A DNA stretch of 64,000 nt from positions 1-64,000 of the forward strand of contig JAKADC010000008.1 in assembly GCA_021820845.1 (NCBI GenBank), given 5' to 3'. Below are positions 1-64,000 of the stretch, piece after piece. The position numbers and the translations under genes are program-made. Under the pieces are notes generated by a model. The model was not told the DNA's origin and ran no database searches. It worked only from the letters and a program-made list of their open reading frames with translations. Source of the DNA: Pseudomonadota bacterium. Lineage in GTDB: Bacteria > Pseudomonadota > Gammaproteobacteria > Burkholderiales > Thiobacillaceae. Each line of letters starts with the position of its first letter. Position 1 is the stretch's first letter.

Positions 1-944
1 TGGGCGGCATAGAGCGTTCGCAGCTGCGCCGTGGTGGCGCCGAAGCAGCGCAGCAGCGCCGCCTGGTCGTAGTGCCGCACGGCGTGGCGGTGCGAGGCGA
101 TGGCGATGGCGGCCACCGACAGCAGGAGGCTGACGAGCGCGGTGAGCTGGATGTAGCGGTCGGCGTCGGCGAACGCGCCGTGCAGGGTCTCGACGCCTTC
201 GCGCGAGCCGATCAGGCGCTGCGTGCTGTCGAGCGCGGGCTTCAGCGCGGCGCCGAACGCCGCGACGCGGTCCGGCGGTCCTGCGAACTGATACAGGTAA
301 GTCACGCGGCTGCCCGGCTGCAGCACGCGGGTTCCCCCGACTTCGTCGGCGCGCAGGAACACGCGCGGCGCGAGACCGAACACGCCGCCGAGCTGGCCCG
401 GTTCTTCGGCCACGACCCCGGCGATGGTGAAGGTCGCTTCGCCGATCTGGACGCGGTCGCCCACCTTCGCGGACAACAGGGCGAGGAGATCGGGGGCGAC
501 GTAGATCGCGCCCGGCGGCGGCTCGGCGGGCCGCGGCGTTCCGGCAGCGAAGGGGCGGTCGGCGATGCGCACGCTGCCGCGCAGCGGGTAGGCCGCGTCG
601 ACGGCGCGCAGGGTGGCGAGCTGGAAGGCGTCGCCGCGGCTCACCATGCTGGCGAACTCGAGCGCGCGGCTGGTTTGCAGCGTCTGGCGCGGCCAGTTTT
701 CGATCGGGCGCGGGCTGGTGACCAGCAGGTCGGCGCCGAGAAAGCTCGCGCCCTGCTCATTCATGCTCCGCTCGATGCGGTCGCCGAGAAAGCCGGTGGT
801 GGCGACGCTGCCGACGCCGACGATCAGCGCCAGCAGCAGCACGCGCCATTCGCCGCTTTTGCGTTCGCGCCGCAAGAGCCACAGGCCGAGCCGGATCATC
901 CACGGAAGACGTGCCGCCGCGCCGCGCTTTCGCAGGGGTTTCAT
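1..944 (-). CDS. FtsX-like ABC transporter permease, YbbP type (C-terminus outside window)
   Basis: Large inner-membrane permease of the YbbP/FtsX family, which pairs with the ATPase encoded just upstream. About 314 residues are visible, starting MKPLRKRG at 944. A first membrane segment lies near residues 37-55 (VLLLALIVGVGSVATTGFL), followed by a long periplasmic MacB-like region. A second membrane segment near residue 275 (LVSLLLSVAAIAIASH) begins the FtsX domain, and the gene then runs off the window. The start ATG overlaps the ATPase stop (ATGA), so the two are probably translationally coupled. In other bacteria YbbAP sits beside tesA, as here. The substrate is not evident; export of hydrophobic compounds is a family-level guess. 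Confidence 0.85.
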   Translation of the reverse strand, partial: MKPLRKRGAAARLPWMIRLGLWLLRRERKSGEWRVLLLALIVGVGSVATTGFLGDRIERSMNEQGASFLGADLLVTSPRPIENWPRQTLQTSRALEFASMVSRGDAFQLATLRAVDAAYPLRGSVRIADRPFAAGTPRPAEPPPGAIYVAPDLLALLSAKVGDRVQIGEATFTIAGVVAEEPGQLGGVFGLAPRVFLRADEVGGTRVLQPGSRVTYLYQFAGPPDRVAAFGAALKPALDSTQRLIGSREGVETLHGAFADADRYIQLTALVSLLLSVAAIAIASHRHAVRHYDQAALLRCFGATTAQLRTLYAA

Positions 945-1645
945 GCGACGCGGCCCGCGACCAGATGCAGCCGGCGCTGGCAGCGCGCCGCCAGCGCGTC
1001 GTCGTGGGTGACCAGGATCAGCGTGGTGCGGGCCGACGCGTTGAGTTCGAACAGCAGCTCGATGATGCGCGCCCCGGTCTCGGCGTCGAGATTGCCGGTG
1101 GGTTCGTCGGCGAATACGATTTCAGGGTCGGTGGCGAAGGCGCGTGCGATGGCGACGCGCTGCTGCTCGCCGCCGGAGAGCTGGCGCGGGGTGTGGCCGC
1201 CGCGCGCGGCGAGCCCCACGCGATCGAGCCAGTACGCGGCGCGTTCGCGCGCGTCCGTCCCCGGCCCGGATGCGGCGGCCAGTTCCAGCGGCAGCAGGAT
1301 ATTTTCCAGCGCGGTGAGCGCGGGCAGCAGCTGGAACGACTGGAACACGAAGCCGACGCGGCCTGCGCGCAGGCGGGCGCGGGCGTCCTCGTCGAGGCCG
1401 TCGAGCCGCTGGCCGAGCAGAAAGATTTCTCCTGCCGACGGATGGTCGAGCCCGGCCAGCAGCCCGAGCAGCGTGGATTTGCCCGACCCCGAGGCGCCGG
1501 TGATCGCGAGCGTCTCGCCCGCTTTGACGACGAGCTCGACTTCATCGAGGATGACGAGCTCGCCGTCGGCGACGGGAACGCGCTGCGAGAGTGCGCGCGC
1601 CAGCACGACGGAATCAGGGAACCGGGCGCTGTCAGGTGGCGTCAT
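941..1645 (-). CDS. ybbA: ABC transporter ATP-binding protein, YbbA/LolD type
   Basis: ATPase subunit of 234 aa that powers the adjacent permease. Walker A GASGSGKST is at residues 50-58, the Q-loop FQSFQ at 101-105, the signature LSGGEQQR at 156-163, Walker B IVFADEP at 176-182, and the switch histidine in LVTHDD near 214. The size and the FQSFQLLP region fit the MacB/LolD/YbbA subfamily of MacB-like (type VII) exporters. It is transcribed divergently from tesA with only about 28 bp between the start codons, so the two promoters must overlap. No strong Shine-Dalgarno sequence is visible before the ATG at 1645. Confidence 0.92.
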   Translation of the reverse strand: MTPPDSARFPDSVVLARALSQRVPVADGELVILDEVELVVKAGETLAITGASGSGKSTLLGLLAGLDHPSAGEIFLLGQRLDGLDEDARARLRAGRVGFVFQSFQLLPALTALENILLPLELAAASGPGTDARERAAYWLDRVGLAARGGHTPRQLSGGEQQRVAIARAFATDPEIVFADEPTGNLDAETGARIIELLFELNASARTTLILVTHDDALAARCQRRLHLVAGRVA

Positions 1646-1673
1646 CGAAATTGGACCGGATCAAGGTGGATGC

Positions 1674-2300
1674 ATGAATTATCGCGTGTGGATGCTGCTC
1701 GTGTTGTGGTTGCCGATCTCGGCGGCGGCGAGCCCGTGTTCCCTGTTGATTCTCGGCGACAGCCTGAGTTCCGGCTATGGGCTCGCGCCGGGGCAGAGCT
1801 GGGTGGACCGTCTCGGCGCGCGCCTCGAGCAACGGGCGCCGGACTGGCACGTGGTCAACGCCAGCATCAGCGGCGACACCACGCAGAACGGCCTGCAGCG
1901 CCTGCAGCCCGCGCTCGAACGGCACCGCCCGCAAGGCGTGCTGATCGAACTCGGCGGCAATGACGCCATGCGCGGCACACCGCCCCAGGTGATCCGCCAG
2001 AACCTCGTCAGGCTGATCCGCCAGGCCAAGGCGGCCGGCGCCTGGGTGGCGCTGCTCGAGGCGCCCGTACTGCCCAATTACGGCAAGCCTTACGCCGAGG
2101 CGGTGGCGAAGCTGTACGTCGACGTGGCGCGCGAGGAAAAGATCGTGCGCGTGCCGTGTTTCGTCTGCCGCGTCGCGGTCGCGCCCGGCATGATGCAGGC
2201 GGACCGCATTCATCCGAACGAGAAAGCCCAGGGAAAGATGCTCGACGCCGTGTGGCCGTACATCAGGCCGAAACTGCGCTGCCGGGTGAAACAGCGATGA
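1674..2300 (+). CDS. tesA: multifunctional acyl-CoA thioesterase I / lysophospholipase TesA
   Basis: Periplasmic SGNH/GDSL esterase of 208 aa that hydrolyses acyl-CoA thioesters and lysophospholipids. Residues 1-20 form a signal peptide (MNYRVWMLLVLWLPISAAAS). Block I carries the nucleophile Ser30 in LILGDS, block II Gly67 in ISGDTT, block III Asn96 in GGND, and block V has Asp177 and His180 in DRIH. The start at 1674 is chosen because it gives the signal peptide and follows an AGGTGG ribosome site at about 1664-1669. The stop overlaps the next start (ATGA at 2297-2300). The tesA/ybbAP neighbourhood is conserved in proteobacteria. Confidence 0.93.
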   Translation: MNYRVWMLLVLWLPISAAASPCSLLILGDSLSSGYGLAPGQSWVDRLGARLEQRAPDWHVVNASISGDTTQNGLQRLQPALERHRPQGVLIELGGNDAMRGTPPQVIRQNLVRLIRQAKAAGAWVALLEAPVLPNYGKPYAEAVAKLYVDVAREEKIVRVPCFVCRVAVAPGMMQADRIHPNEKAQGKMLDAVWPYIRPKLRCRVKQR

Positions 2301-2680
2301 GCGGCGGGCTGTGTCCGTGCGGCTCGGGGCGCGAACTCGCCGCCTGTTGCGGACGGTTTCACGCCGGCGAGCCGGCCCCGGACGCCGAAAGCCTGATGCG
2401 CTCGCGCTACAGCGCCTACGTGCTCGGGCTGGAGGCGTACCTGCGGGCGACCTGGCATCCCGCGACCCGGCCGGCGGCGTTGGGCCTCGATGCGGTGCCG
2501 CGTCCCAAATGGCTGGGACTGGCGGTGAAATCGTACACGCCGCTCGATGCGACCCACGCGACGGTCGAGTTCGTGGCGCGCTACAAGCTGAACGGCCGCG
2601 CCTACAGGCTGCACGAAACCAGCCGCTTCGAACGGGTGGACGGACGCTGGCTGTACGTCGACGGCGAGATCCGGGAATGA
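2297..2680 (+). CDS. YchJ family protein (UPF0225) with SEC-C-like zinc motif
   Basis: Conserved 127-aa protein. The N-terminus CPCGSGRELAACC holds four cysteines (residues 6, 8, 17 and 18) typical of the SEC-C/YchJ zinc-binding motif. It is followed by ESLMRSRYSAYVLG and a small NTF2-like domain (YCHJ middle domain) running to the end. The molecular function of the family is unknown. It is coupled to tesA by a 4-nt overlap and is followed at once by a strong hairpin. It is the last core gene before genomic island 1. Confidence 0.88.
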   Translation: MSGGLCPCGSGRELAACCGRFHAGEPAPDAESLMRSRYSAYVLGLEAYLRATWHPATRPAALGLDAVPRPKWLGLAVKSYTPLDATHATVEFVARYKLNGRAYRLHETSRFERVDGRWLYVDGEIRE

Positions 2681-2685
2681 AATGG

Positions 2686-2711
2686 ACGAAGCCCGCTCGC
2701 GCGGGCTTCGT
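2686..2711 (+). terminator. terminator-like hairpin after the tesA-ychJ operon
   Basis: An 11-bp perfect stem (ACGAAGCCCGC at 2686-2696, loop TCGC, complementary arm 2701-2711) begins 6 nt after the YchJ stop. No clear U-tract follows, so termination efficiency is uncertain. Confidence 0.6.
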
Positions 2712-2730
2712 GCCTACTTCGACTGAATAA

Positions 2731-2750
2731 AGATGGGGTGGATGATGGGA
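2731..2750. repeat. island 1 left attachment site (attL), tRNA-His 3' fragment
   Basis: The 20 bases AGATGGGGTGGATGATGGGA are repeated exactly at 16452-16471. This copy has only the tRNA 3' end and lacks the rest of the tRNA, so it marks the distal junction. Confidence 0.88.
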
Positions 2751-2982
2751 GACCATCGACCACCAACCACCTATCGTGTTTACGCGGGTTTAGGGCGGGT
2801 GTCACACGGGACTGTGTCGCAGAAAGTGTAACAAGTATTCATGCTGTTTTGCTGCGCGTTTGATTTCCCCGCGATCGGGGCGCGCACAGCGACAGCAAGA
2901 AAAGGCCCTATATCGCGATCTTTACCTTTCGTTCCCGGGACCTTCTAGTCGCCTCAGAAGTATGAGAAAATAATCGTAGTCC

Positions 2983-3002
2983 GTTTTCCGGTGTCGGAAA
3001 AC
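2983..3002. promoter_or_regulatory. inverted repeat upstream of AAA ATPase, candidate operator
   Basis: GTTTTCCG at 2983-2990 and CGGAAAAC at 2995-3002 form a perfect 8-bp dyad with a 4-bp spacer (GTGT), ending 13 bp before the GTG start at 3016. The preceding 2751-2982 is relatively AT-rich and holds no convincing gene. The downstream ATPase ends in a helix-turn-helix, so autoregulation is conceivable. The dyad could also be an RNA hairpin in the leader. Confidence 0.45.
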
Positions 3003-3015
3003 AATTACAAAACAT

Positions 3016-4188
3016 GTGGATACGGTTAATATGGGCGAGTTGAGTGGTTTGAAGGCTGATTTAGCCCAGATTGTTAGGTTGGCGCTGGCAGAACAAACGG
3101 AAGACGTTCGTCTGTTCGCTGCAAGGCTGGTCAGAAAGTACCGGAATACCGAACCGGAGTTGGCCGAACAGGTGGACCTGTTTCTACGCGCCAAGCCGCA
3201 TCGAGCAGGGGCACCATTGCGCAAGGCGGTGGCGCCGATGCCACCGGGGCAGGCCCTGCCGGTGGATGACGAGTCGCGTCTGTCGTTACTGAAGGTCTTC
3301 AACGACTCCTCGGACCGAGAGGCGCCGATGTTGTCGGCGGAGCTAGAGGAATCCCTTGGGCAGTTAATTCAAGAGCGCAAGCAGATGGCACGCCTTGCCG
3401 CGTTGGGCTTGACCCCGACACGTTCTGCCATCTTTGTTGGTCAGCCTGGCGTCGGCAAGACGCTGACGGCACGTTGGCTGGCCGCCCAGCTTGACGTGCC
3501 GTTGTATGTGCTCGATCTGACGGCTGTTATGAGCAGTCTGCTTGGACGCAGCGGCAGCAATCTGCGCGCGGCGCTGGACTTCGCCAAGCGTAGCCCCTGC
3601 GTCCTGCTGTTGGACGAGATCGATGCTATAGCCAAGCGCCGCAGTGATGACTCTGATGTTGGTGAACTCAAACGGCTGGTGACTGTGATCCTGCAGGAAG
3701 TCGATGAGTGGCCTGCGACGGGATTGCTACTGGCCGCCACCAATCACCCGGAGCTGATCGATCCGGCGCTGTGGCGGCGGTTTGATCTGGTCGTGGAATT
3801 CAAGGTGCCAAAGTCGGCGGCGATCAAGGAAGCCATCAAGCGGTTCCTTGGGCCGGACTCTGCGCTGTTCGGTCGCTGGATCGATGTTCTGACCTTCGCG
3901 TTTCGCGGCCAGTCCTTCAGCGACATCGAGCGCGAAATACAGCGCTTCCGGCGCGCCGTGGCGTTGGGGACAACGCCGGATGCCGACTTGATCGAGGAGT
4001 TCATCAAAGCACGCGCCCTCTCGCTAGATCGGCAGGGCCGCATCGACATGGCAGTGTTGCTGGCAAAACAGACGCGTCTGTCCCAGCACAGCATTTCGGA
4101 CATCACTGGAGTGAGCCGGGACACCATTCGCAAGTACACAACCTGCGAACCAACCGTCGTTCCCAAGAAGCGGAGGCATGAGGCATGA
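3016..4188 (+). CDS. AAA+ ATPase with C-terminal helix-turn-helix, partner of subtilase
   Basis: Cytosolic AAA+ ATPase of 390 aa. Walker A GQPGVGKT is at 142-149, Walker B LLLDEID at 197-203, sensor 1 in AATNHPE near 240-246, and paired arginines RR at 254-255 in the arginine-finger region. Residues 350-375 (TRLSQHSISDITGVSRDTIRKY) look like a DNA-binding helix-turn-helix, unusual for this fold. The first 110 residues are helical and may bind a partner. The start is GTG at 3016; an ATG at 3031 is a possible alternative, and neither has a clear ribosome site. The 4-nt overlap with the subtilase gene indicates a two-component module. AAA-subtilase pairs recur in accessory and defence regions; here the role is inferred from context only. 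Confidence 0.85.
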   Translation: MDTVNMGELSGLKADLAQIVRLALAEQTEDVRLFAARLVRKYRNTEPELAEQVDLFLRAKPHRAGAPLRKAVAPMPPGQALPVDDESRLSLLKVFNDSSDREAPMLSAELEESLGQLIQERKQMARLAALGLTPTRSAIFVGQPGVGKTLTARWLAAQLDVPLYVLDLTAVMSSLLGRSGSNLRAALDFAKRSPCVLLLDEIDAIAKRRSDDSDVGELKRLVTVILQEVDEWPATGLLLAATNHPELIDPALWRRFDLVVEFKVPKSAAIKEAIKRFLGPDSALFGRWIDVLTFAFRGQSFSDIEREIQRFRRAVALGTTPDADLIEEFIKARALSLDRQGRIDMAVLLAKQTRLSQHSISDITGVSRDTIRKYTTCEPTVVPKKRRHEA

Positions 4189-6407
4189 GTCAGACGAACT
4201 TTCTGATCGGGCGTGGTGAGCTGTTGACCCACGAAATCAAGGGTCCCAAGCGCGGCATGGACAAGGCCGAGGTGTACACGTTGCAGCAGGCGAGGAGCCG
4301 GTTGACGCCGCAGTTCGTCGAAGTCGCGTCGAGCCTCGACAATTTGCCCGCCAATGCCTGTCCGGGGGATTTGGCGGTGGCGCGCCTCACACTCAGTCCC
4401 AGCTACATCGCGCGCTCCTTCTTCCCGGTGGCCATGCTGCGCAGCGCTGGTTTTGAGTCGGTCGGAAGCAGGGCCGTCAAACTTACACCGGATGGCTGGT
4501 CCAAGAAGGGACCGCCGCGCGAATCGACCACTACGGAGCTTTTCGTGGTGGGTAGGCGCCAGGCGTTCCGCCAGTTGAAGGACTGGGCGGGGCAGCTGGA
4601 AGAGGGGTCGAACGAAGCGAAGGATCTGTCGCATATCGAGCGGTTTTCCGCCTTCGAGCCGAAGGACCGCATCGTCTCGCTCGGCAAGGAAAAGGATCGA
4701 TTCTTCGAGGTCGGTATCCATTTGCTTCCCGGTGATAACGAGCAGTTCGTGCAACGTGCATTCGCCAACTATGCGGCAGACGTTGGCGTAACGATCCATG
4801 CCGACCTGGCGTTCAGCGCGGGTAACCTATGGTTCCTCCCGGCCGAGGGCAGGCACAAGGACGTCAAGCGCCTGGCCGAGTTCTCCTTTGTGCGTGTGAT
4901 TCGTCCCATGCCGAAACTACGCGGCATGCGCCCCGTGCAGCGCTCGGCGGGCGTGACAGTGGCGTGCAGTTTGCCGACGGAACAACCTCTGTCGTCCGAA
5001 CCCAAGGTAGCCATCCTCGATGGCGGTTTGCCCAAGCAGCACAGCATCGCGCCGTGGGTGCGTACCTACCGCGTGCTGGATGACAAGGCGGAGGACGATC
5101 CGGGCGGCCTCGAACATGGTCTCGGTGTGACTTCGGCATTCGTGTTCGGCCCTATCGCTCCGAACAGCACCGCGGCACGACCATACTCCTACGTCGATCA
5201 CTTGCGTGTGCTAGATCGCGAGACCGAATCGGAAGACCCTCTTGAGCTGTACCGCACGCTGGGGCTAATCGAAGAAGTTCTACTGTCGCGCCAGTATCAA
5301 TTCATCAATCTCAGCCTGGGGCCGGACCTTCCGATCGAGGACACAGACGTGCATGCCTGGACCTCTGTGATCGACGATCTGCTCAGCGATGGCGATACGT
5401 TTATGACTGTGGCTGTTGGCAACAACGGCGAAATGGATTTGTCAGCGGGCAATGCCCGCGTGCAGGTGCCGGCAGACTGCGTCAATGCGCTATCCGTGGG
5501 CGCCGCCGACAACGTTGATGCGACGTGGGCGCGTGCAGCCTACAGTGCCATTGGACCTGGACGCAGTCCTGGCGTAGTGAAACCAGACCTCATGGCCTTC
5601 GGTGGCGATGCATACAGCTCCAAGTATTTCCACGTGCTGGCAGAAGGCGTGAGGCCGACGTTGGTGCCGCAATTGGGCACCAGTTTCGCGTCTCCGTACC
5701 TGTTGCGCAGTGCCGTCGGGGTACGAGCGATCCTCGGGGCGGATTTGACTCCGCTGGCCATCAAGGCGCTGCTCGTTCACTCGGCTGATCTGTCCACCCA
5801 TGACAAGCTCGAAGTGGGTTGGGGCAAGGTACCCGAAAATTTGATGGAGGTCATTACATGCCCGACTGGCGTGGCGCGAGTGGTCTATCAGGGCGAGTTG
5901 AAGCCGGGTAAGTACCTGCGTGCGACGCTTCCGCTGCCCGTCGGTGGTTTGCAAGGCAACATCCGTTTGAAGGCGACCTTTTGCTATGCCTCGCCGACAG
6001 ACCCGCAGGATGCCGTCGCGTACACGCGGGCTGGCCTCGAGATCGTGTTCCGGCCCAGCGACAAGAAGGTGAAGGAAGGCAAGAAAAATGCCGACACAAA
6101 GGGCTTCTTCGACATGAAGAAGTACGCTACGGAGGAAGAGCGCCGTTCCGACATGGGCAAGTGGGAGACGGTCCTGCACGGCAACAAGTCCATGCGTGGC
6201 AGCAGTCTGGACAACCCGGTATTCGATATCCACTACAACGCACGCGAGGCCGGTGGACCGACGACAAACGCCGAGAAGATTCGATACGCCCTGATCATCT
6301 CAGTTGAGGCGCCTAAGCACGTGGACCTCTACAACGACATTTTGCGCGCTTACGCCAAGACCCTGGTACCTATCCAGCCGAAGGTGAGTCTGCCTGTTCG
6401 CGTATAG
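4185..6407 (+). CDS. subtilisin-like (S8) serine protease paired with AAA+ ATPase
   Basis: Protease of 740 aa without a signal peptide, so it probably acts in the cytoplasm. The S8 triad is complete: Asp279 in AILDGG, His311 in EHGLGV, Ser500 in GTSFASP, with the oxyanion Asn413 in AVGNNG. About 270 residues precede the catalytic domain and 230 follow it, so it is not a small secreted subtilisin. The start ATG overlaps the stop of the ATPase gene (ATGA). The plausible model is an ATPase that senses or delivers a target and a protease that executes cleavage, as in abortive phage defence, but the substrate cannot be read from the sequence. Confidence 0.9.
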   Translation: MSQTNFLIGRGELLTHEIKGPKRGMDKAEVYTLQQARSRLTPQFVEVASSLDNLPANACPGDLAVARLTLSPSYIARSFFPVAMLRSAGFESVGSRAVKLTPDGWSKKGPPRESTTTELFVVGRRQAFRQLKDWAGQLEEGSNEAKDLSHIERFSAFEPKDRIVSLGKEKDRFFEVGIHLLPGDNEQFVQRAFANYAADVGVTIHADLAFSAGNLWFLPAEGRHKDVKRLAEFSFVRVIRPMPKLRGMRPVQRSAGVTVACSLPTEQPLSSEPKVAILDGGLPKQHSIAPWVRTYRVLDDKAEDDPGGLEHGLGVTSAFVFGPIAPNSTAARPYSYVDHLRVLDRETESEDPLELYRTLGLIEEVLLSRQYQFINLSLGPDLPIEDTDVHAWTSVIDDLLSDGDTFMTVAVGNNGEMDLSAGNARVQVPADCVNALSVGAADNVDATWARAAYSAIGPGRSPGVVKPDLMAFGGDAYSSKYFHVLAEGVRPTLVPQLGTSFASPYLLRSAVGVRAILGADLTPLAIKALLVHSADLSTHDKLEVGWGKVPENLMEVITCPTGVARVVYQGELKPGKYLRATLPLPVGGLQGNIRLKATFCYASPTDPQDAVAYTRAGLEIVFRPSDKKVKEGKKNADTKGFFDMKKYATEEERRSDMGKWETVLHGNKSMRGSSLDNPVFDIHYNAREAGGPTTNAEKIRYALIISVEAPKHVDLYNDILRAYAKTLVPIQPKVSLPVRV

Positions 6408-6577
6408 TGGTTGCTTCATGCCGTTTGCTTTGGAGCGAGTGCCAAGCCTGCGCCGTACCGCAACCGGGCTCCCACCGCCGACGAGAAAGGGCGCCGCCTT
6501 CGAGTCATACTGGAAAGAGCTGGTCAGACACCTCGGGATCGAGAGCCTTCACCACAGCTACCGCCTGTGCCGTTATT
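6408..6577. other. short region after the subtilase, no supported gene
   Basis: Three overlapping plus-strand frames stay open here (the longest starts TTG 6411 and ends 6623). None has a ribosome site or recognisable sequence, and they run over the convergent gene at 6578. Nothing else is seen. Confidence 0.4.
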
Positions 6578-6817
6578 TCAACTGCTTGAGTCGGAGGAAG
6601 TACTGTCCCAGCTGGTCGGTTGAGACCAGCTGTCCTGCATGTTCATGCCGTAGGGGTTTCCCGCTACGTCTACCCCACCGCAACCGCCTGTCATCGGCAA
6701 GCCGGAGGCGGGGTTGATGGTGCACATTTCATCCTGCAGCCCCGGCACGTTGTCCGAGCCTGAATCATCCGGGCTGCCGAAGCTGAACCAACCGAAAATC
6801 CTATCAAACCAGTGCAT
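6578..6817 (-). CDS. small acidic hypothetical protein of mobile-element type
   Basis: 79-aa protein beginning MHWFDRIFGWFSFGSPDD, with the core INPASGLPMTGGCGG and GNPYGMN and a Ser/Asp/Thr-rich tail. A clear AGGAG site lies 8 nt before the ATG at 6817. Similar small proteins with an NPASGLPM motif are, to my recollection, common in proteobacterial integrative elements beside DUF6573 genes, as here. The aromatic N-terminus could associate with membrane. No function is known. Confidence 0.7.
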   Translation of the reverse strand: MHWFDRIFGWFSFGSPDDSGSDNVPGLQDEMCTINPASGLPMTGGCGGVDVAGNPYGMNMQDSWSQPTSWDSTSSDSSS

Positions 6818-6872
6818 ATCAATCTCCTAAGTCAAACGAACAAGGCCCGCACCGAATGCGGGGCGTGCTTGG

Positions 6873-7277
6873 CTAATCTTCACCAGGCAACATGATGGTG
6901 ATGACCGGCTCAGGGTCATCGCCGGGGCCGATGTGCAGATGGAGGGTCACCAACCTCGGCCTTACGGAACGGCCGCCCCTCGGCACCCGATAGAGTTGGA
7001 ATGCCAGCCTGTCACCGTGGCCACGGCGTGCGGCCTGGGCAGCCATCCAGACAACGTCCCAAAGGCGGCCGCTTGGGTCTTGATAGGCCTGCCGCCGGCT
7101 GTCTTCCTCACTCCATTCGATGCAGTCCAACCATGCCGCGCGAGTCATCGCCACAGGAAGCCGGAAGCCCGTCTCGGCTGCGATTTCGGTGACGTCAACC
7201 AGCAGGCCGTCTTCGATCGCCTGCGTTCGGCTGTAGGTGTGGATAGGCCCAAAGAAAAGGTCGTTAACTGTGTTCAT
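6873..7277 (-). CDS. DUF6573 family protein
   Basis: 134-aa cytosolic protein typical of plasmids and integrative conjugative elements. It begins MNTVNDLFFGPIHTYSRTQA, with the family-like stretches DVTEIAAETGFRLPVAMTRAAW and GRLWDVVWMA and a conserved C-terminal HLHIGPGDDPEPVITI. AAAGGA lies 10 nt before the ATG at 7277. It probably forms a unit with the gene at 6578 (55 bp gap, same strand). The function of the family is unknown. Its presence supports an ICE ancestry for island 1. Confidence 0.78.
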   Translation of the reverse strand: MNTVNDLFFGPIHTYSRTQAIEDGLLVDVTEIAAETGFRLPVAMTRAAWLDCIEWSEEDSRRQAYQDPSGRLWDVVWMAAQAARRGHGDRLAFQLYRVPRGGRSVRPRLVTLHLHIGPGDDPEPVITIMLPGED

Positions 7278-8219
7278 GCTTTTCGTGTCCTTTCAACGCT
7301 GACCGGATTCCAAGATTCAGAGCCCGCTTTTGCCTTCCGGTCATGTTGCAAAGTGGCTCCCGGCTTTTGCCGCCGTCTTTCCTTAGTTCATCGCCCTTGC
7401 GGCGTTAATGACCGGGCCGATGAGCCATCCGCAAGAGACGCAACCGAAGCCGCAGCTGGAAGAACGGGGGAAGGGGCGCACGAGTGCCAAGAGTCTCTTG
7501 CGGATGGATGGCCCGGGCCAAAGTCGCAACAAAGGGCCGAGGAACCAGGCAGGCGACGGAAGCAGCCGCTCGCGACATGACCGAGCTGGCGGCACGGTCT
7601 GGTCACAGTCCGTGCCGCGCTCTTTGGCAAGCGAAGCGCGCAGTCGTGCTGAATTTCCAGGACGACGAAGGGGAGCCACGCCACATAAGCAGACAGCGGC
7701 ACGCTGTCGTAGCGACGTGAGCGTGGGGGAAGGTCGGTCCACGACTTCCCCGGCGCAGCGCTCCCGAAGGGATGCAAGCCGCAGGGGGAGCCGCTACCAG
7801 ACAGCGGACAGCGGCACGCGTCGTCCGATGGCAGGCCCGCCCAAGCGGGCCGGTGGTTGGCGGGGGACGCAGTCCCGGCGCCCCGTGCCGTAGGCGCGGG
7901 AAACCCCATCGCGTTGCATCGGCACGATGCAGACCGCAGGCGAAGCCGAAGCCGGCGCCCCGTCCAGGGGCAGAGGGGGATGGGGTTTCCCGCGCGTTGC
8001 GGCGTGCTCCGGCACGACACAAGGCACAGGGGCGCCCGGGGTTTTCAGGACACGCGAGGCCATAGACTCGCGAGGCGGCGGGCATCCGTCCAGGATGCGG
8101 AAGCTGGCGGTGTCCTGGATGTTTGTTCTGGCTGTTCGTCCCCCGTGTTCGCCCGGGGACGTATGCAGGGATGAACAGCCCGGTAGCTATACGAGTTATC
8201 GCAACAACGGAGATAACTC
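7278..8219. other. 942-bp noncoding region dense in stem-loops
   Basis: No reading frame here has a ribosome site or protein-like composition. From about 7589 onward the sequence is a chain of perfect or near-perfect inverted repeats: 7589-7597 with 7610-7618, 7834-7840 with 7845-7851, the branched element 7874-8040, 8082-8087 with 8093-8098, 8130-8137 with 8173-8180 (enclosing 8138-8143 with 8155-8160), and 8192-8200 with 8212-8220. GACAGCGGCACG occurs directly repeated near 7692 and 7807. Candidates are an origin of transfer or replication, or a structured RNA/leader for the gene at 8220. Confidence 0.6.
7874..8040. repeat. nested, branched inverted-repeat element (structured RNA or cruciform DNA)
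   Basis: An outer stem pairs 7874-7889 with 8023-8040 (16 bp, two single-base bulges). Inside it, 7894-7910 pairs perfectly with 7979-7995 over 17 bp; that stem encloses two hairpins, 7915-7921 with 7925-7931 and 7957-7961 with 7967-7971. A further hairpin, 8003-8007 with 8012-8016, sits between the stems on the 3' side. The complete nesting argues for a selected structure. Which strand is used, and whether it acts as RNA or DNA, cannot be told. Confidence 0.65.
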
Positions 8220-8220
8220 G
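8192..8220 (+). promoter_or_regulatory. hairpin sequestering the ribosome site of the 8220 gene
   Basis: CGAGTTATC at 8192-8200 is perfectly complementary to GATAACTCG at 8212-8220. The 11-nt loop holds the GGA of the ribosome site, and the right arm includes the first base of the GTG start. It could control translation or act as a protein-binding dyad. Confidence 0.5.
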
Positions 8221-11200
8221 TGACCACCAACAGAGACGGGAGGGAGATAGCCCGGACGTCAGAGCAACGTGTGCTGAAGGCGTTGCACAAGTACGGCTGG
8301 CTCCGCACGCGGGACTTGGCTGTGTTGATTTGGATGCGGGCGAACAGTAGACCCAGGAGTGGAGGCTTCGTCCCGGAGCCTATCGTGGTCGAGCTATCGG
8401 CATGGCGGATGGCCCAGCGGACGTTGGCTAGGCTGCGCAAGGCCGACAAGGTGCTGTGGCGGCAGGCGCCTGACGGGAGCACGATTTATGGTCTGGCTGA
8501 GGCCGGAGCACACTCGTTGGTGCGCCAGGGGATTGGCGCTAGTTCTGGTAAGGACCTGGTGCGGCGCGTGAGCATGTCGCATTACCACCATCGCCGAATC
8601 GCCAACGAGGTCGCAATTCTGGCTAGCCGCCAGGGCTATCGAGTAGCCAGTGAGCGGGAGATAGCCGTTGGGCAGTGGTTCGGCGGCAAAGACGGCGTGG
8701 CCGACAAGTTGCCGGATGTCGTCGTGCGCGATGGAAAAGACGTGTACTGGATTGAGGTGGAGCGTAGCCGGCGCAATAAGACGGACGAAGCCGCCTTGCG
8801 CACGGCCCTTGCGGTGATAAGAACGGACGACGGCTGCGACGAGAAGTTGATGGTTGCAGCTGCGATGCAGCTCACGTCGGCTGCAGCGCTCATCGGAAGC
8901 GTCACTCGCTCGCAACTTGAGCACGCTTTGGACGGGCAGCGGCGCGGCCTGAAGGTGTACGAGAGCCTGAGGAGCCTGAATGAGATCATCGGTACACAGT
9001 ACGGCGACCGCGTCCTTTTCGAGCTGCTTCAGAACGCCCACGATGCGCACGCCATTGGCGAGAAGGGCGAAGTTGCCATCCACCTGGTGGTCGCGAACGA
9101 CCACACGGGCGTACTGCTCGTCGCCAACAAGGGGCGCCCCTTCTCCGACTCGAACTTCGAGGCGATCCGCAACATCGGAACGAGCGATAAGGAAATCGGC
9201 GAAGGGATCGGAAACAAGGGTCTCGGCTTTAGAAGCGTCGAGGCACTCACCAACGACGTCCACATCTTTTCCGCAGGCGCTCAAATACCGGCGCCCATGT
9301 TCAACGGCTACTGCTTCCGGTTCGCATCAACCGAAGAGATCGCAGAACTCTTGGAGGAGATTGGTGCTTCTCCGGAGATGGCCTCTAAGGTCGCCGCCGA
9401 CATTCCACGCTACCTCGTGCCCGTCGCCGTTACCGAGCAGTCGGACGAGGTGCGCCGCCTCGCCTCGCTGGGGTACGCGACGGTTGTCTGCCTACCATTG
9501 GCTTCGTCGCGCGAGGTCGAACTGGCAGAGAAGCAGGTGGCCGCGCTGATCAACGCGGCCGCGCCAGTCCAGCTCTTTCTCGATCGCCTCGCGTCGCTGG
9601 CGGTCTCGATCGTCCGAGACGGGGTCGAGGTCGAGAAGGCGACGCTCTCCCGTGCGGTTGAACCGCTCTTGCAGGACCCGTCGTCGAGCATTCGGATGCA
9701 ACGCGTCACGCTGAGTGACGGAAGCGCATTTCTCGTTGTCAGGCAGACGCTACTTAAGGACGCCGTGCTGACGGCTGTCGCGAAGAGCATTTCGGCGGCG
9801 CCGCCGCTCAAGCGCTGGCTTGCCTGGAAGGGCGACGCCGTCGTTTCGATTGCCGTGTGCCTGGGTAAGGCGGTCGCGCCACGTCTGTACAACTTTCTTC
9901 CGATGGACGACCACGCGGTCTCGCCGATGGCGGGCCATATTGATGCGCCGTTCTTCGCGGACATCGACCGGCGTACCATCAAGCCCGACTTGCCGCTGAA
10001 CCAGTTGCTGATCGAAGCCGCGGCCGACACCGCGGCAAAGGCCTGCCTGTCGATCGTAGACAAGGGCCTGGCCATACCGGCCAGTGCAGTCGTCGACATG
10101 GCCGCTTGGTCGGGTGCGAGGATTGCGACGATCGTCGGCGCGTTCAAGGCGCTCGAACGGCCGATCACAGACGCAGCGATCTGGCCCGCGACGTCCGGCG
10201 CAGGCGTCAAGTGGGCGCCGCTGAGAAAGCTCTACGCATGGCCAGACACCAGAACCAAGCAGATTACCCCGTTGCGGCTCGAGTCGATCGCCAACGCCCA
10301 CATCCTTACCGGTGTATCCGACGCTCAGTTGTCGCGGATCAGGGCGCTCGCGTCCGCCTTGTCGTTGCCGCTGGAGTTGCATGCGGGTCTGCTGTGCGAT
10401 TGGGTCGAGGCGATGGCGGCACATCTCTCGTCGAAGAAAACCAAGTCTATCGCAACCATCTGGCGAGAGTTCTACCAGGATGTGCTCTCGATCTTCGCCG
10501 CGTCGAAGATCGACCTGGCCGAGTTGGTGGGCAAGAAGGTGCTGCTGGGCGACGACAATAAGCTTCTCGTCGCAACCGCGGATGGCTTGGACGACGCGCC
10601 CCCTGTGTTTGTGCGGATAACGGGCACGCGCGGGAAGCGCACCCAGGGGCCTCCCAACCCCCCTTCGGCCATTGCGCGCAAGTTCCGGTTCCTGAACCAG
10701 CACGTCGAGATCCCAGACGACGTCATCCATAAGTTCGAGAAGGCGGGCCTCCTTCGACAGTATGACCCCATCGAGGCGCTGGCGGCCCTCAAGGGGGCGC
10801 TGGAGTCTGGAACGGACAACCAGCGGCAGGAAGCCCTGACGTGGGCCTTTAGGGTCTGGCTCGTCACCGGCGACAAGTCAGTCGAGGCCGCGCTGCGTCA
10901 GGCCGATTTGAGCGTGCCCTGCCAGAGCGGCTGGATTCGTGCCGAAGACGCCCTAATGTCCTCGTCGTGGAGCGCTCTCGGACGAACGCTCGAGCAGTAT
11001 TTCGACGAGGCCGCACCGATGTCCCCGGATTGCAAGGCGCAGCGCAACCGCCTCCTGGTCTCCTTCTCCAGCTGGCCGCGCGCGCGCGCGGACGATAGGC
11101 GCGAGGACTGGACCCACTTCCTGCAGATCCTCAGAGTCCGGGACGGACTGCAGCCCGTAGCCGCCAACCTGCGTCGTGCGGGCACGCCGAATGGTTACTG

Positions 11201-12689
11201 GAACTGGTTGCTGCGCACAGGCGAACCCAAGGTAGGATTCGATGCGACCTGGACCAGGTACGCCTCGCGGCATGAGCTGCACTACCCGCAGACGGAGTAC
11301 AGGATACACGGCGAGGCCTGGAGAGTACCGGGCCAGCTCGAGCACGATCACCTCCCGGCCTCCGCAAAGGAGGCGCTCTCGAACCTTCTGATTGCCTACC
11401 TGAGGGCCTATGGGCAGAGGCACTTCGAGTTCGACGTCCGGCACTGGCGCGGGCACCAGTCTGTCACCCTTCCAACGCCGCTGTACGTCTTCCTGCGACA
11501 CGGCCAATGGCCCGCGAGCACGCGTTCGGACGAGGTCGTCTTCGCACGACCTTGCGACAGCTGGTCCACGACGGTGGCTCGTCAGCATCCCCCGCGCTTC
11601 GTGGCACGTTTCAAGTCTGAGCCCGGCGCCCGCGAGGAGCTCCCCTCGATCCTGTTTGACCCCAAGATCGGCCTTCGCGACTGGTCGGACCCGACTAGCG
11701 CGCCCGGCCGGCTGGCATCGCTCGCCGCGGCGCTCCCAGATCTCTCGGCCGCCGAAAGACGCGACCTGCGCGACCAAGTCCGCCGCGCGTGGGCCGACGT
11801 CGCGGAGCGTCGCAGCCCGCTGCCCGCCTCGCTACAACTGATTGTGGAGCGGGCGGGAAGCCTCGAACTTCTGCAGGGACGCGAGCCGGACCCGCCGGTC
11901 GTCTACGTGACGAGCGAGCCCCAGGCCTTCTCCGCGCGCTCGCTGAGCGACGCTGGCGAGGCCGTGCTCGACGTAGGGGAGACCAACGCCTCACTGATCT
12001 GCGATCTGCTCAAGGCGACCAGCTGCTTTTCTCCGCGGCTGACGGATTCCGGCGAAGTGCAGTTGGTCGTCGACGGCGGCCCGTTCGAGGCGTCGCCCGA
12101 CGACCCCCCGCTGGTGGCTGGCGAGCTTTCCTGGCTGAGCGACCTTGCCGCCCTGGCGCACGAGCATCTCGGCGATCCTCTGGAGACGCGGACGCTCCCC
12201 GTGGACGAGCTCGACCGCCGGCTTCGCGCGATCCGGGTCAGGCGCTGCGGGGGATTCGCCCTAACCATCTCGGGGCTCGAGATACCGGTGCGTGGCAGGG
12301 AGCGCGTGCACGCCGTGCAGCACGCCCGCGCCCCGACGTTGCTCGTTAGGACTGTCGGCCCCATCGACCTGCCGCTGCTGCTCGAAGCGTCGCAGGCGCT
12401 CACCAAGCTGCTCGGGTCGCGGCGCAACACGCTCGAACTTCTGCTGGGAAGGCTGCAGCGCGACGGCTACGGCGGCGGCGCAGCGGGGCCGTCCGAGGAC
12501 ATGCTGGCCAGGGCCATTGGCAGAGACGTCAGCGTCGTGCGCGAGCACTTCGCCGCGACGAAGGGCGGTGTACAGCGCCGCGTCGACGCGGTGCTGCCGG
12601 CGTTGGCCTTCCTCAAGGGCCGGGAGGCCGCGGAGCGGCTTCGCGAGGGACACGCTAAGCTTGGCCCCGCCCTGCAGCTTCGCGCCTAG
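8220..12689 (+). CDS. replication-relaxation-like/GHKL ATPase protein, ended by in-frame amber codon
   Basis: 1489-aa reading frame beginning GTG with GGAG 7 nt upstream. Residues 10-110 form a winged-helix-like region (TSEQRVLKALHKYGWLRTRD and QRTLARLRKADKVLW). Residues 120-190 resemble replication-relaxation/MobC-type proteins (SHYHHRRIANEVAIL, DVYWIEVERSRR). From about residue 230 a GHKL ATPase of Hsp90/sacsin type begins: ELLQNAHDA near 267-275 (N box), VANKGRPF near 301-308, GIGNKGLGFRS near 328-338. The rest is a long uncharacterised body. The TAG at 12687-12689 is followed in the same frame by 471 more codons, so the full protein was about 1960 aa. An internal ATG at 8850 or 8865 could start the GHKL part alone. 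Confidence 0.75.
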   Translation: MTTNRDGREIARTSEQRVLKALHKYGWLRTRDLAVLIWMRANSRPRSGGFVPEPIVVELSAWRMAQRTLARLRKADKVLWRQAPDGSTIYGLAEAGAHSLVRQGIGASSGKDLVRRVSMSHYHHRRIANEVAILASRQGYRVASEREIAVGQWFGGKDGVADKLPDVVVRDGKDVYWIEVERSRRNKTDEAALRTALAVIRTDDGCDEKLMVAAAMQLTSAAALIGSVTRSQLEHALDGQRRGLKVYESLRSLNEIIGTQYGDRVLFELLQNAHDAHAIGEKGEVAIHLVVANDHTGVLLVANKGRPFSDSNFEAIRNIGTSDKEIGEGIGNKGLGFRSVEALTNDVHIFSAGAQIPAPMFNGYCFRFASTEEIAELLEEIGASPEMASKVAADIPRYLVPVAVTEQSDEVRRLASLGYATVVCLPLASSREVELAEKQVAALINAAAPVQLFLDRLASLAVSIVRDGVEVEKATLSRAVEPLLQDPSSSIRMQRVTLSDGSAFLVVRQTLLKDAVLTAVAKSISAAPPLKRWLAWKGDAVVSIAVCLGKAVAPRLYNFLPMDDHAVSPMAGHIDAPFFADIDRRTIKPDLPLNQLLIEAAADTAAKACLSIVDKGLAIPASAVVDMAAWSGARIATIVGAFKALERPITDAAIWPATSGAGVKWAPLRKLYAWPDTRTKQITPLRLESIANAHILTGVSDAQLSRIRALASALSLPLELHAGLLCDWVEAMAAHLSSKKTKSIATIWREFYQDVLSIFAASKIDLAELVGKKVLLGDDNKLLVATADGLDDAPPVFVRITGTRGKRTQGPPNPPSAIARKFRFLNQHVEIPDDVIHKFEKAGLLRQYDPIEALAALKGALESGTDNQRQEALTWAFRVWLVTGDKSVEAALRQADLSVPCQSGWIRAEDALMSSSWSALGRTLEQYFDEAAPMSPDCKAQRNRLLVSFSSWPRARADDRREDWTHFLQILRVRDGLQPVAANLRRAGTPNGYWNWLLRTGEPKVGFDATWTRYASRHELHYPQTEYRIHGEAWRVPGQLEHDHLPASAKEALSNLLIAYLRAYGQRHFEFDVRHWRGHQSVTLPTPLYVFLRHGQWPASTRSDEVVFARPCDSWSTTVARQHPPRFVARFKSEPGAREELPSILFDPKIGLRDWSDPTSAPGRLASLAAALPDLSAAERRDLRDQVRRAWADVAERRSPLPASLQLIVERAGSLELLQGREPDPPVVYVTSEPQAFSARSLSDAGEAVLDVGETNASLICDLLKATSCFSPRLTDSGEVQLVVDGGPFEASPDDPPLVAGELSWLSDLAALAHEHLGDPLETRTLPVDELDRRLRAIRVRRCGGFALTISGLEIPVRGRERVHAVQHARAPTLLVRTVGPIDLPLLLEASQALTKLLGSRRNTLELLLGRLQRDGYGGGAAGPSEDMLARAIGRDVSVVREHFAATKGGVQRRVDAVLPALAFLKGREAAERLREGHAKLGPALQLRA

Positions 12690-14102
12690 CTCGCCGGCGA
12701 GCTCTCGGTGGAGGTGGTCGACCAACTGCTCGAGATCGTCGCCGAGACCGACGACCAGAAGGCGATCCGCCTGCGGCTCAACCTTGACTTCGCCGCCTTC
12801 GGCCGCACGCTCGCCGAGCTTGGCTACCCACCGATGAACGACGAGGCGGACTTCCACCGCCTGTTCAGCGCGTACCTCGCCGAGTTGGCCCCCTCGATAC
12901 GTGCTCGGCTCAGGCGAGCCTTTTTGCCCGCTTGGCGGGCCGCTGCGTCGCTCGACGAGTACGTGGCCCTGCGAACGCTTGAATTCATACAGTTCGACTC
13001 GCAGTGGCCGCTGCAGCTGGAGCAGCTCGATCGAGCTCACGTCGTCGCCCACGCGGATATTGCGGTCGAGGCCCGGCTTGGGGCCGACGACCCTGCCGTC
13101 GAGCTTGAGGCCTTGGATGTCGTTGCAGCCGCCAATCGGAAGCAGGTTATGGCGCGACACGCGGACTTGACGAACCTGGTGCGCGCCTGGTGCAGGAAGA
13201 ACGGTGCTCAACCACCGACAGGCGCGGGCGCAGCCGATGCCCAGCAACTCGTGCGCGAGCTGGACCAGGCGGGCCTGCTGGACTTCGAGGTGATCGCGCC
13301 ACCAGCCTTGCCGGCGCTGCTGCGCCGGCAAGGCTGGTGGCCGGCAAACATGCCAACCACCGAGGCCCTGAGTGACTTAGGCCTGACGGCGGAAGACTTG
13401 AAGTACGAGGAGCAGGAGGCTCGCGAACTCCGACTGAAGGCCGAGGTGGCTCGCCGCAGCGTCCCCTTCGCTGGACGGTCGCTGGACACCGGAAGCCCCG
13501 AATTCATCCTGGAGTTCGAGAACCTCGCGGACACCGCCATCGCTCAAAGCGACGAGTGGTTTACCCGCAGCCGCGTCGCACGCCTGCTCCACCAGGAGGA
13601 ATCAGGTAAACCGCGGTCGGGATCGGGCGGAGGAGGCGGAGGCGGAACTTGGCGCAACCAGCCCTCCGACGCAACCCGCACGGTGATGGGCATGGCGAGC
13701 GAGTGGCTGGCGTGGAAGCTGCTCTTCCGTCACCACCCGAAGGAGATGTCGGACGAGTGCTGGGTCTCGTCGAACCGCGAAAAGTTCTGCACCGGCCCGG
13801 CGGGCGACGACTCCTTGGGCTACGACTTCCGGGTCGTGACCGCGCGCCATGAGTATCTCTACGAGGTTAAGTCGGCGCTCGACGCCGGCGGCGAGTTCGA
13901 GCTGACGGCGCGAGAGCTTGAGGTCGCTGGCAGTGCAAGAGAGGACCGAAAGCGCAGGTACCGCATCCTGTACGTGCCGTTCGTGTTCGACCCGACCCGC
14001 TGGATGGTGATGACCCTGCCCAACCCGGTCGGCATCAAAACGCGCGATCAGTTTCGGGTCGTGCGAAGCGGCTCCGTTCGGTACCGCTTTGAGCAGCGCT
14101 AG
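12690..14102 (+). pseudogene. C-terminal part of the GHKL protein, DUF3883 end, cut off by amber codon
   Basis: Same frame as the gene at 8220, continuing directly after TAG (LAGELSVEVVDQ). About 270 helical residues are followed by a Gly-rich linker (SGSGGGGGGG, near 13617-13646). A DUF3883/NOV-C-like domain ends it: MGMASEWLAWKLL, WVSSNREKF, GDDSLGYDFRVV and YLYEVKSA. The last two give a D...E-x-K arrangement seen in restriction-like nucleases. Codon use and composition stay protein-like to the end, so the break looks recent. A GTG at 12708 could restart translation, giving 464 aa, though no good ribosome site precedes it. GHKL plus DUF3883 architecture suggests a defence protein; this is inference. 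Confidence 0.7.
13299..13340. repeat. 18-bp perfect inverted repeat inside the DUF3883 reading frame
   Basis: Arm 13299-13316 is the exact reverse complement of 13323-13340 with a 6-nt loop (CTGCTG). It encodes PPALPALLRRQGWW without disturbing the frame. Confidence 0.75.
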
Positions 14103-14564
14103 ACCCAGTGCGGCCGTCGAGAGTGGGAGCAATGCCGTCATTCGGCTTCGATAAACCCGGCGCGGACCGCCCCAGTCAGCTGATCCAGCGGCGGACACAT
14201 TCCCGGCCCGTAGACCTGCAAGACGTGGGGGTAGAGAGGTCTGGAGCATCTCGGTGGCTATAGACGCGCTCGACCTCGAGTGACTCTTATCAGCCATTAG
14301 CGGACTTGCTCAGATGTTGCTTTGGCCGACCGCTCCGGCCGAGTTGCACGCATAGGCAACCTGGCTAGTTTCGGAGTGAAGATGCCATACAAACGCCCGC
14401 CCTGGCGAACAGGTACTCGTGCTTCCCGACGTGGCTCTTGCCAGCGGAGCTGCCGCCCGATCAAGCATTGCGGCCCGTGGTTCGACTTGGTTTGGCAGTC
14501 CGCTGGACTAGAGAGGTCTGCAAATTACAGCCTGGCTGGAGAATGGGCGCCGCGGCCACGATAA
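14103..14564. other. 462-bp intergenic region between DUF3883 gene and integrase
   Basis: No supported gene. A plus-strand frame at 14322-14564 (80 codons) has no ribosome site and an unprotein-like composition. No strong repeat was seen. The region may hold remnants from island assembly. Confidence 0.5.
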
Positions 14565-16340
14565 TCAGTCTCTGCACTTGAGGCTGATGAAACCCTGGCC
14601 CGGTTGCCAGGGGAGGGCCCCAACCGCGGGGAACTGGATGCGCGAAAAGTGCTCGACCTTGAGGCTGAATGGCAGGTCGGACCCGTACCCGTCGGTCACT
14701 GTACCGTCACCGGTGGTATGACCAAGCAAGCGCTTCAGATATTTGGTCGGAACGGACGCGGCTTCCAGCAGGTCTTTCATGTTGTGCCTGAGTGAATAGA
14801 GGACTTTGCGCTTGTCAGTGATGCCGATGGCGCGCAAGTGGCGGCCAAAGAACTTCGAGAAGGCTCCTGACAGCTTGCCGTGGGTGTCCTTTCGCAGGGT
14901 CGGGAACATCACCGTATCACCTCGCGTGCGGACCCATTCAACGTAGCGAAGCAGCCCCAAGTCGATAAGCTGCTGTGGAACAGGTACTGGCCTCCTGGAC
15001 GGGGCATTCTTGAGTGTGCGCCGGTGGCTCAGGGGGACGTCGTCATCGAATAGGTCACGGTCTTCATCGGATTGGCGGTCGATAAGGTCTAGGTACCAGT
15101 AGCCTGAAGTCTCATCCTGCCGAAGGTCGCTCAGTGCGAGCCCTGCGATCTCTTCGGGACGGGCACCCGTATAGAACATCAATAGCGGGATCCAGTAGCT
15201 CGCTTCGCCAGACTGGCCCTTCGAGCGCATGTGCTTCGTGAAAACCTCGGAGCGGAAAAGGGTGTCAAGGTCGGTGGGAGCGAATGGGAGCCGGCGTTTG
15301 CGCCGTTTCTTGGCGTTGCTTTCCTTGCGACCCAGGGTTTCAGCCGCAGGGTTAGAGGCGAGAAGGTGCTTACCGGCTGCCACCTTGAAGATATCCCGCA
15401 GCTTCCCAATGCGTCCGTTGGTAGTGACCACAGCGAGTCCGCGCTCGTGCATGGAGTCCACGAATTCCGTCATCAACTCTGGCGTGATGTGCCCTGGCAA
15501 CGAGATTCCCTTTGCTTCGACGAAGCGGCGCAGGTCACGCCACGGTGTCCGGTAGGCAATTGTCGTTGACGGTGGCCGGTCCTCTACCTGGTCGCGCCAG
15601 GTTTCAAAGACCTTGTCCCACGTGGGTGCCTTAGGATCGACGGGCGCGCGTTCCGGGGCGACGGCGTAGAGAGGGTGCCGTGACTCCGGGGCGACGGCCG
15701 CGGTATCGACCAGATCGCCGCGCTGCCGCGCGAGCTGGTGATCGAGTGTCTCGATGACGGAGCTCAGAAAAATGTAGCTTGCCCGCTTGGCCTCGTCCTG
15801 CTCTGGGTCGAAGTCCAGACCGCACAGGTACAGGAAACCGTGCAGCGCGGGGAAAATGCCCGCAGTCTTGCCCTGAGCCAGCATCCGTCCCAATTCGGCC
15901 CGCTGCGCAGTCAGCCGCTCGCCCAGTTCCTCGAACTCGTCGTCGTCCATCCCTTGCTGGCGATTCTGCTCGTCGGTCAGGAGCACCTGGTGCATCCAGA
16001 AGCGGGCGAAGTCCTGCAGTTGCTTGTCGCTGAGCTTGCGTACGCGCTTAACCGCCTTGGAGACCCGGCTTAGATCAAGCTGCTGGCGTTTCAACTCGAA
16101 CTCAGCCGCAATCTTCGCGAGTTCTGCGTGGGATCGAGCCTTGGCTTCCCGTTGGTCGGCAGTGCCTAGACTGCGGATGATGTGGGTTTGATGTTGGGGG
16201 TAGGCTGCGCGGATGGCGGCCGGGATGCGGCGCCGAACATACAGGTTGCCGTGCTTGCCGCGGCGATAGAGGCCTTCAGAGACGGCCTTCATTTTGCCGT
16301 GATCGTCACGGCTATCGGGGTTCTTAAGGGTTGCTTTCAC
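14565..16340 (-). CDS. tyrosine recombinase (integrase) of island 1, DUF6538-type N-terminus
   Basis: 591-aa site-specific integrase. The N-terminal region GLYRRGKHGNLYVRRRIPAAIR matches the DUF6538/phage-integrase arm-binding type. It is followed by a core-binding region with the sequence DKVFETWRDQV, then the catalytic domain with Arg in TGARPEEIAGL (about residue 391), H-bearing YSLRHN (about 517), LLGHTTGD (about 541) and the nucleophile Tyr in TDGYGSD (about 550). The start is GTG at 16340, preceded by GGAG; an internal ATG at 16292 begins MKAVSEGLYRRG and is an alternative without a ribosome site. It starts 115 bp from the tRNA-His 3' end and should catalyse recombination at the 20-bp repeats. 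Confidence 0.9.
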   Translation of the reverse strand: MKATLKNPDSRDDHGKMKAVSEGLYRRGKHGNLYVRRRIPAAIRAAYPQHQTHIIRSLGTADQREAKARSHAELAKIAAEFELKRQQLDLSRVSKAVKRVRKLSDKQLQDFARFWMHQVLLTDEQNRQQGMDDDEFEELGERLTAQRAELGRMLAQGKTAGIFPALHGFLYLCGLDFDPEQDEAKRASYIFLSSVIETLDHQLARQRGDLVDTAAVAPESRHPLYAVAPERAPVDPKAPTWDKVFETWRDQVEDRPPSTTIAYRTPWRDLRRFVEAKGISLPGHITPELMTEFVDSMHERGLAVVTTNGRIGKLRDIFKVAAGKHLLASNPAAETLGRKESNAKKRRKRRLPFAPTDLDTLFRSEVFTKHMRSKGQSGEASYWIPLLMFYTGARPEEIAGLALSDLRQDETSGYWYLDLIDRQSDEDRDLFDDDVPLSHRRTLKNAPSRRPVPVPQQLIDLGLLRYVEWVRTRGDTVMFPTLRKDTHGKLSGAFSKFFGRHLRAIGITDKRKVLYSLRHNMKDLLEAASVPTKYLKRLLGHTTGDGTVTDGYGSDLPFSLKVEHFSRIQFPAVGALPWQPGQGFISLKCRD

Positions 16341-16451
16341 GGTCTAGCTCCACGGTTCTGGGTAACAAGCCGTGTAACAACCGTTTTTATACGCTTAGCG
16401 GTAAGTGCCTGACTCCCTTGGGATTCAAGCGCTTACCGCTGAAACGACGTT

Positions 16452-16471
16452 AGATGGGGTGGATGATGGGA
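16452..16471. repeat. island 1 right attachment site (attR) within tRNA-His
   Basis: Exact copy of 2731-2750. It covers the tRNA-His 3' end (16455-16471) plus three bases beyond CCA, so integration regenerates an intact tRNA. Confidence 0.88.
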
Positions 16472-16531
16472 CTCGAACCCACGACGACAGGAATCACAAT
16501 CCTGGACTCTACCAACTGAGCTACATCCACC
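16455..16531 (-). tRNA. tRNA-His (GTG anticodon)
   Basis: The 77-nt cloverleaf on the minus strand has the encoded extra 5' G(-1) opposite C73, typical of tRNA-His. The anticodon loop is ATTGTGATT and CCA is encoded at 16455-16457. It is last in a Pro-Arg-His run and is the integration target of island 1. Confidence 0.96.
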
Positions 16532-16565
16532 ATTGTTGTCGCCAGCGGCGCTGGCAACGAAACCT

Positions 16566-16642
16566 TGGCCTGCCCGACAGGAATCGAACCTGTAACCCCC
16601 AGCTTAGAAGGCTGGTGCTCTATCCAGTTGAGCTACGGGCAG
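16566..16642 (-). tRNA. tRNA-Arg (TCT anticodon)
   Basis: 77 nt. Acceptor CTGCCCG pairs with CGGGCAG, the anticodon loop is CTTCTAA, the discriminator is G, and CCA is encoded at 16566-16568. Confidence 0.96.
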
Positions 16643-16686
16643 AGACTCACTTCCTCGGGCACGCTCTCTTACTCGTCGGATGGGGG

Positions 16687-16763
<77 letters not shown>

Positions 16764-16900
16764 AAATCCGCGCGCTCGAAAAAACCAGGCGCATTTCGGA
16801 GAGGCGAGACTATACCGTGGCGGACCGGCGGGGTCAATTTTCGCTTGAGTAACACGGGGGGTTTCCGGGAAAATCGCCCTTTTGCTTCAGGGTTTTCTCG

Positions 16901-17755
16901 ATGAGCGCACGTATTCTCGACGGCAAGGCGATGGCCGACACCGTTCTTGCAGTGGTCCGCGACAAGGTGGCCGAGCGCGAGGCGCAGGGCAAACGCCGCC
17001 CCGGCCTGGCGGTGATCCTGGTCGGCGACGACGCCGCTTCGGCGGTCTACGTGCGCAACAAGAAGCGCGCGTGCGAGCGCGCCGCGGTCACCAGCGTGTC
17101 GCACGACCTTCCCAGCGCGACCACGCAGGCGGAGCTGCTGGCACTCATCGACACGCTGAACGCGGATCCGGCGATCGACGGCATCCTGGTGCAGCTTCCG
17201 CTGCCGGCGCACATCGACGCCGAGACGGTGATCGAACGCATCCGCCCGGACAAGGACGTCGACGGATTCCACCCCTACAACATCGGCCGCCTGGCGGTGA
17301 AGATGCCGACGCTGCGGCCCTCGACGCCGCGCGGCATCATGACGCTGCTGCGCGCGACGGGCGAGGAACTGCGCGGCAAGAACGCGGTGATCGTCGGCGC
17401 GTCCAACATCGTCGGGCGGCCGATGAGCCTGGAGCTGCTGCTGGCGGGCTGCACGATCACCGTCTGCCACAGCGCGACGCGCGACCTGGAAAGCTTCGTG
17501 CGTTCGGCCGAGGTGCTGGTGGTGGGCGTGGGCCGGCCGCGCATGATCCCGGGCGACTGGGTGCGCGAGGGCGCGATCGTGATCGACGTCGGCATCAACC
17601 GCTTGCCCGACGGCAAACTGGTCGGCGACGTCGATTTCGATTCGGCAGTCGAGCGCGCCGGCTGGATCACGCCGGTGCCTGGCGGGGTCGGACCGATGAC
17701 CGTCGCGACGCTGCTGGAGAACACCCTTGAAGCCGCGTTGATGCACACGCCCTGA
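16901..17755 (+). CDS. folD: bifunctional methylene-THF dehydrogenase/methenyl-THF cyclohydrolase FolD
   Basis: 284-aa cytosolic enzyme interconverting 5,10-methylene- and 10-formyl-tetrahydrofolate in one-carbon metabolism. The catalytic Tyr50 and Lys54 lie in [19 protein letters not shown] near residue 107, the dinucleotide-binding motif [14 protein letters not shown] near 165-178, and the signature [11 protein letters not shown] near 260-270. The length equals the family norm. The ATG at 16901 follows a weak GGGTTTTCTCG leader. It is divergent from the tRNA operon and convergent with the CbbY gene. Confidence 0.96.
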
Positions 17756-17791
17756 GGACAGGGCAGGGATCGCGGCCCCTCGATCCCCGTG

Positions 17792-18550
17792 TCAGCTTTC
17801 GTGCAGCGCCCTGAGATACGCCACATCGACGAATGACTGGCCGAGGTCGGGACCGGCGATGACGCGGTTCGGCGCGCCCGGCTCGCCGAGGTCGGACAGC
17901 ACGACGGCGGCGCCGCTGAAATCGTGATCCAGCGTGTAATCGTTGACCGTGACCAGCGTTTTCAGGCCGGCTCCGCGGCTCGCGCGGATCCCGTTTTCGG
18001 AGTCCTCGAACGCCAGGCAGTCGGCGGGGGCGAGGCCCATTTTCTCGAGCGCGTAGAGGTAGATGTCGGCCGCGGGTTTCTTCGCCGGCACGACGTCGCC
18101 TGCCGCGATGACCTCGAACCAGTCCTGGGTGCCGGGACCCAGGCTGTGCTCCAGCAGCACGGTGACGTTTTCCGGCGTGGTGGTGGTGGCGATCGCCAGG
18201 CGCAGGCCGGCGGCGCGCGCCTCGGCAAGCAGGCGCTTGACGCCGGCGCGCATGGGGATGCCGCCGCGCGCGGCGAGCGCGCTGTAATGGCGGGTCTTGG
18301 CCTTGTGCAGCTCGGCCACCAGTTCGTCGAAATTGTCCGGCTTCCTATAGTCGGGCCGATAGCGGTCGATATAGTGTTTCATCCGCTCCTTGCCGCCGGT
18401 GACGGCGAGCAGCTTGCCGTACAGGGCGACATCCCAGTTCCAGTCGAGGCCGGCATCGGCGAAGGCCTGATTGAAGGCGGGGCGGTGGCCGTCGCGCTCG
18501 GTGTCGGCAAGCGTGCCGTCCACGTCGAAAAGTAGGGCGTGTAATGTCAT
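17792..18550 (-). CDS. cbbY: HAD phosphatase of the CbbY family
   Basis: 252-aa haloacid-dehalogenase-type phosphatase. CbbY proteins dephosphorylate xylulose-1,5-bisphosphate, an inhibitory by-product of Rubisco. The nucleophile Asp9 and Asp11 lie in LLFDVDGTLADTE, motif II is IATTTT near 125-130, motif III lysine is in VPAKKPAADIY, and motif IV is FEDSENGIRASRGAGL. The cap-domain sequence FNQAFADAGLDWNWDVALYGKLL is CbbY-like. No Rubisco gene lies in the window, so the link to carbon fixation is from family knowledge. It is convergent with folD. Confidence 0.82.
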   Translation of the reverse strand: MTLHALLFDVDGTLADTERDGHRPAFNQAFADAGLDWNWDVALYGKLLAVTGGKERMKHYIDRYRPDYRKPDNFDELVAELHKAKTRHYSALAARGGIPMRAGVKRLLAEARAAGLRLAIATTTTPENVTVLLEHSLGPGTQDWFEVIAAGDVVPAKKPAADIYLYALEKMGLAPADCLAFEDSENGIRASRGAGLKTLVTVNDYTLDHDFSGAAVVLSDLGEPGAPNRVIAGPDLGQSFVDVAYLRALHES

Positions 18551-18631
18551 GGTTGCGGCGCCTAAGTGATTCTGATATTAAAGCAGGTTGGGCTTGGCCC
18601 GGATTAGACCGAAATTTTCAAAGAGAACGAG

Positions 18632-19051
18632 ATGGCTGAAACTTTGATGCGCTTCGAGCCTTACAAGGCCAAAAAGGGCGAAGAATACATGAACGCAAAA
18701 CAGCTCGCGCATTTTCGCAAAATGCTCGAAGCCTGGAAAGCCGAGCTGTCGCAGGACATCGACACGACCCTGCATTCGATGCAGGACGAGCAGACGGTCT
18801 TTGCCGATCCCAACGATCGCGCCACCCAGGAATCCGACATGGCGCTCGAGCTGCGCAACCGCGACCGCGAGCGCAAGCTGATCAAGAAGATCAACGAAAC
18901 CATCGCCAAGATCGACGCCGGCGATTACGGCTACTGCGAGTCGTGCGGCGTCGAAATCGGTCTGGAACGCCTGCAGGCCCGGCCGACCGCGACGCTGTGC
19001 ATCGACTGCAAGACGCTCGAGGAAATCCGCGAGCGCCAGGTCGCCAAATGA
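18632..19051 (+). CDS. dksA: RNA polymerase-binding transcription factor DksA
   Basis: 139-aa regulator that enters the RNA polymerase secondary channel and acts with ppGpp to repress rRNA and activate amino-acid promoters. The coiled-coil tip signature DxxDxA is present as DPNDRA (Asp59, Asp62, Ala64), and the C4 zinc finger uses Cys102, 105, 123 and 126 (YCESC and LCIDC). The length fits canonical proteobacterial DksA. The ATG at 18632 follows an AGAGAACGAG leader. It stands alone as a transcription unit. Confidence 0.96.
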
Positions 19052-19157
19052 GCGCGACGCGCCGGGTCTCCAGGACAGGCGCGATCTGACACGCCGAAGA
19101 ACCACGCGGCAGGATCCCCTCGCCGCCTTTTACCACCACTCGTTGCGGATTTTGGCC

Positions 19158-19601
19158 ATGGCAGATACCGACGAATTCGACCGTTATTACAATGGGCTGC
19201 TTTACAGCGTGATGCGCTGGGAGCAGCTGACGGCGTTCTGGCAAAAGGTCGACGCGGCGGCGGGCTGGTATCTCTACGCGGTCGGACAGGATGTGCCGGC
19301 AGAGCCGGCCGGGGCCGACAAGGTCCGGCAGTTCATGCGCGAAATGGATGAACTGCTGCGGCGCGAGCATCACGAGGATTATTGCGCGATCGTCTACGCG
19401 GACGATCTGGACGCGCCTCGCTTCATCAAGATATACGACCCCAATCACCTCGGCAGTTCGTGCGGCTCCAGTTCGATGAAGTCCTCGGTGCTGCCGGGCT
19501 GGCTGATGAGCCAGATGCCGCCGCGCGCGCTCGAGATGCGCGGCGTGGTGACAGGCCAGCGCAAGCGCTGGTGGCAGTCGTTTCTCGCCAGCACGGCATA
19601 A
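19158..19601 (+). CDS. conserved hypothetical protein
   Basis: 147-aa soluble protein starting MADTDEFDRYYNGLLYSVMR. It is rich in aromatic residues (WEQLTAFWQKV, AAAGWYLYAVGQ) and contains KIYDPNHLGSSCGSSS and LPGWLMSQMPP. No catalytic motif or membrane segment is apparent. The ATG at 19158 is chosen over an upstream TTG at 19143 because the MADTDEF start reads as the natural N-terminus; neither has a ribosome site. I believe similar proteins occur in betaproteobacteria near dksA but cannot name a family. Confidence 0.7.
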   Translation: MADTDEFDRYYNGLLYSVMRWEQLTAFWQKVDAAAGWYLYAVGQDVPAEPAGADKVRQFMREMDELLRREHHEDYCAIVYADDLDAPRFIKIYDPNHLGSSCGSSSMKSSVLPGWLMSQMPPRALEMRGVVTGQRKRWWQSFLASTA

Positions 19602-19626
19602 AAAAACCGCGCCCGGAGGCGCGGTT
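19601..19626 (-). terminator. intrinsic terminator between convergent genes
   Basis: The stem AACCGCGCC (19605-19613), loop CGGA and complementary arm 19618-19626 are followed on the minus strand by a run of U. It mainly serves the gene at 19643 and may act in both directions. Confidence 0.8.
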
Positions 19627-19642
19627 CCTGTGCCAGGAAGAA

Positions 19643-19882
19643 TTACTTCTTGGCGGGTTCGGCAGCGGCGTCACCCTTCTTCTCTTCGGCCTTCTTGGCA
19701 GTCGCCTTCTTGACGTGCTTCCGGACCTTCTTGTGGGCCTTTTTCGGGGCAGCGGCCGGCTTTTCCGCGGGGGCGGCAGCGGCGCCGTTAGCGGGCGCAG
19801 CGGGGGCGTCGGCAGCGATGGCGGACAGGCTGAAAGCGCCGGCGATGGTGGCGGCGACCAGGGAAGACAGCAGTTTGTTCAT
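19643..19882 (-). CDS. small exported Ala/Lys-rich protein
   Basis: 79-aa protein with a clear signal peptide (MNKLLSSLVAATIAGAFSLSAIAADA, cleavage after AIAA) and a low-complexity mature part. The mature part has an Ala/Pro stretch, then a strongly basic segment (KKAHKKVRKHVKKATAKKAEEKK), then Ala/Lys. The composition recalls acid-shock and histone-like exported peptides, but there is no firm family. GGAG lies before the ATG at 19882. The frame continues upstream to 19996 but that part is not protein-like. The terminator at 19605 ends it. Confidence 0.75.
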   Translation of the reverse strand: MNKLLSSLVAATIAGAFSLSAIAADAPAAPANGAAAAPAEKPAAAPKKAHKKVRKHVKKATAKKAEEKKGDAAAEPAKK

Positions 19883-20051
19883 CGATTTCTCCAAAGGATA
19901 GTGGACTGACATGCAATCTTGGTCGACTGCATGGGCGCCACTATGCGGCGCCATGCTTACATGAACCTTACGGGCCGTGGCGGCGTTCAACGCCATTTTG
20001 TCGGCGACGCAACGAAGGTCGAATGGCCCGACTTTGTGTCAGACTTCCGGC

Positions 20052-20720
20052 ATGAAAATTCTGCTCGTCGAAGATGATCCGACCCTGGGCGAGGCCGTCA
20101 TGCTCGCGATCCGGCGGGCGGGGTTCGCGGTCGACTGGAGCCGCGACGGCGCGCAGGCAGAAGCCGCGCTGAAGGCCTATGCCTACGATGCCATGCTGCT
20201 GGATCTGGGCCTGCCGCGCCGCGAAGGCCTCGACGTGTTGCGCAACGCGCGCAAGCGCGGCGCGACGCTGCCGGTGATGATCGTCACGGCGCGCGACGCG
20301 GTGGAAGACCGGGTCCGTGGGCTGGATGCGGGGGCCGACGATTACCTGCTGAAGCCGTTCGCGCTGGATGAACTGCTGGCGCGGTTGCGGGCGCTGCTGC
20401 GGCGCGCCCACGGCGTCGCCGATACCCAGATACACATGGGCCGCTTCGGCTTCGACAGCGTGAAGCGTCAAGCCAGCGTCGACGGGACGCCGCTGGTGCT
20501 GTCTGCGCGTGAGGTCGAGGTGCTGGAAATCCTGCTCGGCCACGCCGGTCGCGTCACCGCCAAGGAGGCGATCGCGGATCGCCTGACGGGGTGGGACGAG
20601 GGCGTGGGCGACAACGCGGTCGAGGTCTACATCCACCGGCTGCGGCGCAAGCTCGAGGGTTCGGGCGTGGCGATCCGCACGCTGCGCGGCCTGGGTTATC
20701 TGCTGGAAGCCGAAGCTTGA
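20052..20720 (+). CDS. OmpR-family response regulator (TctD/QseB type)
   Basis: 222-aa DNA-binding regulator: receiver domain (VEDDPTLGEA acidic pocket, phospho-acceptor Asp51 in LLDLGLPRREG, switch Thr in VTARDA, Lys in LLKPFALDE) followed by a winged-helix domain (VLSAREVEVLEILL, VEVYIHRLRRKLEGSG, RTLRGLGYLLE). The start is ATG 20052; the frame is open further upstream without signal. The gene overlaps the following sensor kinase by 4 nt, and together they form a two-component system. The signal is unknown. Confidence 0.92.
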   Translation: MKILLVEDDPTLGEAVMLAIRRAGFAVDWSRDGAQAEAALKAYAYDAMLLDLGLPRREGLDVLRNARKRGATLPVMIVTARDAVEDRVRGLDAGADDYLLKPFALDELLARLRALLRRAHGVADTQIHMGRFGFDSVKRQASVDGTPLVLSAREVEVLEILLGHAGRVTAKEAIADRLTGWDEGVGDNAVEVYIHRLRRKLEGSGVAIRTLRGLGYLLEAEA

Positions 20721-22108
20721 ATCGGCTGAGCCACGCGAGCCTCCGGCGGCAATTGATCGTCCGCATGCTGTGGATGATGTTGCCGCTGTTCATCCTCCTG
20801 TGGGCGATCGCCTATTTTTCCAGCCAATATTTCATCAATGCGGCGTTCGACCGCTCGCTGATCCGGCGAACCTACGCTCTGGCGGACCGCGTGGAAGTCA
20901 TGCGCGGCCAAGTGCAGGTGGATCTTCCGGTGGCCGCCCGCGAATTGCTGGTCTTCGACCAGCAGGACCTGTTGTTCCACAGCGTGACGAACCCGGCGGG
21001 GCAGGTCGTGGACGGCGAGCAGGACATGCCGCCGCTGCCTGCGTACCAGCGCATCCGGCCGGGCCAGCTGATTCTCTACAACGGCGTCAAGGACGGCGAA
21101 AAGGTCCGCGTGGCCACCTTCGCGCTTTCGTTGAGGGGCACGAGCGCGCGGGGCGCCGCGCTGATCCAGGTGGGTGAGACGCTGACGCGGCGCTCCGCGA
21201 TGGCACAGCGCGCGACGCTCGCGATCGTGATTCCGATGCTGCTGATGACGCTGACAGCGGCGGTTGCCATCGCCTACGGCGTCGGGAAGGGCCTGGAGCC
21301 GCTCAGCCGGCTGCGCGATCGCCTGTCGGCGCGGCAGGCTCTCGATCTGAGCCCGGTTCCGCTGGAGGGAACGCCAGCGGAATTGCGTCCCTTCCTCGAC
21401 GAAATCAACTCCCTGCTGCAGCGCCTGTCCGAGGCGGTCGAATCGCAATCGCGCTTCGTCGCGGATGCCGCGCATCAACTCCGCACGCCGATCGCCGGCA
21501 TCCGCGCGCAGGCCGAAGCCGCCTTGTCGAGCGCGTGGCAGGGCGATGCGCAGCATGCGCTGGCGCGCATCGCCCGGTCGACGCAGACGATGGGCGACCT
21601 GGTGCAGAAGCTGCTCATCCTCGCGCGCGTCGACGCGGCGGAAAACACGCTGCGGCTGAGCCGTCTGGACAGCGTGGAGCTGGTGCGGGAGGTCGCGCGC
21701 GAATGGGCGCCGCGGGCCCTGGCGCGCGGGGTGGAAATCGGGTTCGACATGAAGGATGGCGGCGAGGCCTGGGTGCTGGGCGACGCCCAGCTGCTGCGCG
21801 AGGCACTCGCCAACCTGATCGACAATGCCCTGTGCTACGGCGGGACCCGGATCGGCCTCGCGGTGCACCGCGCCGAAAATGGCGTGACCTGGCAGGTGAT
21901 CGACAACGGCCCGGGCATCCCGGAATCGAAGCGCGCCGAAGTGTTCGCCCCGTTTCATCGATTGTCGGGCAGCGTCGACGGCGCCGGTCTCGGCCTGACC
22001 ATCGTCGAGCGCATCGTCCAGCTGCACGGCGCAAACGTGAGCCTGGCGGCGGGCGAAGGGGGAACGGGGCTGGCGGTGAGCATCGCGTTTCCTCCCGTGC
22101 CCGCATAA
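20717..22108 (+). CDS. sensor histidine kinase, TctE/QseC type
   Basis: 463-aa inner-membrane kinase. Two membrane segments (about 17-37 and 168-188) flank a periplasmic sensor region of the two-component sensor N-terminal type. Then come HisKA with the phospho-His in ADAAHQLRTPIAG, the N box NLIDNALCYGG, G1 DNGPGIP and G2 GAGLGLTIVE. The start is taken as TTG 20717, whose TTGA overlaps the regulator stop; ATG 20765 is an alternative. It phosphorylates the adjacent regulator. A terminator follows directly. Confidence 0.9.
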   Translation: MNRLSHASLRRQLIVRMLWMMLPLFILLWAIAYFSSQYFINAAFDRSLIRRTYALADRVEVMRGQVQVDLPVAARELLVFDQQDLLFHSVTNPAGQVVDGEQDMPPLPAYQRIRPGQLILYNGVKDGEKVRVATFALSLRGTSARGAALIQVGETLTRRSAMAQRATLAIVIPMLLMTLTAAVAIAYGVGKGLEPLSRLRDRLSARQALDLSPVPLEGTPAELRPFLDEINSLLQRLSEAVESQSRFVADAAHQLRTPIAGIRAQAEAALSSAWQGDAQHALARIARSTQTMGDLVQKLLILARVDAAENTLRLSRLDSVELVREVAREWAPRALARGVEIGFDMKDGGEAWVLGDAQLLREALANLIDNALCYGGTRIGLAVHRAENGVTWQVIDNGPGIPESKRAEVFAPFHRLSGSVDGAGLGLTIVERIVQLHGANVSLAAGEGGTGLAVSIAFPPVPA

Positions 22109-22112
22109 AAAA

Positions 22113-22139
22113 ACCGCGCTCGATGGCGCGGTGTTTTTT
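22113..22139 (+). terminator. intrinsic terminator after the two-component operon
   Basis: The stem ACCGCGCT (22113-22120), loop CGAT and arm 22125-22132 are followed by GTTTTTTG. A-rich sequence on the other side suggests it also stops pnp transcription from the opposite strand. Confidence 0.8.
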
Positions 22140-22155
22140 GGGGCGGGGCAGGGGT

Positions 22156-24285
22156 TCAGCCCGCGTTCTCGGGCGTCTCGCTGTCGCTCGCGGCCGGCGC
22201 GGGTGCGTCCAGCAGCGCCTTCATCGAGAGGCGCAGACGGCCCTTCTCGTCGGCTTCCAGGATCTTCACCTTCACGACCTGGCCTTCCTTGAGGTAGTCG
22301 CCGATGGTGTTGACGCGCTCGTGGGCGATCTGCGAAATGTGCAGCAGGCCGTCGCGGCCGGGCAGGACGTTGACGATGGCGCCGAAGTCGAGCAGCTTGA
22401 TGACCGGCCCCTCGTAGACCTTGCCGACTTCGACCTCGGCCGTGATCTCCTCGATGCGCTTCTTCGCCAGCTCGCCGGCTTCCATGCTGGTGCAGGCGAT
22501 CTTCACGCTGCCGTCTTCCTGGATGTCGATCTGGGTGCCGGTTTCCTCGGTCAGCGCGCGAATCACGGCGCCGCCCTTGCCGATGACGTCGCGAATCTTT
22601 TCGGGATTGATCTTCATCGCGATGATGCGCGGCGCGTACGCCGACATCTCATGCGTCTCGGAGACCGACGCCTTCATGATGCCGAGGATGTGCATGCGGC
22701 CTTCCTTCGCCTGCGTGAGCGCGGCGTGCATGATCTCCTTGGTGATGCCGGTGATCTTGATGTCCATCTGCAGCGCGGTCACGCCTTTTTCCGTGCCTGC
22801 GACCTTGAAGTCCATGTCGCCGAGGTGGTCCTCGTCGCCGAGGATGTCGGTCAGCACGGCGAAGCGGTTGCCTTCCTTGATCAGGCCCATGGCGATGCCG
22901 GCGACGTGCGCCTTGAGCGGCACCCCCGCGTCCATCAGCGAGAGGCAGCCGCCGCAGACCGACGCCATCGACGACGAGCCGTTGGATTCGGTGATTTCGG
23001 ACACGACGCGCATGGTGTAGCCGAATTCTTCCTTGGACGGCAGCATCGCCAAAAGCGCGCGCTTGGCCAGCCGCCCGTGGCCGATCTCGCGGCGCTTGGG
23101 ACTGCCCACGCGGCCGGTCTCGCCGGTGGCGTAGGGCGGCATGTTGTAGTGCAGCATGAAGCGGTCGGAGTACGAGCCTTCGAGCGCGTCGACCGTCTGT
23201 TCGTCACGGCCGGTGCCGAGCGTGGTGACGACCAGCGCCTGGGTTTCGCCGCGGGTGAAAAGCGCGGAGCCGTGGGTGCGCGGCAGCACGCCGGTGCGGA
23301 TGGTGATGGGGCGCACGGTGCGGGTGTCGCGGCCGTCGATGCGCGGCTGGCCGGACAGGATGCGGTTGCGCACGACGCCGGCTTCGAGGCGGTGGAACGC
23401 GTCCTTAACGTGGTTGGCGGCGACGGTATCCATGTCGGCCGTGATCAATTCGGCGAAGGCCTTGTTGCGCACCTCGTCGACCGCGGCCATGCGGGCGCGC
23501 TTCTGCTTGATGTTGTACGCCTGTTGCAGGCCGTCTTCGGCGAGCGCCTTGAGGCGTTCGACCATCGCGGTATCTTCAGCGGGCGGCGCCCAGTCCCAGG
23601 CGTCGGCGGCGGCCTCGTCGGCGAGTTCGTTGATCGCATTGATCGCGGCCTGCATCTGGGTGTGGCCGAACACCACCGCGCCCAGCATGATGTCTTCGGG
23701 CAGTTCCATCGCCTCCGACTCGACCATCAGCACGGCCGCCTCGGTGCCGGCGACGACCAGGTCCAGCGCCGAGTCCTTCAACTCGGAATGGGTCGGATTG
23801 AGCACGTACTCGCCGTTGATGAAGCCGACGCGGGCGGCGCCGACGGGGCCGTCGAACGGCAGGCCCGACAGCGACAGCGCGGCGGAAGCGCCGATCAGCG
23901 CGGGGATGTCGGCGCTGACTTCGGGGTTGGACGACATCACGGTGGCGATGATCTGCACTTCGTTGAAGAAGCCGTCCGGGAAGAGCGGGCGGATCGGGCG
24001 GTCGATCAGGCGCGACGTCAGCGTTTCGCCTTCGGACGGCCGGCTCTCGCGCTTGAGGAAGCCGCCGGGAATGCGGCCGGCCGCGTAGGTTTTTTCCTGA
24101 TAGTCGACGGTCAGCGGAAAGAAATCCTGGCCCGGCTTGACTTCATTCTTGGCGACGACGGTGACCAGCACCACGGTATCGTCCATGTTGACGACGACCG
24201 CGCCGGAGGCCTGGCGCGCGATTTCGCCGGTTTCCAGCGTGACCTGGTGGCGGCCGTAGGTAAACGTTTTCTTGATAGCGCTCAC
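22156..24285 (-). CDS. pnp: polyribonucleotide nucleotidyltransferase (PNPase)
   Basis: 709-aa 3'-5' exoribonuclease, trimeric and a degradosome component, that degrades RNA phosphorolytically. Two RNase PH domains ([20 protein letters not shown] at the start, then [14 protein letters not shown] and [11 protein letters not shown]) are followed by KH ([20 protein letters not shown]) and S1 ([19 protein letters not shown]) domains. The start is GTG 24285 ([11 protein letters not shown]) with AAAGGA upstream; the frame extends 11 codons further but lacks support. It is last in the rimP-to-pnp operon and is separated from rpsO by a hairpin, as in E. coli. Confidence 0.96.
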
Positions 24286-24302
24286 GCGAGTTCCTTTCAA
24301 AG

Positions 24303-24329
24303 CAAAAACGCCCCGCATGGGCGGGGCGT
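24303..24329 (-). terminator. hairpin between rpsO and pnp
   Basis: The perfect 9-bp stem (24308-24316 with 24321-24329, loop ATGG) is followed on the minus strand by a U-run. It resembles the rpsO terminator that partly reads through into pnp; processing by RNase III is also possible. Confidence 0.75.
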
Positions 24330-24409
24330 GAGAAATTCAGGGGGCAGCAGGCCCCATCCACTGTGCCGGTGCGGCAGCGTGCCGGATCATCACAGTGGCC
24401 CTGTGTGAA

Positions 24410-24679
24410 TTACTTGCGCAGACCGAGGCGATCGATCAGCGTCTTGTAGCCTTCGAGGTTGGTGCGTTTCAGGTAGTCGAGCAGCTTGCGGCGGCGGCTG
24501 ACCATCTTGAGGAGGCCGCGGCGCGAGTGATGGTCCTTGGTGTTGGCCTTGAAGTGGCCGGTCAGGTCGTTGATGCGCGCCGTCAGCAGGGCGACCTGCA
24601 CTTCGGGCGAGCCGGTATCGGCGGCGGCGCGTTGGTAGTTCTGGACGATTTCAGCTTTTTGCGAGGTGGTGACAGCCAT
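24410..24679 (-). CDS. rpsO: 30S ribosomal protein S15
   Basis: 89-aa primary 16S rRNA-binding protein, of the usual length, with the conserved [40 protein letters not shown] and RRKLLDYLK. An AAGGAG-type site precedes the ATG (AACCAAGGAGTTCATC). It lies between truB and pnp in the standard gene order. Confidence 0.98.
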
Positions 24680-24768
24680 GATGAACTCCTTGGTTAATCG
24701 CGTGGCCTGCGGCTGGGCGGGACACGTTCCGGAAAACAGCGCATTTTACGCGCGAAAGGTGGTGCAAC

Positions 24769-25725
24769 TCAAGTCTGCCCGGTGGCGAGAAGGCGGCGCG
24801 GCACCAGGCGGCCGTCAGCGGCGTCGGCGAGGCCGAGAAAGGCCCGCGACGCTGCGTACACGCGGGTGAGGCCGGGGCGGACCGCCGCGTGCGCCACGCT
24901 GCGCCCCTGGCACAAGGCCAGGGCATCGGCTGCGTCGAGTTCGACGGTGGGCAGGTGCGCGACGAGGACGTCGGCCGGCAGCAGGAGGCCGCGGCGTTCG
25001 GCGGCGTCGAGCCCTTCCAGGTCGCCCAGCGTGTGGGCCTGGGCGAGGTCGAATCCGCCGGAACCGAGGCGCGTCAGCGCCGTCAGGTGGGCGCCGCAGC
25101 CGAGCGCGGCGCCGATGTCCTGCGCGAGCGTGCGGATATAGGTGCCGGCGCTGCATCGCACGTCGAGCACCACGCGCGGCGGCGTGCATTCCAGCAGGTC
25201 GAGCCCGCGTATCGTGACGCGGCGCGGCGGCCGTTCGATGTCGATTCCGGCACGGGCGTACTCATACAGCGGGCGGCCCTGGTGCTTGAGCGCCGAATGC
25301 ATCGGCGGGATCTGCTCGATTTCGCCCGTGAAGCGCGACAAGACGGCGGCGACCGCGACGCAATCCACGGCCACCTCGCGGGCATCGAGCACCTCGCCCT
25401 CGGGATCGCCGGTCGTCGTGGTGACGCCGAGCTGCAGCACCGCCCGATAGCGCTTGTCGGCGTCGAGCAGGTAGGCGGAGAACTTGGTCGCCTCGCCGAA
25501 ACACAGCGGCAGCAGGCCGTCGGCGAAGGGGTCGAGGGTCCCGGTGTGGCCCGCCTTTTTGGCGTTGAGCAGCCGCTTGGCTTTTTGCAGCGCGGCGTTG
25601 GACGTGATGCCGACCGGCTTGTTCAGCAGCAGCACGCCGTTAATGGGTTCGCGCGGGCGAAGCCCGACGTTTGCCCCCTCCCCCCCCGGGAGAGGGTTGG
25701 GATGAGGAGCGGCGGGCGGGTTCAC
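24769..25725 (-). CDS. truB: tRNA pseudouridine-55 synthase TruB with repeat-encoded N-terminal extension
   Basis: 318-aa enzyme that forms pseudouridine 55 in the T-loop of tRNAs. The catalytic Asp is in GHTGTLDPFADGLLP, with conserved YRAVLQLGV, IPPMHSALKHQGRPLYEYAR and SAGTYIRTLAQDIG. The only in-frame start is GTG 25725, which overlaps the rbfA stop (GTGA). The normal protein begins near INGVLLLNKPVGITSN, so about 27 residues (including PHPNPLPGGEG) are extra and come from a repetitive palindromic element inserted in frame. The domain itself looks intact. Confidence 0.94.
   Translation of the reverse strand: MNPPAAPHPNPLPGGEGANVGLRPREPINGVLLLNKPVGITSNAALQKAKRLLNAKKAGHTGTLDPFADGLLPLCFGEATKFSAYLLDADKRYRAVLQLGVTTTTGDPEGEVLDAREVAVDCVAVAAVLSRFTGEIEQIPPMHSALKHQGRPLYEYARAGIDIERPPRRVTIRGLDLLECTPPRVVLDVRCSAGTYIRTLAQDIGAALGCGAHLTALTRLGSGGFDLAQAHTLGDLEGLDAAERRGLLLPADVLVAHLPTVELDAADALALCQGRSVAHAAVRPGLTRVYAASRAFLGLADAADGRLVPRRLLATGQT
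25671..25704. repeat. dispersed palindromic repeat inserted in the truB 5' end
   Basis: The CCCTCCCC...GGGAGAGGGTTGGGATGAGG segment is a widespread proteobacterial intergenic repeat, recognisable because one frame reads PHPNPLPGGEG. Here it lies inside the translated part of truB. Boundaries are approximate. Confidence 0.65.
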
Positions 25726-26095
25726 GCGTCCTTCGGGTGTTTGGCGTCTTCGGCGACGGCCGATTCGATCAGGTGGGTCAGTTCGATGCCGCGCTCGACC
25801 GAGCGGTCATAGACGAAGGTGAGTTTGGGCACCACGCGCAGCTGCATGCGGTGCGACAGCTGCGAGCGCAGAAAGCCGCTGGCGCGCTGCAGGCCCTGCA
25901 GGCACGCCGCATGCTCGGCCTCGCCGCCGAGCGTCGTGAAGTAGACCTTGGCGAACTCCATGTCGCGGTTGACCTCGACGTCGGTGATGGTGAGCATGCC
26001 GACGCGCGGATCCTTCACTTCCTGGCGGATCAACTCCGGCAGTTCGCGCTGGATCTGGTCGGCGACGCGGCGCGCGCGCGGGAAATCCTTCGGCA

Positions 26096-26096
<1 letters not shown>
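25722..26096 (-). CDS. rbfA: 30S ribosome-binding factor A
   Basis: 124-aa KH-fold ribosome maturation factor that acts on the 16S rRNA 5' helix and in cold adaptation. The start RARRVADQIQRELPELI is typical, followed by VKDPRVGMLTITDVEVNRDMEFAKVYF and PKLTFVYDRSVERGIELTHLI. The start ATG overlaps the infB stop (TAATG) and the stop overlaps truB, so it is tightly coupled on both sides. Confidence 0.96.
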
Positions 26097-28858
<2,762 letters not shown>

Positions 28859-28867
28859 GCAGTCCTC

Positions 28868-30346
28868 TTAGCCTTGGGCGAACCAGGGCGCGCGTGCGGC
28901 CATGATCAATTGTTTGGCGCGTTCGGCATCCATCGCGGCCATTTCGGTCAGCTCATCGACGGCCAGTTCGGCCAGGTCCTCGGTGGTGTGGACCCCCTTG
29001 CTGGCGAGCGTGCGCGCGGTTTCGGCGTCCATGCCCTCGAGCGACAGGAGGTCTCCGGCGGAGGCCTCGACCTGTTCCTCGCCGACGATGGCGGCGGTCA
29101 GGAGCGCGTTGCGGGCGCGGTTGCGCAGCTCGTTGACGAGGTCCTCGTCGAAGGCGTCGATTTCGAGCATTTCGTTCAGCGGCACGTAAGCGACTTCTTC
29201 CAGCGTGGAGAAGCCTTCGTCGACCAGAATCTGGGCGACTTCCTCGTCCACGTCGAGCTTTTCGATGAAGAGCGCGAGCGTCTTGCCGCTCTCGGCCGAC
29301 TGCTTCTCTTCGGCCGTTTCGCGCGACATGATGTTGAGTTCCCAGCCCGTCAGTTCGGACGCGAGGCGGACGTTCTGGCCGCCGCGGCCGATCGCCATCG
29401 CCAACTGTTCCTCGTCCACCACCACGTCCATGCTGTGCTTGTCCTCGTCGACCACGATCGAGCTGACCTCGGCGGGCGCCAGCGCGTTGATGACGTACTG
29501 CGCGGGGTCGGCCGACCAGTGGATGATGTCGACGCGCTCACCGGCGAGCTCGTTGGTCACCGAGGTGACGCGCGAGCCCCTGAGACCGATGCAGGTGCCG
29601 ATCGGGTCGATGCGCGGGTCGTGCGAGACGACGGCGATCTTGGCGCGCAGGCCGGGGTCGCGTGCGGCAGCCTTGATCTCGAGCAGGCCTTCCTCGATTT
29701 CGGGCACTTCCAGTTCGAACAGCTTCATGATGAATTCGGGCGCGGTGCGCGACAGCACCACCTGCGGGCCGCGGACGCCGCGGTCGATGCGCAGCAGGTA
29801 GGCGCGCACGCGGTCGCCGACGCGCAGGTTCTCGCGCGGGATCATCTGGTCGCGGTGCAGGAAGCCCTCGACGCGCCCCGACTCGATGATGGCGTTGCCG
29901 CGGTCGATGCGCTTCACCACGCCGTTGACGAGGTGTTCCTTGCGGGCGAGGAAGTCGCTGATGATCTGCTCGCGCTCGGCGTCGCGGATCTTCTGCAAAA
30001 TGACCTGCTTCGCGGCCTGCGCGCCGATGCGGCCGAATTCGACGTTCTCCAGCGGTTCCTCGATGTAATCGCCGATTTCGATGTCGGGAATCTTGTCCTG
30101 GGCGTCGATCAGCAGAATCTGGTAGCCCTCGGATTCCAGGTCGGCCTCGGACACCACCAGCCAGCGGCGGAACGACTCGTAATCGCCGCTTTCGCGGTCG
30201 ATCGACACGCGCACGTCGGCCTCTTCCTTGAAGCGCTTCTTGGTGGCGGAAGCGAGCGCCTGCTCCAGGGCTTCGAACACCACCTCTTTGTCCACGTTCT
30301 TTTCGCGTGCCAGCGCATCGGCCAGCATCAACATTTCACGGCTCAT
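28868..30346 (-). CDS. nusA: transcription termination/antitermination factor NusA
   Basis: 492-aa RNA polymerase-binding elongation factor. An N-terminal domain ([32 protein letters not shown]) is followed by an S1 domain ([25 protein letters not shown]), KH domains (ACT-like [38 protein letters not shown]) and two acidic C-terminal helix-hairpin repeats, as in proteobacteria. The 9-bp gap to infB and its position after rimP are the standard order. Confidence 0.97.
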
Positions 30347-30368
30347 ATTCCCTCCAGCCCCGCCGCGC

Positions 30369-30797
30369 TCAAACCATCGGTTTCAGCCTGGCAGCATCCA
30401 CATTTCTCAAATCGATCGACATTTCCGTGCCATCGACGACCAGCTTCACGGCATCGCCCTCCAGGCCGAGAAGCTGACCGCTCAGACGGCGCCGGTTGTC
30501 CATCGGCACCCTCAGCTTCAGCGTCACCTGTTCCCCGGCGAAACGCGCGTAATCCTCCGGTTTGACCAGAGGCCGGTCGAGGCCGGGCGACGACACTTCC
30601 AGCCTGTCGTAGTCGATGTTCTCGACCGTGAACAGATGGGTCAGGTGATTGCTGACCGCGACGCAATCGTCGATCGTGATGCCGCCCGGCTTGTCGATGA
30701 AAATCCGGATCAGCCCGCGCCCGGCGCGTTCCAGCATCACCAGCTCATATCCGAGTCCGGCGAGAACGGGTTCCAGGCGGGCGGGCAAATCCATCAT
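30369..30797 (-). CDS. rimP: ribosome maturation factor RimP
   Basis: 142-aa factor for 30S assembly. It has the conserved [30 protein letters not shown], then [23 protein letters not shown] and the C-terminal SH3-like segment [21 protein letters not shown]. It is first gene of the nusA-infB operon; the promoter should lie in 30798-30900, before the tRNA-Leu end. The second Met of MMDLPARL may be the true start. Confidence 0.95.
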
Positions 30798-30935
30798 CGC
30801 AAATCCATTACCGCGCCGCCGCAGGACCGGACTTCAGTCTCGCGCAGCACAAATAAAAAATGGGCGAACCGCCCATCGTGTTAATAATTAAAGCGCCAAA
30901 ATTATACCACTCGGACCCTCTGACCGAAAGGGAGA

Positions 30936-31022
30936 TGGTGCCCGGAACCGGAATCGAACCGGTACGCCATCGCTGGCGAGGGATTTTAAGTCCCTTGTGT
31001 CTACCAATTTCACCATCCGGGC
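30936..31022 (-). tRNA. tRNA-Leu (TAA anticodon)
   Basis: 87-nt class II tRNA with a long variable arm. Acceptor GCCCGGA pairs with TCCGGGC, the anticodon loop is CTTAAAA, and CCA is encoded at 30936-30938. It is last of the Gly-Cys-Leu run, matching glyW-cysT-leuZ downstream of pgsA in E. coli. Confidence 0.96.
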
Positions 31023-31046
31023 GAAGCGGATAGCTGATCCGGAATC

Positions 31047-31120
31047 TGGAGGCGCGAGCCGGAGTCGAACCGACCTACACGGATTTGCAATCCGGTGCAT
31101 AACCGCTTTGCTATCGCGCC
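31047..31120 (-). tRNA. tRNA-Cys (GCA anticodon)
   Basis: 74 nt. Acceptor GGCGCGA pairs with TCGCGCC, the anticodon context is ATTGCAAAT, the discriminator is U73, and CCA is encoded at 31047-31049. Confidence 0.96.
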
Positions 31121-31188
31121 GTCGCGGTAAACCACGTAAACGAAAAGGGGAAAACGTCCGGACTGCGCCATCTGTTTTCCCCGGAATC

Positions 31189-31264
31189 TGGAGCGGGAAA
31201 CGAGGTTCGAACTCGCGACCTCAACCTTGGCAAGGTTGCGCTCTACCAGCTGAGCTATTCCCGC
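31189..31264 (-). tRNA. tRNA-Gly (GCC anticodon)
   Basis: 76 nt. Acceptor GCGGGAA pairs with TTCCCGC, the anticodon loop is CTTGCCAAG, the discriminator is U73, and CCA is encoded at 31189-31191. It lies 59 bp after pgsA and is probably cotranscribed with it. Confidence 0.96.
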
Positions 31265-31323
31265 GTTGAAGGCTGCGCATTATGGGGATTCCGCCTTTTT
31301 CTGTCAACAGCCCGGAGCATCTT

Positions 31324-31893
31324 TCAGTTGGATTTTTGCAGGGCTCGCGCGGCCATCACGAGGTAATACGCCATCGAGACCAGCGTGAGCAGCGCCGCGA
31401 TCCAGATCAGCACGGTTCCGATCTCGACCGTGGGCACACTGCCGATCGGTCCGAAGTAGAGAAGCAGCACGATCGCGATCATCTGCGCCATGGTCTTGAG
31501 CTTGCCGACGAAGGACACGGCGACGCTCGCGGATTTGCCCGCCTTCGCCATCCATTCGCGCAGCGCCGAGATCGTGATCTCGCGCCCGATGATGATGAGG
31601 GCGATCAGCGGCGCCACGCGGCCGAGATCGATGAGCACGATGAGCGCGGCGGCCACCATCAGCTTGTCGGCGACGGGATCGAGGAAGGCGCCGAAGGCGG
31701 AAGTCTGCCCCAGTTTGCGCGCCAGCCAGCCGTCGAGCCAGTCGGTGACCGCCGCGATGCCGAAAAATGCCGCGGCCAGAATGTTCGTTCTGGAGGGCGT
31801 GAGCCAGCCGTCGGGCAGATAGAACGCGCCCGCCATCAGCGGTATCAACAGGATGCGCAGCCAGGTGAGCAGATTGGGGAGATTGAGAGGCAT
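31324..31893 (-). CDS. pgsA: CDP-diacylglycerol-glycerol-3-phosphate 3-phosphatidyltransferase
   Basis: 189-aa inner-membrane enzyme making phosphatidylglycerol phosphate. The CDP-alcohol phosphotransferase signature is complete in DWLDGWLARKLGQTSAFGAFLDPVADK (residues about 50-76), with several membrane helices before and after. The ATG at 31893 overlaps the uvrC stop (ATGA), which fixes the start. The order uvrC-pgsA-tRNA(Gly,Cys,Leu) is conserved with enterobacteria. Confidence 0.96.
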   Translation of the reverse strand: MPLNLPNLLTWLRILLIPLMAGAFYLPDGWLTPSRTNILAAAFFGIAAVTDWLDGWLARKLGQTSAFGAFLDPVADKLMVAAALIVLIDLGRVAPLIALIIIGREITISALREWMAKAGKSASVAVSFVGKLKTMAQMIAIVLLLYFGPIGSVPTVEIGTVLIWIAALLTLVSMAYYLVMAARALQKSN

Positions 31894-33692
31894 CAGTGGA
31901 GCGCGTTGTAGAGGGTTTCCGCCAATTCTCGGCTGATACCGTTCACCGAGGCAAGCGCGTCGACCCCGGCATTGCGCACGCCCTGCAAGCCCCCGAAATG
32001 TTCCAGCAGCTGTTTGCGGCGTTTGGGGCCGATGCCGGGGATGTCCTCGAGCGTGGACTGCATGCGCGCCTTGCCCCGTTTTGCGCGGTGGCCGGTGATG
32101 GCGAAGCGGTGCGCTTCGTCGCGTATCTGCTGGATCAGGTGAAAGCCGGGATGATCCTTGGCCAGCTTCAGTTCGCGGCCGTCGGCGAAGATCAGTGTCT
32201 CCAGTCCGGGCTTGCGCGCCTCGCCCTTGGCGACGCCGAGGAGCAGAACGTCGCCCAGGCCCAGCCCGGTCATCGTCTCGACCGCGCTGGATATCTGACC
32301 CTTGCCGCCGTCGATCAGCAGCAGGTCGGGCAGCACGCCGTCTTCCTCGACGCTCCTGTGGAAGCGCTTGACCAGCGCCGCCTGCATCGCGGCGTAGTCG
32401 TCGCCGGGCGTGATGCCGCCGATGTTGTAGCGGCGGTAGTCGGACTTCTTCAGGTCGTCGCCCTCGTAGACGACGCAGGAGGCGATCGTCGCTTCGCCCA
32501 TCGTGTGCGAAATGTCGAAGCACTCGATGCGCTTCAGTTGCGGCAGGTCGAGCGTGTCGCGCAGCGCGGCGAGTCGCTGCGACTGGTTGGCGCGATCGGC
32601 GCTGCGGCGCTCGGCCGACAGGCGCGCGTTGGCCTGCGCCATGCCGATCCAGACCTTGCGTTCCCCGGTCACGCGATGCTGGATCGCGATTTTCTTGCCG
32701 GCCTGCTCCGTGAGCAGCGCTTCCAGCGCGTCGGTCTCGAGCGCCTCGCTGACGAGGATGCGCGCCGGCATCGGGTGGTCGAGATAATGCTGGAGAATGA
32801 AGGCTTCCAGCGCTTCGGCCGGCGTCGCGCCTTCGCCGTGCTGCGGGAAGAAGCTGCGGTCGCCGAGGTGGCGGCCGCCGCGGATCATGGTGAGGTTGAC
32901 CGCGATCACGCCGCCGGCTTCGGCCGCCGCGACGACGTCCGCATCCGCTTCGCTGCCGGTCGTGTCGACGAACTGCTTCTCGCGCACGGTCGCGAGCATG
33001 CGCAGGCGATCGCGCAGCAGCGCAGCGGTTTCGAAGTCGAGCGCGGCAGCGGCGGCGTTCATCTGCCCGGTGATGTGTTCGGTGAGTGCCGTCGCCTCGC
33101 CGTGCAGGAGCTGGGCCGCCTCGAGAACGTCGCGGGCGTAGGCCTCGGGGCCGACGAGCCCGACGCAGGGGGCGGTGCAGCGCTTGATCTGGTGCAGCAG
33201 GCAGGGCCGCGAGCGGTTGGCGAAGACGGTGTCCTCGCAGGTGCGTAGCTGGAATACCTTCTGCAGCAGCTGGATGCTTTCGCGCACGGCGTAGGCGTTG
33301 GGATAGGGACCGAAAGCCTGGTCGCGCTTCTTCGGCGTGCCGCGGAAGTAGGCGAGGCGCGGGAAGCGGTGCGCGGTCAGGAGCAGGTAGGGATAGGATT
33401 TGTCGTCGCGGAACAGGATATTGAAGCGCGGCTTCAACCCCTTGATCAGGTTGTTTTCGAGCAGGAGCGCTTCGGCCTCGGTGCGCGTCACCGTGGTGTC
33501 GATGTGGTCGACGCTCCGCAGCATCAGCCGGATGCGCGGGCTCTGGTCGTTTTTCTGGAAGTAGCTGGAGACGCGCTTTCTGAGATCCTTCGCCTTGCCG
33601 ACATAGAGCACCGCGCCGGCCGCGTCGATCATGCGGTAGACGCCCGGCAGGGTGGGGAGCGAGGCGAGGAAGTCCTTGGTGACGGCGGTCAA
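31893..33692 (-). CDS. uvrC: excinuclease ABC subunit C
   Basis: 599-aa nuclease making both incisions in nucleotide excision repair. The N-terminal GIY-YIG domain (GVYRMIDAAGAVLYVGKAKDLRKRVSSYF) is followed by a UVR motif for UvrB binding (ALDFETAALLRDRLRML, about 205-221), an RNase H-like C-terminal nuclease (IECFDISHTMGEATIASCVVY, LLLIDGGKGQ) and a final helix-hairpin-helix (LEDIPGIGPKRRKQLLEHFGG). Length and all domains are normal. Confidence 0.97.
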   Translation of the reverse strand: MTAVTKDFLASLPTLPGVYRMIDAAGAVLYVGKAKDLRKRVSSYFQKNDQSPRIRLMLRSVDHIDTTVTRTEAEALLLENNLIKGLKPRFNILFRDDKSYPYLLLTAHRFPRLAYFRGTPKKRDQAFGPYPNAYAVRESIQLLQKVFQLRTCEDTVFANRSRPCLLHQIKRCTAPCVGLVGPEAYARDVLEAAQLLHGEATALTEHITGQMNAAAAALDFETAALLRDRLRMLATVREKQFVDTTGSEADADVVAAAEAGGVIAVNLTMIRGGRHLGDRSFFPQHGEGATPAEALEAFILQHYLDHPMPARILVSEALETDALEALLTEQAGKKIAIQHRVTGERKVWIGMAQANARLSAERRSADRANQSQRLAALRDTLDLPQLKRIECFDISHTMGEATIASCVVYEGDDLKKSDYRRYNIGGITPGDDYAAMQAALVKRFHRSVEEDGVLPDLLLIDGGKGQISSAVETMTGLGLGDVLLLGVAKGEARKPGLETLIFADGRELKLAKDHPGFHLIQQIRDEAHRFAITGHRAKRGKARMQSTLEDIPGIGPKRRKQLLEHFGGLQGVRNAGVDALASVNGISRELAETLYNALH

Positions 33693-33698
33693 GGCAGC

Positions 33699-33887
33699 TC
33701 AGTCATCCTCGTCGAGCAGCTTGCCGGCGATCGCCCAGTTCTCGTACGGAAGCTCCTCGAACGCGATGTAGGTATACGACGCGGGCTTGCCGGCGTGGCG
33801 CTCCAGCGTGGCGGTGATTTCCTCGGCGACCTTCTTCTTCTGGTCGCGCGTGAGGCTGCCGGCGAGTTTGATGGTGACGACGGGCAT
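33699..33887 (-). CDS. 4-oxalocrotonate tautomerase family protein
   Basis: 62-aa protein starting MPVVTIKLAGSLTRDQKKK. After Met removal, Pro1 would be the catalytic base of the tautomerase superfamily. The fold-typical EITATLERHAGKPASYTYIAFEEL follows. The usual partner arginines are not obvious, so the substrate is unknown. It lies 6 bp before uvrC and 4 bp after the glycosylase, consistent with an operon. Confidence 0.83.
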   Translation of the reverse strand: MPVVTIKLAGSLTRDQKKKVAEEITATLERHAGKPASYTYIAFEELPYENWAIAGKLLDEDD

Positions 33888-33891
33888 GGGT

Positions 33892-34515
33892 TTACTCCTG
33901 GCTCTGGATCTGCGTGAACACCGCCGCGAACATCTCGGGCGTGAGGCGCCGCGTCTGGGTATTGTAGCGGGAGCAGTGGTAGCTGCTGACCAGGCGCCGG
34001 CCGTCGGGCAGGCGGTGGTCGCTGGCGTGGGCGAAGGGATAGTCCTTCAACTTGAGCCCCTGCGCGCGCAGGACGGCCTGATGCGCGATCTGGCCCAGCG
34101 CCAGGATGCTGGCATGCGGCGGAAGCGCGGCCAGTTCGGCGGCGAGAAACCGGTTGCACTCGCGGATTTCGCCCGGCTCCGGCTTGTTGGCCGGCGGCAG
34201 GCATTTCACGGCATTGGTGATGCGGCAACCGGTGAGCGCGAGGCCGTCGTCTGCCGAAAGCGACTGCGGTGCGCTGGCGTAGCCGAAGCGGTGCAGGGTT
34301 TCGTAGAGCAGGATGCCGGCGTAATCGCCGGTAAAGGGGCGGCCGCTGCGATTGGCGCCGTGCATCCCCGGCGCGAGGCCGACGATCAGCAAGTCCGGCG
34401 CCGCGTCGCCGAAGGCGGCAACCGGACGGGCGTGGTAATCGGGATGGCGGACGCGCACCTCGTCGAGAAACGCGGCAAGACGCGGACAGGCGCGGCAATC
34501 GGGGTCGAAATGCAT
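33892..34515 (-). CDS. uracil-DNA glycosylase, family 4/5 (UDGb-like, iron-sulfur)
   Basis: 207-aa DNA repair enzyme that removes uracil and probably other deaminated bases. Motif A GLAPGMHGANRSGRPFTGD (46-64) is the family-5 (UDGb) type, and motif B is SSYHCSRYN. Cys7 and Cys10 (CRAC), Cys105 (VKCLPP) and Cys120 fit the 4Fe-4S ligands. The start MHFDPDCRACPRL at 34515 is chosen because it leads straight into the cluster motif; the frame extends upstream without similarity. Confidence 0.86.
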   Translation of the reverse strand: MHFDPDCRACPRLAAFLDEVRVRHPDYHARPVAAFGDAAPDLLIVGLAPGMHGANRSGRPFTGDYAGILLYETLHRFGYASAPQSLSADDGLALTGCRITNAVKCLPPANKPEPGEIRECNRFLAAELAALPPHASILALGQIAHQAVLRAQGLKLKDYPFAHASDHRLPDGRRLVSSYHCSRYNTQTRRLTPEMFAAVFTQIQSQE

Positions 34516-34573
34516 CGTGGACAAGCAAGAACGCCCCACACCGGGGCGCGCCCATTGTACGCCGGGGAACGCG

Positions 34574-35053
34574 TCAGCTCTCGATGGGGCCGGCGGCGGT
34601 CTGCACGTAGTTCTGCTCGCCCATGCGCTTGATGAGGTCGAGCTGGGTCTCGAGATAGTCGATGTGCTCTTCGGTGTCTTCCTGGATGCCGACCAGGATT
34701 TCGCGCGAGACATAGTCCTTGACCGTCTCGCAATGCGCGATCGCCTCGACGTAGAGCGCGCGGCCGCCGAGTTCGAGCTTGAGGTCGCACTCGATGCATT
34801 CGGCGACGTTTTCGCCGATCAGGAGCTTGTTCAGGTCCTGCAGATTGGGCAGGCCTTCCAGAAAGAGGATGCGCTCGATCAGTTTGTCGGCGTGATGCAT
34901 TTCCTCGATCGACTCGTCGTATTCGTGCTTGCCCAGCGCGTTGAGCCCCCAGTTCTTGTACATGCGCGCGTGCAGGAAATACTGGTTGATGGCGGTCAAT
35001 TCGACCGCGAGTGCCTTGTTCAGGTACTGGATGACCTTCTTGTCGCCTTTCAT
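34574..35053 (-). CDS. bfr: bacterioferritin
   Basis: 159-aa haem-containing iron-storage protein assembling as a 24-mer. Ferroxidase ligands Glu18, Glu51 and His54 are in place, with Glu and His from [11 protein letters not shown]. The haem ligand Met52 is present in [21 protein letters not shown]. The ATG at 35053 has AGGAGAG upstream. It is on the same strand as bfd, whose ferredoxin releases the stored iron. Confidence 0.96.
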
Positions 35054-35209
35054 GCTTCTCTCCTGTTATTGGGCAGATCCTTTGATGCCGCCATCGGCTG
35101 CGCGAATGCCGGTCGCTGGGCGGACGGGGCCTGTCATTCTAGGAAAAAAGCGATGCAGGACAAGCCGGCTGCGCCCCTGTAAGGTGGACGCGGGAGAGGA
35201 TCGATCGAG

Positions 35210-35422
35210 TCAGGCGGCTGCGGCGAGCGAGGCGCCGACGGGGCATTCGCGGCATTCGGCGAGTGCTTCATTGAGCACGTCTTTCGCGCATCGGGCGCAG
35301 CGGCCGCACTGGGTCGCCACCCCGAGTTCGTCGCGAAGCTCGCGCATCGTCGTCACGCCGCGGTTGCGCACCGCCTTGCGGATTTCATGGTCGGTGACAC
35401 CTTTGCAAAGACAGACGTACAT
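35210..35422 (-). CDS. bfd: bacterioferritin-associated ferredoxin
   Basis: 70-aa [2Fe-2S] protein that reduces ferric iron in bacterioferritin for its release. Ligands Cys4, Cys6, Cys39 and Cys42 are all present (MYVCLCKGVTDHEI, QCGRCARCAKDVL). Expression is normally induced by iron starvation, which agrees with the Fur-like site upstream at 35466. Confidence 0.94.
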   Translation of the reverse strand: MYVCLCKGVTDHEIRKAVRNRGVTTMRELRDELGVATQCGRCARCAKDVLNEALAECRECPVGASLAAAA

Positions 35423-35465
35423 GACGCACCTTCGGGTTCGGAAGACGGTAAAGCCATATTATAGC

Positions 35466-35486
35466 GAATGAGAATGGTTGTCAATA
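35466..35486. promoter_or_regulatory. candidate Fur box upstream of bfd
   Basis: GAATGAGAATGGTTGTCAATA carries the GAATGAGAATG hexamer pattern typical of Fur sites and lies 44 bp before the bfd start. It was identified by eye. Confidence 0.5.
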
Positions 35487-35655
35487 GCGTAATGCGGCCT
35501 CGGGCCCGCCCGGGGGAACGCGCCGCGACGGCGATGTCTTCGGTGTCGTGCGGTTGCGGCGCGTGCATTGCCGGTCTCCATGTGAAGTCGGGGCTGGCTG
35601 GCGCAGTTGCGCGGGCGGGTGTGCAGCCGCAGCCGGCGGCGGATTCTAGGGCGGC

Positions 35656-35874
35656 TTATTTGGTGAGGATCAGCTTGCCGCTCTTGGTGATGCGCAGGCG
35701 ATAGTGCTCGCCGTTGTGTCGGATCAGGACTTCCTGGCCGCCCTGGAACAAGGAATCCGCGGGGACGACCCCGGGTGAATCAATTGACGTTCGATGTTCG
35801 GGCCGAACGTCGGCGGGGGGAAAAGGCGGGTTCGGCATGGCGCGGGGGGCTTCTGCACGGGATTCGGAGTTCAT
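35656..35874 (-). CDS. hemP: hemin uptake protein HemP
   Basis: 72-aa protein with the HemP domain at its C-terminus (DSLFQGGQEVLIRHN, then YRLRITKSGKLILTK). HemP proteins are small Fur-regulated factors needed for haem uptake and receptor expression in betaproteobacteria. The start MNSESRAEAP at 35874 is chosen; the frame is open further upstream through the candidate Fur site, which cannot be coding. The adjacent Bfr/Bfd genes make this an iron block. Confidence 0.88.
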   Translation of the reverse strand: MNSESRAEAPRAMPNPPFPPADVRPEHRTSIDSPGVVPADSLFQGGQEVLIRHNGEHYRLRITKSGKLILTK

Positions 35875-35902
35875 GGGGCGAATCGCTGGTCTGGGTTTTA
35901 CG

Positions 35903-35921
35903 AATAATAACGATTCGCATT
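35903..35921. promoter_or_regulatory. candidate Fur box upstream of hemP
   Basis: The AATAATAACGATTCGCATT stretch reads on the minus strand as AATGCGAATCGTTATTATT, similar to the Fur consensus of alternating NAT triplets. It lies about 29 bp before the hemP start. Confidence 0.5.
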
Positions 35922-36040
35922 TATATGTCAACCGGTTCAGACGAATTCTGGCTTGGAAAGTCGAGAAGGCGCGCGATCGAAGACTGGGGCGAGCGGCCGC
36001 CCCGCCCTGTTCCAGGCGCTGCCGGCCCGCAGCGGGCCGA

Positions 36041-37003
36041 TCAAGACGCGGTTTTGCCGTCGGGGCCGGGCGGCGACCATTCGCCCCGAACCAGCGGGGC
36101 GACGTTCAATACCTCGGGCTGCAGCGTGATATGCGCGATTCCGTGTCGCTTCCCGAGCATGTCGCGGGCGGCCGCCAGAATGTGCAGCCAGTTCCCAAGG
36201 TCGCGGATGTCGAGATGCGCCGACAGGGCGACGGTGCCCGACGACAGCGTCCATACGTGAAGATCGTGCACGCGCTCCACGCCGGAAACCGCGGCGAGAT
36301 CGCGGCCCACGGCTTCGAGCTCGATCTCGAGCGGCACGCCTTCCATCAACACGTGCACCACCTCACGCAGCAGCCGCAATGCGGAAACCAGGATCAACGC
36401 AGCCACCAGCAGCGACAGCAGGGGATCGATCGGCATCCAGCCGGTCGTGACGATGACGACGCCGGCGCTGATCGCCGCGACGGACCCGAGCGCGTCGCCC
36501 AGCACGTGCAGCAGCGCGGCACGGCTATTCAGCGTGTGCGCGCCGCGACTCAGGATCCAGGCAACAAGCAGATTGATCGCCAGGCCGACGATGCCGACGC
36601 CGATCACCGCGTCGCCCGTGACGGCGTGGGGGCTCTCGAGGCGATCGATGGCTTCGCGCACGATGTAGCCGAGCAGGGCCAGCATCAGCAGGCTGTTGAA
36701 CAGCGCGGCCAGCACCTCGGCCCGCGCCAGGCCATAGGAATGGCGGAAGCTCGGCGGCCGGCGTGCAAGCCAGGCCGCGGCGGCCGCCAGCCCGAGTGCG
36801 GAGGAGTCGGTGAACATGTGGGCCGCATCGGACACGAGCGCGAGCGAACCCGACCACCAGCCAGCCAGGGCCTCGACGCCGGCGAACGCGAGCGTCAGCA
36901 GCAGGGCGACAGCGAGCTTGCCGCCGGCACCTTCGCGGGCCGCGTGGGCATGGCCGCCGTGGCCGTGGTCGTGGGTGTCGTGACCGTGGTTATGAGCGTG
37001 CAC
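36041..37003 (-). CDS. cation diffusion facilitator (CDF) metal exporter, CzcD/ZitB type
   Basis: 320-aa inner-membrane divalent-cation/proton antiporter. The His-rich N-terminus ([20 protein letters not shown]) is followed by six membrane helices. The metal site [13 protein letters not shown] (TM2) and the [12 protein letters not shown] motif in TM5 supply the HxxxD/DxxxD ligands of Zn/Co/Cd transporters. The C-terminal cytoplasmic domain has [18 protein letters not shown]. The start is GTG 37003, overlapping nagZ by 14 nt; a longer open frame upstream is antisense to nothing useful and lacks the His start. Confidence 0.9.
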
Positions 37004-38069
37004 AGTAATCCGTCGGATCGACGCGCAGATCGAGGTCCGCGCTGTCGTACCCCAGCCCCGCGATATGGTGCAACGCGTTGGCGTAGCGCATCGACTCGCG
37101 CAACTCCGTGAGCGTCGGCGGATGCGGCTGGCCGTGCATGCGCGCCAGCCGCGCCCGCGACGGCGCAGGCCAGTCGACACTCAGGTTCGCCAGCACCTCG
37201 TCGGCGAGGTCGGCGCGGTTGCAGACCAGCGCCATGTCGCAACCGGCCTCGATGGCCGCGATCACCCGGTCGGTCACCCCGCCGGCCACGGCGGCGCCGG
37301 CCATGCAGAGGTCGTCGCTGAACACCGCGCCGTCGAATTGCAGCTGATGGCGCAGCACGTTTTGCAGCCAGACGCGCGAAAACCCGGCGGGCTTGTCATC
37401 GACTTCGGGATAGATCACGTGCGCAGGCATGATCGCCGCCAGGCCGGCTTCGATCATCAGCCGGAACGGAACCAGGTCGGCGATGGCGAGGTCGGCGAGC
37501 GTGCGCGTGTCGACCGGGACGTCGACGTGCGAGTCCGCCACGACGAACCCGTGACCAGGGAAGTGCTTGCCGCAGGCCGCCATGCCGGCGTCCTTCATGC
37601 CCAGCATCAAGGCCTGTGCGAGTTCGAACACTGCGTGCGGGTCGGCGTGGAAGGCGCGGTCGCCGATGACCGACGAGGCGCCGTAATCCAGGTCGAGCAC
37701 GGGTGCGAAACTGAAGTCGATGCCGTGCGCGCGCAGTTCGCTCGCCAGCACGAAGCCGGTTTCGCGCGCGAGTTCGCGGGCGCGCTGCGGATGCGTGTTC
37801 CAGATTTCGCCGAAGGCGCGCATCGGCGGCAGGCGGGTGAAGCCTTCGCGAAAGCGCTGCACCCGCCCGCCTTCGTGGTCGACGCCGATCAGCAGCGGGG
37901 CGGGCTTGAGTGCATGGATCTCGGCTGTGAGCGCAGCGAGCTGAGCCGGATCGCGGTAGTTGCGGGAAAACAGGATCACGCCGCCGACCAGGGGGTGCGA
38001 GAGGCGGCGGCGGTCGTCGTCGGTCAGTTCGGTGCCCGCGACGTCGAGCATCAAGGGGCCAAGCGTCAT
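36990..38069 (-). CDS. nagZ: beta-N-acetylhexosaminidase NagZ
   Basis: 359-aa cytosolic GH3 enzyme of peptidoglycan recycling that removes GlcNAc from anhydro-muropeptides. The substrate/catalytic loop [18 protein letters not shown] is intact, with [33 protein letters not shown] and the nucleophile Asp in [11 protein letters not shown]. The order acpS-nagZ is common in betaproteobacteria. The end overlaps the CDF gene. Confidence 0.95.
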
Positions 38070-38093
38070 GTTCGCTCCTGTTCAGGGTGAGGC

Positions 38094-38495
38094 TTACGCT
38101 GTTTGGTGCGGAGAGTCGGACTGTTCGAGCACGACGAACGCCAGCACGAGGTCGCCCTCGTCCGACAGCGAGACATAATGCGCCGTAACCCCGCGTGCCG
38201 CCAGCCAGGCGACGAGTTCCGGCGCGCACTCGATGAAGGGCTTGCCGTGCGGGTCGCGCAGCACCGCGATGTTGCGCAGGCTCACCGGCGCGCGCAGCCC
38301 GGTCCCCGTCGCCTTGGCGAAGGCTTCCTTGACGGCGAAGCATTTGGCGAGGAAGCGCGCCGGATCGCCGCTCGCGTAGTAGCCGGCGTGTTCCGCGGGC
38401 GCGAGGATGCGATCCGCATAGTGTTCGCCGAAGCGCGCGAGTCCGCTGCGGATGCGCTCGGCGTCGAGGAGATCGGTGCCGACGCCGTGAATCAT
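38094..38495 (-). CDS. acpS: holo-[acyl-carrier-protein] synthase
   Basis: 133-aa phosphopantetheinyl transferase activating acyl carrier protein. Mg2+ ligand Asp8 is in GVGTDLLDAERI and the Lys-Glu motif is in FLAKCFAVKEAFAKATGTG (Glu57). The ATG at 38495 overlaps the radical SAM stop by 4 nt. The slightly longer C-terminus than E. coli AcpS is unremarkable. Confidence 0.95.
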   Translation of the reverse strand: MIHGVGTDLLDAERIRSGLARFGEHYADRILAPAEHAGYYASGDPARFLAKCFAVKEAFAKATGTGLRAPVSLRNIAVLRDPHGKPFIECAPELVAWLAARGVTAHYVSLSDEGDLVLAFVVLEQSDSPHQTA

Positions 38496-39343
38496 GGCGA
38501 TACCTTCACGGGCAGGCCCGCGGCGCGGATTTTGGCCGCGAAGGAATCGAGCCACGCGGCGGGCAACGCCGACAGCCGGGCGGCCTGGGGCTGCATCGAG
38601 GGACGCGCCAGGCCGTAGAGCAGCACGCCGCGCACGGGAATCTGCTGCTGCCGGATGCGCTCCACCGCGGCCAGGTACGCCGCCTGCTCGGCGTCCGAAG
38701 GCGGAACGCCGTCGAGCGCGAACACGCAGGTCTGCAGCCAGGTCGGGCACAGGCGCGCGGCGACGGCGAGGCGCTCGAACTGTTTGTTCGGCGCGATGCG
38801 CGTCTGGTTGATCGCGCGCATGCCGCCGGCGGTCGCGCTGTCGAACTTGAACCACACTTCTCCGTTCAGCGAGGCCATTTTCCGCAGGCCTTCCTGGACG
38901 CGCGGGCGGTCGGCGAGGCTGCCGTTGGTGATCAGCACCAGCCTGATTTTTCCCGCGAGGCCGAAGTCGGCCATCACCTGGCCGACGAGGGCGATGATCT
39001 GAGGAAAGGCCTTCGCGCTGGTCGGCTCGCCGTTGCCCGACAGCGCGATGTCGTTGAGCCTTCTCGCCCCTTCGGGGACGCGGGTCTGCATGAAGTCGCC
39101 GTGGAGGATGTCGGCGAGCATGGCGCGCAACTCGGCTTCCAGTCGCGCGAGGTCGATGTCCGGCGCGGTGCCGCGCGTGAGGCCGGGCACCTGGCAATAC
39201 ACGCACGCCCAGTTGCAGGCGTTGTTGGGATTGAGGTTGATGCCCACCGACACCCCACCGGCGCGGCGCGAGACGACGGGATAGACGTATGTCATGCCCG
39301 CGCTGTCGCGGTCGTGGTTGGCGGGGGTGAGTTGGGCGGACAC
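38492..39343 (-). CDS. radical SAM domain protein
   Basis: 283-aa enzyme with the SAM/4Fe-4S motif CNWACVYC (Cys43, 47 and 50), SGNGEPTSAKAFPQII (the GGE-like SAM motif) and LVLITNGSLADRP. It belongs to the radical SAM group with the opening GGVSVGINLNPNNACNWACVYCQVPG, whose substrates are not established. Its coupling to acpS by a 4-nt overlap is a positional fact without a clear functional meaning. Confidence 0.86.
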   Translation of the reverse strand: MSAQLTPANHDRDSAGMTYVYPVVSRRAGGVSVGINLNPNNACNWACVYCQVPGLTRGTAPDIDLARLEAELRAMLADILHGDFMQTRVPEGARRLNDIALSGNGEPTSAKAFPQIIALVGQVMADFGLAGKIRLVLITNGSLADRPRVQEGLRKMASLNGEVWFKFDSATAGGMRAINQTRIAPNKQFERLAVAARLCPTWLQTCVFALDGVPPSDAEQAAYLAAVERIRQQQIPVRGVLLYGLARPSMQPQAARLSALPAAWLDSFAAKIRAAGLPVKVSP

Positions 39344-39431
39344 GTTGCGGGGCGGTGGAGGGGCGAACGCGCCATTCTACTTGAGCGGGCGGTGAACCGT
39401 GCCCGGTCGCGCAGGGCGAAAACCGCGACGC

Positions 39432-40958
39432 TCAACGCGGGCGGCGGGGCTTCCACATCAGCACGGTGTAGGTCTGCAGCCCGCGTCGCCGGGTCTTCGG
39501 GTCGTACACGGGATAGACGAGCCGCCGCGCCTGGTCGGGCGTGCCGAACAAGGCGCGTGCCGTGGCGGGGCAGGACGGATCGGCCCTGCCGAACGCCAGC
39601 GTGCCGCACAGTGCGAGCCTGTTGCCCGATTCCAGCGCGCGGGCGTCGATCCAGGGGGACTGGGCAAGATCCGTCCCGGCGAGATCGAAGCCGTACAGAC
39701 CGTGGGGATGGTCGGGCGAATAGAAGCTCATGACGTAGGGCAGGGGAAACGTCCCGCCCGCGTATTCGACCGGCTGGCCGTAGGCGTCGTGATAGAGGCG
39801 CGTCGCGTCCGTGGCAATGCGCTGCGGAAGCGCATAGGCCGGCGGCGCGGGATAGGCGCGGTATTGTCTTTCCCACAGCGCGGCCGCCGCCATCGCCAGC
39901 ACGAGATAGAGCCATCCGGCCGCGTGGACGCGTCGCGCGAGGCGCACCCAGTCGACGCCGGCCGGCGTGAGATCGACCAGCGCCCAGCCGAGGAACAGCA
40001 GCGCGGGAATCAGCCAGGACGACACGGGACTGATTCCCTGCGCCAGCGCGGCCAGCATCGTCAGCGCGACGCTTAGCGACACGATGGCGAGGCCGAGCCG
40101 GGGCGGCCGCGTCGCTTCGCCGGGCGGACTCGCGGGCAGTCGAACGAGGCTCGCACCCCAGACAAGCAGGGCGACGCCGCTGAATCCGAGCACGCCCGCC
40201 AGCGCGACGACATGAGCCCTGACGTCGCCCGTCACGCCGGAGATCTCGTGCGCTTCATGCATGTAGTGCAGGCTTGGCCAGCCATGGCGGACGGACCAGG
40301 CGACGTGCGGCGAGGCCAGCAGCAAGGCAGTGGCGCCGACGATGGCCGTGCCCTTGAGCAGCGCGGCCAGCGGCGGGCGCAGCGTGATCAGCACGGCGAG
40401 TCCGATCGCGGCGATGAGCACGAGCGCATAGTATTTGGTGAGCAGCGCCGCGGCGGCGAACACGCCGGCGACAACGAACCAGCGCGCGCGTCCCCGCTCG
40501 AGCGCGTGCAGCAGGCTCCACATGAATCCGGCGACAAAGGGCAGCAGCGCGGTATTGGCGTTGTACTTGAACCCGCTGTCGGGGCCGAAATGGGTGACGA
40601 GCGTCGTGAGCACGACGCCGGTCAGCACCTTTTCCCAGCCGAGGAAGCGTTTCATCGCCAGCGCCAGCAGGCCCAGCGCGGCCGCCAGATTGATCTGGTT
40701 GAGGAGGTAATAGGCGTTGTCGCCCACCGGAAACAGCGTGAACCAGGCCGCCGTGATCCAGCCGAACAGCGGCGGATGCTTGTTGGTGCCCCATTGCCAC
40801 TCCATGCCCCAGGCATAGTTTTCCACCATGTCGGCGCCGTCGAGATAATGGCGGGTCGCGGCAAAGATTCCCCACCAGACCAGGCAAAAACCCAGGATGT
40901 AGAGCAGGGTGGGGCGGGGGCTGGCGTAGTCGGGGCGAGAGGTCACGGGCGGAAGCAC
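39432..40958 (-). CDS. glycosyltransferase family 39 (PMT-2/ArnT-like) membrane protein
   Basis: 508-aa polytopic protein. The first loop has DGADMVENYAWGMEWQWGTNKHPPLFGW, with the acidic residues and HPP of undecaprenyl-phosphate-sugar transferases such as ArnT. About ten hydrophobic segments follow and the C-terminal third is periplasmic (FYSPDHPHGLYGFDLAGTDL). It lies downstream of a regulator-kinase pair on the same strand (50-bp gap), so it is probably under their control. It is likely to transfer a sugar from a lipid carrier to an envelope acceptor. Confidence 0.82.
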   Translation of the reverse strand: MLPPVTSRPDYASPRPTLLYILGFCLVWWGIFAATRHYLDGADMVENYAWGMEWQWGTNKHPPLFGWITAAWFTLFPVGDNAYYLLNQINLAAALGLLALAMKRFLGWEKVLTGVVLTTLVTHFGPDSGFKYNANTALLPFVAGFMWSLLHALERGRARWFVVAGVFAAAALLTKYYALVLIAAIGLAVLITLRPPLAALLKGTAIVGATALLLASPHVAWSVRHGWPSLHYMHEAHEISGVTGDVRAHVVALAGVLGFSGVALLVWGASLVRLPASPPGEATRPPRLGLAIVSLSVALTMLAALAQGISPVSSWLIPALLFLGWALVDLTPAGVDWVRLARRVHAAGWLYLVLAMAAAALWERQYRAYPAPPAYALPQRIATDATRLYHDAYGQPVEYAGGTFPLPYVMSFYSPDHPHGLYGFDLAGTDLAQSPWIDARALESGNRLALCGTLAFGRADPSCPATARALFGTPDQARRLVYPVYDPKTRRRGLQTYTVLMWKPRRPR

Positions 40959-41008
40959 GCGCCGGCGGCGCGTCGTCGTCAGGTCGGGCGGAGTATCCGG
41001 ATCGCGGA

Positions 41009-42412
41009 TTACGGCTGGCTTACAGTGCCGTCGTCGAACCGGAGTTCGAACAGCGCGCCGCCCAGTTCGCTCTTCCCGGCGACGACGGTCGCGCCGTGTC
41101 TGCGCGCGACTTCCTGAACGATGGCGAGTCCGAGGCCGCTGCCTTCGGTCGTGCTGCTTTCGGCGGCCCGGTGGAAGCGCCGGAAAATCAGCGGCAACTC
41201 CGCTTCCGGAATGCCGGGGCCGCTGTCGGCGACCGAAAAGACCGGCGGAAATGCCTGCGCGGAGGCGGTGACGGTCCCGCCTTCCGGGGTGAACTTGAGC
41301 GCGTTCTCCAGCAGGTTCTTCATCGCCTCCCTCACGAGCACGGCGTTGCCTTGCAGCGGGATCGCCTGCTCCGGGCCTTCGAAGCCGAGATCGATGCGCT
41401 TGCGCGCCGCGGCGGCGACGAAATCGCCGGTCACCTCGCGCGCCAGTTCGGCCAGATCGAACAGGGCATGGGTCTGGCCCGCAATCGCTTCCGAGTGCGC
41501 GAGGGCCAGCAACTGGCTCACCAGATGCGCGAGCCGGGAGACGGCTGTCTGGACGCGCTCGTAGGTGGGTCGTGCGCAGGGGCAGGCGGGGTCCGCGAGG
41601 GCCAGATCGAGTTCGGCCGTCAGCACGGCCAGCGGGGTCTTGATCTGATGCGCTGCGTCGGCGATGAAGCGGCGCTGTTCTTCCTGCACGGCCTTGAACC
41701 TCGACAGCAGGTCGTTGAGCGCGGTGACGACGGGGAGCAGTTCCCTCGGTGCATTGTCGACCGGGATGGCATCCAGGTCCTGCGCCGAGCGGTGGGTGAT
41801 GCGCCGGCGCAGCGCTTCGAGCGAATGAAGGCCGCGGTTGACGCCGAACAGGATGAGCGGAATCGAGAGCGCAAGGACGACGATCTGCGGCACGAGCACG
41901 CCGCGCAGCAGGTGCAAGGTCAGTCTGTTGCGCCGGACCATGGTTTCGGCCACCTGGATCTCGAAGCCGGGGAGTTCGGCCAGGGCGCCGTGCAACACCG
42001 CGCGCCGCAGTCGTTTGCCGTTCAGCGAGATGTTGTCGAACGCTGCGCGTTTCGTGCTGCCGTCGCCCGCCTCCGTGCGGACGAGCCGGGGATTCCCGGC
42101 GAGCAGGGCGCCGCTGGCGTCGTAGATGGCGAAGTAGCGCGTGTCCCGGGCGTCCTGGATGAGCAGGCTGAACGCGAGCGCGCCGGGATCGATCTTTCCC
42201 TTGCTTTCAAGCTCGTCCGAAACCAGTTCCTTCAGGTCGTCGGTGATTTCCTCCAGCACGAGGTCGCGCTCGGTTTGCGCGAGGTGGTAGGCGTTGCGGT
42301 AGGTGGTGTAGGCGCTGACGGCCAGCAGGAAAAAAAGCGGGATCAGCAGCCATCCCAGCAGCGCGCGGGCAAGGCTCGATTTTCCGCGATGCGTCTCAGT
42401 CGGCACGGTCAT
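41009..42412 (-). CDS. sensor histidine kinase, TctE/PmrB-like
   Basis: 467-aa inner-membrane kinase. Membrane segments near 15-35 and 172-192 flank a periplasmic two-component sensor N-terminal domain. HisKA has the phospho-His in ADAAHQIKTPLAVL, then NLLENALKFTPEGG, DSGPGIPEAELP and GSGLGLAIVQEVARRHG. It overlaps the regulator gene by 17 nt. With a GT39 gene downstream and envelope glycosyltransferases divergent, a PmrB-like role in controlling lipid A or surface modification is plausible. Confidence 0.9.
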   Translation of the reverse strand: MTVPTETHRGKSSLARALLGWLLIPLFFLLAVSAYTTYRNAYHLAQTERDLVLEEITDDLKELVSDELESKGKIDPGALAFSLLIQDARDTRYFAIYDASGALLAGNPRLVRTEAGDGSTKRAAFDNISLNGKRLRRAVLHGALAELPGFEIQVAETMVRRNRLTLHLLRGVLVPQIVVLALSIPLILFGVNRGLHSLEALRRRITHRSAQDLDAIPVDNAPRELLPVVTALNDLLSRFKAVQEEQRRFIADAAHQIKTPLAVLTAELDLALADPACPCARPTYERVQTAVSRLAHLVSQLLALAHSEAIAGQTHALFDLAELAREVTGDFVAAAARKRIDLGFEGPEQAIPLQGNAVLVREAMKNLLENALKFTPEGGTVTASAQAFPPVFSVADSGPGIPEAELPLIFRRFHRAAESSTTEGSGLGLAIVQEVARRHGATVVAGKSELGGALFELRFDDGTVSQP

Positions 42413-43079
42413 CGGACGGCTCGATCACGTAGCCCAGTCCGCGCACGGTGCGGATGGCGATGCCCGCCGTTTCGAGCTTCCTGCGCAGGCGATGGATGTA
42501 GACCTCGATGGCGTTCGACCCCAGCGCCGCGTCCCAGCTCGACAGGGCGGTGGTGAGTGCCTGTTTGGAGACGACTTTTCCCGGCCTGTGCAGCAGGCAG
42601 GACAGGGTTTCGCGCTCGCGGCTGGAAAACTCGACTTCCTTGCCGTCGATGAAAACCTGCCGGCTCGCCGTGTCGTAGCGCAGTCTGCCGAGTTCCAGGC
42701 AGGCCGAAGCGGTGCCGCCGTGGCGGCGCCTGACGAGGGCGCGCAGCCGGGCCTGCAGCTCGGCGACGGCGAACGGCTTCGGCAGGTAGTCGTCGGCGCC
42801 GCTGTCCAGCCCGGCCACGCGATCGGCGATCGCCTCGCGCGCGGTCAGGATCATGACGGGCAGATGGCTGCCGCGCTTGCGCAGGCGCTTGAGCACCTCC
42901 AGGCCATCCATGCGCGGAAGGCCGAGATCCAGCACCAGCGCATCGTAGGTTTCGCTGGCGAGCGCGAGGTCGGCCGCCACGCCGTCGCTGACCCAGTCTG
43001 CGCTGTAGCCTTCCTGCTTGCACGCGCGCAGCAGCAGTTCCGCAAGCGCGGGGTCGTCTTCGGTCAGCAGGATGCGCAT
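42396..43079 (-). CDS. OmpR-family response regulator
   Basis: 227-aa regulator: acidic pocket TEDDPALAE, phospho-acceptor Asp51 in LVLDLGLPRMDGLEVLKRL, Thr in ILTAREA, Lys in PKPFAVAELQ, and a winged helix (FSSRERETLSCLL, IEVYIHRLRRKLETAG, RTVRGLGYVIEPSD). It is first gene of the unit and is divergent from the GT2 gene, with a roughly 100-bp shared intergenic space (43080-43182) where it may bind. Confidence 0.92.
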   Translation of the reverse strand: MRILLTEDDPALAELLLRACKQEGYSADWVSDGVAADLALASETYDALVLDLGLPRMDGLEVLKRLRKRGSHLPVMILTAREAIADRVAGLDSGADDYLPKPFAVAELQARLRALVRRRHGGTASACLELGRLRYDTASRQVFIDGKEVEFSSRERETLSCLLHRPGKVVSKQALTTALSSWDAALGSNAIEVYIHRLRRKLETAGIAIRTVRGLGYVIEPSDDRAD

Positions 43080-43182
43080 CGGTGCGGGTCAGGAATCATG
43101 TCAGCAGATTGAAAGGCAACCTGGCGCATTCTGCATCAACCCAAACTCGAAATGTAAGCGGAGCCGGATCCGCGATCGACCG

Positions 43183-44238
43183 ATGCGCCAATATGAACTT
43201 CATCCCCGAGGCCCTTTCCTGAGACTCGCTCCGGAACCGGCCTCGTCCCCGTCAAGAAACGAACGGAGCTTCGCCCTCACGCCGCGCGAACGGCTGCCCG
43301 GACTGTCTGTCGTCGTTCCCTGCTACAACGAGGCGGAAAACCTGAACCGCCTGCTGCCCCGTCTGCAAAGCGTGCTGCAGGCGCTGGTGCCGGACTGGGA
43401 AGTCATTCTCGTGGACGACGGCAGCCGCGACAACTCGCCGGAGGTGCTCGCCTTCTGGTCGGCGAAGCCGGGGTTCCAGGCGATCCAGCTGTCGCGCAAC
43501 TTCGGCAAGGAAGCGGCGCTCACGGCCGGCCTGGAGGCGGCGCGCTGCGAGACCTGCGTGATGATGGATGCCGACCTGCAGCATTCGCCCGAGCTCATCC
43601 CCGCGATGCTCGCGCGATGGCAGCAAGGCTACGACGTGGTCTACGCGGTGCGCGAGCATCGCCGCGACGAAGGCGCATTCAAGCGCCTCGGCGCCCGCTG
43701 GTTCTACCGGCTCGTGAACGCCGGCGCGCGCTTCCGCGTTCCCCCGGACGCCGGCGATTTCCGGCTGATGGACCGGGCGGCGGTCGACGCCCTGCTCGAC
43801 CTGCCGGAGCGCAACCGCTTCCTGAAGGGACTGTACGCGTGGGTGGGCTTCAACGCCACCGAGATCACCTACGTTCCGGCCGCGCGCGGCAGCGGACGCA
43901 GCACGTTCAACGTGTTTCACCTTCTGAGGCTGTCGTTCGACGGCCTGACGGCATTCACCACCTGGCCGCTGCGCGTCGCCAGCCTGGTCGGATTCCTGCT
44001 GGCGCTGGCGGCTTTCTCCTACGGCGCCTACCTGGTCGTCGACTACTTTCTGCGGGGCGTCGCCGTGCCCGGGTGGACGACGATCGTGGTCGGCCTGATG
44101 CTGTTTTCCGGCATCCAGCTCATCGGGCTGGGCGTGCTCGGCGAATATGTCAGCCGCATCTTCGAGGAGGTCAAGGGGCGACCCTTGTACGTCGTCCGGC
44201 ACCGCGCCGGGCGTGGCCTGCGGGATACGCAGCGATGA
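43183..44238 (+). CDS. GT2 glycosyltransferase, undecaprenyl-phosphate sugar transferase (ArnC/LgmA/FlmF2-like)
   Basis: 351-aa enzyme. The GT-A domain has VVPCYNEAENL (45-55), VDDGSRDNS and the metal motif in MMDADLQHSPELIPAML (about 127-143), plus VVYAVREHRRDEG and the DPMS/ArnC-type GRSTFNVFHLLRLSFDGLTAF. Two C-terminal membrane helices (about 270-297 and 307-333) anchor it, as in ArnC/GtrB. The ATG at 43183 is chosen; the first 40 residues are not conserved in type. The stop overlaps the ArnT-like gene (ATGA). It should load a sugar on undecaprenyl phosphate on the cytoplasmic face. Confidence 0.88.
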   Translation: MRQYELHPRGPFLRLAPEPASSPSRNERSFALTPRERLPGLSVVVPCYNEAENLNRLLPRLQSVLQALVPDWEVILVDDGSRDNSPEVLAFWSAKPGFQAIQLSRNFGKEAALTAGLEAARCETCVMMDADLQHSPELIPAMLARWQQGYDVVYAVREHRRDEGAFKRLGARWFYRLVNAGARFRVPPDAGDFRLMDRAAVDALLDLPERNRFLKGLYAWVGFNATEITYVPAARGSGRSTFNVFHLLRLSFDGLTAFTTWPLRVASLVGFLLALAAFSYGAYLVVDYFLRGVAVPGWTTIVVGLMLFSGIQLIGLGVLGEYVSRIFEEVKGRPLYVVRHRAGRGLRDTQR

Positions 44239-45812
44239 GCGGGTGGAGCAGGAAGGACGCGGGCCTGTTTCTGCTCGCGCTGGCCTGGCTTGCGCTGACA
44301 CTGGGCGCGAGGCCGCTGGCATTGCCCGACGAGGGGCGTTACGTGAGCGTCGCCTGGGAGATGCTCACCTCGGGCAACTGGCTCTATCCGACGCTCGACG
44401 GCCTGCCGTTTTTCCACAAGCCGCCGCTGTTCTACTGGATCACCGCGGCGAGCCTCGGCGTATTCGGGCCGCATGAATGGGCGGGGCGGCTGGCCCCGCT
44501 GCTGGGCGCGGCCGTTGCCGCGTTCACGCTCTACGGATTCGCGCTGCGGCAGAAAGGCGCGACGGTCGCGCGCTGGTCTTTGCTGATCCTGGTAACCGAG
44601 CCGTTCTTCTTCGCCGGGTCCCAGTTCGCCAACCTCGACATGCTGGTTGCGGGAATGATCAGCGCCACCATCGTGCTGGCTGCCGAGGCGGCGCTGAACG
44701 CGGAGCGGGGCAGGCCCTACAAGGGCTTGCTGGCAGCCGCCTACCTGGGCGCGGGACTCGGATTCCTGGCCAAAGGCCTGATCGGCCCCGTGCTGCCCGG
44801 ACTGGTGATGATCGCCTGGCTTGCGTGGAACCGGCGGCTCGCCCTGTTGCATCGACTCGTCTGGGTACCCGGCCTGGTCCTCTTCCTGGCGGTGGCGGCG
44901 CCCTGGATCCTCGCCATGCAGGCGCGTTTCCCGGAGTTCGTGAATTATTTCTTCATCTACAACCAGGTGCAGCGATTCGCCGAGAGCGGCTTCAACAACC
45001 CCATGCCGTTCTGGTTCTACCCGCCGGTCGTGCTTCTCCTGATCCTGCCCTGGTCGTGGTGGCTGCCGGCTGCCTGGAAGCGGACCGAATGGGACGTCGA
45101 GCCGAGGCCGACCATTCGTTCCCTCATGTGGATCTGGCCTGCGGTGATCGTGGGATTCTTCTCCATCCCGTCATCCAAGCTGGTGGGCTACGTGCTGCCC
45201 GTGTTGCCTGCGCTGGCCTATCTGATCGCCGACGGCTTGGCGCGCAGATGGGGTGGTGTCGCACCCCCGCGCGTGCTGAAGGGAGCCGCGGTCGCGGCGG
45301 GCGTGATCTGCCTCACGGCGATCGTCGCCAACAATGCTTTCAACCACAAGACGAACAAGAGCGTAAGCAGTCTGATTGCTGCACAGCGCCAGCACGGCGA
45401 GCCGGTCGTATTCATGTGGGACCAGTTCTTCGACGTGCCGTTCTACCTCGGACTGGAGGCGCCGGTCCGGATATTCGACGACTGGAGCCCATCCAATACC
45501 TCCAAGGTGGACAACTGGCGCAAGGCGATGGCCGACGCGGGCGCATTCGACCCGGCAAGGGCCGGACAGCTGCTGGTGGACCATGCCCAGCTTGATCGTG
45601 TCCTGTGCGGTTCGCCGGTGACATGGGTAATCGCGCCGGCAGGGACGGAAGCTACAAACGTATTCCTGAAGCAGATCCCACCGTTTGCGACGCGCGGTGC
45701 AACGAGGGTCTGGCGCGTCACGCGCAGCGCGATGTCGGCTAGCGGCGGATGCCGGCAAATGCCCAGTGGCGACTTAACAGATAGGTCAGCGCCGCCACGC
45801 CCACGAGGATGA
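44235..45812 (+). CDS. ArnT-like GT39 glycosyltransferase (LgmB/FlmK-like)
   Basis: 525-aa polytopic protein. The first periplasmic loop ALPDEGRYVSVAWEMLTSGNWLYP and the second FFHKPPLFYWITAAS carry the Asp/Glu and HKPP motifs of ArnT. About 11 membrane helices precede a small soluble periplasmic end. Lipid A transferases of this family move an aminosugar from undecaprenyl phosphate to a lipid A phosphate. It is coupled to the GT2 gene. The last 25 codons overlap the convergent GtrA-like gene by 74 nt, so the true C-terminal tail is unusual. Confidence 0.88.
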   Translation: MSGWSRKDAGLFLLALAWLALTLGARPLALPDEGRYVSVAWEMLTSGNWLYPTLDGLPFFHKPPLFYWITAASLGVFGPHEWAGRLAPLLGAAVAAFTLYGFALRQKGATVARWSLLILVTEPFFFAGSQFANLDMLVAGMISATIVLAAEAALNAERGRPYKGLLAAAYLGAGLGFLAKGLIGPVLPGLVMIAWLAWNRRLALLHRLVWVPGLVLFLAVAAPWILAMQARFPEFVNYFFIYNQVQRFAESGFNNPMPFWFYPPVVLLLILPWSWWLPAAWKRTEWDVEPRPTIRSLMWIWPAVIVGFFSIPSSKLVGYVLPVLPALAYLIADGLARRWGGVAPPRVLKGAAVAAGVICLTAIVANNAFNHKTNKSVSSLIAAQRQHGEPVVFMWDQFFDVPFYLGLEAPVRIFDDWSPSNTSKVDNWRKAMADAGAFDPARAGQLLVDHAQLDRVLCGSPVTWVIAPAGTEATNVFLKQIPPFATRGATRVWRVTRSAMSASGGCRQMPSGDLTDRSAPPRPRG

Positions 45813-46131
45813 GCGCCAGCAGGAAATAATAGGGAAGCCGGCTCGCATGGAGCAGAACCGCGTACGCCGACTCGTTGAGCGCGAAGCCCGCGGCCGAGAG
45901 CAGGAAGAAGCGGCCCGCGGACTGCAGCATGGGCGCGCCGTGATCGGCGAACGTCAGCAGGAAGTGGCCGCCGTACGACACCGTGAAGGCGCACAGCCAG
46001 CCGCCGACATTGGCGACGAGGGGCGCGACGTGCAGCGTTTCCACCAGCAGGATGACGGTGAGGAAATGAACGAGCGCGGCGGTGCTGCCGACCAGGATGA
46101 AGACGACCGGACGGCGACGAAGCAAGGACAT
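45739..46131 (-). CDS. GtrA-like family membrane protein
   Basis: 130-aa protein with four predicted membrane helices. The GtrA-like opening VVFILVGSTAALVHFLTVILL is followed by NVGGWLCAFTVSYGGHFLLTF, FFLLSAAGFALNESAYAVLL and a final YLLSRHWAFAGIRR, where the SR-WAF end is characteristic. GtrA proteins are thought to flip undecaprenyl-phosphate-linked sugars. The start ATG at 46131 has GAGGA-like sequence near it. It is on the opposite strand to the glycosyltransferases but within the same locus. Confidence 0.82.
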   Translation of the reverse strand: MSLLRRRPVVFILVGSTAALVHFLTVILLVETLHVAPLVANVGGWLCAFTVSYGGHFLLTFADHGAPMLQSAGRFFLLSAAGFALNESAYAVLLHASRLPYYFLLALILVGVAALTYLLSRHWAFAGIRR

Positions 46132-46169
46132 GGAGGATTCGCCAGGAAAGGTTCCCGGCATTCTACGGT

Positions 46170-47027
46170 ATGACTGCATCGCGACAAGCCGCGCCGGCGC
46201 GGCGTCTCATCGGCGTGTGCGTGGACGACTTCGGCCAGCACGAGGGCATCAACGACGCCGCAGTTGACCTCGCGGCCGGCCGGCGCGTCTCCGCGATCAG
46301 CTGCCTCGTCGACGGGCCCGCCTGGCCATCGGGCGCACGTGCGCTGCGAGCGCATGCCGCTCCCGTGGAGGCAGGCCTGCACCTCAATTTCACCGAGGAT
46401 GTCGGCCAGGGCGCGTGCCATCGCCTGCCGGTGCTGATCGCGCGGGCGTATGGCCGGCTGCTCGACCCGGCGCAGGCCCGCGCGGCCATCGAACGGCAGT
46501 TCGACCGCTTCGAGGACGCCATGGGCCGCATGCCGGATTTCGTCGACGGCCATCAGCACGTGCACCAGCTGCCCGTGATACGCGACCTGCTCGTCGCCGC
46601 GATGGACCGGCGCTACGGCGCGGTCAGGCCCTGGCTGCGCGCGACGCTGCCGCCCGACGCCTGCCGGACATCCCGCTTGCCGCGATCTACCGTCGCCAAG
46701 GCGTGGCTGATCGGCCGGCTCGGCGCCGCGCCGCTGCGCGCGCTGGCCCGCCGTCACGGATATCCGCAGAACAACCGCCTGATCGGCGTGTACGGATTCG
46801 ATCTTTCCGAGGCGGATTACCTGCTGAGGGTCAAGACATGGCTCGATTGCGCGAGCGACGGCGACGTATTGATGTGCCATCCGTCGCTGCCGTGGACGGG
46901 CGAGGATCCGCTGCGGGAGGCTCGGAACCGGGAATACCGGGCGCTGTCGGGCCCGGCGTTTTCCGCGCTGCTGGCGTCTGCGCGGGTTGTCGTGGGGCCG
47001 CTGAAAGGGCGGCGGACGGATTTGTGA
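46170..47027 (+). CDS. YdjC/ChbG-HpnK family carbohydrate deacetylase (NaxD/LgmC-like)
   Basis: 285-aa deacetylase. Metal-site residues are visible in CVDDFGQHEGINDAA (Asp-Asp), EAGLHLNFTE (His) and DGHQHVHQLPVIRD (paired His). In Francisella NaxD and Bordetella LgmC, members of this family remove the acetyl group from undecaprenyl-phosphate-linked hexosamine before transfer to lipid A. The neighbouring GT2 and ArnT-like genes make that the best prediction here. It is divergent from the GtrA-like gene with 38 bp between the starts. Confidence 0.85.
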   Translation: MTASRQAAPARRLIGVCVDDFGQHEGINDAAVDLAAGRRVSAISCLVDGPAWPSGARALRAHAAPVEAGLHLNFTEDVGQGACHRLPVLIARAYGRLLDPAQARAAIERQFDRFEDAMGRMPDFVDGHQHVHQLPVIRDLLVAAMDRRYGAVRPWLRATLPPDACRTSRLPRSTVAKAWLIGRLGAAPLRALARRHGYPQNNRLIGVYGFDLSEADYLLRVKTWLDCASDGDVLMCHPSLPWTGEDPLREARNREYRALSGPAFSALLASARVVVGPLKGRRTDL

Positions 47028-47060
47028 GGAGAGGCCGGTCGCCCGGCGCAAATCCGAAGA

Positions 47061-47075
47061 TTGGCGGAAGCGGTG
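47061..47075. repeat. island 2 left attachment site
   Basis: TTGGCGGAAGCGGTG is identical to 56631-56645 at the tRNA-Ser 3' end. Flanking bases differ. Confidence 0.8.
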
Positions 47076-47114
47076 TTAGGTGTGGGCGCACGCGACCAAC
47101 GGTGATTTCCCGCG

Positions 47115-47255
47115 CTATCACATCGGCTTAACGAATGCCTTCGGATAGCCCTTCGCGAACTTCCGGCGAAGTACGACAAGACGATTAGCGCCGTTCGCGG
47201 AAGCTTCTACCTGCCGACCGTTGCGGCCCAGGCTGCGAAGCGCGTTCAGGTCTGA
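47115..47255 (+). pseudogene. 5'-truncated reading-frame remnant
   Basis: The plus-strand frame after a TGA reads RLNECLRIALRELPAKY, then DKTISAVRGSFYLPTVAAQ and AAKRVQV before TGA. The composition is protein-like and a terminator follows at 47286, but there is no start codon. It is probably the end of a gene cut when the island inserted or rearranged; the family is not recognised. Confidence 0.3.
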
Positions 47256-47285
47256 CCGAACCCAAGTGCCATTGGGGGACTTTTG

Positions 47286-47310
47286 CCCGGCCTTCGCGCC
47301 GGGTTTTTTT
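47286..47310 (+). terminator. intrinsic terminator near island 2 left end
   Basis: CCCGGC (47286-47291), loop CTTCGC and GCCGGG (47298-47303) are followed by seven T. It would stop plus-strand transcription running into the island. Confidence 0.8.
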
Positions 47311-47794
47311 ATGGCATGGCCGCTGCAATTTCGGCGGTTACGTCGCGAACGCCGGGGGCTTTCCACACTTCGTCACGCAAAATGAACTTGTTACTGTTCG
47401 TATGGGCTACGAAGGTTGATTGTTCGACAACAAGCGCGATTGGAATCAACGCCGCCTTCATTACGTTAAAGTCGTCGTCGAACAGGACGCCCGCCAGTAC
47501 GTCGAAATGCCCGCCGTTTATGTCGCGGATTGCTGAAAGCTGGCGGGACTTGTTACGTCGGTGAATTCGACGGCCCTTGATTTGATACCGCACGCCATCG
47601 GCCCCGGTTGCGTCGTACCCGCGTTCGGAGTTCGGCGCTTGCTGCCAGCCAAACGCCCGGCAAAACAGGTATTCGGCTAGGTCGCCCGTCGGGCTGTTTG
47701 CGCTACGTACTACGCCCCGTTCGCGTAGTTCTTCCCCGATTTGAGCATGAAGAACTAGAAGGTCAGCGACCGAAAGAGTTTTGACGGGCAGCAT
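47309..47794 (-). CDS. DUF6998-like protein with restriction-nuclease-type motif
   Basis: 161-aa protein. The central block SPTGDLAEYLFCRAFGWQ, then ERGYDATGADGVRYQIKGRR, has an E...D...(Q)xK arrangement of PD-(D/E)xK nucleases, followed by RQLSAIRDINGGHFDVLAGVLFDDDF. Proteins of this type (DUF6998-like) occur near restriction and defence genes. The start ATG at 47794 (MLPVKTLSVADLL) is preferred; an upstream TTG at 47800 is possible and no ribosome site is clear. A role as defence or anti-competition cargo is inferred only. Confidence 0.65.
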   Translation of the reverse strand: MLPVKTLSVADLLVLHAQIGEELRERGVVRSANSPTGDLAEYLFCRAFGWQQAPNSERGYDATGADGVRYQIKGRRIHRRNKSRQLSAIRDINGGHFDVLAGVLFDDDFNVMKAALIPIALVVEQSTFVAHTNSNKFILRDEVWKAPGVRDVTAEIAAAMP

Positions 47795-47950
47795 CGGCAA
47801 CGGGTGCTTTGTTGTGGGCTTCTATGTGGGACAAAACCAAAAATGCGATACAAGTCATTAATTTTATTAAATATTTGGCGGAGCGGTGACGTACACATTA
47901 CGGACGGTAAGGCTGATAAATAGGCGAGTGCTGGAATTCACCCAGGAGTT

Positions 47951-47971
47951 ATGCCCCCATAAATGCCCCCG
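47951..47971. repeat. ATGCCCCCA-type short repeats, candidate integrase arm sites (left)
   Basis: Two tandem copies of ATGCCCCC separated by ATAA. The same motif occurs near the integrase start at 56464-56476 (inverted) and 56509-56527 (two copies), so it flanks both ends of island 2. Confidence 0.45.
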
Positions 47972-48000
47972 TCATGGCTTGGGTGACGGGGGGCGGGCGG

Positions 48001-48324
48001 TCAGCTGGCTACCCGCACAAACGCTCTATCAGGTTCCCCAGCGCCGGCAACGAGCCCGAGTAACTTCGTTCTCGCGGTTGCCTGGCGGCCTTCCTTTGCG
48101 CCCTCCGGTTCAAACCGCGCCAGCCGCGCAATTTCCAATAGCAAATCGTCCTCGATGACCCGGTGCGCGTCGATCGCCGCGCCGAGCCTGACGATTAGTT
48201 CGCGTTCAAGCGGCGTCCGGTTCAGTAGGAATTCCGGCTCGTCACACAGTGCGATGAGCGCATCATCGGCGAGGTGTTCGATGTTGCAAGGTAGGGCCGC
48301 AGCGGCCAGAATGAAATTAGCCAT
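48001..48324 (-). CDS. hypothetical protein
   Basis: 107-aa soluble protein, MANFILAAAALPCNIEHLADDALIALC, with acidic helices (EDDLLLEIARLARFEPEGA) and a weakly basic C-terminus. The ATG at 48324 has a clear AGGAG site 8 nt upstream, and the reading frame is cleanly bounded. No family is recognised. It lies between the nuclease-like gene and an AT-rich regulatory stretch. Confidence 0.6.
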   Translation of the reverse strand: MANFILAAAALPCNIEHLADDALIALCDEPEFLLNRTPLERELIVRLGAAIDAHRVIEDDLLLEIARLARFEPEGAKEGRQATARTKLLGLVAGAGEPDRAFVRVAS

Positions 48325-48753
48325 GTTGATCTCCTATCAGGTCAGTGTGGTTAGCCGCGGTCAGACGTTGGCGCGTCTGGCTGTGGCGACTTGAATCATA
48401 GACTGTCCTGGACCGATGTGCAATAAAAATATGAATAAAAACTGGCACTTGCGTACATGTAAGCGACTACAGATTGTCGCGGATCGGCAATGAAAATGCC
48501 CCCGCGCATCATTGCCGGGGGCGTGGGTTCCGTTTGTCGTTTAAGCCCTCCACAGACGGTTTCCATAAACGGGGCGCGGGCGCCGACTGTTTACGCCAGA
48601 CCTGTATATATGGCCGCCCGTCATCAAGCGGGGGCGGGCTGCCGGGGAGGGGCCTGTAGAAGCGGACAGGGTGGGGGTTGATGTGACGCTCTTACTGCGA
48701 AGGGTCTCGGGGCCAAGCTGTAAACATGTGAACAACTAATAGGGGGGAAGACC
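48325..48753. other. 429-bp intergenic region in island 2
   Basis: No gene is supported. It contains an AT-rich stretch (48415-48440, AATAAAAATATGAATAAAAAC) suitable for promoters of the divergent genes, and a GCCCCCG / CGGGGGC hairpin (about 48497-48529) with 7-bp arms. A ribosome-site run AGGGGGGAAG lies just before the gene at 48754. Confidence 0.5.
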
Positions 48754-49266
48754 GTGGGGCTAGAAAACCATCCGGAACCGAGCAATGGAGTTGGCCTGAA
48801 GCTATTACGGCCTATCGTACTTCTGACCGTTGCGCTGGTATTGGCAACGCAAGCGCAGGCTGGGGACCAAACTGCGACCGCGCTGACTCTCCCGGAACTG
48901 TTGCCCGTGTCGACTAACGGTGACGGAGACGCTTCATTTCGTCTTTATATCAAGACCCCAACAGTACGCCGTTTGCACAACGGAATGGTGCAGGCCTGGG
49001 GGGTACTGGATTACAAGTCGGCTCAGTACGATACAGTGGGTCACTTCTATTACCAATCAGCAATCGTCTTGCGCGAATACGACTGCGAACAGAGGGCTGC
49101 CGGCATCCTAAGCATTGTTTGGTATTCGGATCCGCTAGGTCAAGGTCGCGTGCTTGGCAACAGCAGCACACCGCCCGACAAGGTAAAGCGAGACTATCCC
49201 CCGCCTCACAGTGTTGGCGATTACGACTTAACGGCGGTTTGTGGCCTTGCTGGCGCCAATGACTAG
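48754..49266 (+). CDS. exported protein, surface-adhesin E-like
   Basis: 170-aa protein. After a polar start, a signal peptide (LLRPIVLLTVALVLATQAQAGDQ, cleavage after AQA) exports it. The mature part has FRLYIKTPTVRRLHNGMVQAWGVLDYKS and REYDCEQRAAGILSIVWYSDPLGQGRVL, with the dCEQR/paired-Cys pattern of surface-adhesin-E-like proteins; the match is from memory of the pattern. GTG start with AGGGGGGAAG upstream. It is unusual cargo for a satellite; surface alteration such as receptor masking is a possibility. Confidence 0.65.
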   Translation: MGLENHPEPSNGVGLKLLRPIVLLTVALVLATQAQAGDQTATALTLPELLPVSTNGDGDASFRLYIKTPTVRRLHNGMVQAWGVLDYKSAQYDTVGHFYYQSAIVLREYDCEQRAAGILSIVWYSDPLGQGRVLGNSSTPPDKVKRDYPPPHSVGDYDLTAVCGLAGAND

Positions 49267-49290
49267 CACCTACCGTACGCTATGCCCGCG

Positions 49291-49494
49291 TTACCGCCTG
49301 AACACGATCGCCGCGGTCATCGCATCCTCGCTTGCCTGGGCCTGCTCGACGCAGTTGGCCCACTCCGGCGTCCCCTGTTTCAACCCGAGCGCGGTGCAGT
49401 AAGGGCCGTGCCTCTCCATCGCCTTCGCCGCGCGCTGCTGCGGCGTTGCGCATCCTGCCAGTGCCAGAACCAGTATGGCCAGTGCGATCTTCAT
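49291..49494 (-). CDS. small lipoprotein
   Basis: 67-aa protein with the signal peptide MKIALAILVLALAGC ending in a perfect lipobox (LAGC). A mature part QQRAAKAMERHGPYCTALGLKQGTPEWANCVEQ follows, holding two cysteines that may pair. AGGGGAAG precedes the ATG at 49494. It is convergent with the exported protein gene; similar small lipoproteins are common in phage and bacterial accessory DNA. Confidence 0.75.
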   Translation of the reverse strand: MKIALAILVLALAGCATPQQRAAKAMERHGPYCTALGLKQGTPEWANCVEQAQASEDAMTAAIVFRR

Positions 49495-49624
49495 CGTCTT
49501 CCCCTCGTCGTTGGTGTGGCGATAGCATAGCCTAGCTGGGGATGACCAGTTCAAGCTTCGTTACCCCCGTCAGCTTGAAGATGAGCTCAGCAGGGCCTTT
49601 GTAGTTCAACGGGGATTTCCGGCG

Positions 49625-50299
49625 TTAATCGATTTTCTCGCGCAGTTCATCACCTCGTATCCACCACCCCGAACTGCCGCCGCCACAAACGTCCCCGCGC
49701 AGGTCGTCAAACCATTCCAACAGGTCGGCAAGAAGTTCCTTCGCCGCTTGGCGGCAGAGCTGAAGTCGATTCTGGTAGCGGCTAGCGCCTGTGCTGGTTA
49801 GCGCGTAGGCAACCTGCATTTCCTCGTTCCAGTCAGCCTGTATACCCATGAACCGCGCCTCGTAATGGCCCAGCGGGTCTATTTCCTCGTGCAACCCCTC
49901 TAGCACAGGGTCGAAGCGGGGGCGACTATTCTGGAGAAACCGGGCTGTCAGGCGCGCCAACGTCTTCGGCGAGTCCAGGCCATTAACATTGCGAACGCAA
50001 AAAGGCACCGGGTTTGTCGCCAAACACAGCAGATCGTAATACGCGATGGCGGCGTGATGGTCGATCAGTAGCGGCAGGTTATCGCGATTGCCGGGATGGG
50101 TGATCTCGGCGACACGGTAGTAGCTTGTGACCGCTGCGGGGCCGAGCCGGTCGTAGATGCCGCCTGGCGCGAAACAGTTGTCCCTGATGCCGTGCCACAC
50201 TTCAGGACGTGCGACGGCCGCCAGGTTGTCGCGTTGCAGCTTCTCGGCGTATCTGGCGAGGCGGGGTGGTTGCGGGGGGATACGAGTCGTTCTACGCAT
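49625..50299 (-). CDS. hypothetical protein of island 2
   Basis: 224-aa soluble protein starting MRRTTRIPPQPPRLARYAEKL. It is helical, with RPEVWHGIRDNCFAPGGIYDRL, LPLLIDHHAAIAYYDLLCLATN and a C-terminal acidic stretch LLADLLEWFDDLRGDVCGGGSSGWW. A strong AAGGAG site lies before the ATG at 50299. No family is recognised. It is probably co-transcribed with the gene at 50326 and the primase upstream. Confidence 0.65.
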   Translation of the reverse strand: MRRTTRIPPQPPRLARYAEKLQRDNLAAVARPEVWHGIRDNCFAPGGIYDRLGPAAVTSYYRVAEITHPGNRDNLPLLIDHHAAIAYYDLLCLATNPVPFCVRNVNGLDSPKTLARLTARFLQNSRPRFDPVLEGLHEEIDPLGHYEARFMGIQADWNEEMQVAYALTSTGASRYQNRLQLCRQAAKELLADLLEWFDDLRGDVCGGGSSGWWIRGDELREKID

Positions 50300-50325
50300 C
50301 GTGTGTCTCCTTTTGTTGGGCGAGG

Positions 50326-50685
50326 TCAATCGTTCACAGGGGGGTGCCAGTAGGAACAGTTTCCGACATCTGACTTGCGCCAGTTGCGCCGGCGGGTCCA
50401 GCCAATGGAGCGCAGGGCTGCGGCTAGCTCCCCGCGGTGTGGACTCAAGCGCTGCCGGCCACGCAATCGCTCGGCGAAAAACTCCAGTGGCCTTGGTTTG
50501 TTGCGTTCGGTCTCCGGCATGGCAGCGATGATGGCCTTCAGGCGAGTGGGTAGGGGTACGGCGCGCTGGGCGAACTGCTCGGCCTCTTCCTGGTGCTTTC
50601 GCTCCTCTTCGGATTGAGCGATGGCAGCGGACTTGGCGGACGCATTAGCGAGGCCACGGATGTACGCGGTGAGAGCGTCGTTCAT
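50326..50685 (-). CDS. hypothetical protein, possible DNA-binding factor
   Basis: 119-aa protein. A helical charged N-terminus (AIAQSEEERKHQEEAEQFAQRAV) is followed by a basic C-terminal part ERLRGRQRLSPHRGELAAALRSIGWTRRRNWRKSDVGNCSYW. The latter has the look of a small winged-helix or HTH (GELAAALRSIGW) and could bind DNA. The ATG at 50685 is preferred to an upstream TTG. It directly follows the putative replication origin. Confidence 0.6.
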   Translation of the reverse strand: MNDALTAYIRGLANASAKSAAIAQSEEERKHQEEAEQFAQRAVPLPTRLKAIIAAMPETERNKPRPLEFFAERLRGRQRLSPHRGELAAALRSIGWTRRRNWRKSDVGNCSYWHPPVND

Positions 50686-50699
50686 ATGCAAATTTCTTA

Positions 50700-51025
50700 G
50701 CAGCGGTGGTTAAGTGTTAACAACTTTGCAAAACGGAGTCTTACGCGCCACCCCTGCCATAGCAGATTCACTACAGGTATGGCAGCCGCAAACCCGCGTG
50801 GTTATTGGGCGCGTCACACCTGCCACCCCTTGCCACCCATTTTTCGCCATTCCGCTAAAACACGCCGGGGAGTGAGTGCGCAGCCCCCACGGGCGGTTGG
50901 TCTACTTCTATTATTTTCACAAACTCCAAAAAAGGGGTGGTAGGTATGACTGGTGTGACGCCGCCAGTAATGGCGCGGGTTTCCGCTGCCACCCCTCGGA
51001 GCTGCGGGGGTGGCAGGGGTGGCAT
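50700..51025. other. iteron-like region, candidate replication origin of island 2
   Basis: A TGCCACCCC motif recurs in both orientations around an AT-rich core. Copies at 50747-50759, 50821-50829, 50831-50838 and 50987-50995 read on the plus strand; 50934-50942, 51006-51015 and 51016-51024 are inverted. The core at 50901-50933 is TA-rich. It abuts the primase-helicase gene, as origins do in P4-like satellites. Confidence 0.6.
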
Positions 51026-53344
51026 TCAGGCTGCGCATGGGTCAACTCCAGTCGCCTTCTCAAAGTGGGCTCGCGCGTCATCCAGATCAGGAAGCGCGTA
51101 GAAGAATGACCGTGTCCCGTTGCTGCTCTTGCGCTGCTTACCCAGCCCGCCGGCGGGCAATAGGTCACGCAGCTTCTTCGCGGCTGTATCCCAGGCCGGA
51201 GCCCCGCGTGACCGCGCTGTTGCCCGCGTGTAGCTTTCCTGAATGTCGGCTGCGGATATCTCCTCGCCCCAACTGACCGCGCCACCCTCAACCGTGAACT
51301 CACCTTCAGCTAGGACGTGCAGCCACCATGCCGCGACTGGGTTGGTTCGCCGCAGGGTCTCGGCTCTCTGTGCAAGCAAAGCGGCGCTACTTGGCAAGGC
51401 GCGGGGGTTCCACCCGGCCAGGTCAACGTCCAGCAGGTAGTGAAGGAAGGCTTCGGTGCCGCCGCTCCCGATTTCCTCGGACAGCGCCTGGAAATAGGCA
51501 TGATCGCCCTTCCGCGAGTCATCGACATCGAACACCATCCAGCGGCGTGAATCCTCGCCCGCCGGAACCGCCCAGCCGTGGTTAGTCAGGCTGATGACGT
51601 GAGCGTGGCTGGCAGCATTGAAGCTGTCCTTGCCCTTGGCCTCGTACCCGAGAGTCTTGTTGGTTACCAGCGCCTTGGTGACCGCGACCGCAGCGGGGTC
51701 ACCCGCGAAGAATGCTTCTTCAAGAACGACCAGCACCTTGTCGAATAGGTGACCGTTGAAGCGGCCGGCTACCTGTTCTTTCTGCGCGGCAGTGAAGCTA
51801 TGCACACCAAAGATGCGGAGCAAGATATCGACGATGATCGTTTTGCCGCTACCTTCGCGCGAACGCAGGACAAGCGCAACCTCCGGCTTCTCCCATGGGC
51901 GCTGTACCAGCATCGCCATCCAGCGAATGACGTAATGGAACTGCCCCTCGTTCCCGCCGCACAAGATCGCGCGGATGTGCTCAATGATGAGGTCGCATTT
52001 TCCGGGCGCCGGCGTCACGGCAAAGCCGCGCCAGGTGTTATAGACGCCAGCTTCAGTGCGCCCAGACGGGTTGAAAGCGACTGTATGGTAGGTACGACGG
52101 TCAGCCCAGTTCAGCCACTTGGACGCGGCATTAGCGCCGTCGATCATGTGGCCCGCGTAGAGCTGCCGGAAGGCTGTGAACGCCATTGCCCCCTTGAGGA
52201 GTTCCTCGTCGCGTTCGTCGAAAACGAACACCCCTCCGCCGATGCGTGCCACAAAATAGCGACTGTTGTACTCGTGTAGCGCCACCTTCACGGGATCGCC
52301 GCGCTGCTCAACCAAGCCGTAATGCCTTGCATGATGTACAAGCGTTCCCAAGGTGATACCGCCGGAGGGATTGAAGCTGCGCACGACTTTGTCGAACTCG
52401 GCGGCGTCATACTCGCCCGGCGCCGTCATGCTCCAATCGCGGGCGAGTTGTTCAGCGCATTCCAAGCCCGTCGATAGAACCGCCCACACTATGTTGCGCC
52501 ACTCATCTCGCCCGCAGTCAGCGGGAATGGCTGCCAGCATGGACCGGACCCGCTCCACGTTTTCCGGGGTCTCTTGCATTGGCGAGCAGTTTGTCGCCAT
52601 ACCAGCAGTAAGGTCTCCCAGGTTGCCAGGCGTGCCGCCCGGCGTTTCGTTGCTTGTGGCCTCCAGAATGGTTTTGAGCGCAGCCCATGACGTGCTGCCC
52701 CCCAGGTACTTGAGCTTCACCGGCTTCGGCTGGGCCGGTTCTTTCCAGTTCATGGTGCCGGGGACGCGTAGCACCGATGCCAGGTCAGACGTGCGGGATG
52801 GGTCGGCTAGAAGGCTATGCTTAGCTGCCAGTGCCTTGAGTTTTGCCGCTGCCGGTTTCCATTCTTCCGCGCTGACCGGAGCATCCAGTATCCAGTAAAC
52901 GTGCAGTCCGTTTCCGCTGTCCACTACCGCGGACGGGGCGGGGATTCCGGTCGCCTGGCGGAACACCGACAGGGCTTCAGCCGCTTCTCGTTTGGTCGAA
53001 TACCCCTTGCCTTCGGATGCTTTACCTACTCCGCAATCAAGATCGACCCAGAAGGCGCGTGCTTGCCTGACATTTTCGGCCTTACGGCTGGGCGGGGTTA
53101 TGTATTCCGCGCAGGCGAAGTAGGCATTGCCCCCTGCGTTTGAAATCGCCAGTGCCTTTGCAACGGCATCGGCTATCGTTTTGACGGGGTGGTGGCGCCA
53201 GCCGTCGCTGGTGGGGTGGGCGATGTAGTGGACACCGCGCAGATTGCCCCCGTCATCCGCCAGCCACACGGCAGACAGGAGCGCCGCGTGTTCAGCACTA
53301 CACGTTTCGCTATCCGTGAGTTTTTCACTCACTTCGGTCATCAT
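51026..53344 (-). CDS. primase-polymerase/helicase replication protein (PriCT-2, DUF5906 type)
   Basis: 772-aa replication initiator. The N-terminal archaeo-eukaryotic primase-like domain has DxD in FWVDLDCG (101-103) and SGNGLHVYWILD (143-154), which supplies the conserved H. A PriCT-2-like region follows (about 258-330, ENVERVRSMLAAIPADCGRDEWRNIVWA). The helicase domain of DUF5906/NrS-1 type has Walker A SREGSGKT (about 495-502) and LVVLEEAFFAGD. It would prime and unwind the excised island at the adjacent iterons. Starts overlap: ATG at 53344, second ATG 53341, with the next gene's stop. Confidence 0.86.
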   Translation of the reverse strand: MMTEVSEKLTDSETCSAEHAALLSAVWLADDGGNLRGVHYIAHPTSDGWRHHPVKTIADAVAKALAISNAGGNAYFACAEYITPPSRKAENVRQARAFWVDLDCGVGKASEGKGYSTKREAAEALSVFRQATGIPAPSAVVDSGNGLHVYWILDAPVSAEEWKPAAAKLKALAAKHSLLADPSRTSDLASVLRVPGTMNWKEPAQPKPVKLKYLGGSTSWAALKTILEATSNETPGGTPGNLGDLTAGMATNCSPMQETPENVERVRSMLAAIPADCGRDEWRNIVWAVLSTGLECAEQLARDWSMTAPGEYDAAEFDKVVRSFNPSGGITLGTLVHHARHYGLVEQRGDPVKVALHEYNSRYFVARIGGGVFVFDERDEELLKGAMAFTAFRQLYAGHMIDGANAASKWLNWADRRTYHTVAFNPSGRTEAGVYNTWRGFAVTPAPGKCDLIIEHIRAILCGGNEGQFHYVIRWMAMLVQRPWEKPEVALVLRSREGSGKTIIVDILLRIFGVHSFTAAQKEQVAGRFNGHLFDKVLVVLEEAFFAGDPAAVAVTKALVTNKTLGYEAKGKDSFNAASHAHVISLTNHGWAVPAGEDSRRWMVFDVDDSRKGDHAYFQALSEEIGSGGTEAFLHYLLDVDLAGWNPRALPSSAALLAQRAETLRRTNPVAAWWLHVLAEGEFTVEGGAVSWGEEISAADIQESYTRATARSRGAPAWDTAAKKLRDLLPAGGLGKQRKSSNGTRSFFYALPDLDDARAHFEKATGVDPCAA

Positions 53345-54285
53345 GCGTACCCACCCGCCGACGCGTTCGCGGTTGCGCTGCCAAGCATTCGACCGCCGTA
53401 CGTGCTCACAGCCCCGAGCACAATCCCGCCAAGTTCGTCGTTGGCGTTCATAGACGCGATGGCCCCCGACTGCTGGGGCCCAGCGAGGCCGTTGTTGGCG
53501 CCGATCCGCATGCCGGCGGCGTTCTGCTGGCCGCCCACCGCGCCGGAGACGTACTGCGGGTAGGTAAGGCCCGAGTTGAAGCCGGAGGTCGCGGAGTTCA
53601 CCGCGCTGGTACCCGCGCCGATCGACAGGCCCGCCGCCTGGCCGGCGGTGTTGGGCATGTTGCGGCCGAAGTTGGCGACGCCGGAGCGCAGGGCGATGCC
53701 CTGGCCGAGCACCTGCTGGCGCGCAGTGTTGGACGCCTGGGCCTTGGCGAGGGCTTCTGTGTTGCCGAGCTGTACCGCCATCGCGGCCATCTTGTTGGGG
53801 TCACCACCGAGTCGCATCAGGTTCTGCGCCTGCTGGGTGAACGCCGAGTTGACATCGGCGCCGGCCTGCTCCTGCGCCTGTGAGGTGGCGGTTTCCGATG
53901 CGGTCTTCGACAGTCCGTAGAGGGTTGCGGTATCGCCGGTCGCCATCGCCTGGCGCGCCTGTGCCAGCTGGTCGGCGTTCATGTACTGGCCGCCGTAGGC
54001 ATCGAGCACAGTAGACTGCTCGACCGGCTTGAAGGTGCTGTCGTAGTAGGCCTGCTGGTCCTGTCCGAACTTTTGTTGCTGCGCCGCAGTATCGAGCTGC
54101 GATTGCGACACCTGGTTGGCCATGTCAAGCAGTTGGTTGTAACGTGGCTGCGTCTCTGCGTATACCTGCTTGCGGAAAGCCAGGTCTGCGTCGGCGGCGT
54201 CTTTGGCGTACGCGGCGGCCTGGTTATTCGACGCGGCAATGCCGGAGTAGTCAGGTGCTTGAGTGCTTTTGCTCCCCATGTTCAC
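53341..54285 (-). CDS. virion-like protein, resembles podophage internal/ejection proteins
   Basis: 314-aa Ala/Gln/Gly-rich protein beginning MNMGSKSTQAPDYSGIAASNNQ. An Ala-rich coiled N-terminal half contains ADLAFRKQVYAETQPRYNQLLDMANQVSQS; a Gly/Asn-rich C-terminal half contains FGRNMPNTAGQAAGLSIGAGTSA. The start and composition resemble internal virion or DNA-ejection proteins of P22/N4-type podophages; the assignment is by pattern. The stop overlaps the primase start (4 nt), so it is expressed with replication genes, which is odd for a structural protein. Confidence 0.6.
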   Translation of the reverse strand: MNMGSKSTQAPDYSGIAASNNQAAAYAKDAADADLAFRKQVYAETQPRYNQLLDMANQVSQSQLDTAAQQQKFGQDQQAYYDSTFKPVEQSTVLDAYGGQYMNADQLAQARQAMATGDTATLYGLSKTASETATSQAQEQAGADVNSAFTQQAQNLMRLGGDPNKMAAMAVQLGNTEALAKAQASNTARQQVLGQGIALRSGVANFGRNMPNTAGQAAGLSIGAGTSAVNSATSGFNSGLTYPQYVSGAVGGQQNAAGMRIGANNGLAGPQQSGAIASMNANDELGGIVLGAVSTYGGRMLGSATANASAGGYA

Positions 54286-54288
54286 CCC

Positions 54289-54555
54289 CTACGCGCGCCA
54301 GTTGAGCGGGTCAGCAAGCCACCTGCGCAGGTCGCCCATGCGCCAGCGCACACAGCGGGGGCCTAGCCTGATCGGGAGGGGGAATTTTTGCTCGGCGATG
54401 AGGACGTAGGTATGGCTGTCACCAAGTCCGGTCACCGCGCGACGTATGGTCTTATCGACTAGGGAGTCGTCGGGCAGGGATGCGATATCTACCCCAATCG
54501 GTTTGCGCGGGCGGCGCGACCCTGTCGGATGCGTATAGGTTTGAAGCGTATCCAT
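54289..54555 (-). CDS. AlpA-family helix-turn-helix regulator
   Basis: 88-aa protein. The core SLPDDSLVDKTIRRAVTGLGDSHTYVLIAEQ, then KFPLPIRLGPRCVRWRMGDLRRWL, is the AlpA/excisionase winged HTH (S-TYYxL...FPxPxxLGxR...W). In P4-like and PICI elements AlpA proteins control excision and replication genes. The ATG at 54555 (MDTLQTYTH) is chosen because GGAG lies 10 nt upstream; a GTG at 54567 would add four residues. It is 3 bp before the virion-like gene. Confidence 0.85.
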   Translation of the reverse strand: MDTLQTYTHPTGSRRPRKPIGVDIASLPDDSLVDKTIRRAVTGLGDSHTYVLIAEQKFPLPIRLGPRCVRWRMGDLRRWLADPLNWRA

Positions 54556-54654
54556 GACGATCTCCACGGTTCAACATGGATACAGTGGAGCACGACGAAC
54601 TTGGTTTGTTTAGCTCGCCGTGGGGTAACCCCCCATTTGGGGAAACTCGACGAG

Positions 54655-55218
54655 TTAGCGGTATTTTTCCGCGCAGGATTCAACGGCCGCCCTCAAGTCA
54701 TCTACGCTGAGCGCATTGGCCCTGGCAAATGCCTTCCTTACTTCGTCCGGTCTAGCCGCGTAAAGGGTGGCGGCGGTAGCAATCAGCTCATCCTCGTTTT
54801 CTGCCGCTCCGTTCTTGAATTGGTATGCGGCGTACATGGCCGCGTCGTCGGCCCGTGTGAAGCTCCGGCTTCTGGGACGTCCATTACGGTTCATGCCAAA
54901 CGCATCGCTCGCTTTGCGGCTACTGTGTATTTCTAGACTTGCGCTGCGCCAGACTGTCCATGCCCAATGAGCGCCGCTGGCCGATGCGGCAGCGCGAACG
55001 TCAGCTTGTTCTAGCCAGGAATGGAGATGGGCGAAGCAGCCTGGGCGGAACCTACGCAAATTCGCGAAGCTTTTGTTGAGTCCCGTTTGGGGGTCGTTGG
55101 CGGTTATCGCCCTACCAGCCGCTTCCAGGATGGCTGCGACGTCATCCGGCATGCCCAATCCGCTGCGCTCGACCGCCTCATGAAAATCCGCAACCGCCTG
55201 TGCGAGCGGCTTGGTCAT
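54655..55218 (-). CDS. hypothetical protein next to integrase
   Basis: 187-aa helical protein with a basic middle (FGMNRNGRPRSRSFTRADDAA) and DELIATAATLYAARPDEVRKAFARANAL at the C-terminus. The ATG at 55218 overlaps the integrase stop (ATGA), so it is translated with the integrase. It may be a small regulator or a directionality factor; no family is recognised. Confidence 0.65.
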   Translation of the reverse strand: MTKPLAQAVADFHEAVERSGLGMPDDVAAILEAAGRAITANDPQTGLNKSFANLRRFRPGCFAHLHSWLEQADVRAAASASGAHWAWTVWRSASLEIHSSRKASDAFGMNRNGRPRSRSFTRADDAAMYAAYQFKNGAAENEDELIATAATLYAARPDEVRKAFARANALSVDDLRAAVESCAEKYR

Positions 55219-56450
55219 GCCACCCTCTGGAACGGGAGGATTTTCGCGCCCGTTGCGACGGCATCCAGGTAGTTGCCCCAGTGCTGCATCATGCCGCGGC
55301 GCTCTTCCAGGTACGCTGCGCGGTTATACGCGCCTCGCACTTCGTTCCGCTCACAATGGGCCAGCTGTCGCTCGATGACATCAGCGCGAAAGCCCATTTC
55401 GTTGAGTGCTGTACTGGCGACCGCACGGAAGCCATGCCCGGTCATCTTGCCCTTGTAACCGAGCCTATAGAGAGCGAACAGCAGTGTGTTATTGCTGATG
55501 GGCTTGTCGCGGTTCCTGCCCGGGAACACAAACCTGCTGCCGCCCGCCATGGGCTGCAACTCGCGCAGGATTGCTACCGCCTGCTGGCTGAGCGGTACAA
55601 CGTGCTCGTTCTTCATCTTCATGCGGCCGGCCGGGATGGCCCACAGGGCTTTATCAAGGTCGAATTCAACCCACTCCGCGCCGATCAGCTCGTTTGTGCG
55701 CACGAAGGTCAGGGCCAAGATCTTGAGCGCCAGCATGGTTTGCTTGTCGCCGGTCTGGTCGTACGTATTGATCGCGCGCATCAAGTCGGGGAGTTCCTCG
55801 GGTTTGACGGCGGCTTGGTTCTTCTTGACGTGCGGCGTCAGCGCGCCGCGCAGGTCAGGGGTTGGGTCCCGAGTGCAACGACCAGTGGCCACTCCATAAC
55901 GGAAAACCTGACCACACACCTGCAACACCCGATGGGCGAGGTCATGCGCCCCGCGTGACTCGATCTTGCGCGCCATCATCAACAATTCGGGTGGCTCAAC
56001 TTCCTTGATGGGCCTGTGTCCGATCGCGGGGAATGCATTGGCCTCCAGACGCCGCAACACGTCCGCGGCGTGGGTCTTGACCCAGGTATGCACCTGCTTG
56101 CCGTACCACTCTCGCGCCACGCTCTCGAAGCTGTTGGCGGCAGACAATTTCCTTGCGCGCTTATCGGCTTGCTTGGCTTGCCCGGGGTCAATGCCGTCCG
56201 CCAGCAGCTTGCGTGCAGCGTCGCGTCGGTTGCGTGCTTCCTTTAAGGTGACTTCCGGGTACACGCCCAGCGCAAGGCGTTTTTCCTTGCCGGCGTAGCG
56301 GTATTTCAGCCGCCAATACTTCGAACCGTTAGGGTAGACCTCAAGGTACATGCCGCCAGCATCGGTGAGCCTGTAGGGATTTCTAGTTGCTTCCCCGGTG
56401 GGTTTGGCGCCGGGTTTGGCGTTGCGGATTGCGGTGTCGGTGAGGGGCAT
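55215..56450 (-). CDS. P4-type tyrosine integrase (DUF4102 N-terminus)
   Basis: 411-aa site-specific recombinase. The N-terminal DUF4102 arm-binding domain (MPLTDTAIRNAKPGAKP, LTDAGGMYLEVYPNGSKYWRLKYRY, LALGVYPEVTLKEAR) is followed by the catalytic domain with Arg251 (LTFVRTNELIGAEW), His339/Arg342 (GHGFRAVAS), His365 and nucleophile Tyr375 in RGAYNRAAY. It is the usual length. It starts 181 bp from tRNA-Ser. The repeated ATGCCCCCA motifs just upstream are likely arm-type sites. Confidence 0.95.
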   Translation of the reverse strand: MPLTDTAIRNAKPGAKPTGEATRNPYRLTDAGGMYLEVYPNGSKYWRLKYRYAGKEKRLALGVYPEVTLKEARNRRDAARKLLADGIDPGQAKQADKRARKLSAANSFESVAREWYGKQVHTWVKTHAADVLRRLEANAFPAIGHRPIKEVEPPELLMMARKIESRGAHDLAHRVLQVCGQVFRYGVATGRCTRDPTPDLRGALTPHVKKNQAAVKPEELPDLMRAINTYDQTGDKQTMLALKILALTFVRTNELIGAEWVEFDLDKALWAIPAGRMKMKNEHVVPLSQQAVAILRELQPMAGGSRFVFPGRNRDKPISNNTLLFALYRLGYKGKMTGHGFRAVASTALNEMGFRADVIERQLAHCERNEVRGAYNRAAYLEERRGMMQHWGNYLDAVATGAKILPFQRVA

Positions 56451-56463
56451 GGGGCATCCTCCT

Positions 56464-56527
56464 GGAATGGGGGCACAAACTCAGGGCGTCGAATTTGTTC
56501 CCCTGATTGTGCCCCCATGTGCCCCCG
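56464..56527. repeat. GTGCCCCCAT-type repeats near integrase, candidate arm sites (right)
   Basis: TGTGCCCCCAT occurs inverted at 56464-56476 and directly at 56509-56519, with a further TGTGCCCCCGG at 56518-56527. The same motif lies at the opposite end (47951-47971). Confidence 0.45.
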
Positions 56528-56630
56528 GTTTCAAGTGAAGCACTACGGAAATCTACGTGACAATGTATTGGCTTTTTGTCGTGTTTTTATTGTGTTTCCG
56601 GGCGGTTCGCGTTGAACCATGGAGAGAAAT

Positions 56631-56645
56631 TTGGCGGAAGCGGTG
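56631..56645. repeat. island 2 right attachment site within tRNA-Ser
   Basis: Identical to 47061-47075. It covers the last 14 nt of the tRNA-Ser gene including CCA. Confidence 0.8.
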
Positions 56646-56719
56646 AGATTCGAACTCACGAACGGTTGCCCGTTGCTGGTTTTCAAGACCAGTGCAATCG
56701 ACCACTCTGCCACGCTTCC
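56632..56719 (-). tRNA. tRNA-Ser (TGA anticodon)
   Basis: 88-nt class II tRNA. Acceptor GGAAGCG pairs with CGCTTCC, the anticodon loop is CTTGAAA, a long variable arm is present, the discriminator is G, and CCA is encoded at 56632-56634. It is the target of the island 2 integrase. Confidence 0.96.
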
Positions 56720-57370
56720 CGTCGGGGCGACCGGCCTGCAGCCGGGCACCGGCGCGCATTGTAGCGGGTTCGCCGCCAATGTGCTGAGCGGTTGGCGCGG
56801 CGTGGGCGCGTTCTGGTGCGGGACGCCGCCGGAATATTTGTTCAGGCGGTTGTAGATGGTCTTGAGGCTCACGCCGAGCGCCTTCGCGGTGCGGCGCTTG
56901 TCGCCCCGATACAGATCGAGGGTCAGGGTACGCTCGAGGAGGCATACGACCGTCGCCATCACCTTCGCGTGCCCCAGGCCCGGCTCGGCAAGATGCAGGT
57001 CGATGGCCTTGCGGATCCGGGGCAGGGCGCGGGCAAAGCTCGACAGCCGGTCGTATTTCTGCGCGTCGCGTATCTCGTTCCAGCGGGGATGATAGCGGTA
57101 CTGCTTGCGGCCGCGCGCGTCTTTGGCGGTGGCCTGCACGTGCCCGCGCGGGTCGGGGCAGATCCAGACGTCGCGATAGGCCGGCGGGATGGCCAGGCGG
57201 TTGATGCGCGCGAGCGTGGCTTCGTCGCGGACGCGCTCGCCGTCGGGCGCCGTGTAGACGAACTTGCCGCGACGCAGCCGACGCTGGATGCCCGGGATCG
57301 TGTCCTGGACGTAAACCAGATCCGGCGCGATGAGGGGAGCCTGCGGCGCCGGCTCGCGAGGCGCCCGCAA

Positions 57371-57484
57371 TCAGGTGGCGTCCCGCTTGCCAGCCGCCTC
57401 GCGCGAGCGGAATCTGACGCAGGAGCGGGCCTCGGTGCGTTCGTTGCCGTGCTGTCCGCCTGTGCCCATGCCGATGTGCTCCAT
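57371..57484 (-). CDS. possible 37-aa basic peptide upstream of the topoisomerase remnant
   Basis: ATG at 57484 has a strong AGGAGG site 8-9 nt upstream. The frame reads MEHIGMGTGGQHGNERTEAR and ends GKRDAT, with the TGA abutting the TTG start of the topoisomerase frame. The ribosome site is better than that of any neighbour, but there is no similarity to support a function. It may be a leader peptide. Confidence 0.4.
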   Translation of the reverse strand: MEHIGMGTGGQHGNERTEARSCVRFRSREAAGKRDAT

Positions 57485-57689
57485 TCGTGGCGCCTCCTGC
57501 CCGTTTTGCTGGCAAGCCGCGTGCCCGGGGATGGCGGGGGACTGACAGCGGGTGTCGGCTTTTCGTCGCCGGGGGTCGGCATCCGGCCGGAAAAGACGCG
57601 CCGAAACAGGGGGTTCGGCACGGACCGCGAGCGGCGCAGCCTGGCATGGAAGGTGCAAGGATCAGGTCGTCAGGGTCAGGAATGCAGTT

Positions 57690-59189
57690 ATGACGGATTT
57701 GTTTGGAATGTTGAGTGCCATCGCACGCCGCAGAAAAGAAGTCGAATCCCCATTCGTTTCAGTGAAGGCGACCGAGAAGTGGCTGAATTCCCTGCATGCC
57801 GACTCGGATTACGATGCGCACCACATGCTGGTCGAAGGGCTGGAGCGCTTCAACGCGGAAAACAAGCCGGCTTCGCTGTCCCGAATGAAATCGCTGATGA
57901 AGCTGGAAGAGGCGAGCCTGCCCCTGCAGGCGCGCATCGTCGAGCAGTACGTGCGCAACCAGGATACGTTCCGCCTGGCGCGGCAGGCGCTCTGGCGCGA
58001 ATCGTGGGTGTTCTGGTCGATGCTCGCGGCCGCGTGGATGGCGATGCTCAAGCAGGCATATCGCAATCCGGCCAGCGCGGAACTCAAGCCATTCGTCGCG
58101 GAAATAGCGGTGCGCGCGCTGCGCTACGGCGGCCGCGCGATGCGCTGGGACTATCACCAGGCGCGCGACCCTGCCGCATCGTCCTGGCATCGCATCCACA
58201 AGATCTACCGCCTGGTCGAGCGTGACGGATTCGCGACGCAGGCCGTGCTCATTGATGCGCGCCCCACCCATTGCGCCCGCGAATACACGCTGGCCGTGGT
58301 GATGGGCCTGGTGCATCCGCTCGGTTACCGGGCGCAGGAAATCGAATCGATCGCCCAGCTCATCGAGAGCTACGACCGCCTGCCCCTGCCCGCGACGGTG
58401 CCCCAGCGCGGCGTGCACACCCACGTCGTCGATCTTTCGCTGAGCGAGGGCGCGGCCGTGCTCGACGCCGAGTGGGTGCAGGGCCGCCGCCTGCGGTATT
58501 TCGCCCTGGGTCCGCTGGTCGAGCATCTGAAGCGGCTCGATCACGACGCGCCCGGACTGGACAACGGCCTCACCCGCCAGGTCGCGAGCCTGATCGAGCG
58601 CGGCGGCATCCGCCGCGGTCGCCAGCGCACCAATCGCTTCGGCCGGGTCTGGGTCGCGGCGGGCATGGACAATATCCTGAACGTGCTGAACCAGCCGGAC
58701 GCTCCCGGCGCCGGTCCCGCGCTGGAGCCGTGGATGCTGCGCGACGAGAGCATCGAAGGCATGGGATTCTCGCTGTCCGAGGCCGCGGCGCTGCCGCACG
58801 GCCGGCTCGTCGCGGTGACCTGGGATCCCGCGGAGAACGTGTGGCAACTGCTTGCGATCCGCTGGGGCCGCAACGAAGACGGCCAGCAGCTCGTCGGCAC
58901 GCAGCGCCTGTCGCGCCATCCCAAGCGCGTGGAGGTGTATTTCGACGCGGGGATGCCGGGCGCTTCCGAACCGACGACCGCCGTGTTCCTGCCGATGACG
59001 CACACCGAGCAGGGGCTCAGCAATCTGTTGATCCCGGAAACGCACTACCGGCTCGGCGCGTCGCTGATGCTGCGCGACGGCGACGTCGTCTATCGGCTGC
59101 GGCTGGGAGAAGTGCAGGAGACCCACGAAGGCTGGCTGCGCGTGGCGATGGACGTGCTCGGGCGCGAACAGCTCGCGGTCGCGGCCTGA
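57690..59189 (+). CDS. uncharacterised 499-aa protein, betaproteobacterial type
   Basis: Soluble protein starting MTDLFGMLSAIARRRKEVESPF. The N-terminal third is helical (KWLNSLHADSDYDAHHMLVEGL, RIVEQYVRNQDTFRLARQALW). The middle is helical with TRQVASLIERGGIRRGRQRTNRFGRVWV. The C-terminal part is beta-rich with two repeats of a barrel-like pattern (LVAVTWDPAENVWQLLAIRWG, RRHP-type RLSRHPKRVEVYFD). The latter is reminiscent of PilZ-like or S1-like barrels but lacks a clear RxxxR motif. No membrane segment is seen. The frame continues upstream to 57552 without signal, so ATG 57690 is used. It is alone between the remnant and a convergent Nudix gene. Confidence 0.75.
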   Translation: MTDLFGMLSAIARRRKEVESPFVSVKATEKWLNSLHADSDYDAHHMLVEGLERFNAENKPASLSRMKSLMKLEEASLPLQARIVEQYVRNQDTFRLARQALWRESWVFWSMLAAAWMAMLKQAYRNPASAELKPFVAEIAVRALRYGGRAMRWDYHQARDPAASSWHRIHKIYRLVERDGFATQAVLIDARPTHCAREYTLAVVMGLVHPLGYRAQEIESIAQLIESYDRLPLPATVPQRGVHTHVVDLSLSEGAAVLDAEWVQGRRLRYFALGPLVEHLKRLDHDAPGLDNGLTRQVASLIERGGIRRGRQRTNRFGRVWVAAGMDNILNVLNQPDAPGAGPALEPWMLRDESIEGMGFSLSEAAALPHGRLVAVTWDPAENVWQLLAIRWGRNEDGQQLVGTQRLSRHPKRVEVYFDAGMPGASEPTTAVFLPMTHTEQGLSNLLIPETHYRLGASLMLRDGDVVYRLRLGEVQETHEGWLRVAMDVLGREQLAVAA

Positions 59190-59201
59190 GCCGCAGCGAA
59201 T

Positions 59202-59735
59202 TCAGCGCGAGCGGATGTCGCCGAAATGAAAGTCGAATGAGCCGGCGCGGCGGTCGCTGAAATATTGCTCGAGCGTCGCGCGCACGGTGCGGAACGCGAT
59301 TTCGTCCCAGGGGATCTCGGCTTCGCTGAACAGGCGCGTCTCGAGCGACTCGATGCCCGGCTTGAAGTCGAGGTCGAGCAGACGCGCGCGGAACATGAAA
59401 TACACCTGGTTGATGTGCGGCAGGTTGTACAAGGTGTACAGCGCGCCCATCTCGATGCGCGCCCCGGCTTCCTCCCAGGTTTCGCGCGCCGCGCCCTCGA
59501 GCGTGGTCTCACCGTTTTCCATGAAGCCGGCCGGCAGCGTCCACAGCCCGTAGCGGGGCTCGATGGCGCGCCGGCACAGCAGCACCTTGTCCTCCCATTC
59601 GGGAATGCAGCCGACGACCATCTTGGGATTCTGGTAATGGACGATGCCGCAATCGGCGCAGACATGGCGCGGCAAGTGGTCGCCGGCCGGCACGCGCAGC
59701 ACCACCGCGCCGCCACATTCACTGCAAAAATTCAT
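59202..59735 (-). CDS. Nudix hydrolase with N-terminal zinc ribbon
   Basis: 177-aa pyrophosphohydrolase. An N-terminal zinc ribbon (NFCSECGG and HVCADCGIVHY, CxxC pairs) is followed by the full Nudix box GFMENGETTLEGAARETWEEAG. This is the NudC/ADP-ribose-type arrangement of short Nudix proteins; the substrate is probably a nucleotide sugar or NAD-like compound. The start MNFCSECGG at 59735 is chosen because the ribbon begins there. Confidence 0.88.
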   Translation of the reverse strand: MNFCSECGGAVVLRVPAGDHLPRHVCADCGIVHYQNPKMVVGCIPEWEDKVLLCRRAIEPRYGLWTLPAGFMENGETTLEGAARETWEEAGARIEMGALYTLYNLPHINQVYFMFRARLLDLDFKPGIESLETRLFSEAEIPWDEIAFRTVRATLEQYFSDRRAGSFDFHFGDIRSR

Positions 59736-59862
59736 GCTGCATCCATCCATGTCCAAGTCGCTCCACAGTAACAAAATCCCCCTGTTCCGATCAAGGACGA
59801 GGCTGGAAGCGGGCGGCGCGAGCGACTATCATCCGGACTCACCCAGCATTTGTTGTAAAGCC

Positions 59863-60906
59863 ATGCGTCCTTCCCACATCGAAACCATCCTCAACCGCGA
59901 ATTCGAAAGCGCCGGCGACGGCCATCACACGCCGGTCATGCTGTGGGGCCCGCCCGGCGTCGGCAAGTCGCAGATCGTGGCGAAAATCGCGCAGCAGCAC
60001 GGCGTGCCGCTGATCGACATCCGCCTGTCGCAGATGGAACCGACCGACCTCAGGGGCATTCCGTTCCGCAGCGGCCAACTGGTGGAGTGGTCGATCCCGT
60101 CGGTCTTGCCGGATGCGGTACGCCACGGTCCCGCCGGCATCCTGTTTCTCGACGAGATCACGTCGGCGCCGCCGACGGTGTCGGCCGCCGCGTACCAGCT
60201 GATCCTCGACCGCCGCCTCGGCGAGTACAAGGTGCCCGACGGCTGGGTGATCTTCGCCGCGGGCAACCGTCAGGGCGATCGCGGCGTGACCTACGCCATG
60301 CCGGCGCCGCTGGCCAACCGCTTCACGCATTACGAGGTCGAGGTGAACCTCGACGACTGGGTGGACTGGGCGCACAGCGAGGACATCGATCCGCGCGTGA
60401 TCGCCTTTCTGCGCTTCCGTCCCGACCTGCTGTTCAGCTTCGACCCGGCGCATACGCCCATCGCGTTCCCCAGCCCGCGCTCGTGGGAATACGCCCACCG
60501 CGCGCTGCAGAAATTCGACGCGACGGAATTGCTGGCGGATGCGCTGATGGCCAGCGTGGGGCAGTCGGCGGGGCTGGAGCTGAAGACCTTCGTCGACAAC
60601 ATGGCACAGATGCCCGACATCGACGCGATCATCGCGGGCCAGGCGGCCGAGGTGCCCGAGGGCATCGACCTGCAGTACGGCGTCGCCGCCGCGCTGGTCC
60701 GCCGCGCGCTGCAAGCGGCCGACGACGGCAACGCCGCAGCCGTGTACGGCAACATCCTCTCGTACGCGCAGCGCTTCCCGCAACGCGAAATGGGTGTGAT
60801 GCTGGTGTCCGACCTGCACCGTGCGGTGGGCCGTCCCCTGTTCGCCGTGCCGGCGTTCGCCGAGTGGGCGAACAGCATCACCGATCTGGTCCTGTATGAG
60901 CACTGA
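59863..60906 (+). CDS. MoxR-family AAA+ ATPase
   Basis: 347-aa ATPase: Walker A GPPGVGKS (29-36), Walker B GILFLDEI (about 91-98), sensor-1 Asn in FAAGNRQGD, and the arginine region PLANRFTHYEV. MoxR proteins act with VWA proteins as chaperone or metal-insertion machines. Here the next gene, 2 bp downstream, is such a partner. The start ATG at 59863 follows a weak GTAAAGCC leader; the frame is open upstream without similarity. Confidence 0.88.
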   Translation: MRPSHIETILNREFESAGDGHHTPVMLWGPPGVGKSQIVAKIAQQHGVPLIDIRLSQMEPTDLRGIPFRSGQLVEWSIPSVLPDAVRHGPAGILFLDEITSAPPTVSAAAYQLILDRRLGEYKVPDGWVIFAAGNRQGDRGVTYAMPAPLANRFTHYEVEVNLDDWVDWAHSEDIDPRVIAFLRFRPDLLFSFDPAHTPIAFPSPRSWEYAHRALQKFDATELLADALMASVGQSAGLELKTFVDNMAQMPDIDAIIAGQAAEVPEGIDLQYGVAAALVRRALQAADDGNAAAVYGNILSYAQRFPQREMGVMLVSDLHRAVGRPLFAVPAFAEWANSITDLVLYEH

Positions 60907-60908
60907 CC

Positions 60909-62207
60909 GTGTTGGCGTCCGCTCGCCGCGATCCGGGAGGACGCCTCGCCGTGGCTGAATCCGACGACGCCGCGCTCGGCCCCATCCTCACCAAGCTTGC
61001 CGCCGCGCGCACCCGCCTGATCATGGAGCGGCCGTTCCTCGGCGCGCTGGTCATGCACCTGCCGCTGAAGCCCGGCGGGGATTGGTGCGCGACCACCGGC
61101 ACCGACGCGCAGGCCTTCTATTTCAACCCGAAGTTCATCGACAACCTCAACCTTGCGCAGACGCAGTTCGTGCTCGCGCACGAGGCGATGCACTGCGCGA
61201 TGGGCCACACCCACCGCCGCAACCACCGGGTGAAGCGGCGCTGGGACGTGGCATGCGACCACGCGGTCAACCTCATCCTGATCGAGGAAGGCCTGAAGCC
61301 GCCGCTGCACGGCATCCTCGCCGACCAGAATTACATGACGCTGTCGGCGGAGGAAATCTATCCGCTGATCCCCGAGGACACGCCGGAAGAGTCGTTCGAC
61401 CAGCACATGTTCGACAACGACAACGACACCGGCGCGAGCCCCGACGAGAACGAGCGCCAGGACAACCCCGACGCCGGCGAATCGGGCGGCCAGGGCAAGG
61501 AAGGCCAGAGCGAGGCCGAGGAAAGGGATGGCAGCGGCAGCCAGGCCTCGCAGAAGCCGAACGAGTTGTCGCCCAGCGAGCGCGAGGAGCTCGCCGAGCA
61601 ATGGAAGAACCGTCTCGCCGCCGCGGCCCAGGCGGCGCGCCAGGCCGGCAAGCTGTCGCCGTCGATGATGCGCTGGGTCGACGACCTGCTCGCGCCGAGC
61701 CTGCCGTGGCGCGCGCTGCTGGCGCGCTTTTTCGCGGTCAACCAGCGCGACGACTATTCGTGGCGCCGCCCCTCGCGGCGCGAGGGCGATGCGCTGCTGC
61801 CGCGCCTGTCGAGCGAAGGCATCGACGTGGTGGCGGCGATCGACACCAGCGGATCGATCAGCGACGACGAGCTGCGCGAATTCGTGAGCGAACTCGATGC
61901 GCTGAAGGGGCAGGTGCGCGCGCGCATCACACTGCTGGCGTGCGACAACCGCGTGGCGGAACAGGCGCCCTGGGAATTCGAACCGTGGGACACGATGCAA
62001 TTGCCGTCCGGACTCGCGGGCGGCGGCGGCACCGATTTCCGGCCGGTGTTCGACTGGGTCGAGCACGAAAACCGCAGCCCGAACATGCTGGTGTATTTCA
62101 CCGACGCCGAAGGCGACTTCCCCAAGACGCCGCCGGGCTACCCGGTGATCTGGCTCGTCAAGGGCAAGGGCGGCGTGCCCTGGGGCGAGCGGGTGCAACT
62201 GAATTGA
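60909..62207 (+). CDS. VWA-like/DUF2201 protein with metallopeptidase motif
   Basis: 432-aa cytosolic partner of the MoxR ATPase. The N-terminal DUF2201 domain contains HEAMHCAMGH (91-100), a zinc-metallopeptidase HExxH with a third His. A long acidic Ser/Gln/Glu-rich linker follows (about 160-225). The C-terminal VWA-like domain has the MIDAS start AAIDTSGSISDDEL (about 309-322) and FTDAEGDFP. GTG 60909 is used; GTG 60951 is possible. The stop overlaps the Hsp33 start. The target of the pair is unknown. Confidence 0.88.
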   Translation: MLASARRDPGGRLAVAESDDAALGPILTKLAAARTRLIMERPFLGALVMHLPLKPGGDWCATTGTDAQAFYFNPKFIDNLNLAQTQFVLAHEAMHCAMGHTHRRNHRVKRRWDVACDHAVNLILIEEGLKPPLHGILADQNYMTLSAEEIYPLIPEDTPEESFDQHMFDNDNDTGASPDENERQDNPDAGESGGQGKEGQSEAEERDGSGSQASQKPNELSPSEREELAEQWKNRLAAAAQAARQAGKLSPSMMRWVDDLLAPSLPWRALLARFFAVNQRDDYSWRRPSRREGDALLPRLSSEGIDVVAAIDTSGSISDDELREFVSELDALKGQVRARITLLACDNRVAEQAPWEFEPWDTMQLPSGLAGGGGTDFRPVFDWVEHENRSPNMLVYFTDAEGDFPKTPPGYPVIWLVKGKGGVPWGERVQLN

Positions 62208-63079
62208 GCGTGCCGGCCGGACGCGTACGCAGCTTCCTCTTCGAGCAACTCGACATTCGCGGCGCCTGGGTGCAACTCGGCGAGGCGTGGCGCGAGATGA
62301 CGGCCGGCCGCGATTATCCGGTGCCGGTCCTGCAGCTGCTAGGCCAGCTCGCCGGCGTGACCGCGCTGATCACCGCCAATCTCAAGCAGCCGGGACGGCT
62401 GACCTTTCAGTTGCGGGGCGACGGCGAGGTGTCACTGCTGGTGATGGACTGCGACGAGCAGTTGCGCCTGCGCGGCATGGCGCGCAGGCTCGAACGCACC
62501 GACGCAAGCGGAAGCGCGGGCATTCCCCCGGCATCGTCCGGCAGCTTGCGGACCCTGCTGGGCGACGGATCGCTGACGCTCACGCTCGACGTCGCCGGGA
62601 TGCGCCAGCCCTACCAGAGCCACGTTCCCCTGGAGGGCGGCTCGCTCGCCGCCGTGTTCGAGCATTACCTCGCGCAGTCCGAGCAGGCGCCGACCCGCCT
62701 GTGGCTGGCGGCCAACGGCGAGACCGCGGCGGGACTCTTCCTGCAGGCGCTGCCCGGCGCGGCCGCGCGCGACGCCGACGGCTGGAACCGGGTGCAGATC
62801 CTCGCCGACACCGTGCAGTCCGACGAACTGCTCGGCCTCGGCGCGATCAAGCTGATCGAGCGGCTGTTCCCGGAGGAAGACGTGCGCGTCTACGATCCGC
62901 GCCCGGTCAGCTATCACTGCCCCTACGATCCGGCCAAGATCTATTCGATGCTGCGCGGCGTGGGACGCGCCGAATGCGAAGCCGTCATCGCCGAGCAGGG
63001 CGAGATACGGGTACACGACGACATCTGCAACCACGAGTACGTACTGGATGCGGACGCGGTGGCGGCCCTCTTCAAATAG
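62204..63079 (+). CDS. hslO: Hsp33 chaperone with reduced cysteine motif
   Basis: 291-aa redox-type holdase chaperone. The N-terminal core (RSFLFEQLDIRGAWVQLGEAW, then YPVPVLQLLGQLAGVTALI, LRTLLGDGSLTLTLD) and the linker (LGLGAIKLIERLFPEEDVRVYDP) are normal. The zinc domain reads YHCPYDPAKIYSMLRGVGRAECEAV and HDDICNHEY: only one Cys of each canonical CxC and CxxC pair is kept (about 238 and 275). The start is TTG 62204, overlapping the previous stop; GTG 62210 is the alternative. Redox switching may differ from E. coli. Confidence 0.88.
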   Translation: MSVPAGRVRSFLFEQLDIRGAWVQLGEAWREMTAGRDYPVPVLQLLGQLAGVTALITANLKQPGRLTFQLRGDGEVSLLVMDCDEQLRLRGMARRLERTDASGSAGIPPASSGSLRTLLGDGSLTLTLDVAGMRQPYQSHVPLEGGSLAAVFEHYLAQSEQAPTRLWLAANGETAAGLFLQALPGAAARDADGWNRVQILADTVQSDELLGLGAIKLIERLFPEEDVRVYDPRPVSYHCPYDPAKIYSMLRGVGRAECEAVIAEQGEIRVHDDICNHEYVLDADAVAALFK

Positions 63080-63383
63080 CAAACAAGACGACGGGCGAGG
63101 CCGCGCGGGCGGATGCGAAGATCGGTGAAACGCGGACGATTCACGCGCGTGAATCGTCCGCGTTCGTTACGAGTGGGAGGCACCGTCGAGGCTCGGAAAA
63201 CGGCCGGCCACGGGCGTGTGTGGTAATAACGCAACGCAAATTTGGCGTAGTAGAAGAAAATCAGGGGATTGTGGTTTTCTTTTGCCGATTTGTTAAAATT
63301 CCGCGCGTCGGCTGGATCTCAAGTCCCGGACCGATCTCTGGTGTGGGTTTTTATATTCGTAAGAAAAGAAAAGGGAAAATCAA
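63080..63383. other. 304-bp intergenic region with long palindrome and promoter-like stretch
   Basis: It holds a 36-bp perfect palindrome at 63129-63164 after the hslO stop and an AT-rich stretch (63255-63300) suited to a promoter for the lipoprotein gene. No gene is seen. Confidence 0.6.
63129..63164. repeat. 36-bp perfect palindrome after hslO
   Basis: 18 bases (63129-63146) are immediately followed by their exact reverse complement (63147-63164). It may terminate the hslO unit as a hairpin or be a dyad-symmetric protein site. No U-tract follows. Confidence 0.7.
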
Positions 63384-63638
63384 ATGAAATATTCCGTCCT
63401 CCTGGCCGCTCTGCTGGCTGTTTCCATGACCGCTTGCGGCAAAAAAGAAGAAGCCGCTGCGCCCGCCGAAGCGCCCGCTGCTGCTGCGCCCGCTCCGGAA
63501 GCTGCTGCTCCGGCTCCGGAAGCTGCTCCCGCAGCGCCTGCTGAGGCTGCTCCTGCTGCTCCCGCCGACGCTGCTCCCGCCGCGCCTGCTGACGCCGCTC
63601 CCGCTGCCCCGGCTGACGCTGCTCCTGCTACCAAGTAA
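63384..63638 (+). CDS. Ala-Pro-rich small lipoprotein
   Basis: 84-aa protein with the signal peptide MKYSVLLAALLAVSMTAC ending in a lipobox (MTAC). A mature segment (GKKEEAAAP) is followed by repeats of the type APAAPADA to the end, which would form an extended cell-wall-spanning arm. AAAAGGGAAAATCAA gives the ribosome site. The repeat copy number is liable to vary. It is followed by a strong terminator. Confidence 0.85.
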   Translation: MKYSVLLAALLAVSMTACGKKEEAAAPAEAPAAAAPAPEAAAPAPEAAPAAPAEAAPAAPADAAPAAPADAAPAAPADAAPATK

Positions 63639-63651
63639 TTTCAGGTTCAGG

Positions 63652-63685
63652 AACGAAAAAACCGGCCTTCGGGCCGGTTTTTTTT
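63652..63685. terminator. bidirectional intrinsic terminator
   Basis: AAAAAACCGGCC, loop TTCG and GGCCGGTTTTTTTT: the perfect stem is flanked by A- and T-runs, so it ends both the lipoprotein gene and the convergent aminotransferase. Confidence 0.88.
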
Positions 63686-64000
63686 ATGCCTGCAAGAAGT
63701 GGTCGATGCGGTTGAGCGCTTCGGCCAGGCGCGGCAGCGGCTGGGTGTAGGCGAAGCGGACGTGGCGTTTCGCATCATGCTGCGCGAAGTCGATCCCTGG
63801 CGTGACCGCCACGCCAGCCTGTTCGAGCAACTGCCGGGCGAAGGCCTCGCTGTCCGCGGTGAAGCGGCTGCAATCGGCATACAGATAGAACGCACCCTGC
63901 GGGACGACCGGGATCGCGAAGCCGCGATCGCGCAAGGCGGGGAGTAGAAAGTCGCGGCGGGCGCGGAGTTCGGCCTTGCGCGCATCGAGTTGTGCGAGGT
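63684..64000 (-). CDS. PLP-dependent aminotransferase, C-terminal part (truncated by window)
   Basis: The last 105 residues of a class I/II aminotransferase. LDARKAELRARRDFLLPALRDRGF, then PQGAFYLYADCSRF and GVAVTPGIDF, are the fold-I C-terminal pattern. The substrate carboxylate Arg is in KRHVRFAYTQPLPRLAEALNRI. The substrate (AlaC, DapC or MalY-like) cannot be decided from the fragment. It is convergent with the lipoprotein gene. Confidence 0.85.
   Translation of the reverse strand, partial: LAQLDARKAELRARRDFLLPALRDRGFAIPVVPQGAFYLYADCSRFTADSEAFARQLLEQAGVAVTPGIDFAQHDAKRHVRFAYTQPLPRLAEALNRIDHFLQA

Follow-up and report, generated by a model that had tools for sequence, protein, structure and literature searches.

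A conserved, strand-specific hairpin element beside a MOBC-like relaxase gene in a candidate mobilizable island

Introduction

What is a long chain of hairpins doing directly in front of a gene that may encode a relaxase? The question is raised by a contig of a Thiobacillaceae bacterium, of which a stretch of 64,000 nucleotides (the window) was analysed. A sequence-only reading had described a chain of nested stem-loops at 7589-8220, next to a relaxation-like gene, and had suggested either an oriT or replication origin or a large structured RNA working with a GHKL protein. Here we describe the fold, its relatives and the island around it, and weigh the roles that it may have.

Results

The hairpin chain and its borders

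From 7400 to 8220 the window is a chain of hairpins (Table 1). The sequence-only reading saw nothing protein-coding in the branched part; mechanically listed open reading frames overlap the region, two modules of which are conserved as base pairs (see below). The 39 inverted-repeat pairs found in 7400-8400 (25 listed) are in many cases weak and overlapping. The chain of stem-loops described at 7589-8220 is confirmed: its fold z-score is -7.4, with none of 20 shuffles equally good, and the branched part at 7874-8040 has a z-score of -6.0, with none of 200 shuffles equally good. When hairpins with four Watson-Crick pairs and a C(GNA)G, C(GNNA)G, C(GTYCA)G or CCNA loop were counted in the 64 one-kb bins of the window, 7001-8000 was the sole bin with at least four of them on either strand. 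The hairpins are real and exceed chance. That they are functionless GC-rich sequence with accidental or REP/MITE-like stem-loops would agree with the GC content of that bin (0.65) and with a 107-bp stem-loop copy, 94% identical, that lies away from any relaxase match in another genome (G024), but the z-scores, the constant position next to one and the same gene across many genera and the covariation described below, which already contradicts such a reading, leave it with almost no credibility.

Table 1. Features of the hairpin element and of the island around it (window coordinates).
Feature	Position	Strand	Basis
Left 20-bp direct repeat, attL-like; identical to 16452-16471	2731..2750
IetA (AAA ATPase), candidate defence cargo	3016-4188	+	PADLOC 268 bits
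IetS (subtilase), candidate defence pair with IetA	4185-6407	+	PADLOC 165 bits
DUF6573 gene	6873..7277	-	PF20213 E 1.4e-27
Upstream domain: 15-bp perfect stem around GC-rich core	7425..7507	+	inverted-repeat search
Hairpin 7589-7601 / 7606-7618	7589..7618	+	inverted-repeat search
Hairpin GGCCCGC(CCAA)GCGGGCC, CCNA loop type	7834..7851	+	sequence, loop census
Module M1, branched element: central stem, inner C(GTCCA)G hairpin 7958-7970, outer helix	7861..8038	+
Hairpin GGGAC(GCA)GTCCC, GNA loop type, just 5' of branched element	7864..7876	+
Module M2: closing stem and two hairpins, one (8082-8098) with C(GTCCA)G loop	8044..8125	+
Terminal long hairpin 8130-8142 / 8168-8180	8130..8180	+	inverted-repeat search
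Conserved CTATAC box; candidate nic or -10-like site	8187..8192	+	alignment A3
10-bp hairpin overlapping GTG start codon at 8220	8191..8221	+	inverted-repeat search
MOBC-like relaxase part, first ~205 codons; K163, D166, E179, E181	8220..8834	+	alignments A1, A4; L041 model
TmtA (Tiamat-like GHKL defence protein), residues 217-1489 of 8220 ORF	8868..12689	+	PADLOC 1345.6 bits
Separate ORF, C-terminal part of same TmtA model	12708..14102	+	PADLOC 492 bits, profile 1325-1780
Tyrosine integrase with DUF6538, next to tRNA-His	14565..16340	-
Right 20-bp direct repeat, attR-like; overlaps 3' end of tRNA-His 16455-16530 (-)	16452..16471

The architecture proposed for 7874-8040, in which a 16-bp outer stem and a 17-bp inner stem enclose three hairpins, is correct. 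The inner, central stem is a perfect 17-bp helix (7894-7910 / 7979-7995) with three hairpins inside it; around it, folding predicts an outer helix of 16 pairs interrupted by bulges, and a further hairpin sits between the two stems. The proposed borders are slightly narrow, with a 15-bp perfect stem lying upstream (7425-7439 / 7493-7507) and the conserved part of alignment A3 extending to the start codon at 8220. A loose pattern for the core of this upstream domain recurs in 15 of 29 upstream regions, where some matches may be chance, and is absent from the window. The element is roughly 0.6-0.8 kb in size.

The gene-proximal end of the element is marked by the CTATAC box and the start-codon hairpin. 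The box, present as CTA[TC]A[CT] inside the last 160 bases of 25 of the 29 regions, could be a nick site or a promoter. The hairpin covers the GTG start and would suit a cis-acting leader controlling translation or transcription of the relaxase mRNA, but at 0.6-0.8 kb it would make a very long leader, and a second copy of the element in the same genome (on contig C20) is placed beyond the relaxase-like gene, with its fold on the opposite strand. A leader is very improbable.

Two modules covary

Alignment A3 comprised 21 loci. Left out of it were L057 (partial), L060 (like L053 in its printed part), six more distant loci (L061, L062, L032, L034, L035 and L036) and L028-L031, which duplicate L049, L043, L058 and L044. 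The structures of M1 and M2 were written after inspection of these same sequences, and the fractions of cells paired, 92.0% of 440 for the M1 central stem and inner hairpin and 85.9% of 566 for M2, lean their way. Changes on both sides were seen for 15 of 21 pairs in that part of M1, with a covariation of 0.461 versus 0.123 in shuffles and at most 0.110 in slides, and for 24 of 27 pairs in M2, with a covariation of 0.635 versus 0.200 and at most 0.122, respectively. For both modules, none of 500 shuffles attained any observed value. The M1 central stem was also present, as judged by eye, in all 21 individual folds. In MAFFT blocks, M0 (about 7670-7862) had 2 of 11 kept pairs with at least two Watson-Crick types, and M3 (about 8115-8240), including the terminal hairpin, yielded no consensus fold. 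Covariation is thus shown for the M1 central stem with its inner hairpin and for M2, not for the element as a whole. The check that the sequence-only reading had proposed, a search of homologous regions for compensatory change, accordingly returned overwhelming change in M1 and M2 rather than its absence, and the fold is kept by selection on pairing. Such changes are expected of a structured RNA and equally of folded DNA.

A covariance model built from M2 (R1) recognised loci beyond its training set, namely L057 (70.6 bits), L084 (69.9 bits), L061 (52.5 bits) and L035 (30.6 bits), as well as L060 (63.9 bits), which is near-identical to a training row. L032, L034, L036 and L033/L062 were matched weakly (19-24 bits). 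Among 399 genomes of the order, six were matched: three from the training set, G144 (the source of L035), the new genome G195, and G190. The G190 match (L082, E 6.8e-4) looks by eye like coding sequence and was taken as chance, as was a weak match at 26467-26531 of the window (E 0.28).

One strand folds

Loops were counted in 27 regions (the 28 of the strand-fold comparison minus L060), in hairpins with at least three of four Watson-Crick pairs, the remaining one being G-T or A-C, and compared with shuffles made by simple first-order resampling. C(GNA)G hairpins numbered 77 on the + strand and 7 on the - strand, with 12.4 in shuffles; the corresponding counts were 51, 0 and 0.3 for C(GTYCA)G, 48, 1 and 5.7 for CCNA, and 30, 7 and 12.7 for C(GNNA)G. 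In the named pairs of the modules, G-T outnumbers A-C by 42 to 9 (p 3e-6), a count that left out one A6 pair with 12 unpaired cells, and a consensus that forbade G-U in M0, M1 and M2 gave 35 to 9. Over all census hairpins the wobble pairs numbered 38 G-T to 37 A-C, without polarity, a result that we think is diluted by chance hairpins. Under RNA parameters the + strand folds better than the - strand in 23 of the 28 regions. One strand folds, which in the window is the + strand.

Is the folding molecule RNA? The multi-branched covarying fold, the single folding strand, its advantage under RNA parameters and the excess of G-T over A-C would fit a large structured RNA, noncoding and made from the + strand, that acts, like the sgm-sRNA of SGI1, together with the relaxase-like protein or in mobilisation. 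There is also a precedent in SGI1, which according to PMC9299015 needs an sRNA encoded between mpsA and oriT. The share of G-T in the element (42 of 882) is near that in 62 tRNAs (84 of 1334, ARAGORN pairing), so wobble does not exclude RNA. RNA would, however, prefer GNRA and UNCG loops, and these are rare: the 116 tetraloops on the + strand comprise 40 CCNA, 12 GNYA, 5 GNRA, 2 UNCG and 57 others. DNA-type GNA loops are common, C(GNA)G making up 32 of 83 triloops on the + strand and 1 of 83 on the - strand when stems of five Watson-Crick pairs are considered. PMC4686876 describes loops of the GNA and GNNA types, when they sit on G-C pairs, as extraordinarily stable in DNA. The loop types thus favour single-stranded DNA over RNA. 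Moreover, Rfam at gathering scores found tRNA only, in the window and 10 related loci, no consensus sigma-70-like promoter or terminator was found in 7250-8400 (a weak test), and the flipped folding strand of the C20 copy speaks against RNA in the form of an mRNA leader. An RNA is the less likely alternative in our judgement.

The adjoining protein resembles MOBC relaxases

By way of its relatives, the first ~205 codons of the 8220 frame resemble the PF13814 'Replic_Relax' family, a domain that Table 1 of PMC5357655 lists under MOBC relaxases. The domain of the window itself gave no Pfam match at E 1; of its relatives, L026 (26.4 bits) and L086 (31.3 bits) exceed the PF13814 cut-off of 25.3 bits, L034 (19.5 bits) falls below it, and L028, L033 and L035 had no PF13814 match at E 0.01. 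According to PMC12857230, MOBC relaxases belong to the PD-(D/E)XK superfamily, and their studied member TraX has a winged helix. In our family, all 11 sequences of one alignment share K163, D166, E179 and E181, and across another of 23 rows D165 and E178 (L041 numbering) do not vary, while K162, P164 and E180 hardly do. The L041 model (pLDDT 89.3, pTM 0.88) places a winged helix, as found at the N terminus of MOBC relaxases, at residues 1-105. It gave weak fold matches to Can2, McrBC and Cdn1, which we take to be nucleases; the aligned part was not displayed. The PDB yielded no match at E 0.001 and nothing convincing by sequence search, and the 50 VIA-align matches listed contained no nuclease, being filled by the winged helix.

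The link to a relaxation gene that the sequence-only reading had drawn is therefore supported by PF13814, as a MOBC domain, and by the hairpin chain upstream of this gene's relatives (27 regions counted). The partnership with a GHKL protein that it had proposed is rejected: 10 relatives carry the relaxase-like protein without GHKL, as a stand-alone protein of about 256-287 aa, and the GHKL part in the window is a TmtA defence protein joined behind. The relaxase part of the window lacks the usual last ~60 residues and runs into TmtA. Because of this fusion the window copy may be altered or dead, and may need another relaxase for its mobilisation or be immobile.

The element lies in a 13.7-kb island

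The island is bordered by identical 20-bp direct repeats, 13,721 bp apart, and carries an integrase gene between them, as expected of an integrative mobilizable element. No secretion-system gene was found among the seven island ORFs scanned, one of which (79 aa) had a TraS match below the cut-off. The TmtA-like gene is split between two ORFs, which cover model positions 11-1312 and 1325-1780. The first of them is in frame behind the relaxase-like domain, which may reflect either a natural fusion or decay. In 13 of 30 loci an ORF of the DUF6573 similarity cluster (single-linkage clustering) sits upstream of the element; outside the window, DUF6573 was Pfam-confirmed in L084 only, and it is not named in the open-licence literature searched. 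Elsewhere in the window, 28001-29000 has an AT skew of -0.41, the strongest of the one-kb bins.

The element marks a subfamily

A DNA search of 199 related genomes matched 10, including the genome itself, with several short matches, and a protein search of 299 genomes likewise matched 10, including its own. Scanning genome_contigs (one genome for each of 84,980 species) with alignment A2 gave 23 loci, by title mostly Burkholderiales and Thiobacillus, of which L043, L044, L049, L058 and L062 were known already; the same scan with the window protein alone gave none that was confirmed. By eye, the printed upstream regions are of the same hairpin-chain type except at the distant plasmid loci L064 and L065, the L064 region being rich in hairpins of another kind. 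This inspection covered part of the regions (that of L057 is short), with L022 and L025 outside the inspected set. At E 1, R1 found nothing in the distant-relative loci L022 and L025 or in nine PF13814 loci (L068-L076), some of which have little upstream DNA. The element marks a subfamily, not the PF13814 family at large.

Plasmids gave no DNA match and five distant protein matches, four in Variovorax and one in Thauera. The Variovorax relative (27.5% identity) lies beside tra genes on a plasmid that typing calls 'non-mobilizable', and R1 had no match there at E 1; on Thauera pTha01, R1 matches were weak (E 0.11-0.34) and away from the relaxase-like gene. A plasmid-borne tRNA array was seen on Variovorax sp. 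SRS16 plasmid 2, where ARAGORN counts 42 tRNA genes in 49 kb (L066, 55000-104000).

In its own genome, R1 revealed the second copy, at C20:223613-223704 (L085 8614-8705, - strand; 34.8 bits), which the DNA search had missed. Its neighbours are genes for a TraG/TraD-type coupling protein, a DUF499 protein, a methylase and a 245-aa relaxase-like protein without a Pfam hit, in which a P-D...E-C-E motif is seen by eye. With 11 of the loops on the - strand and 2 on the + strand, the folding strand is opposite to that gene, so orientation to the gene is not fixed. The genome also has another relaxase, as indicated by a PF03432 match just over the cut-off (24.7 bits, in a 741-aa frame) at C24:7232-7489 (L093, - strand), which is perhaps another mobile element. 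In G195 (80 contigs, 91% complete) a PF13814 gene follows the element, and TraN, TraH, TraG_N and an integrase are encoded close by; a search of G195 for three common relaxase families found none of them.

Some neighbours bear on replication. Directly after the relaxase-like gene of L026 (7187-9043, - strand) lies a gene for a phage GPA-type (PF05840) rolling-circle initiator, and a neighbouring protein in L042 has D5-like domains. Both would suit a strand-specific, sso-like complementary-strand origin or a single-stranded DNA promoter, rather than the nick site, with RNA polymerase or primase recruited to the folded strand. According to PMC5703833, sso elements act on a single strand and not when reversed, and ssoA is a large structure primed by RNA polymerase. 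Against such an origin, the ~160-nt ssoA is far smaller and less branched than the element, whose constant partner is a MOBC-like relaxase gene. We regard this role as possible but not probable, and it is compatible with the origin that we prefer (see Discussion).

L084 (IMGVR_UViG_3300035198_000066), a contig from a viral collection, carries the element, DUF6573 and the relaxase-like gene, and is perhaps an island misfiled as a virus. It was the one locus given by the viral-contig scan, and phage records had no protein match to L026; a phage or satellite origin was set aside. The 107-bp copy in G024, a genome of the same genus, is a lone central stem-loop (L027 7433-7539, - strand) corresponding to 7885-7991 of the window. 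It lies near a tRNA-Asn-like sequence (by eye), apart from any relaxase match, and is either a relic island end or a mobile stem-loop.

Discussion

Hairpin-rich DNA beside a relaxase-like gene is what an oriT would look like, and the reading first offered, an origin or an RNA working with the GHKL protein, is supported in part: the relaxase-gene link holds, whereas the GHKL link does not. Building on a conserved covarying fold, strand polarity, the link to the relaxase-like gene and att-like borders, all of which are observed, we think that the element is probably a strand-specific origin of transfer or replication, folding as single-stranded DNA, of a MOBC-type mobilizable island. We infer from this that DNA would be the folding molecule, that the protein would nick here, possibly near CTATAC, and that the island would be transferred. 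According to this model, the island would excise, and a nick would expose one strand. The exposed + strand would then fold into the hairpin chain and two branched modules, with C-GNA-G, C-GNNA-G or C-GTYCA-G loops at the tips of many hairpins. The relaxase-like protein would recognise the origin, bind it through its winged helix and cut one strand with a PD-(D/E)XK-type site, and the folded strand may be led into the secretion channel of a helper and/or prime second-strand synthesis in the recipient. The fold could therefore act as a recognition signal, a transfer guide or a second-strand start, and the origin would be oriT-like, possibly with a complementary-strand priming site. One tentative possibility is that a conserved, ornate single-stranded DNA fold of several hundred bases, the DNA equivalent of a large structured RNA, is built from a few reusable loop modules (C-GNA-G, C-GTYCA-G, CCNA) and serves as a three-dimensional transfer signal to a PD-(D/E)XK relaxase, in place of a linear nic sequence.

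The closest parallels are pAD1 (TraX) and CloDF13 (MobC), with a PF13814-type protein that has a winged helix and K/D/ExE residues of PD-(D/E)XK type, which the relaxase-like protein and its relatives resemble, and with an element beside the relaxase gene, as here. A coupling-protein gene lies close by in MobC plasmids and two Streptococcus IMEs described in PMC5704250, as it does near the C20 copy. The binding site of pAD1, however, consists of five direct repeats 70-120 bp from nic (PMC12857230), whereas here there is a branched fold of 0.6-0.8 kb with two covarying modules. The sso of rolling-circle plasmids shares the strand-specific folding seen here but has no tie to a MOBC relaxase and, in ssoA, measures ~160 nt. 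SGI1 with its sgm-sRNA, as described in PMC9299015, also has a functional sequence by a relaxase-like gene and the origin of a mobilizable island, but its MpsA/MpsB are of tyrosine-recombinase type rather than PD-(D/E)XK-like. We did not retain pRAS4 as a parallel, its 'MobC' being an accessory protein according to PMC13381706. Integrative mobilizable elements at tRNA genes share the integrase, the att-like repeats at tRNA-His, the relaxase-like domain and the defence cargo, with the difference that the origin here is unusually large and folded. Finally, GOLLD, ROOL and OLE are large ornate bacterial RNAs that resemble the element in size and branching but differ from it in that the loops here are of DNA type and Rfam finds tRNA only.

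Hairpins at oriT and sso are already known. Among the titles and abstract openings listed from the open-licence literature, we found no modular, strand-specific, covarying fold of 0.6-0.8 kb by a MOBC-like relaxase, and the elaborate fold looks new. Many genomic islands, defence islands included, move by unknown means, and typing can miss relaxases of this kind, as in the Variovorax tra plasmid typed as 'non-mobilizable', where the folded element was not found. A conserved, searchable fold by a MOBC-like relaxase subfamily would flag such islands and would pair relaxases with their origins; R1 has already found a second copy that a DNA search missed. Strong covariation of base pairs in a molecule that is probably single-stranded DNA would also be rare, and the element would make folded DNA as a recognition signal directly testable.
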